The notes under the pieces are model-generated. The model saw only the letters and a program-made list of their open reading frames with translations. It made no database searches and was not told where the DNA came from. This document shows, in pieces, positions 1 through 24,517 of a stretch of 24,517 nt of DNA (the first letter of the stretch is position 1; every line of letters begins with the position of its first letter). Made by a program: the position numbers and the translations under genes. This DNA comes from a virus, in the IMG/VR virus record IMGVR_UViG_3300026488_000049, positions 1-24,517 of that record; one strand, written 5' to 3'.

Positions 1-269
1 TATTTATTTTTCAATTCATATAGTTCTTTCAATTCACGTCTATATGTCTTTCTTTCATCTGCTTTGCTCATTGATACAAAAAACCAAACAATTATCCAAA
101 TACCTGCAGTAATAATAGAAAGAATTAAATGTAGTATATGGTTAACTTTAGCGTCTTTGATTTTATTTTCTAGTTCTGTTTTTTTATACTCAAAGTTATC
201 TAATTTTGATTGCGCTTTATCTTCTGCTGCTTCTTGAAAGCCTTTTTTCATAGAACTCATAATTCCCAT
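1..269 (-). CDS. Small single-helix membrane protein, lysogeny operon (3' end at window edge)
   Basis: The minus-strand frame begins with ATG at 269, behind AAGG, and reads 89 codons to the window edge. The last visible codon is AAA and the next begins TA, so a stop probably lies just outside, but this cannot be proved. The N-terminal 40 residues are charged and helical. Residues about 43-66 form one hydrophobic segment (HILHLILSIITAGIWIIVWF), followed by a positively charged tail. It is the third gene of the operon repressor - HIRAN protein - this gene. Position and topology suit a superinfection-exclusion or immunity protein, but no family is recognised and that role is inference. Confidence 0.7.
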   Translation of the reverse strand, partial: MGIMSSMKKGFQEAAEDKAQSKLDNFEYKKTELENKIKDAKVNHILHLILSIITAGIWIIVWFFVSMSKADERKTYRRELKELYELKNK

Positions 270-315
270 TATTTACCTTTTTACTTTGTTTAATATATTA
301 TCATTCGTAATCAGT

Positions 316-852
316 TTATATTCTTGCGGTTGAAAAGCATTCAAAGTTTACACCATAAGTAGGCTTATCATAAGTTCCACCTGTTACATTAAGAATAATT
401 ATTTCAAATTCTGTACCAGGGTCGGCTTCAAGGAAATCATCACAGAAAGATTGATTAAGATTTCCAATCTGTGAACTCATATCATCTTCAAAAGCAAGAA
501 CAGCTACAGCCCATTTTCCTTTTTTATATTCATACGCTTTTAAAAAAGCCTCATTCCCTGCTTTGATAAACCTCTTAATATTTGACTGCCTATCACTTCC
601 ATCATCGTTTTTAAATGTTACCCCTGCTACTTTTGATGGACGAAAATATTCAAAATTTTTATTAAGATTATCTCTACTTAAATTTTCTTCATTATTAGAG
701 CCTTTAATTTTAGGCAAGAAAAACAAGACAGTTATAGAAAGTATAGTAAAGATTGAACCTAAGATAGCCCATAATATTTTATTTCTATTTTTTCTTTTTG
801 CAAGAAAGTATCCAATTATTGCGAAAGATATTGCAACAGACAATACTAACAT
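316..852 (-). CDS. Two-helix membrane protein with cytoplasmic HIRAN-like domain
   Basis: The protein has 178 residues. Two hydrophobic segments (about 2-18 and 25-46) are separated by a basic loop (KRKNRNK). A polar linker follows, then a domain at about 73-175 that resembles HIRAN: VAGVTFKNDDGSDRQ at 75-89, an IGNL strand near 129-132, and a closing NVTGGT (155-160) followed by TYGVNF (165-170). HIRAN domains bind DNA ends and occur in helicases and as small stand-alone phage or bacterial proteins. The usual NxYDPNAI stretch is replaced by a basic sequence (YEYKKGKWAVAV), so ligand binding may differ. ATG 852 has a GGAAGT ribosome site. It lies 24 nt after the repressor stop, in the same operon, so it is probably made in the lysogen. 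A role in superinfection exclusion or defence is inference. Confidence 0.72.
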   Translation of the reverse strand: MLVLSVAISFAIIGYFLAKRKNRNKILWAILGSIFTILSITVLFFLPKIKGSNNEENLSRDNLNKNFEYFRPSKVAGVTFKNDDGSDRQSNIKRFIKAGNEAFLKAYEYKKGKWAVAVLAFEDDMSSQIGNLNQSFCDDFLEADPGTEFEIIILNVTGGTYDKPTYGVNFECFSTARI

Positions 853-876
853 TTGTTACTTCCTTGTATCATCTTT

Positions 877-1758
877 TTATACCCTACCATCAAAGTTACC
901 AACTACACGACCGATAATCTTACAACCCTCTAGCTGTTCCTGTGTTATAACTAAATCTTTATAGTCTTTATTATCACTTTTAAGCGTAACTGAGCCATCA
1001 AATGATTCTCTTGCTACTCTTTTAACTAGATAGCCTAGCTGAGGTGAATAGATAACATATACCGCACCGCTTACTATAATACAGTTTTCATTTTCAAAAG
1101 GGTTTATAAATAGTTTAGACCCATCTTTGATAGATGGACTCATAGAATCACCCAACGCATTAATGATAAAGATATTTTTAAACTCAGTCAATCCTATAAT
1201 GTTTACTAAAAACTCTTTGTCGAAGCTCATAACACTTGGCAACTCTTCATAACTTACACCGCCCTCACCCATTGAGCCGAATGTATTTGCTAGGTACTTG
1301 ATGTTTATTTTGTCTTGGGTGGTTATGCTTTTGTATTGAGTGTTTTGTTTAGGTGCAAATTTTTTCAAGGCTTCTTTTTGTCCATCTGCATTATATGTGT
1401 TTGCTTTCTCTAGTGCATCCCAATCAACAGAGTTGTCTATTTGAAAATCTTTAAAATTAGTAGTATTCGGACGCTCTTCAGAATCTTCAATGTTTTTAAG
1501 TTCTGGTTGCATAATAACTTTCTGTTTTGTTCTCTTAGCAAATTCATACAAATACTTATACACAGAAGCATCAATAATAATTCTATTCTCTGATAGATAT
1601 CTAAATAACATTTTTAATTCATTTAAAGAAAAAAAAGTTGTCCCTTTTAGTCGAGAACGGTAAGTCTTATCATTGATTCCCATAATTTTACCGAATACAG
1701 ATTGTGATAGTCCTATACTTTTTCTAACTAAATCAATATCTTTTGCAATATTTTTCAT
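877..1758 (-). CDS. Phage repressor, HTH plus S24 LexA-like domain
   Basis: This should be the lysogeny repressor (CI-like). ATG 1758 is preceded by GGAG at 6 nt; the TTG at 1770 in frame overlaps that site and is not a likely start. Of 293 residues, about 7-40 form an N-terminal helix-turn-helix (IGLSQSVFGKIMGINDKTYR). A long linker leads to a C-terminal S24 domain with Ser205 in GDSMSP and Lys246 in YLVKRV, the expected catalytic dyad. I find no Ala-Gly or Cys-Gly pair in the linker, where LexA/CI proteins are cut, so induction may not be by RecA-stimulated self-cleavage. It is transcribed divergently from the Cro-position gene and from the antirepressor, the classic immunity-region arrangement. 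Confidence 0.93.
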   Translation of the reverse strand: MKNIAKDIDLVRKSIGLSQSVFGKIMGINDKTYRSRLKGTTFFSLNELKMLFRYLSENRIIIDASVYKYLYEFAKRTKQKVIMQPELKNIEDSEERPNTTNFKDFQIDNSVDWDALEKANTYNADGQKEALKKFAPKQNTQYKSITTQDKINIKYLANTFGSMGEGGVSYEELPSVMSFDKEFLVNIIGLTEFKNIFIINALGDSMSPSIKDGSKLFINPFENENCIIVSGAVYVIYSPQLGYLVKRVARESFDGSVTLKSDNKDYKDLVITQEQLEGCKIIGRVVGNFDGRV

Positions 1759-1800
1759 AATATACTCCAATTTTAAGGTAAATATAAGTTATTTATCTAT

Positions 1801-1806
1801 ATTATA
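1801..1806 (-). promoter_or_regulatory. Leftward -10 box of lysogeny operon
   Basis: On the minus strand this reads TATAAT, a perfect -10 hexamer, 42 nt upstream of the repressor ATG. A -35 box is not obvious, which is normal for Campylobacterota sigma-70 promoters. A CGGTAT half-site (1808-1813) lies immediately upstream, where a repressor could autoregulate. Confidence 0.6.
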
Positions 1807-1877
1807 ACGGTATCAAAACATTAAACACCGAATTAATACCGATAATATAATCGGCAAACGGTAACAAAACTTTAACA
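1806..1877. promoter_or_regulatory. Candidate repressor/Cro operator region
   Basis: Two near-identical direct repeats of about 21 bp, AACGGTATCAAAACATTAAA at 1806-1825 and AACGGTAACAAAACTTTAAC at 1857-1876, start 51 bp apart. CGGTA also occurs inverted as TACCG at 1837-1841, giving CGGTAT...ATACCG (1808-1813 and 1836-1841). A second small inverted element, CCGAT...ATCGG, spans 1839-1854 around the rightward -10 box. The half-sites flank both promoter boxes, as expected for binding of the repressor and the small protein at 1890. Confidence 0.6.
1846..1851 (+). promoter_or_regulatory. Rightward early promoter -10 box
   Basis: TATAAT, a perfect -10 hexamer, lies 38 nt before the ATG at 1890. 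TTAAAC at 1821-1826 is the only weak -35 candidate. The box sits between the inverted CGGTA site and the second direct repeat, so a bound repressor would block it. It should drive the early operon. Confidence 0.6.
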
Positions 1878-1889
1878 TAAAGGTAAATT

Positions 1890-2102
1890 ATGGCAAAACT
1901 TGTCTTCAATAGAGCTAAAATGCTCGAATTAGGTAATGGGAGTATCAAAGAATTTTGTGAAATATATAAAATCAAAAGAACTAATCTTTATAGAATAGAA
2001 AATACATCTCGAAAAACAAAAGGCACATATGCTCAAGAGATAACAAATAGATTAATTTCTATGGATTGTGCTAAATGGAAAAATATTGAGGATATTGCTT
2101 AA
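1890..2102 (+). CDS. Small DNA-binding protein at the Cro position
   Basis: A 70-residue protein that starts at ATG 1890 after AAAGG. Residues about 18-40 (SIKEFCEIYKIKRTNLYRIE) look like a compact helix-turn-helix, and the protein is basic. It is the first rightward gene, divergent from the repressor, which is the usual place of Cro. Its stop codon directly abuts the ATG of the antirepressor, so the two are probably co-translated. The Cro-like role rests on position and the short HTH-like segment; I cannot assign it to a named family. Confidence 0.7.
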   Translation: MAKLVFNRAKMLELGNGSIKEFCEIYKIKRTNLYRIENTSRKTKGTYAQEITNRLISMDCAKWKNIEDIA

Positions 2103-2819
2103 ATGAAAAGAAATGCGTTAGTTGAAAAGCTAGGAGATTCACAGACTACCACAAATAGCCTGCAAGTTAATCGCAAAGGATTAAAATTGAAACAAGAGAT
2201 TATAGCAGTTAATTTAACTGAAATCAATGGTATACAAGTTAATGCAGTAAATGCAAGAGAGATACATACATATTTAGATGTAAAAACACAATTCAGCACT
2301 TGGATACAAAGAGCAATAGAAAAATATGATTTTATCGAGAATAACGATTATTCAATTTTGAATATTGATAATCCAAACGGAGGCAGAGATATTATTGATT
2401 ACTTCGTGACTATTGATATGTCAAAAGAATTATGTATGCTAGAAAACAATCCAAAAGGTAAAGAGACTAGAAAATATTTCATCTCTAAAGAAAAACAATC
2501 ACATAAAGTCTTATCAGTTCAAGAACAAATAGCATTAATCGCACAAGGTCATCATGAAGTAGATAATCGCATAACAGTTTTAGAAAAAACGAAACGATTA
2601 GAAAACTGGCAAGAAAGAGCATTAACAGATGCAAAAAATAAGAAAGTTTATGAAATTGCACAAGGTAACAAAGAACTAGCAACAACACTTCATAGAAAAG
2701 TATGGTCAATCTTTAAAAAGAATTTCCACCTACCAAGATACAACGAACTACCAGCAATTAGATATGAAGATGGAGTGGCTTACATCAAAAACTTATCTCT
2801 AGTAGATTTAGTAGCCTAA
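2103..2819 (+). CDS. ant: Antirepressor, AntA domain plus ORF6C domain
   Basis: The protein has 238 residues. An AntA/AntB-type domain lies at about 49-127 (REIHTYLDVKTQFSTWIQRA, then YFVTIDMSKELCML and the GKETRKYF ending). A short coiled-coil stretch at about 138-165 is followed by an ORF6C-type C-terminal domain at about 165-234 (LHRKVWSIFKKNF ... RYNELPAIRYEDGVAYI). Proteins of this architecture are phage antirepressors that counter CI-like repressors. The ATG follows the preceding stop without a gap; GAGGA about 11 nt upstream may serve as ribosome site. Because the repressor lacks an evident self-cleavage site, this protein may be the main induction route; that is inference. Confidence 0.88.
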   Translation: MKRNALVEKLGDSQTTTNSLQVNRKGLKLKQEIIAVNLTEINGIQVNAVNAREIHTYLDVKTQFSTWIQRAIEKYDFIENNDYSILNIDNPNGGRDIIDYFVTIDMSKELCMLENNPKGKETRKYFISKEKQSHKVLSVQEQIALIAQGHHEVDNRITVLEKTKRLENWQERALTDAKNKKVYEIAQGNKELATTLHRKVWSIFKKNFHLPRYNELPAIRYEDGVAYIKNLSLVDLVA

Positions 2820-2827
2820 CCCCTCAT

Positions 2828-2861
2828 AGTTCCTACCCTCTACATGTAGAGCATAGGAATT
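2828..2861. repeat. Hairpin capped by CTCTACATGTAGAG palindrome
   Basis: Arms AGTTCCTA (2828-2835) and TAGGAATT (2854-2861) pair over 8 positions with one G-T. They hold the perfect 14-nt palindrome CTCTACATGTAGAG at 2838-2851. There is no T-run after it, so it is not a standard terminator. Related palindromes occur at 8179-8191 and 9188-9203. Confidence 0.7.
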
Positions 2862-2899
2862 ATTGAGCGGTTATTCATCGCAAACAAGGGGAAATCCTT

Positions 2900-2915
2900 T
2901 GACTAACGTTAGTCA
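2900..2915. repeat. Perfect 16-bp palindrome
   Basis: TGACTAACGTTAGTCA is exactly self-complementary, and the flanks CTTT/AAAG extend it imperfectly. Such symmetry with no loop fits a dimeric protein-binding site at least as well as an RNA hairpin. It sits 80 nt downstream of the antirepressor stop. Confidence 0.6.
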
Positions 2916-3232
2916 TAAAGTACCACACTTAACTACGGTAAGAGTGTGTAGTGGCATGGGTTAGCAAGTACCATAACTTGTTATAGACGAAGAACTTTTT
3001 TATAAAGCCATATTATGAAGTCGTGTCCACACCACGAGTATGGTTTTTAGAAAAGTTTTAAAAAGCAAACACTAAGACCGCCTAACAATGGCAAAAGTTG
3101 ACGATGCGTTAAGCAATTCAATCTGGTGTTTGTTTTAAGAGTTTTTAAAATGAGTTGATGAAAATTAGAAAGACACAGATAGCACGAACTATCTGCAATA
3201 AAACTTGAGAAAGTTTAGGAGAACATTATAGC

Positions 3233-3361
3233 ATGAAAATTATAAAACAGCAAAAACCAAAATCACGGATACGAGTTAAATACAAGATAAACGACAGAAC
3301 AAATGATGAAACGAAACCAGCATCTTGTATGGGTGCTTATGCATGGGAGAATGAAGAATAA
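3233..3361 (+). CDS. 42-residue basic micro-protein
   Basis: ATG 3233 follows AGGAG (3217-3220 region) at about 11 nt. The peptide begins MKIIKQQKPKSRIRVKYKIN, so the N-terminal half is strongly basic; the C-terminal half is acidic and contains CMGAYAWENEE. Its TAA overlaps the ATG of the next gene by one base (TAATG), which suggests translational coupling. It is the first of four micro-genes ahead of the recE-like gene. Function unknown. Confidence 0.6.
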   Translation: MKIIKQQKPKSRIRVKYKINDRTNDETKPASCMGAYAWENEE

Positions 3362-3462
3362 TGACATCAGCAATGATATTTGTCTTATGTGTAGGAATTG
3401 CTGTAGTTATTGTGACTTTAGCAGTAATTGCTTATGAAGAATTTGGAAAGAGTTTATTTTGA
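3361..3462 (+). CDS. 33-residue single-helix membrane peptide
   Basis: ATG 3361 overlaps the previous stop, with GGGAGAATGAAG upstream. Residues about 3-24 are a continuous hydrophobic helix (SAMIFVLCVGIAVVIVTLAV), followed by a short acidic then basic tail. Its stop overlaps a TTG start of the next micro-gene. Small membrane peptides in this position could act on the host envelope, but no function can be assigned. Confidence 0.6.
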   Translation: MTSAMIFVLCVGIAVVIVTLAVIAYEEFGKSLF

Positions 3463-3548
3463 GTTTAAAAGAAGAAATAGCAAAACAAATCAAAGAGTGT
3501 GCAAATGTGAAGCTTGATCTAATGATGATAAAACTGATGGAGAAATAA
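3459..3548 (+). CDS. 29-residue helical micro-protein (TTG start)
   Basis: The reading frame starts with TTG at 3459, overlapping the previous stop (TTGA), with GGAAAGAG about 8 nt upstream. The peptide is amphipathic and helical (SLKEEIAKQIKECANVKLDL). The evidence is only the start/stop overlap, the ribosome site and the tight packing between two other micro-genes; it could be spurious. Confidence 0.4.
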   Translation: MSLKEEIAKQIKECANVKLDLMMIKLMEK

Positions 3549-3549
3549 G

Positions 3550-3675
3550 ATGCTTAACAATATATTTGAAAATCCTTTTGTAATGATTGGATTAAGTATT
3601 GCACTTTACACGCTAGTTGCCATAGCAGTTGGTATTTATAAAAATAATAAAAGAGATTGGGGAGAAAATGAGTAA
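3550..3675 (+). CDS. 41-residue single-helix membrane peptide
   Basis: ATG 3550 follows GGAGAAATAAG. A hydrophobic segment at about residues 10-30 (FVMIGLSIALYTLVAIAVGI) is followed by a basic-polar tail. The 3' end overlaps the start of the recE-like gene at 3668 by 8 bases in another frame, so it belongs to the same operon. Function unknown. In lambda the comparable spot next to the red genes holds host-nuclease inhibitor and kil genes, but no similarity is visible. Confidence 0.6.
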   Translation: MLNNIFENPFVMIGLSIALYTLVAIAVGIYKNNKRDWGENE

Positions 3676-4459
3676 AAAAATAATAAAAATGAGTGATGAA
3701 GAGTATTTTAAAGTTGAAGCATTAAGCAATAGTGGATTTAGACTACTAAAAGAGAGTGTTTTACATTTTGAGAATCAAGACTTATTTAAACTAAGTAGTC
3801 CATCACTTACACTTGGTAGTGCTGTTCATAAATTAGTTCTAGAACCAGAAGAGTTTAATGATGATTTTATTATTGAAGATTTTGAAGGTGCTGAACTAAA
3901 CAAAAATACAAAACTTTATAAAGAAGCTAAAGCACAATGGCTTGATAGTGTTGGAGATAGACAAGTTTTATCAATAGACCTATTTAAGCAAGTAACAAAA
4001 ATGGCTACAAATGTTAAAGCTATTGCAGGTGGACTACTTCAAAATGGTATATCAGAACTTGCATTTTTTGGTGAGTTTGATGGTGTTCCAGTTAAATGTA
4101 AAGCAGATTATTACAATCAAGAGGCTGGTGTAGTTATAGACCTAAAGACAACTAAAAGTATTAAAGACTTTAAAAAATCAATCCTAGAGTATGGATATGG
4201 CACACAATCAGCATTTTATCTCGATGTTATTAAGAGCTTAGGTAAAAAAGCAGATAGATTTGTTTTTATCCTGGTCGAAACTACTGCACCTTATATGGTA
4301 TCAGTTCAAGAGATGCATACAGAAGGTATTGAAGAAGGTCGTATGATATATAGCGAGTACCTGCAAACGTGGAAAGACTATAAAGAAAATGCAATTATCA
4401 ATGTAATTAAAACAACTAATTATCCAGAATGGTTTTTAGAACAAAGAAGAGGAGCGTAA
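3668..4459 (+). CDS. recE: RecE-like exonuclease (PD-(D/E)XK family)
   Basis: A 5'-3' double-strand DNA exonuclease of the exodeoxyribonuclease VIII type, which produces 3' tails for RecT. The start is ATG 3668, preceded by GGGGAG; an upstream TTG frame overlaps the micro-gene and is less likely. Of 263 residues, the motifs seen are GSAVH at 50-54, D147 in KADYY, D158-L-K160 in VVIDLKTTKS, and Q180 with Y184 (YGTQSAFYLDV). These match the RecE/RecB-like nuclease core. The gene ends 2 nt before recT. The length is that of phage RecE domains, not the large Rac prophage protein. Confidence 0.88.
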   Translation: MSKKIIKMSDEEYFKVEALSNSGFRLLKESVLHFENQDLFKLSSPSLTLGSAVHKLVLEPEEFNDDFIIEDFEGAELNKNTKLYKEAKAQWLDSVGDRQVLSIDLFKQVTKMATNVKAIAGGLLQNGISELAFFGEFDGVPVKCKADYYNQEAGVVIDLKTTKSIKDFKKSILEYGYGTQSAFYLDVIKSLGKKADRFVFILVETTAPYMVSVQEMHTEGIEEGRMIYSEYLQTWKDYKENAIINVIKTTNYPEWFLEQRRGA

Positions 4460-4461
4460 AA

Positions 4462-5244
4462 ATGGGAACTCAATTACAAGAAAGAGAACAGCAAATCAAA
4501 GTTAGCTTAGTAGCTCAACAAAAAGTAATCACTTCATTACTAGGAGATAAGAAAAAATCAGATAAGTTTTTAGCCACAGCTCTTAAAGTTGCAAATGATT
4601 TTAAACTTTCTGCATGTAGCGTTAATAGTATTGTTGATGCATGTGTAACTGTTGCTCAACTCAACTTAGACTTAAGCCCTGCTCTATCTCATGCATACAT
4701 TGTACCATTCAAAGGTCATGTCCAATTAATTGTATCTGCAAGAGGATACACAGCTTTACTAGCTCGTACAGGATGGAAACTAAAATCTTATATCGTTAAT
4801 GAAGATGATGAGTTTGATTACAATATTGACAACTTTAATGAATCTATACAATTTAAGAAAAATATAGACTCTGAAAAAGAAGTATTTAAATATGCTGTTG
4901 CTCTTGCTCAGTCTCCAGATGGAACACTTTATGTAGAAATTATGAATAAAAAACAAATTGATAAACATAGAATGGTTAGCTCAAATCAAAAAAGTAAAAC
5001 TCCTACTGGTGTTTGGGCTGATTGGTTTAATGAAATGGCAACTAAAACAGTTATCAAAAAGCTTGTTAAAAAGTTACCAATGGGCGAAGAAGTAGCTAAT
5101 GTTGTTGCTGTAGACGATAAGCCTATTGAAGCAGAAATAGTTGTTGAAGAATCAAAGAATGATGATTTAAACGACTTAATTAAAGCTCCTCAAACTGAAG
5201 AAAATTTTGATAAAGAGACTGGTGAAGTAGTAAAAGATGTTTAA
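4462..5244 (+). CDS. recT: RecT single-strand annealing protein
   Basis: A DNA-annealing protein that works on the 3' tails made by the exonuclease. ATG 4462 has GGAG 8 nt upstream; an in-frame ATG at 4429 lies inside the previous gene and lacks a site. The 260 residues carry the RecT core: NSIVDACVTVAQLNLDLSPA, then AYIVPFKGHVQLIVSARGYT, and ATKTVIKKLVKKLPM near the end of the core. An acidic C-terminal tail follows (IEAEIVVEESKNDD...), as is common in the family and possibly used to contact SSB. Its stop overlaps the dUTPase start. Confidence 0.93.
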   Translation: MGTQLQEREQQIKVSLVAQQKVITSLLGDKKKSDKFLATALKVANDFKLSACSVNSIVDACVTVAQLNLDLSPALSHAYIVPFKGHVQLIVSARGYTALLARTGWKLKSYIVNEDDEFDYNIDNFNESIQFKKNIDSEKEVFKYAVALAQSPDGTLYVEIMNKKQIDKHRMVSSNQKSKTPTGVWADWFNEMATKTVIKKLVKKLPMGEEVANVVAVDDKPIEAEIVVEESKNDDLNDLIKAPQTEENFDKETGEVVKDV

Positions 5245-5794
5245 AGTTTTAGAAAATGGTAAAGCTCCTACTCGTGGAAGTAAGTATAGCGCTTGTGTTG
5301 ATTTGTATGCTAGTGAAGATAAGGTTATTGGTAGTGGGGATACTGAGCTTGTAGGGCTTGGGGTTGCTATTGATTTAGAAAAGTTAAGAAGAACATTAAA
5401 AGAAGATGACTTTCATTTTTATGCAAACCATGTTGATAGCTTTAAAAACTCTCACTACCTACAACTAATGCTAAGAAGCTCACTTGGTAAAAAAGGTTTG
5501 ATACTTCCAAATGGTGTAGGAGTAATAGACTTAGACTATAAAGATGAAATCAAAATGATTATACATAATCCTATAGCTTATGTATTTAATGAGGAGAATG
5601 CAGATTTAAGCCTTAAAACTTATTCATATTCAGATAGAGAAGACCTTATAATAGAGTCGTTTGAAATCAAAAAAGGCGATAGAATAGGACAGATAGCACT
5701 ACTAGAACACAAGTCATATCTCTTTGGAATAGAAAGTGAAGATGAGCGTAATGGTGGCTTTGGAAGTACTGATAAAAAGGATGAACATGTATAA
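5237..5794 (+). CDS. dut: dUTP diphosphatase (trimeric dUTPase)
   Basis: Hydrolyses dUTP to dUMP and pyrophosphate, keeping uracil out of phage DNA and feeding dTMP synthesis. All five motifs are present: ACVDLYA at 19-25, RSSLGKKG at 80-87, NGVGVIDLDYKDEI at 92-105, GDRIGQIAL at 147-155 and GGFGSTDK at 173-180. At 185 residues it is longer than the usual 150, with extra sequence between motifs 1 and 2 (about 50-75) and between motifs 3 and 4 (about 112-142). It overlaps recT by 8 bases and ssb by 8 bases. Confidence 0.93.
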   Translation: MFKVLENGKAPTRGSKYSACVDLYASEDKVIGSGDTELVGLGVAIDLEKLRRTLKEDDFHFYANHVDSFKNSHYLQLMLRSSLGKKGLILPNGVGVIDLDYKDEIKMIIHNPIAYVFNEENADLSLKTYSYSDREDLIIESFEIKKGDRIGQIALLEHKSYLFGIESEDERNGGFGSTDKKDEHV

Positions 5795-6266
5795 CAAAGT
5801 AATAATGGTCGGAAACCTAACAAGAGATATTGAACTCAGATATTCTCAATCTGGAATGGGTATAGCAAACACAGCTATTGCAACAAGTCGTAAATTCACT
5901 AGCAATGGTGAAAAAAAAGAAGAAGTTTGTTTTGTAGATATCACTTTCTTTGCACGTTCTGCTGAGATAGCAAATCAGTACCTTAGAAAAGGTTCAAAGA
6001 TATTAGTCGAAGGTCGCTTAAATTTTGACCAATGGACTGATAATAACGGACAAAAACGTTCTAAACATTCAGTAGTTGTTGAAACAATGCAAATGCTAGA
6101 TAGTAAGGGTGATAATCAAGGTCAACAACCACAGCAAAACTATCAACAAAACAACAATACACCAGCACCAAGTAACCAAGCTCCACAACAAATGGAGGTA
6201 GTTCATGAACAGATACAAGGTCGACCACCTGCAATAGATGTTGATGAAGACGAAATTCCATTTTAA
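5787..6266 (+). CDS. ssb: Single-stranded DNA-binding protein
   Basis: ATG 5787 is chosen because AAGG lies 6 nt upstream and the protein then starts MYNKVIMVGNLTRDIELRYS, the canonical SSB N-terminus; an ATG at 5781 touches the ribosome site. Of 159 residues, about 1-108 are the OB fold (CFVDITFFARSAEIANQYLR, KILVEGRLNFDQW). A Gln/Asn/Pro-rich linker follows, then the acidic tip DEDEIPF, which recruits partner proteins. The OB-fold sequence resembles chromosomal SSBs of Campylobacterota, which supports the host guess. It should protect phage single strands during replication and RecT annealing. Confidence 0.95.
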   Translation: MYNKVIMVGNLTRDIELRYSQSGMGIANTAIATSRKFTSNGEKKEEVCFVDITFFARSAEIANQYLRKGSKILVEGRLNFDQWTDNNGQKRSKHSVVVETMQMLDSKGDNQGQQPQQNYQQNNNTPAPSNQAPQQMEVVHEQIQGRPPAIDVDEDEIPF

Positions 6267-6275
6267 GGTTTATTT

Positions 6276-6572
6276 ATGAACGTAGAAGCATTTGAAAACT
6301 TAGAACTTATCCCATTACTTCTTAATAAAATTGAAATAATGGAAGCAAGAATGGCTAAACTTATGCCACCGATAACAAATAAAGAAGAGGTAGCTAAGTT
6401 TTTAGGTAAGTCAAAAAGCACTATAAATAGGTACATGCAAGAGGGTTTACTTGTTGAGGGTATTCACTTTTATAGAAAAAATGGTACAATTTTAGTGTTT
6501 ATTGAAGATGCTATAACCGACTTTAGGGATAAACTAAACAAAGGTTTAGCACATGAAAAAGTTAAGATTTAA
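6276..6572 (+). CDS. Excisionase-like helix-turn-helix protein
   Basis: A 98-residue protein that starts at ATG 6276 after AAGG. An N-terminal helical stretch (residues 1-30) is followed by a MerR/excisionase-type winged helix: TNKEEVAKFLGKSKSTINRY at about 34-53, then a wing GIHFYRKNGTILVF. It overlaps the integrase start by 20 bases. The pair resembles xis-int modules, so a role as recombination directionality factor is likely by context; a plain transcription factor is the alternative. Confidence 0.75.
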   Translation: MNVEAFENLELIPLLLNKIEIMEARMAKLMPPITNKEEVAKFLGKSKSTINRYMQEGLLVEGIHFYRKNGTILVFIEDAITDFRDKLNKGLAHEKVKI

Positions 6573-7626
6573 AAACCGAAATGGGATATTATATTTCGGT
6601 ACAGATGGTAAGTTTTCATCGTCAAGATTGAAATTTACAAATGTTAATAAAAATATTATCAAAAATAGATTTTATAGTGGTTTGCTTGATGGAGAATTGG
6701 GGCTTAATGATGGAGTTCCAACAGTTTTAGAACTACTTGAAGATGTGATGATTGAAAAAGATAAGTATCTAAAGTATAAGACTAGCTTAGCTTACTCATC
6801 CGTATTGAAGAATCACATTATCCCATTTTTTGATGATATGATAGTAACTCAGATTAAACCGATTTTCATAAAGAAGTTTCAAGACAATCTACTTGAAAAA
6901 GGGTTAAAGAAGAGTACTATCTTAACAGCAAGATTATTGTTAAAAGCAGCGTTTGATTTAGCAATATTAAGTGAAAGTATAACGATAAATCCTGTAAAAA
7001 TGGTTAATATGCCAAGAATTAGAGTTGAAAAGAAGAAACAAAACCCCTTTTCACTTGATGAGATTGATAAAATCTTAGATAATTCAAGCGGATCACTAAG
7101 AAACTTTTTAGGGATTATGTTCTTTACTGGTGCAAGAAGTGGCGAGATACTGGCTTTAAAATGGGAGGATATAGACATGGAGGATGATACCATTTCTATA
7201 AACAAAACCATTGCACATGGTCGTATAAATTCGCCTAAAACAAGGTCGAGTGAGCGTGATATTGAGATGCTACCAAAAGCTAAAGAGTTTTTTAAAGCTC
7301 AGCGGTTAGAAACTGGCTTAAAAGATAGCTATGTGTTTTTAAATACATTTGGAGTTCATCATGGTTATAGCACGACCTTTCATCAAAACTTCTATAAGCT
7401 TTTAGATAAGCTAAAGATAGAAAAAAGAACTTTGCATAATACAAGACATACATTTGCAAGTATTATGTTGAATAATAATATAGACCCTCTTTGGGTATCG
7501 GCAACTTTAGGACACGAAAACCTACAAGTTACACTGAGTATATACACTCACTACATGCCAAAAAAAGAGAAAATGAGTATAGAGTTTTTAGAAAAGAGGT
7601 ACAAAAGCGGTACACTAGGAGCGTAA
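6553..7626 (+). CDS. int: Tyrosine integrase
   Basis: Site-specific recombinase for integration and excision. ATG 6553 follows AAAGG. Of 357 residues, about 1-45 are an N-terminal arm-type region, about 55-145 a core-binding SAM-like domain, and 165-350 the catalytic domain. The catalytic residues are all visible: Arg195 (TGARSGEI), Lys229 (SPKT), His295-x-x-Arg298 (LHNTRHT), His321 (LGHENL) and Tyr331 (SIYTHY). It lies in the middle of the early operon and not beside a host junction in this window. The 3' flank carries repeats (see 7591-7787). Confidence 0.95.
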   Translation: MKKLRFKNRNGILYFGTDGKFSSSRLKFTNVNKNIIKNRFYSGLLDGELGLNDGVPTVLELLEDVMIEKDKYLKYKTSLAYSSVLKNHIIPFFDDMIVTQIKPIFIKKFQDNLLEKGLKKSTILTARLLLKAAFDLAILSESITINPVKMVNMPRIRVEKKKQNPFSLDEIDKILDNSSGSLRNFLGIMFFTGARSGEILALKWEDIDMEDDTISINKTIAHGRINSPKTRSSERDIEMLPKAKEFFKAQRLETGLKDSYVFLNTFGVHHGYSTTFHQNFYKLLDKLKIEKRTLHNTRHTFASIMLNNNIDPLWVSATLGHENLQVTLSIYTHYMPKKEKMSIEFLEKRYKSGTLGA

Positions 7627-7787
7627 AAGCCCCAGTTTAGGTAATTGTAAATTAAAAACGATACAGACTATCAGGATTTTATGATAAGCGTATAAGCCCT
7701 TTTAAGGATAGTTATAGCTCTTTAATAAACAAATGAGACTTAAACCCTTACTATTTCCTTATTGAAAAAGAGGTCAAAAACGGTACA
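7591..7787. repeat. Imperfect direct repeats at the integrase 3' end, candidate attP/arm-site region
   Basis: A 24-bp block at 7591-7614, which is the last coding part of the integrase and contains GAGGTACAAAAGCGGTACA, recurs imperfectly at 7764-7787 (GAGGTCAAAAACGGTACA). Aligned with two single-base gaps, about 22 of 25 columns match. Inside the first copy GGTACA is itself repeated 12 bp apart. The 216 nt at 7627-7842 hold no gene that I can support. Phage attachment and integrase arm sites are typical of this position; no tRNA-like core is visible. Confidence 0.4.
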
Positions 7788-7842
7788 AATTCCAACCCCT
7801 TTAAAACTAAACAAAAAAATAATTAAACATAAGGATTTCTCG

Positions 7843-7965
7843 ATGTCTGAAAAAATAGTAATCATGCTCTCAGAAAATGACAAATCTAAGATAAGAGTTT
7901 TTTTACAACCCTACCCAAATCTACGAATCAAGAAACAACTAAGGAAAAATAATGAGAGAAAATGA
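7843..7965 (+). CDS. 40-residue basic protein, unknown
   Basis: ATG 7843 is preceded by AAGGA at a 7-nt spacing. The frame is open further upstream to a TTG at 7762, but that start falls in the repeat region and has no ribosome site. The product begins MSEKIVIMLSENDKSKIRVF and ends in a very basic tail. Its 3' end overlaps the zinc-ribbon gene by 14 bases. No family recognised. Confidence 0.55.
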   Translation: MSEKIVIMLSENDKSKIRVFLQPYPNLRIKKQLRKNNERK

Positions 7966-8155
7966 AAAAGATGAACTTCAATGCCCATATTGTAATCACA
8001 TACACGACCAAGTAACAACAGCAGAAATAATCTCTGATTTTAGCACGTCAAGAGAATGCGGACATATGGTAGATTGTGAAAACTGTAATAAAGCCTTTGA
8101 GGTATGTATTCAGCGTGAATATAGAGTTCAGACTTATGCTATGAAGAGCAAATAA
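7952..8155 (+). CDS. Small zinc-ribbon protein
   Basis: A 67-residue protein starting at ATG 7952 behind AAGGA. Two CxxC pairs (CPYC at 11-14 and CENC at 42-45) separated by about 28 residues form a zinc ribbon; an extra Cys-Gly-His lies at about 36-38. Small zinc ribbons of this kind are common in phages and may bind nucleic acid or a host protein. Specific function unknown. Confidence 0.75.
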   Translation: MRENEKDELQCPYCNHIHDQVTTAEIISDFSTSRECGHMVDCENCNKAFEVCIQREYRVQTYAMKSK

Positions 8156-8270
8156 ACAAATTTAAAATCAACACCCTACTCTACATGTAGACAAATCAAA
8201 CACAAACAAACATCAAAACAAAACTATCTGAACAATAGAATAGTCACTTGATGTCTAAAAAAGGACAAAT
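8156..8270. other. Intergenic gap with palindrome
   Basis: The 115-nt gap between the zinc-ribbon and GIY-YIG genes is AT-rich and low in G. It contains CTCTACATGTAGA at 8179-8191, the same core as the palindrome at 2838-2851, then a CAAACA-rich stretch (8196-8225). AGGA before ATG 8271 is the only clear site. No promoter is convincing. Confidence 0.5.
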
Positions 8271-8822
8271 ATGCTCAGTTATTTCACAAAAGCAAAAACA
8301 CAAAAAAAACTTTATTTCCAACTAGAAACAGAATTTAAAAAAATAAATGAAGATGAAAGGACTATAGGAATATATGCAATATTCAAAAATGATGTATGTA
8401 TGTATGTAGGACAATCTAAAAATATTCCGAGCAGAATTGCAACACACTTATCTGGAAAATATAAAGAGTGTTCAAAAGTTCTAATATTTCCAACAATTGA
8501 TATAGACGATGACTTAATACCTCTTGAAAAATTCACCATGAAACATTTAAAGCCTATTGAAAACCTAATGGTTGATTTTACAGAAGAAATTAGCAGAGAT
8601 AGCTTAGCAGAGGGTGAAATACTTTATGGATTAGAAAGAAGTGAATTTTACAAAAAAGACTTCAACATAGTCGATTGCGCAGATATAACACTAATTAATT
8701 CAAAATACAATCTTCTGGTGTCTTGCGAATTTAATCTTGATCTTCAGTCAGATATAAAAACTGCTAATTACATAATAGATGAAATAAACAAACTTAGACA
8801 GCATCCTACAGAGGAACAATAA
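8271..8822 (+). CDS. GIY-YIG domain protein
   Basis: A 183-residue protein that starts at ATG 8271 with AGGA upstream. The GIY-YIG nuclease core lies at about 31-100: GIY at 33-35, YVG at 45-47, Arg55, His59 (SRIATHL) and Glu97-Asn98 (KPIENLM), all in the expected places. The C-terminal 80 residues match nothing I know. GIY-YIG domains occur in homing endonucleases, UvrC and phage-encoded nucleases; here no intron is visible, so a free-standing nuclease used in DNA processing or against competitors is possible. It overlaps the next gene by one base (TAATG). Confidence 0.82.
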   Translation: MLSYFTKAKTQKKLYFQLETEFKKINEDERTIGIYAIFKNDVCMYVGQSKNIPSRIATHLSGKYKECSKVLIFPTIDIDDDLIPLEKFTMKHLKPIENLMVDFTEEISRDSLAEGEILYGLERSEFYKKDFNIVDCADITLINSKYNLLVSCEFNLDLQSDIKTANYIIDEINKLRQHPTEEQ

Positions 8823-9562
8823 TGAGTTTTACAGATGAACAGCTATTAAACCTTGTCAATAGCACTATTACTAAAAAAACAGAGTTTCAGCCAGACGACT
8901 TTACAGGTGGTTCAGTTCAAACAACAAGTACAAATAACAATCGCATAACTAATTTTAAAGTCAGTCTATTTTTTGGCTATAAAAGCAAAAAGCCTATTAC
9001 AAGAACTATAGAAATAAGCAAAGATACTTACTATATTTGGGCTAAAGCAATACTAGCCAAGACATTAGCACTTGAAAACAATAATATAGGTATGGATTTT
9101 TCAGAACTTAACGATTTAATGAATAATCCTCCTATAGTAGATAGTAATGAAGTAGTAAGTAGTAAGTATATAAGTAAAGTAGAGGTGCCTCTACAGGTAG
9201 AGGGGGTGGTAGAGAAACCAAAAAAAGAAACCTACTCTAATGAAATCAAAGAAATCATTAATCATTTAAACGATGTACTTAATACTAATTACAGAACCAA
9301 TACAGATTCAACAAGAACCTTAATAAAAGCAAGATTAAACAATGGTTTTACAGTTGACGACTTCAAGCAAGTGCATATTATTAAGTTCTCAGAGTGGACT
9401 GGTACAGATATGCAAAAGTTCTTAAGACCTGAAACACTATACGGCAACAAATTTGAATCATACCTCAATCAAAAAATATCAGACTATGAAAAAATGAAAG
9501 CAGTAAATAGCCATACAGGTATGTCTGCTTTAGAGATGTTGAAACAGCAAGGGTATGCGTGA
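8822..9562 (+). CDS. Phage replication protein with conserved phage C-terminal domain
   Basis: A 246-residue protein; ATG 8822 with GAGGAAC upstream overlaps the previous stop. The N-terminal half (about 1-95) is unassigned. A low-complexity linker follows at about 100-140. The C-terminal part (about 142-225: IKEIINHLNDVLNTNYR ... TRTLIKARLNNGFTVDDF, then RPETLYGNKFESYLNQ) matches the conserved C-terminal domain of phage replisome organisers. Such proteins bind the origin and load the helicase. The linker DNA holds tandem AAGTAGT units and a palindrome, the same layout as lambda O with its internal origin. No helicase or helicase loader gene is visible nearby, so host enzymes may be recruited. 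Confidence 0.8.
   Translation: MSFTDEQLLNLVNSTITKKTEFQPDDFTGGSVQTTSTNNNRITNFKVSLFFGYKSKKPITRTIEISKDTYYIWAKAILAKTLALENNNIGMDFSELNDLMNNPPIVDSNEVVSSKYISKVEVPLQVEGVVEKPKKETYSNEIKEIINHLNDVLNTNYRTNTDSTRTLIKARLNNGFTVDDFKQVHIIKFSEWTGTDMQKFLRPETLYGNKFESYLNQKISDYEKMKAVNSHTGMSALEMLKQQGYA
9134..9203. repeat. Iteron-like tandem repeat and palindrome, candidate replication origin
   Basis: AGTA occurs nine times between 9136 and 9181. The core is a tandem array AAGTAGT-AAGTAGT-AAGTATAT-AAGTA-AAGTAGAG (9150-9184). It is followed by a near-perfect palindrome CCTCTACAGGTAGAGG (9188-9203, one central mismatch pair) and a G-rich run. The array lies in the linker-coding part of the putative replication gene. Confidence 0.5.
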
Positions 9563-10167
9563 TGAAAAATAAAATGAACAAAATCCATAATATTGACTGT
9601 TTAGAGTTTATGAAGCAAGTACCAGATGATTATTTTGATTTGGTTTTGACCGATCCGCCTTATGGGATAGGGATAAGCAGTAATCCAATAAGACAAAAGC
9701 ACGATAAAAAAGAATGGGATGATTTTACACCAAGCAAAGAGCATTTTAATGAAATAATGAGAATAAGCAAAAATCAAATTATATGGGGTGGAAATTATTT
9801 TAGTTTGCCTCCAAGTAAAAACTTTTTGATATGGGACAAGAAACAAAGTTATGATTTTTCATTAGCTATGTGTGAGATGGCTTGGACTAATTATAATTTT
9901 CCTGCAAAGATGTATTCATATGCAAATAGAGGGGACGAAGAAAAAAAACACCCCTCACAAAAGCCCATAAGATTGATGGACTTTGCTATAAATTTTGCAC
10001 GAAGCAGAAGCGAAATAAAAACAGTATTCGACCCTTTCATGGGAAGTGGAACAACAGCCATAGCGTGTAAATCATTAGGCTTAGACTGGTGCGGTTGTGA
10101 GTTAGAAGCTGATTATGTAGAGATAGCTAATAAACGCTTGGAAGCCGTGCAAGGGAGTTTGTTTTGA
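9562..10167 (+). CDS. Orphan DNA methyltransferase (DPPY type)
   Basis: An S-adenosylmethionine-dependent amino-methyltransferase for adenine N6 or cytosine N4. ATG 9562 has AAGGG 8 nt upstream; GTG 9559 in frame is a weaker choice. Of 201 residues, DPPYGIG (31-37) is motif IV and lies before FDPFMGSGTT (156-165), motif I, which is the beta-class order. HPSQKP is at 130-135, and the target recognition part between is short. No restriction enzyme is encoded nearby, so it is an orphan phage enzyme, probably shielding phage DNA from host restriction or marking replication sites. Specificity cannot be read from the sequence. Confidence 0.92.
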   Translation: MKNKMNKIHNIDCLEFMKQVPDDYFDLVLTDPPYGIGISSNPIRQKHDKKEWDDFTPSKEHFNEIMRISKNQIIWGGNYFSLPPSKNFLIWDKKQSYDFSLAMCEMAWTNYNFPAKMYSYANRGDEEKKHPSQKPIRLMDFAINFARSRSEIKTVFDPFMGSGTTAIACKSLGLDWCGCELEADYVEIANKRLEAVQGSLF

Positions 10168-10748
10168 GCGAATTAGTAAAAGACATCAAAACAAAACTCG
10201 GCATAGATGGTGGCACTTTCATAGATGCTGAAATTGAAAGCTTAGTAAGTGGAATAAAACCAAATCAACACTTAGAATTTTTTATGGCTTTATCTGGTGA
10301 GCATAGTTTTGCTAAACCGATGGACCGCATAGCAAATGTAGCAAAACGCTTTAGTGACGAGAAGAAAGATGAACTTTTTACGGGAACCAAAGAACTAGCG
10401 AAATCAATGTATGACAAATTTTATGGCATTTATTGTGGAATGACTGACTATGCACAAGCCAATAGAGACAAAGTTCCAAACGATAGAGAGTTCTTTGAAA
10501 ATTACCAATTTCAAAACATGAAGCAGATAGACGGAAGCAAAACTTTTACAGATAAAGAGATTTATGTACTTAGTGAGCTTGGAGGTGGTACATGGCTTGT
10601 AGATATTCCATTTCATAATGGGTCAAATGAAGTTGTAGACAAAATAGAAAAGATTATCAAATACACAATAGCTAAAAAATATTTACATGTAGAACAAGAT
10701 GCAATAGCACACGCAGATGTTAAAAAACTAATTAAAGGAATTAAATAA
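10164..10748 (+). CDS. Unknown phage protein, 194 residues
   Basis: The start is TTG 10164, overlapping the methyltransferase stop (TTGA-type overlap) with AAGGGAG upstream. The protein is soluble and mostly helical, with a central YDKFYGIYCGM stretch and an ELGGGTWLVDIPFHNG segment. No catalytic motif or family is recognised. It sits in the replication cluster and ends with TAATG, overlapping a 22-codon micro-gene. Confidence 0.8.
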   Translation: MSELVKDIKTKLGIDGGTFIDAEIESLVSGIKPNQHLEFFMALSGEHSFAKPMDRIANVAKRFSDEKKDELFTGTKELAKSMYDKFYGIYCGMTDYAQANRDKVPNDREFFENYQFQNMKQIDGSKTFTDKEIYVLSELGGGTWLVDIPFHNGSNEVVDKIEKIIKYTIAKKYLHVEQDAIAHADVKKLIKGIK

Positions 10749-10816
10749 TGAGTACTAAGAAAGTTATTAAATGTGGTGGTACTTGGAATAATGAAATAGA
10801 GAGAATAAAGTCGTGA
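10748..10816 (+). CDS. 22-residue micro-ORF, overlapping both neighbours
   Basis: ATG 10748 overlaps the previous stop (TAATG), and the stop TGA at 10814-10816 overlaps the GTG start of the next gene (GTGA). The peptide starts MSTKKVIKCGGTWNNEIERI. It may be a coupling peptide that carries ribosomes to the GTG start, or a real product. Support is only the double overlap. Confidence 0.4.
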   Translation: MSTKKVIKCGGTWNNEIERIKS

Positions 10817-11409
10817 ATCACTCAAGAGAACAAATTCTAAACACACTATTCAAAGATTTTAAAGAGTTGGTGCCAAAAGAAGATATTGAAGAATCGTTAA
10901 TGAGATACGGATTTATATCTATCGCCAGTAAAGAATGGCTAAAAGAACATTATATTGATAAGCAGCTATCAGCCAAAGAGATAGCAGATTTACTTAGCTG
11001 CTCACTAGGTCATGTTCAAAAAACAATAGGTAAATATAAACTCACTAAAAAGAAGCACGGAATTACTACTGGAAATAATCAAGCTCATAGACGAGCTATC
11101 TGGAAAAGAAAAACCGCTGCATCTCAGCCTCATGCAAAAGCAGTAAAAGTTTTTCATGTTGGAGAACATAATCATATTTTTATAATGAACTCAATAAGTG
11201 CAACTGCTAAAAAATTGCACCTAGCTAGAGAACATGTAAGAGATTGTCTTAATCCAGACAAGCAAAGAAAAACTGCCAATGGATTCAGATTTGAGTTTAT
11301 AACAGAAGTACCAACATCAAACATGAGAGATAGTACAGAAAATATCGCTCAAAACTTTCATCTAGAAGAACAAAGAGAAAAAGAATTAAAACAAATCCAA
11401 TATAAGTAG
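10813..11409 (+). CDS. HTH protein with NUMOD-like DNA-binding domain
   Basis: A 198-residue protein with GTG start at 10813 (GAGAG upstream). Residues about 43-77 form a helix-turn-helix (LSAKEIADLLSCSLGHVQKTIGK region). A basic linker follows. Residues about 109-162 resemble the NUMOD1/intron-encoded-nuclease repeat: VKVF...SISATAKKLHLAREHVRDCL ... ANGFRFEF. NUMOD domains give DNA binding to homing endonucleases, but no nuclease domain is present in this chain. It may be a transcription regulator of late genes or a stripped homing protein. The next gene, ninG, starts 6 nt later. Confidence 0.7.
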   Translation: MNHSREQILNTLFKDFKELVPKEDIEESLMRYGFISIASKEWLKEHYIDKQLSAKEIADLLSCSLGHVQKTIGKYKLTKKKHGITTGNNQAHRRAIWKRKTAASQPHAKAVKVFHVGEHNHIFIMNSISATAKKLHLAREHVRDCLNPDKQRKTANGFRFEFITEVPTSNMRDSTENIAQNFHLEEQREKELKQIQYK

Positions 11410-11415
11410 TGAGAT

Positions 11416-11976
11416 ATGAAGCAAAAGCTAAAAACCTGCAAAAATAAAGAGTGTAAGAAAAAATTTACACATGAAAATGGACTTATTGGATGGTGTAGTC
11501 CTTTATGTGGCTTTGTGTATTCTCAACAACTTAAAGCTAAAAAAGAAAAAGCTAAAAAAACTGAAGCAAGAGTAGCAATAAGAGAGTTCAAGAAGAATGA
11601 TAAACCAGTTTTACTTCAATTAGCTCAAAAACTTGTCAATCAATTTATCCGCATGAGAGATAAAGGAAAACCTTGCATAAGTTGTGGTCATGATTTTACT
11701 AAAGGTAGACAAGAACATGCAGGGCATTATATCCCTAGAAGTAAATCATCTCTACTTAGATTTGATGAGAGAAACATTAACACGCAATGCAATATATGTA
11801 ATGACCATTTAAGTGGCAACGTGGGCGAATATAGACTAGGGTTAATACAAAAGGTCGGATTAGATGAAGTTGAGTTCCTAGAGGCTAATAAGACAGCTTT
11901 AAAAACATGGACAGTTGAAGAACTTCAAGAAGTAATAACAACATACAGAGCAAAGATAAAGGAAATAAAACAATGA
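11416..11976 (+). CDS. ninG: NinG (Rap) family recombination nuclease
   Basis: A 186-residue protein like lambda NinG/Rap, a structure-specific nuclease acting on Holliday and D-loop junctions. Zinc-binding cysteines are arranged as C8, C13, C27, C31 in the N-terminal finger, and CISC (87-90) with C125-x-x-C128 and H131 in the C-terminal HNH-like core. EHAGHYIPRS (100-109) is the family signature. A basic, lysine-rich helix joins the two. It fits the RecE/RecT system encoded upstream. The start has a weak ribosome site (GTGAGAT). The stop overlaps the next ATG. Confidence 0.9.
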   Translation: MKQKLKTCKNKECKKKFTHENGLIGWCSPLCGFVYSQQLKAKKEKAKKTEARVAIREFKKNDKPVLLQLAQKLVNQFIRMRDKGKPCISCGHDFTKGRQEHAGHYIPRSKSSLLRFDERNINTQCNICNDHLSGNVGEYRLGLIQKVGLDEVEFLEANKTALKTWTVEELQEVITTYRAKIKEIKQ

Positions 11977-12182
11977 AAAATAAAATGCATGAAACCCAAA
12001 AAATAAAAGAAGTAACGAGATGTGAGAAATACAGCGTTTATTTTATTAAGCATTCAGAGAAATATATGCTTATTGATTCATTAGGTGTGTTACTGGTAGA
12101 AAAAGAGTTTGATACTGTTGCTGATGCTATAACGTGGGCTGAAGATGAGCCACATATTAGTGGCTTTGAAGTGGAGGCTTAA
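11973..12182 (+). CDS. Unknown small acidic protein, 69 residues
   Basis: ATG 11973 overlaps the ninG stop (ATGA) and has AAGGA about 9 nt upstream; ATG 11985 is a less likely alternative. The sequence predicts beta strands (YSVYFIKHSEKYMLIDSLGV) and an acidic C-terminal helix (ADAITWAEDEP). No family recognised. Its GGAGG near the 3' end serves the next gene. Confidence 0.7.
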   Translation: MKNKMHETQKIKEVTRCEKYSVYFIKHSEKYMLIDSLGVLLVEKEFDTVADAITWAEDEPHISGFEVEA

Positions 12183-12183
12183 A

Positions 12184-12579
12184 ATGAGAACGATTAAATT
12201 TAGAGGTATCGCAATATTTGGTAAAGTTTTTATATATGGCAGTTTAATAATTGCAACTAACGAAGCTGGAAGAGTGGAATATTTCATAAAGCGAACTAGT
12301 GGAAGTATCCAAGTAAAAGAAGAAAGTGTTGGGCAATTTACAGGCTTAAAAGACAAAAATAGTGTTGAGATTTATGAGGGGGATATAGTAGAGAGTATGC
12401 TTCCAAGAAATAAGTTTTTTGATGATATAGCTAAAGTTGTTTTTCGTAAAGGTAGCTTTATGATGAAAAGTGTTGAGTTTGAAGATGAAACAAGTTGTTT
12501 AATTGACAGTGAGCAGTTTATTGAAGTAATCGGAAACATATATATGAATAAGGAGTTGTTATGTCAATCAAACCAATAA
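12184..12579 (+). CDS. YopX family phage protein
   Basis: A 131-residue protein. ATG 12184 follows GGAGG at a good distance; the in-frame ATG at 12145 is inside the previous gene. The YopX family features are clear: the N-terminal MRTIKFRG, the central VGQFTGLKDKNSVEIYEGDI (residues 49-68) and the C-terminal IGNIYMNKELL. YopX proteins are widespread in phages and conjugative elements and have no established biochemical function. It overlaps the next gene by 19 bases. Confidence 0.88.
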   Translation: MRTIKFRGIAIFGKVFIYGSLIIATNEAGRVEYFIKRTSGSIQVKEESVGQFTGLKDKNSVEIYEGDIVESMLPRNKFFDDIAKVVFRKGSFMMKSVEFEDETSCLIDSEQFIEVIGNIYMNKELLCQSNQ

Positions 12580-12842
12580 CATATGGTGAAGCATACACAG
12601 CAGTTAAAGAAAGTCTAACGATGGTTAAAGGCGATTGGATAACAATTGAAAAGCCAAAACATTATCCAAGAATGAAAAAAGCTGATGCAATAATCTACTA
12701 CAGCAAGAAGTTTAAAAAGATATGGGATGATATTTATAAAGAAGTTATTCCAGATGAAGACAAGAGACAAAGAATAATAAGCGCAGCTACATGTAACTCT
12801 AGAGCGTATAGGGTTGCATGTCATAGAGTTTGTGAGAGATGA
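12561..12842 (+). CDS. Unknown basic protein, 93 residues
   Basis: ATG 12561 has GGAG 6-7 nt upstream. The protein is basic and rich in Lys, Arg and Tyr, with a helical C-terminal part (EDKRQRIISAATCNSRAYRV). No known domain is seen. It is packed between YopX and a 24-codon micro-gene in the accessory cluster. Confidence 0.7.
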   Translation: MSIKPITYGEAYTAVKESLTMVKGDWITIEKPKHYPRMKKADAIIYYSKKFKKIWDDIYKEVIPDEDKRQRIISAATCNSRAYRVACHRVCER

Positions 12843-12854
12843 AAGGAGTAAGAC

Positions 12855-12929
12855 ATGAAAACTAAAGCAATCTATCCAATAGGAAGCTTTATCCAAGTAA
12901 GTGGAGAAAAAGGGGTTAAAGATGAATAA
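12855..12929 (+). CDS. 24-residue micro-ORF with strong ribosome site
   Basis: ATG 12855 has AAAGGAG 6 nt upstream, one of the best ribosome sites in the window. The peptide begins MKTKAIYPIGSFIQVSGEKG. Its last codons overlap the start of the next gene at 12922 (ATGAATAA) in another frame. It could be a real peptide or a leader that couples translation to the next gene. Confidence 0.5.
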   Translation: MKTKAIYPIGSFIQVSGEKGVKDE

Positions 12930-13203
12930 AGGGATACTTCCAGATGGTTTTGTAATGGGAAGTTACATGGCTAGACGCTTAGACTTAAACAGCAATTATT
13001 TTAATGTAGCACGAAAAGAAGGTCATGCAATAAAAGCAAACATTATAAAGATTGATGGTTTTATTTATGTTAAGCCTGATGACAAGATTATAAAAGCACT
13101 TAGTAATAATTATATATGCAATAAAATTAAAAAGCAGGACTTTAGAGAGTATGACTTCACAGTACAGTTTAGCAAGAACTGTTTATTGGGATTCTATAAA
13201 TAG
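12922..13203 (+). CDS. Unknown protein, 93 residues
   Basis: ATG 12922 is preceded by AAGGGG; an upstream GTG at 12901 overlaps the micro-gene and lacks a site. The product starts MNKGILPDGFVMGSYMARRL and has a possible winged-helix look (SYMARRLDLNSNYFNVARKE, then a strand-rich IIKIDGFIYVKPDD). A small DNA-binding protein is possible but not shown. It ends 8 nt before the HNH gene. Confidence 0.7.
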   Translation: MNKGILPDGFVMGSYMARRLDLNSNYFNVARKEGHAIKANIIKIDGFIYVKPDDKIIKALSNNYICNKIKKQDFREYDFTVQFSKNCLLGFYK

Positions 13204-13211
13204 GAGTAATG

Positions 13212-13541
13212 ATGGCAATATGTAGCAAATGTAGGACTAAATGGAAGATGAGCGAAAGCAGTCGGTGTCCTAAATGCAGTAAGGATTACACCAAACAGTA
13301 TGATAAGTTATACAGGAACAAAGAGAGTGATAAACTGTATCAATCTAAAGAATGGAGAGAGTTAAGAGAAGAAGTAATAATAAGAGATGGTTTTAAATGT
13401 GTTGAGTGTAATACGCCAGTAGGAATAAAACCTAAAGACCATGCAGTAGATCACATCAAAGAGATTACAGAAGGTGGTGAGAAATTAGATAAGAACAACT
13501 TGCAACTATTGTGTATAAGTTGTCACAATAAGAAGAGGTAG
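13212..13541 (+). CDS. HNH endonuclease next to terminase
   Basis: A 109-residue nuclease. ATG 13212 is preferred over ATG 13209 because GGAG (13203-13206) is then 5 nt away. An N-terminal zinc knuckle is formed by C4, C7, C19 and C22. The HNH core has C63-x-x-C66, D80-H81 (VDHIKE), N96 (NNLQLL) and C101-x-x-C104-H105. In HK97-like phages an HNH protein encoded beside the terminase helps cut concatemers at cos during packaging, so the position fits. The C-terminal end is compact. Confidence 0.9.
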   Translation: MAICSKCRTKWKMSESSRCPKCSKDYTKQYDKLYRNKESDKLYQSKEWRELREEVIIRDGFKCVECNTPVGIKPKDHAVDHIKEITEGGEKLDKNNLQLLCISCHNKKR

Positions 13542-13650
13542 GGGTATGTAAATCTCCACAAGGCTAAGGCTATGATTTACCGACCCCCTCACAAATTTTC
13601 ACAAAAACCAGATTTAAAAAAACTCAATAGGTAACAGTAAAGGTAACAGT
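13541..13650. promoter_or_regulatory. Candidate cos/packaging region: inverted repeat plus tandem repeats
   Basis: GGGGTATGTAAATC (13541-13554) and GATTTACCGACCCC (13574-13587) are complementary at 12 of 14 positions around a 19-nt spacer. The 10-mer AGGTAACAGT follows twice, at 13629-13638 and 13641-13650, just before the terS ATG. HNH and terminase genes flank the region. Cohesive-end sites with terminase-binding repeats normally lie here. A rho-independent terminator is less likely since no T-run follows the hairpin. Confidence 0.45.
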
Positions 13651-13654
13651 TAAA

Positions 13655-14263
13655 ATGCACACACACAGCGATACACTTAAAATTCTCAACTGCTCAAAAA
13701 TGACACTAAGTAGGTATGTAGCAAGTGGAGAATTAACGAAAGTAAAAAAAGGTCGAAAGACTTTCTATGATGAGCATGAAGTAGCAGCACTCGTCAAAGA
13801 AATTGATGCTAACAAAATAAAGGTAGGTATAAAAATAAAACCTAAAGAAAAGATTGAATTACCAAATGAGTTAGAAACAAAAATCAAGAATGTATCTGGT
13901 GGTGAAAATTTAACAGCAGTCGGATATGAGTATCTTTCAATAGCTACTAATGATTTGATGGACTTAGGCTTGTATGATAAATGTGATAAACAAATTTTAG
14001 TTTTATACGCTTTGAGTTGTCAAAACTATTTTAAGTACTTGCGTTCTGCTGATGACTATGATTGTTTAATCACAAGCGATAGCGGAATAACAACAGTTCA
14101 TCCTCATTTTAAAGTAGCTCAGCACCACGAAAAACAAATGCTTAGCTATATGGATAGACTAGGATTAAACCCACTATCACGACAAAAGTTTGAGATAGAA
14201 GAAGAAGAAGAAGTAATAGACTCAATCTTTGACATAAAGGATAGTAATGAAGCCATACTATGA
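13655..14263 (+). CDS. terS: Terminase small subunit, P27-like
   Basis: DNA-recognition subunit of the packaging motor. Of 202 residues, about 4-46 form a MerR-like helix-turn-helix (LKILNCSKMTLSRYVASGEL) with a short wing (KKGRKTFYDEHE). A basic linker leads to a P27-type domain (about 90-185), with the typical TVHPHFKVAQHHEKQMLSYM and LGLNPLSRQKF ending. The ATG at 13655 has AAAGG 11 nt upstream, inside the second AGGTAACAGT repeat, so protein bound there could also repress the gene. The 3' end overlaps terL by 17 bases. Confidence 0.9.
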   Translation: MHTHSDTLKILNCSKMTLSRYVASGELTKVKKGRKTFYDEHEVAALVKEIDANKIKVGIKIKPKEKIELPNELETKIKNVSGGENLTAVGYEYLSIATNDLMDLGLYDKCDKQILVLYALSCQNYFKYLRSADDYDCLITSDSGITTVHPHFKVAQHHEKQMLSYMDRLGLNPLSRQKFEIEEEEEVIDSIFDIKDSNEAIL

Positions 14264-15848
14264 AACAGCGTTTGATAGACATTATGAAGATTTAAAAAAA
14301 GCAAAGTCTCATCTTAGATTCAATGAAAAGCTAGGTAAAAGATATATAACAATCATAGAATCTTTGCAACACTACAAAGGGGAACTTGCAGGGAAAGAAT
14401 TAAAGCTTGAAATGTGGCAAAAAAAACTAATATTAATTGCTTTTGGATGGGAGCGTTTAAGTTCTGAAGGCAAATGGATTAGAAGATTTAGCACGGTTTT
14501 TATCTTTATCCCTAGAAAAAATGGCAAAACTATTCTAGCAAGTGGTATAGCAATAGCCGATATGATAATCAGAGGAGAGACTGGAGGGGAAGTTGTAATC
14601 TTTGCAACTAAAAGAGATCAAGCGAAATTAGCATGGACTGGTTGCGATAAAATGATACATAAACACAAGGAGTTGAAAAGTTATTCTAAAACTGCTTACT
14701 CCAAAATACAATTTTCTAAAAACGACACGACAATAACAACACTAGGAAGAGATAGCGATACTGAAGATGGTTTGAATGTTTCTATAGGTATAGCAGATGA
14801 ATATCACGCACACCCAGATAACAGTTTATGGGAAGTTGTAGAAAGTTCACAAGGTGCAAGGCAACAGCCTTTGATGTTGGCAATTACAACAGCTGGAACA
14901 AATACAGCAAGTCCAGCATATTATATGTATGAATATGCAAAAAAGATACTAAGCGGAGCAATAAACAATGATAATTTCTTTGCTTTTGTGTCAGAGCCAG
15001 ACGAAAAAGACGACCCCTTCAAAGAGGAAACATGGATAAAAGCGAATCCAAATTATGGAATATCAGTTAAAAGAGACTATATGCGAAAGGTTTCAAAAGA
15101 AGCAGAAGATAGACCAGAATTAAAAAATAACTTTTTAGTAAAAAACTTAAATGTATGGACCAATCAAGCTGAAAGTTTTATATCATTTGAGAAATGGAAA
15201 AGGAGTGCTGGAGAATTACCAGAGTTTGATAATTTTGTACTAGGAATAGATGCTTCATTGAGAGATGACTTTACAGCATTAGTTAAAGTGAAAAAAGTAA
15301 AAGATATTTATTATGTAAAGCCTAGATTTTATATTCCAGAGATTTATGCAACAAAAGAAAGAGAAAGAGAATTAAATGCACCTCTTTTAGCTTGGATAAG
15401 TGAAGGGCATATAGAAGTAATTCCACAGTCAGAGATAGACAGCAGATACTTAAAGCGTGATATCCTAACAGACATTGGCATTATTGAAGCAATCCCATAT
15501 GACCCACACAGAATGAGAAAACTTGTTATCGAGTTAGAAGAGGAAGGATATGAAAACTGTATGCCAATCTCTCAAAACTACACAATTGCAGCACCGACTA
15601 ATCATCTAATGAGACAGATAAATGAGGGAAAAGTAATACATGATAACAACCCAGTTATGAATTGGATGATATCAAATATGACAATCAAATCGGATATTAA
15701 CGGAAATATAAGACCTCAAAAGTCCGACCCCAATAGAAAGATAGATGGTGTAGCTGCACTAATAAACACGATGGCATATTTTGACTTTACAGCTAAAGAA
15801 GAGACGGAAGAGTTTGCATATGAAGATAGAGGTTTTAGATTTATATAA
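14247..15848 (+). CDS. terL: Terminase large subunit
   Basis: ATPase and nuclease of the packaging motor, Terminase_1/HK97 gp2 type. Of 533 residues, the Walker A-like PRKNGKT is at 89-95 and Walker B VSIGIADEYH at about 178-187 (D184, E185). Coupling motif sequence AITTAG lies at 212-217. The RNase H-like nuclease has D335 (GIDASLRDD), D419 (IPYDPHR) and D500 (RKIDGVAAL). Length and motif spacing are normal for the family. It overlaps terS, implying coupled expression. Confidence 0.96.
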   Translation: MKPYYETAFDRHYEDLKKAKSHLRFNEKLGKRYITIIESLQHYKGELAGKELKLEMWQKKLILIAFGWERLSSEGKWIRRFSTVFIFIPRKNGKTILASGIAIADMIIRGETGGEVVIFATKRDQAKLAWTGCDKMIHKHKELKSYSKTAYSKIQFSKNDTTITTLGRDSDTEDGLNVSIGIADEYHAHPDNSLWEVVESSQGARQQPLMLAITTAGTNTASPAYYMYEYAKKILSGAINNDNFFAFVSEPDEKDDPFKEETWIKANPNYGISVKRDYMRKVSKEAEDRPELKNNFLVKNLNVWTNQAESFISFEKWKRSAGELPEFDNFVLGIDASLRDDFTALVKVKKVKDIYYVKPRFYIPEIYATKERERELNAPLLAWISEGHIEVIPQSEIDSRYLKRDILTDIGIIEAIPYDPHRMRKLVIELEEEGYENCMPISQNYTIAAPTNHLMRQINEGKVIHDNNPVMNWMISNMTIKSDINGNIRPQKSDPNRKIDGVAALINTMAYFDFTAKEETEEFAYEDRGFRFI

Positions 15849-15889
15849 CTAAATAGAATACTCTATTGCTATTCTTATACTATTGCAGT

Positions 15890-17080
15890 ATGAATATAAA
15901 CCCTTTGAAATGGTTTGCACGAAATGAAGTAGTAAAAACCTCAGACTCTAATTTTTCTGAAATATTTAATGTTCAAGATACTGCTAGTGGTGAAAACATA
16001 ACAGTATCTAATGCCATGCAAATATCTACAGTATTCGCATGTATTAGAGTTTTAAGCGAAGGAATCGGAACATTACCACTTCATCTATATGAAAGAGATG
16101 GTAGAAAAAAGCAAAAAGCCCACAAACACCCACTATACAATATCATTAACTTACAACCAAATAAAGAAATATCTAGCATTACATTTTGGGAAACTGCTGT
16201 TGTTCATTTGTGCCTCGATGGTAATTTTTACGCTCAGATAGTAAGAGATAGAACAGGTAAAGTCTTAGAATTGATTCCATTATTAGCAAATAAAATTACT
16301 AAATATAGGTTAGATGATGGAAGCATTATTTTTACATATAACAATGGAACAACTACTTATGAATTTAAAAAAGATGAAATTTTTGAAATCATAGGATTAT
16401 CAAAAAATGCTTGGACTGGAATGTCGCCTATTTCACATCAGAGAGAATCACTTGCACTTAACAAATCGGCAGAAAAATACGGAGCAAGATTCTTTAAAAA
16501 TAATGCAACACCTCCAATAGCGGTGAAAGTACCTCAAAAACTCACAGACGAACAATATAAAAGGCTTAAAAAGTCATGGCAAAAAGCACACAGTGGAGAA
16601 AATGCTCACAAAGTTGCTCTTTTAGAGGGCGGTTCGGACATAACTTCGATTGGTTTATCTAACTCAGATAGTCAATTCCTAGAAACGAGACAATTTCAAA
16701 AGCATGATATTTACGGAATGTATAGAGTTGCGCCGCACTTAGTAGGAGATTTAACAAAATCTTCATTTAATAACATATCAGAACAATCGCAAGAATTAGT
16801 AAAGTACACTTATCAGCCCTATATAAGAAGATTTGAACAAGCTATCTCTATTCAGTTGCTAAGCGATAAGGATAGAGTTAAGTACTATCCAAAGTTTAAT
16901 GTTGATGGGCTACTTCGTGGGGATATCGTCACTCGTTACGGAGCATATAACACTGGTAGAAATATGGGTGTTCTATCAGCTAATGAGATAAGAGAAAAAG
17001 AAGATATGAATCCTATTGAAGGTGGAGATGTTTATCTAACTCCATTAAATATGACAGAGCAAGGTGGTAAAAATGAATAA
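15890..17080 (+). CDS. Portal protein, HK97 type
   Basis: Forms the dodecameric DNA entry ring of the procapsid. The ATG at 15890 (MNINPLKWFARNE) is the expected N-terminus; a TTG frame upstream at 15866 adds only eight residues. No ribosome site is visible before this ATG. Of 396 residues, the HK97-like portal core is clear: VFACIRVLSEGIGTLPLHLY, then WETAVVHLCLDGNFYAQIVR, and SFNNISEQSQELVKYTYQPY in the C-terminal part. The 41-nt gap before it carries two CTATTGC repeats (15863-15869, 15880-15886) and a TATACT box (15876-15881). Confidence 0.93.
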   Translation: MNINPLKWFARNEVVKTSDSNFSEIFNVQDTASGENITVSNAMQISTVFACIRVLSEGIGTLPLHLYERDGRKKQKAHKHPLYNIINLQPNKEISSITFWETAVVHLCLDGNFYAQIVRDRTGKVLELIPLLANKITKYRLDDGSIIFTYNNGTTTYEFKKDEIFEIIGLSKNAWTGMSPISHQRESLALNKSAEKYGARFFKNNATPPIAVKVPQKLTDEQYKRLKKSWQKAHSGENAHKVALLEGGSDITSIGLSNSDSQFLETRQFQKHDIYGMYRVAPHLVGDLTKSSFNNISEQSQELVKYTYQPYIRRFEQAISIQLLSDKDRVKYYPKFNVDGLLRGDIVTRYGAYNTGRNMGVLSANEIREKEDMNPIEGGDVYLTPLNMTEQGGKNE

Positions 17081-17690
17081 ATATGAACAACTCAAGCGTG
17101 AACTATCACAAAGAGTTTTATATAGAGGTGCAACTAGATTAAGTTCACATGTAGAACCTAAAGAAAGAGCAGTACAAACTGAAAACAATTCAGATGCTAC
17201 ATTCATCCTAATCTCAGAGAATAACGAGACAAATCGTTATGACTGGTGGAGCGGTGAAACTTTCATAGAAGAGTTAGATGTTAAAGGTGCTGATTTTTCA
17301 GAACTAAAAACATTTTTTAAAGACCACAATCCAAGCGTTGATAATGCGATTGGAAAAGTGGAAGATTTAAGAATCGAAGGAAGCCAACTTTTAGCAGGTG
17401 TTTCTTTTGGAAGTGACGACAATTCACAAACAATCAAACAAAAATACAATGATGAGATTTTAACAGATGTTTCAATCGGTTATCGTATTAATGAACTTAT
17501 CTTGACTGAGAAAAAAGGTGAGCCAGACCATGTTTTGGTTACTGATTATTCGATAGTTGAGTTAAGTGCAGTTTGGAAAGGTGCTGATTCTGGTGCAATC
17601 AAAATTAAAAATGATGCAACAGATGAAGTTAAAGAAAAAAGATTTTCTTATGATTTATATGAGAAAAAATTAAATTCACAAAAAGGATAA
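17073..17690 (+). CDS. Prohead protease (HK97 S78 family)
   Basis: Cleaves the capsid protein's scaffolding domain during head maturation. ATG 17073 has AAGGTGG upstream and overlaps the portal stop by 8 bases; an in-frame start at 17064 lies on the ribosome site. Of 205 residues, the catalytic residues of the herpesvirus-like protease fold are visible: His85 in FKDHNPS, Ser134 in DVSIGY, and Glu163 in IVELSAVW at the third position. The C-terminal tail is charged and probably removed. Confidence 0.92.
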   Translation: MNKYEQLKRELSQRVLYRGATRLSSHVEPKERAVQTENNSDATFILISENNETNRYDWWSGETFIEELDVKGADFSELKTFFKDHNPSVDNAIGKVEDLRIEGSQLLAGVSFGSDDNSQTIKQKYNDEILTDVSIGYRINELILTEKKGEPDHVLVTDYSIVELSAVWKGADSGAIKIKNDATDEVKEKRFSYDLYEKKLNSQKG

Positions 17691-17695
17691 CACAA

Positions 17696-18871
17696 ATGAA
17701 TTTAGAACAATTACGTGCATTACTTGCAGACTTAGATACACAAATGAGAGGGATTTTAGCTGGTGCTGATAAAGAAAAAGGTTTATCAGAAGATGAAGCT
17801 ACTAGATATGATTCTTTAGAGTCAAAATTTGATGAATCAAAAAGAAATGTTGCTAGATTAGAAAAAGCAGAAGAGCGTTCAAGCTTTATGAGTGAGCCAA
17901 CTTCTAAACCAGTTGTAACTTCACACGCTGAAGATGAAAGAAATGATGAAAAGCCAAATGAAACATATCGTTCAGCATTTTGGAAAATGCAAACAGGACA
18001 AGCTGTAACAACAGATGAGTCAAGAGCATTAAGCACAGGAACAGATGCAAAAGGTGGTTTTTTAGTACCTGAAACATTTGCAGATACAATTATTGCAAAA
18101 GCTAAGGAAATGTCTTACATTAGAGACTTAGCAACAGTTTCAAGTTCTTCAAGTGTTGAAAATGTTCCAGTTGAGGGTGATGATGGAGCTAATGGATGGA
18201 TTGATGAAGAGGGAACATACCCAGAGTCAGACCCTACAATCGGTCAAGTTCAACTATCTGCATGGAAAACAGGTCGTATTTTAAAAGTAACTGATGAAGC
18301 TTTACAAGATACCGTTCCAGCAATTGAGGGTTATGTAGCTATGAAATTCTCTAAATCAACAACAAAAGCCGAAGAAGCTGCATTTGTTACAGGTAATGGT
18401 ACTAAAAAACCAACAGGCTTTATAGTTACAGCAGAAGTTGGTAAAACAGCAGCAAGTACGACAGCAATCACTGGTGACGAAGTTCTTGACCTTATCGCAT
18501 CTTTAGATGAAGAGTATGAAAACAATGCTGTTTTAATGATGAATAAAAACACTCGTAATGTTCTTAGAAAACTAAAAGATGGAAATGGTCAATATCTATG
18601 GGTGCAAGGTTTTACTGGAAATCCTGACACTTTTGACGGAAAACCAATTCGCATTAACAAATATATGCCAGATTTAGGTGCAAGTAATAAGCCTATCGCA
18701 TATGGAGACTTCGGATACTACCATATCAAAGACAGAACAGTAATGACTATGAAGCGTCTTGATGAAAAATACGCTGATACTGGTCATGTAGGTTTTAGAG
18801 TTGATAAGCGTGTCGATGGAAAACTTGTTTTAGCAGAAGCTATTAAAACTCTAGCAAACGCTGATTCATAG
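17696..18871 (+). CDS. Major capsid protein, HK97 fold
   Basis: A 391-residue capsid protein starting at ATG 17696 with AAAAGGA upstream. Residues 1 to about 65 are a charged coiled coil, the delta (scaffolding) domain, and a disordered acidic linker follows to about 105. The mature shell protein should start near residues 105-118, before the conserved GTDAKGGFLVPETF. The rest shows the HK97 pattern (IRDLATV, TGRILKVTDEALQD, LDLIASLDEEY, WVQGFTGNPDTFDGKPIRIN, ending VGFRVDKRVDGKLV). The protease gene precedes it by 5 nt. Confidence 0.96.
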   Translation: MNLEQLRALLADLDTQMRGILAGADKEKGLSEDEATRYDSLESKFDESKRNVARLEKAEERSSFMSEPTSKPVVTSHAEDERNDEKPNETYRSAFWKMQTGQAVTTDESRALSTGTDAKGGFLVPETFADTIIAKAKEMSYIRDLATVSSSSSVENVPVEGDDGANGWIDEEGTYPESDPTIGQVQLSAWKTGRILKVTDEALQDTVPAIEGYVAMKFSKSTTKAEEAAFVTGNGTKKPTGFIVTAEVGKTAASTTAITGDEVLDLIASLDEEYENNAVLMMNKNTRNVLRKLKDGNGQYLWVQGFTGNPDTFDGKPIRINKYMPDLGASNKPIAYGDFGYYHIKDRTVMTMKRLDEKYADTGHVGFRVDKRVDGKLVLAEAIKTLANADS

Positions 18872-18881
18872 GAGTAGCACC

Positions 18882-19193
18882 ATGAAAGTGAAGTTTATAA
18901 CTTCTCTTTGTGGACTTGATACTAATTATCAAGCCAAAGACGAAGTAGAAATTAAGGATGATGAAGCCATCAGACTCATCAAGAATAATATTGCAATTCC
19001 AGTAGGAAAAACCAATGAAAAAAAATATAAAGACGCTCTTGAAAAAGAGGCACAGGCAAAAGAAGAGTTTGTTAAAAAACAACAAGAAGCCGAAGCAATA
19101 CTTTATAAGGACGAGTTGGAATCTGAAAGAGAAAAACTCCAAAAGAGAATAGACGAGATAAATACTATTTTAGCGGATAAAAAAGAGAAATAA
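18882..19193 (+). CDS. Small protein behind capsid, coiled coil
   Basis: A 103-residue protein; the ATG at 18882 follows GGAGTAGC. The first 45 residues look like a small beta domain (MKVKFITSLCGLDTNYQAKD ... AIRLIKNNIAIPV), and the rest is a highly charged coiled coil. A short protein with this beta domain often sits between the capsid and the head-tail connector in HK97-type phages. A minor head or joining role is likely by position only. It overlaps the next gene by one base. Confidence 0.7.
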   Translation: MKVKFITSLCGLDTNYQAKDEVEIKDDEAIRLIKNNIAIPVGKTNEKKYKDALEKEAQAKEEFVKKQQEAEAILYKDELESEREKLQKRIDEINTILADKKEK

Positions 19194-19717
19194 TGTTAAT
19201 TCAAACAGTAGCACCAACTATTAATCTAATAGATGAAGTAAAAGATTATATGAGAGTAGAAGACACTAATAGTGACAACACTATAGAGATGTTAATCGAC
19301 TCAAAATATGCTTATGCAGAAGACTATACTAATAGACAATTAAAAACAGCTACTTTTGAGTTAAAAGCACCTTCTCTACTTGATGGAGATAGTTTACCAA
19401 AAAATCCAATACAGTCTATATCTAATATTCATTATATGGATGAAAATGAAGATTATCAACTCTTGGATGCAAGTAATTACTACTTATATCAAGAGAATGG
19501 AATAACAAAAATTTCTTTATCTAAGAATATAGAGACTGTATCGCATAAACACGCAATAAAAATAACTTTTGTTGCAGGATATGAAGAGATACCAAAGCCT
19601 ATAAAAGCATGGATTTGTTATCAAGTGTTAGTTGAGTATGACGGAGTTGAAACAGCAGTTAAAAACTTCTCTGATAAGGCACTAGAACAATATAAGGTAA
19701 GCGGTTATGAAAGCTAG
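19193..19717 (+). CDS. Head-tail connector (adaptor), HK97 gp6-like
   Basis: A 174-residue protein. The family pattern is seen: an N-terminal helical part (TINLIDEVKDYMRVEDTNSD, then IEMLIDSKYAYAEDYTNRQL) and a beta-rich half (IQSISNIHYMDENEDYQLLD, KITFVAGY, PKPIKAWICYQVLVEYDGVE). It should form the ring below the portal. It overlaps both neighbours, by one base at the start and 11 at the end. Confidence 0.88.
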   Translation: MLIQTVAPTINLIDEVKDYMRVEDTNSDNTIEMLIDSKYAYAEDYTNRQLKTATFELKAPSLLDGDSLPKNPIQSISNIHYMDENEDYQLLDASNYYLYQENGITKISLSKNIETVSHKHAIKITFVAGYEEIPKPIKAWICYQVLVEYDGVETAVKNFSDKALEQYKVSGYES

Positions 19718-20021
19718 AAGTCTAAAGCACAAAATAGTGATACAAACTTTTACAGAGTCACAAAATGATTTCGGAGAAGCTGTTAAAGAATGGACTGATT
19801 TTAAAACAGTCTATTCAAAAATCACACCATTAAGTGCTAAAGAGTTTTTTAAAGCTGGAACACATGCGGAAGCTTCTCACAAGATAGAGCTTAGATATTT
19901 AAAAGATATCAAGTCAAAAATGAGAGTGATATATAATTCACGTGTATTTGAAATAGAAAGTGTTTTGAATATACGAGAAGAAAATAAAACTTTGCATTTA
20001 ATTTGCACTGAGGCTGTTTAG
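19707..20021 (+). CDS. Head closure / head-tail joining protein
   Basis: A 104-residue protein of the phage head-tail joining (SPP1 gp16-like) family. Seen are the basic N-terminus (ARSLKHKIVIQ), then DFGEAVKEWTDFKTVYSKIT and VIYNSRVFEIESVLNI, which match the small beta-barrel of this family. AAGGTAAGCGG before ATG 19707 lies inside the previous gene. It should join the connector ring to the tail. Its stop TAG directly abuts the next ATG. Confidence 0.88.
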   Translation: MKARSLKHKIVIQTFTESQNDFGEAVKEWTDFKTVYSKITPLSAKEFFKAGTHAEASHKIELRYLKDIKSKMRVIYNSRVFEIESVLNIREENKTLHLICTEAV

Positions 20022-20453
20022 ATGGTTGATGTAAAAGTTAGTGGAATTAATGAAATATTAAAAAAACTAAAAAAATTACCAATTGTTATGCAAAAAAGAG
20101 TTGTTACAGGTGCTATTAGAGCAAGTGCAGCAGCCATAAACAAAGAAGCAAAGCTAAATGTTCCAAAAGATGAGGGTGATTTAAAAAAATCACTAAGTGT
20201 AATAAAAAGAAAAACGAAAGATAAAAATATTATTTATTTTTCAGTAGTACCAAAAACAAAGCTTCTGCACAAGATACAAGACGCTAAAGGTGAAAGACAT
20301 TATAACTATGGTGGTCTCGTAGAATTTGGAAGTTCAAAAATGTCGGCACGTCCATATCTTAGACCTGCTTTTGAAAGTAAAGGTGCTGAAGCTATTTCAA
20401 TAGCTAAGGCTTATATGAAAAAAAGAATAGATAAAGAGATAGCAAAATTATGA
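20022..20453 (+). CDS. Tail completion protein, HK97 gp10 family
   Basis: A 143-residue protein. The HK97-gp10 pattern is clear: an N-terminal helix region (ISGINEILKKL-type, KRVVTGAIRASAAAINKEAK), VPKDEGDLKKSL, and the end motif HYNYGGLVEFGSSKMSARPY followed by LRPAF. It acts at the head-proximal tail end during tail joining. It overlaps the next gene by 4 bases. Confidence 0.9.
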   Translation: MVDVKVSGINEILKKLKKLPIVMQKRVVTGAIRASAAAINKEAKLNVPKDEGDLKKSLSVIKRKTKDKNIIYFSVVPKTKLLHKIQDAKGERHYNYGGLVEFGSSKMSARPYLRPAFESKGAEAISIAKAYMKKRIDKEIAKL

Positions 20454-20782
20454 TTGAAACAGACTTATTAACAGCTTTGAAAACTGTTTGTTCTCAGGTA
20501 TATCCAATATTTATGCCAGAATCTACTGCTTTCCCATCTATCACTTATCAAGTTGTTTATGACGGTGCAAATCAAGCAACAAACGGAAATTTATCAAGTA
20601 GAGATGTTCGCTTTCAAGTGGATATTTATTCTAAAGGATATGGAGAAGCTAAGTCTTTAAAAGATTTAGTTGTAAACGAAGTGATCGGACTAAAGGGAGG
20701 GGATATATCCTCGCAAGACCTCTATGAAGATGAGCAAAAACTGTTTAGACAGTTAATTGATTTTAAAATCAAAAGGACATAA
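20450..20782 (+). CDS. Tail terminator (DUF3168-like)
   Basis: A 110-residue protein that should cap the finished tail tube. The N-terminal LLTALKTVCSQVYPIFMPES, the conserved FPSITYQVV, and RDVRFQVDIYSKGYGEAKSL match the DUF3168/tail terminator pattern. Order and size in the connector block agree. Start ATG 20450 overlaps the previous stop (ATGA). Confidence 0.85.
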   Translation: MIETDLLTALKTVCSQVYPIFMPESTAFPSITYQVVYDGANQATNGNLSSRDVRFQVDIYSKGYGEAKSLKDLVVNEVIGLKGGDISSQDLYEDEQKLFRQLIDFKIKRT

Positions 20783-20784
20783 TT

Positions 20785-21198
20785 ATGGCAATCAAAACAT
20801 CAGGACACAAAATATTAGTAAACGCTAAAGATGCTGGAGACTTACAGTCAATAGGAAGCATTAAGCAAAAGCGTAATGTAAAAGAGTACGAAGCAATTAA
20901 TACAGGTGTAATCGTTCAAGCAATTGGAAATATTAAAACAGACCCTATCTCAATTAGTGTTTTATATAACCCAGCTGATGCACTAGGTGCAGGTGAACTT
21001 GAAGCAGCGTTTAAAAATGGAACAACAGTACCTTTTGCAATAGAACTTTCAGACACACTAGGTGCAAATGGAACGACTTTCACATGGAATGGTGCAGTTA
21101 TTTCTGATTTTGAAGTAAATCAAGAACAAGACGGAGACGTTTTAGCAACATTCACAGCAAACCTTAATGGTGCGCCAGTAGTAACAGTAGCGGCATAA
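20785..21198 (+). CDS. Major tail (tube) protein
   Basis: A 137-residue protein starting at ATG 20785 with AAAAGGA upstream. It is strand-rich with little charge (IKQKRNVKEYEAINTGVIVQ, SISVLYNPADALGAG, TTFTWNGAVISDFEVNQEQD), as in siphovirus tail tube proteins. No sheath gene precedes or follows it, which argues for a non-contractile tail. The identification uses both sequence style and gene order. Confidence 0.85.
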   Translation: MAIKTSGHKILVNAKDAGDLQSIGSIKQKRNVKEYEAINTGVIVQAIGNIKTDPISISVLYNPADALGAGELEAAFKNGTTVPFAIELSDTLGANGTTFTWNGAVISDFEVNQEQDGDVLATFTANLNGAPVVTVAA

Positions 21199-21199
21199 T

Positions 21200-21685
21200 A
21201 TGAAAATTCAACTAGATTATAAAATCGAAATTGATGTTAGAGAGGGCAACAAATCTAAAGAAAGCCTCTCTATTTTTTATCGTGAAGCAACTCAAGCTGA
21301 AAAGAAAAAGCAAGAGACACTAAGAAAACAGTTTGAAAAAATTTATAATAAAGCTCAAAAGCTTGGTAAAAAACAAGTAACTCTTAACAAAAAAGCTGAA
21401 TTATATGAACTTAACGGTGACTATGAGAAAGCTTTAGGAGTAATATCTTCAAAAGAAAAGCTTGACAATAAGCAAGATGAACTTTTAGAAGAGTTAGATG
21501 CAATCGGTGGTGGTGACCAAACTGCATTCGCTGAAAAAACATCAAAACAAAGATTTGAAACTTTAGTAAGTGGTAAAGATAAAGAAAAACTTGTTAAGTA
21601 TGCAGAAATCAAAGGTTATGCTGCACTAATGCGTGACCTTGATGTTGCAAAAGGTGAGTTAGAAAAAAAGCAGTCTGGCGAATAG
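21200..21685 (+). CDS. Tail assembly chaperone, gpG-like (unshifted product)
   Basis: A 161-residue, highly charged helical protein (many Lys/Glu, a long coiled coil at about 30-100). It starts at ATG 21200, one base after the tail tube stop, with no strong ribosome site. This product ends at TAG 21683-21685. It corresponds to lambda gpG, which covers the tape measure during tube assembly. A second product is made by frameshifting near its end (see next entry). Confidence 0.85.
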   Translation: MKIQLDYKIEIDVREGNKSKESLSIFYREATQAEKKKQETLRKQFEKIYNKAQKLGKKQVTLNKKAELYELNGDYEKALGVISSKEKLDNKQDELLEELDAIGGGDQTAFAEKTSKQRFETLVSGKDKEKLVKYAEIKGYAALMRDLDVAKGELEKKQSGE

Positions 21686-21996
21686 CAATCGCCCTTAGAG
21701 ATAGCAAGGGATTTGAAGATTTACAAATCTTTGAAAGAGTTATTTTAAATATTGCTTCAAAGTGTGAGTATAGCTATGGAGCAATGGGAAGAGTTGGCTA
21801 TCTATATGAGTCTGTAAAAGACAATATTAGATGGACGAAACTTAGTGTTAAAAGATATGTGAAAATCATCTCAAATATAGGTCAAATAATGGCTTTATCT
21901 GATGAGAATTTCAACAAAGAAAAAGTAAAAGCTATGAAGATGGAAAGTTCATCAATAGCAGATGCTTTAATAAGTGCATTTGGAGACGGAAGATGA
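21200..21996 (+). CDS. Tail assembly chaperone, gpGT-like frameshift product
   Basis: A -1 ribosomal shift at A_AAA_AAG (21664-21670) joins 157 residues of the upstream frame to 108 residues of the -1 frame, giving 265 residues and ending with TGA at 21994-21996. The second part has no start codon with a ribosome site near its beginning; the first in-frame ATG (21784) is internal. It is rich in helices (FEDLQIFERVILNIASKCEY, SVKRYVKIISNIGQIMALSD). The gpT-type domain recruits tail tube subunits. The tape measure ATG overlaps the stop (ATGA). Confidence 0.88.
21651..21693 (+). promoter_or_regulatory. Programmed -1 frameshift signal
   Basis: AAGGTGAG (21651-21658) resembles a Shine-Dalgarno element. 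The heptamer A_AAA_AAG lies at 21664-21670, with codons GAA-AAA-AAG in the original frame. A 6-nt spacer is followed by a hairpin GGCGA (21677-21681) / TCGCC (21689-21693) with a 7-nt loop that contains the original stop. Heptamer and parts match the E. coli dnaX signal. Confidence 0.88.
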
Positions 21997-24517
21997 GTAC
22001 AAAAGTCGGAACAGTAATTATTGATGTTAAAGCTGATACTGCAAAACTTGTTTCTGGAATGGACAAAGCTGAAAAAACTGTTAAAAAAAGTATAGATAGT
22101 ATTAAAACAGCGATTGTTTCAATGGCTGCAGCATATGTTGGTATTCAGGGAGTTAAAGCATTTAGCGGAATGATAAACGATTCACTTAATGCAGCAGATG
22201 CAACAGGTAAACTTGCTCAACAGTTAGGATTAACAACTGATTTACTATCTGAGTATCAATATGCAGCAGGATTTGCAGCCATTGAAAATGGGAAACTTAG
22301 CGGTGGGATAAGCTCATTAATCCGTAGATTAAAAAACTTTCAAGAAACTGGTGGCGGTGCAGGAAAAAAAGGGTTTGAAGCTCTTGGAATTAGTGCTGAA
22401 TATGCTAGAAAAAACTTCCTTACAACAGATGATGCTTTTAGAGAGGTATTAAAACGACTTGAAGAGATGCCCGACGGATATAAAAAGACCGCTGCGGCTC
22501 AAGATATTTTTAGTAAATCATCATCAAGCATTATGCGATTAACACTTTCAGACCTTGATAAGTTCTCTGAAGAAGCGAAAAGAATAGGGATATCAATACC
22601 TCAATCAGTTTACGAAATGGCTGCAGCTTATCATGACCAAATGGATCAACTAGATGCAAGAATGGAAGGTGTTGGAAAAACTGTAGCATTTAGTGTAATT
22701 GCTCCAATGAATGCAGCATCACAAACAGCAGTAGAAATGTATGATGCTATGTTTGGAACACCTTTAGAGCAGATGAAAAACTTTGAAGATGTTGCGACAA
22801 CAGTTATTGCAAATGTTGCTTATAGCGTTGGATTTATTGTTGATGCTTTTAATGGTGTAAAGCTAGTAATAAAAGGCTTGGAAATTGTATTTTATTCTTT
22901 AGCAACAGTATTAGGAGTAGCTTTAGAACCTGGTAGAATATTAATAAATGCCATAATTGATGCATATAATTACCTAGCAGAAGAAATTGGTTTATCTAAG
23001 TTGGAATTTAAGTTAGAAAGCAGTATCCCAGATAATATTCAAGAGGTAAAAAAACTAACAGGGGAATTTTCTAAACTTTCTCAGCAGCTTGATAAAGGCA
23101 GAGGTACTGCCGATGAATTTGTAACAAATTTTAAAGCAAACTTAGCACAAATTAAAAGCGAAATTGACTCTAGTGATTCTTCAGCAGCGGATAAAGAAAA
23201 AAGAAGGTTAGCAGAACAAGCAGACCGAGAAGATAAAAAGCAAAAACAAATAGAGTATTACGAACTTCAAGCTAAAGAGATTGAAGCAAACTGGAAGAAT
23301 TTAGAGATTGACAAACAAAGAAAAAAACAAGCTCAAGGATTACTAGACCTAGAAACTGCAAAACTAGACAGAATATATAAATCTCAAGCAAGTAAAGAAG
23401 AAATATTTTACATGGAGTTAGGCGATGAGATTGCTCAACTAGGAATAGATGGAGCAACAGCAGAACAGCAAAAACACGCTTATGATGTAGCCCTAAAAAC
23501 TTATAATGAAATTAAAAAACAAGGCTCGAAAGCTGCAACAGCTACTTACAACAATGGAGTATCTTCTATTTCTGGAAATAGTACCACTATCGTAGGTGAT
23601 GGGTATAAAAAAGTAGGACGTGGTTTTGTAGAAGGTTCACTTGAAGAACAACTAGAACAACTTCAAACATTTTTAGCAACTGGTGCTGGAAGAAAAGTAA
23701 GTAGGGACTTTGATTCAATTTCTATGGCATCAACTGGTCGTGCCAGAGTTGCTCGTGCATCACAAGCAAGTTTAGCTGTAATGGAAGCTAATAAAATTCG
23801 CACAGAGATAGAAGCACAAAAAAGAGAAGAAGAAAGACTTGAGTTATTGGTAGAGTACAACGATAAAACGGTATCTTTAATCAGTAGTTTATCAGGTTTA
23901 GAAACTTCGTTTAAGTCGCTTAGCGATTCTTTAGGAACCGATTATGTAGTAAGTGCGAGAGAAACATTATTTGGTGGTACTGATAGTGCATTATCATTCG
24001 CAGAAGCAAGAAGAAATGCTGATGAAGCTTGGATAGCTTTTCAATCAGATAATAACCAAGAATTATTAGATGATTACAACAGCAGAATGAATGAATTATT
24101 AGGCACACTAAATGGATTTAATGATAAAAATAAATACGACTCCATATCAGAACAAGAGTTTGCTAAACATTTAGCTCTAAATCAAATTAAAAGTTATCAA
24201 GATGCTCAACTAGATACTCAAGAAGAAGTGGATTTACAGCTAGGAGTACTTGAGCAAATGAAAGTTATATTAGCTGATGGTCAAGTAACAAGAGAAGAAG
24301 CTTTATTAATAGCAAATTTAAGCAACAATATTCTAACTAATGGTGTTTTAGAAGTGGCGAATCCAGATGTATTAAAAGCTACAAAAGATGGGCTTATAAC
24401 AAGTGCCGAGATTCAAACTCTTGCAAGTCAGGGTGTTATAACAGAAGAACAGTCTAGAGTTTTAAACGAAGGAATACGCAATTCTTTACTAGGTACTATA
24501 AGTGTTGATGATCCAAA
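21993..24517 (+). CDS. Tail tape measure protein (5' part, truncated by window)
   Basis: The frame is open from ATG 21993 to the window end, at least 841 codons with no stop. GGAGACGGAAG precedes the start. The N-terminus (VGTVIIDVKADTAKLVSGMD) and the following helices are typical for tape measure proteins, which set tail length and eject with the DNA. A hydrophobic region at about 266-322 could cross the host membrane. Residues about 349-509 are a charged coiled coil, and the far end has Gln/Glu-rich helices. The C-terminal part, including any lytic domain, is outside the window. Confidence 0.93.
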   Translation, partial: MSTKVGTVIIDVKADTAKLVSGMDKAEKTVKKSIDSIKTAIVSMAAAYVGIQGVKAFSGMINDSLNAADATGKLAQQLGLTTDLLSEYQYAAGFAAIENGKLSGGISSLIRRLKNFQETGGGAGKKGFEALGISAEYARKNFLTTDDAFREVLKRLEEMPDGYKKTAAAQDIFSKSSSSIMRLTLSDLDKFSEEAKRIGISIPQSVYEMAAAYHDQMDQLDARMEGVGKTVAFSVIAPMNAASQTAVEMYDAMFGTPLEQMKNFEDVATTVIANVAYSVGFIVDAFNGVKLVIKGLEIVFYSLATVLGVALEPGRILINAIIDAYNYLAEEIGLSKLEFKLESSIPDNIQEVKKLTGEFSKLSQQLDKGRGTADEFVTNFKANLAQIKSEIDSSDSSAADKEKRRLAEQADREDKKQKQIEYYELQAKEIEANWKNLEIDKQRKKQAQGLLDLETAKLDRIYKSQASKEEIFYMELGDEIAQLGIDGATAEQQKHAYDVALKTYNEIKKQGSKAATATYNNGVSSISGNSTTIVGDGYKKVGRGFVEGSLEEQLEQLQTFLATGAGRKVSRDFDSISMASTGRARVARASQASLAVMEANKIRTEIEAQKREEERLELLVEYNDKTVSLISSLSGLETSFKSLSDSLGTDYVVSARETLFGGTDSALSFAEARRNADEAWIAFQSDNNQELLDDYNSRMNELLGTLNGFNDKNKYDSISEQEFAKHLALNQIKSYQDAQLDTQEEVDLQLGVLEQMKVILADGQVTREEALLIANLSNNILTNGVLEVANPDVLKATKDGLITSAEIQTLASQGVITEEQSRVLNEGIRNSLLGTISVDDP

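Follow-up and report, generated by a model that had tools for sequence, protein, structure and literature searches.

A conserved, covarying hairpin opens an intercistronic structured stretch in the early region of a temperate phage

The 24.5-kb virus record analysed here (referred to in full as the window) comes from a temperate tailed phage and carries, between its antirepressor gene and a micro-gene, a stretch of 416 nt from stop to start (2817-3232) that opens on a hairpin named P1. This hairpin exists and shows covariation; a bulged U is always retained, a G.U pair in most cases, and its place is between genes on the coding strand. P1 is probably a real control element. For the stretch as a whole we favour, at roughly an even chance, an intercistronic structured RNA in which P1 would be a hairpin for processing or protein binding, with the remainder acting as a leader for the micro-gene and the RecE/RecT operon. 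A stretch beside a phage antirepressor that is blank to gene callers thus carries information.

In the rightward early region, a 70-aa ORF is followed by the antirepressor gene, the non-coding stretch, several micro-genes, a RecE-like and a RecT-like gene. The antirepressor was identified by Pfam (PF08346, E 2.5e-24; PF10552, E 1.8e-9) and PHROG 5817 (anti-repressor Ant, E 3.1e-39), while neither the 70-aa ORF nor the 42-aa micro-gene gave a Pfam or PHROG match. The exonuclease VIII (RecE)-like gene begins at 3668, and the gene after it, from this position and its likeness to the family, is presumably RecT-like. Genes resembling this RecT-like one are located in metagenome-assembled genomes of Sulfurimonas and Sulfurovum, which makes a Sulfurimonas-like bacterium the probable host. 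A promoter-like TAAACA-18-TATAAT lies at 1822-1851, in a count not above chance expectation. The features are as follows.

1890-2102, plus strand: 70-aa ORF occupying the Cro position and opening the rightward early operon (ORF list)
2103-2819, plus strand: antirepressor gene with AntA and ORF6C domains (Pfam, PHROG)
2817-2873, plus strand: P1 hairpin, conserved motif (fold, model match, covariation)
2874-2985, plus strand: middle segment, weak or alternative structure, with hairpin GACTAACGTTAGTC at 2901-2914
2990-3060, plus strand: P4a, long helix holding nested stems (z -5.9 for 2986-3061)
3062-3136, plus strand: P4b, 11-bp closing stem and inner hairpins (z -3.3 for 3060-3140)
3176-3195, plus strand: P5, 7-bp hairpin with the six-base loop CACGAA (family pattern NNNGAN)
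3201-3216, plus strand: P6, hairpin AAACTT-GAGA-AAGTTT (sequence; part of 3141-3232, modest z -2.2)
3233-3361, plus strand: 42-aa micro-gene 3' of the RNA (ORF list; AGGAG 11 nt upstream)

Folding and coding content of the stretch

A first-pass annotation of this DNA had described a structured stretch of about 400 nt at 2820-3220, lacking a supported gene. Consistently, no ORF of at least 40 aa was found within 2820-3232, no hidden coding was supported in the three forward frames and no tRNA was found in the window. The start was shifted to 2817 so as to include the antirepressor stop codon UAA, with which the P1 hairpin begins and which forms part of its stem. On the plus strand, 2820-3232 folds at -113.7 kcal/mol (z -6.83) and beats all 100 shuffles, the comparison proposed with the original claim; the minus strand of the same stretch gave z -4.2, and 14 tiles from the same phage ranged from z +0.2 to -2.8. 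When folded by part, P1 (2817-2874) stood out with z -7.5, and all of the element minus P1 still reached z -4.5. The stretch therefore folds as an RNA overall, but 2875-2985 is not convincingly structured (z -1.1, 27 of 200 shuffles as good). This segment, no better than shuffles, would suit chance folding of AT-rich intergenic DNA; given the overall z-score and the strong covariation of P1, for which it is already contradicted, we give chance folding next to no weight.

Every stem named in that first description is present in the sequence. Positions 3004-3012 (AAAGCCATA) pair with 3039-3047 (TATGGTTTT) over 9 bp with one G-U, enclosing TCGTG (3021-3025) and CACGA (3033-3037), and 3062-3072 (AAAGCAAACAC) pair with 3126-3136 (GTGTTTGTTTT) over 11 bp, again with one G-U. 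In P6, AAACTT (3201-3206) and AAGTTT (3211-3216) flank the GAGA loop and the hairpin abuts the ribosome-binding site AGGAG (3217-3221). The inner stems at 3004-3136 are predictions from folding energy, no alignable homologue having been found among relatives; the P4a region has a weak similarity to locus L003 (6 of 300 shuffles as good), and no homologue of the middle segment was found. P5 lies 37 nt before the micro-gene and was compared with its counterparts by position, a MAFFT alignment not having been achieved; the window as a whole has five hairpins of this type, counting both strands.

The RNA had not been recognised at first sight, and indeed no Rfam 15 family reaches its cut-off here. 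At relaxed thresholds only weak matches appeared, all below cut-off (eukaryotic miRNA, U4 and CRISPR-repeat models), and P1 in eight other loci gave no Rfam 15 match either. DNA similarity searches in phages, plasmids and 200 Sulfurimonas-family genomes returned nothing or short chance-level matches. The antirepressor used as bait in viral contigs gave no match and RecE only distant ones, and no viral contig matched a DNA pattern built for the 3' module.

The P1 hairpin, its covariation and its spread

P1 follows the pattern UAA, 1-4 nt, CUCAUAG, a variable stem, (C/U)UUAUUGAG, 1-4 nt, UUA. The lower stem joins UAA (usually the stop codon that ends the upstream ORF) to UUA, and CUCA to UGAG; after a single bulged U, UAG pairs with UUA, the third pair being G.U. 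The window copy, the only one there, matches the P1 model with 35.7 bits.

Copies were collected in several ways. Pattern scans of 2.9 million viral contigs gave L067, L068, L074, L077 and L094, pattern matches lacking the inner stem being treated as chance. Folding and reading the gaps upstream of RecE/RecT genes in relatives revealed the 5' hairpin common to L007 and L009, and a micro-gene profile run over 228 genomes of the Sulfurimonas family added L165. In the same 228 genomes, the P1 model found strong copies in genomes that yielded no long element: G489 has several, G348 two and G132 one. A second model, run on 298 genomes of the phylum, found further ones, among them pairs in G014 and G303 separated by 1.6-1.9 kb. 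Most of the first-round copies were picked by a pattern demanding UAA and UUA.

Covariation, the check proposed for the whole structure, was assessed on alignments of P1 and is strong there. In 9 sequences aligned by hand and padded with N, which leans towards structure, 98.8% of cells were paired and both sides had changed in 8 of 18 pairs. Double changes were seen in 26 cells, against 6.8 +/- 2.3 in shuffles, and slid controls reached at most 51%. With 20 rows aligned to the model, 97.7% of cells over the 18 pairs were paired, with 61 double-change cells against 14.5 +/- 3.6 in shuffles; this alignment is fitted to the model and also leans towards structure, and two of its rows, from L074 and L165, are reverse-strand echoes, but neither the shuffled nor the slid controls come close. 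The G.U pair occupies one fixed position in 17 of the 20 rows.

P1 recurs, sense-oriented, between genes in Campylobacterota prophages and in phage structural operons. The copies of one genome differ in their stems, which argues for a constrained structure and not a copied repeat. Among the 27 tabulated copies, 20 follow a same-strand ORF ending at most 46 nt away, and 11 open exactly on the upstream stop codon (UAA, UAG or UGA). A Shine-Dalgarno sequence and start codon within 60 nt were found on the same strand for 16 of 27 and on the opposite strand for 1. This strand preference, together with the favoured G.U pair, argues for a function as RNA. Adjoining proteins include endolysins (PHROGs 435 and 894) and PHROG 846, which we take by eye to be a Mu-type gene; the 402-aa ORF before P1 in L067 has no family match and is, by eye, presumably major capsid protein-like.

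The same observations bear on the view that the element works at the DNA level, for instance as an end recognised by a transposase or as a hairpin at an origin. Ends of the IS200/IS605 type carry a stem with a bulged T, which the P1 stem resembles, and the minus strand of the stretch also folds well; set against the strong strand preference relative to genes, the fixed G.U and the different stems of copies within one genome, a DNA role appears highly improbable.

Further P1-like hairpins were also noted. In L194 (G035:C1:721077) one, a weaker match (E 2e-4), sits on a stop codon 37 nt before a 57-aa protein that has no family match and that we take by eye to be inovirus major coat protein-like. 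In L191 and L192 (G145:C5:43236 and G257:C21:138702), where AAG replaces GAG, the hairpins precede a DEAD-box RNA helicase-like gene in a probably chromosomal location, with what by eye is presumably a uppP/bacA-type gene on the other side; they perhaps represent a cellular use of the motif.

Antirepressor loci elsewhere in Campylobacterota (L021-L050) have structured gaps of different kinds. The candidate L030, picked by folding energy, lies on the opposite side of its antirepressor and is unrelated. No P1 was found in the Nitratiruptor phages NrS-2 and NrS-3; in NrS-3, a sequenced vent phage, a 325-nt gap downstream of an antirepressor gene pair (L167 4881-5206) holds two strong hairpins, different from those described here.

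Long elements and the proposed role

Four loci (L074, L009, L165 and L007) display the same order: P1 on a stop codon, a long stretch, P5 and a micro-gene, here of the type MKVYRKKYGIK. Their stop-to-start lengths are 387, 443, 722 and 1217 nt, respectively, and a hexaloop hairpin (NNNGAN) closes each element, 26-28 nt ahead of the start of its micro-gene. L007 and L165 are 96% identical over 118 nt, with unlike flanking regions, and 97% over 63 nt; L007 and L009 share 77% over 142 aligned columns and 85% over 48, and L007 and L074 75% over about 100. With P1 excluded, pairs among these four loci still outscored shuffles, of which 0 to 12 in 300 did as well. The window has in common with them the order and both end hairpins, so that any further kinship with this family would be inferential: the middle of its RNA has no similarity to any of the four long elements, and its micro-gene has no demonstrable kinship to theirs and no convincing relatives elsewhere. 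The L007 element holds an extra gene with its own ribosome-binding site; the middle therefore tolerates insertions.

Several sequences in or near such regions were recorded in their own right. Inside the long L007 element, from a Sulfurimonas phage or prophage, a 5S rRNA-like sequence lies on the opposite strand (about 3193-3308, minus strand; L161 2295-2410, plus strand; 47 bits for an Rfam cut-off of 38, E 3e-7), followed by a Shine-Dalgarno sequence and a small hydrophobic ORF, and could be a 5S-mimicking leader. Highly repetitive proteins are encoded between the micro-gene/RNA region and the recombination genes in L074 (reverse strand, 1512-2300, xxFRGAxF type) and L002 (3146-4090, KVGEWLEVGKWL type). 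Upstream of RecE, L001 and L002 have in common the non-coding motif ATTGTCGCTAAATCGGAAGCCC...GTGGCTCAC, possibly another structured element.

Short ATG frames at 75-122 (L074, reverse strand) and 77-166 (L007) from P1 share MKNEVRV with mostly synonymous differences and are possible leader peptides. These frames, and the VRVC of a 33-codon frame opening with TTG in the window (2863-2964), are what a partly coding stretch with incidental structure would have in its favour. However, both ATG codons are devoid of a Shine-Dalgarno sequence, the window stretch has no supported ORF, and L009 and L165 show no such peptide, leaving this explanation extremely improbable.

Upstream genes also differ among the loci. 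P1 opens on the antirepressor stop codon in the window and in L074, as would be expected if the antirepressor were controlled by a retroregulator of the lambda sib kind or by an antisense RNA like c4 of phages P1/P7. In L007, L009 and L165, however, the upstream gene is a DUF2303 gene, a 67-aa ORF and a 202-aa ORF, respectively. In addition, c4-like antisense pairing with the antirepressor translation start was rejected, since 14 of 100 shuffles paired at least as well, and c4 found no Rfam match in the window. Such control of the antirepressor is thus very unlikely.

The region has promoter-like sites in numbers that do not exceed those of shuffled sequence. An intrinsic terminator at the element end would be a G+C-rich hairpin with a T run behind it on the transcribed strand, but neither P1 nor P5 has such a run on the plus strand. 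The sole plus-strand terminator candidate is the inner hairpin 3021-3037, P5 being terminator-like on the minus strand only. For these reasons, the stretch most likely belongs to the mRNA of the early operon. Three roles had been offered for it initially: a regulatory RNA, an RNA with a particle role, or a structured leader for the micro-genes. The last fits best, as the same 5' hairpin opens a long element in four loci that ends 26-28 nt before a micro-gene start, whereas a discrete GOLLD/ROOL-like or particle RNA finds no promoter above background, no 3' terminator, no nearby tRNA and a threefold range of lengths.

A discrete, trans-acting large phage RNA, GOLLD/ROOL-like or regulatory, might nevertheless be excised from the early transcript between P1 and P5 and accumulate alone. 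That a phage genome has structure over several hundred bases, that four relatives have conserved ends, and that 118 nt are kept between L007 and L165 in unlike surroundings would agree with this. Its own promoter and terminator are however missing, lengths range from 387 to 1217 nt, the window and its relatives differ in the middle, no Rfam family matches, and P1 stands alone at many other places. We consider it unlikely. P1 and the element could also form an antitermination signal comparable to lambda nut or HK022 put, by which polymerase would read through to the recombination genes, and the location after the first early regulators and ahead of the recombination operon would be suitable. 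This is quite unlikely, as P1 also occurs in structural, endolysin and Mu-type regions, in several copies per genome, and no boxA-like or put-like element came to light in an examination of limited detail.

Returning to the leader reading, the structured RNA would lie within the rightward early transcript, from the antirepressor stop codon to the ribosome-binding site of the micro-gene, ahead of RecE/RecT. Since an invariant bulged lower stem precedes many unrelated genes, a shared factor is suggested to recognise P1. We infer that this could be a host factor, an RNase III-like nuclease or another RNA-binding protein, which would cut or protect the mRNA at P1. Expression of the antirepressor cistron would thereby be uncoupled from that of the micro-gene and recombination operon. 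A ribosome terminating on the paired stop codon would unfold P1. The other 350 nt may act in cis as a leader setting stability and translation of the micro-gene and of the operon behind it. Most copies elsewhere lie 12-56 nt before the next gene while 360 nt intervene in the window, and P1 may therefore be unconnected with the rest of the window RNA.

The invariant P1 core is found in different phage types and is rare elsewhere in these genomes, pointing to a shared host RNA-binding protein or nuclease exploited by phages. More broadly, and tentatively, P1 would be a motif for one host factor that segments mRNA at stop codons in unrelated Campylobacterota phages (siphovirus-like, Mu-type, probably filamentous), with the P1-P5 elements forming a new class of phage RNA cassette travelling with the micro-gene. 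P1 offers a conserved, testable mRNA element for phages of this phylum, which comprises Sulfurimonas, Campylobacter and Helicobacter and had none in Rfam. Since the stop codon is inside the stem, one can now test directly whether the end of translation and the processing of the mRNA are linked.

Comparison with known systems

GOLLD and ROOL are large structured RNAs of unknown function encoded by phages and prophages, often close to tRNA genes (PMC12286853). The window element is likewise a large structured phage RNA, but it is shorter, ends at a gene start, has no tRNA island and has a non-conserved middle. GOLLD and ROOL are discrete RNAs forming homo-oligomeric complexes; their Rfam covariance models found no match in the window or its relatives. 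The c4 antisense RNA (RF01695, listed in PMC2864571) is also a structured RNA tied to a phage antirepressor gene; the window RNA, in contrast, lies downstream of the antirepressor.

Translational operators of T4 resemble P1 as mRNA hairpins some tens of bases before a start codon. They are read by a protein, as is only proposed for P1, which conserves its lower stem and not its loop. P1 precedes many unrelated genes and is therefore not, unlike T4 operators, the operator of one gene product.

The closest functional parallels are lambda sib and the intercistronic RNase III sites of T7, hairpins on the sense strand that span about two helical turns and lie between phage genes. P1, likewise on the sense strand, lies between co-oriented genes, where one ends and ahead of the next, and comes in several copies per genome. 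By this analogy, and because the invariant stem suggests a shared factor, P1 is proposed as a processing or protection point. It differs by its invariant bulged-U lower stem, often containing the stop codon, and by its presence in unrelated phage types of another phylum; its cleavage is a prediction. A search of the open literature found no description of the motif. Intercistronic phage hairpins and structured leaders are already known kinds, while the P1 motif, its stop-codon base and its spread appear, as far as can be tested, to be new.
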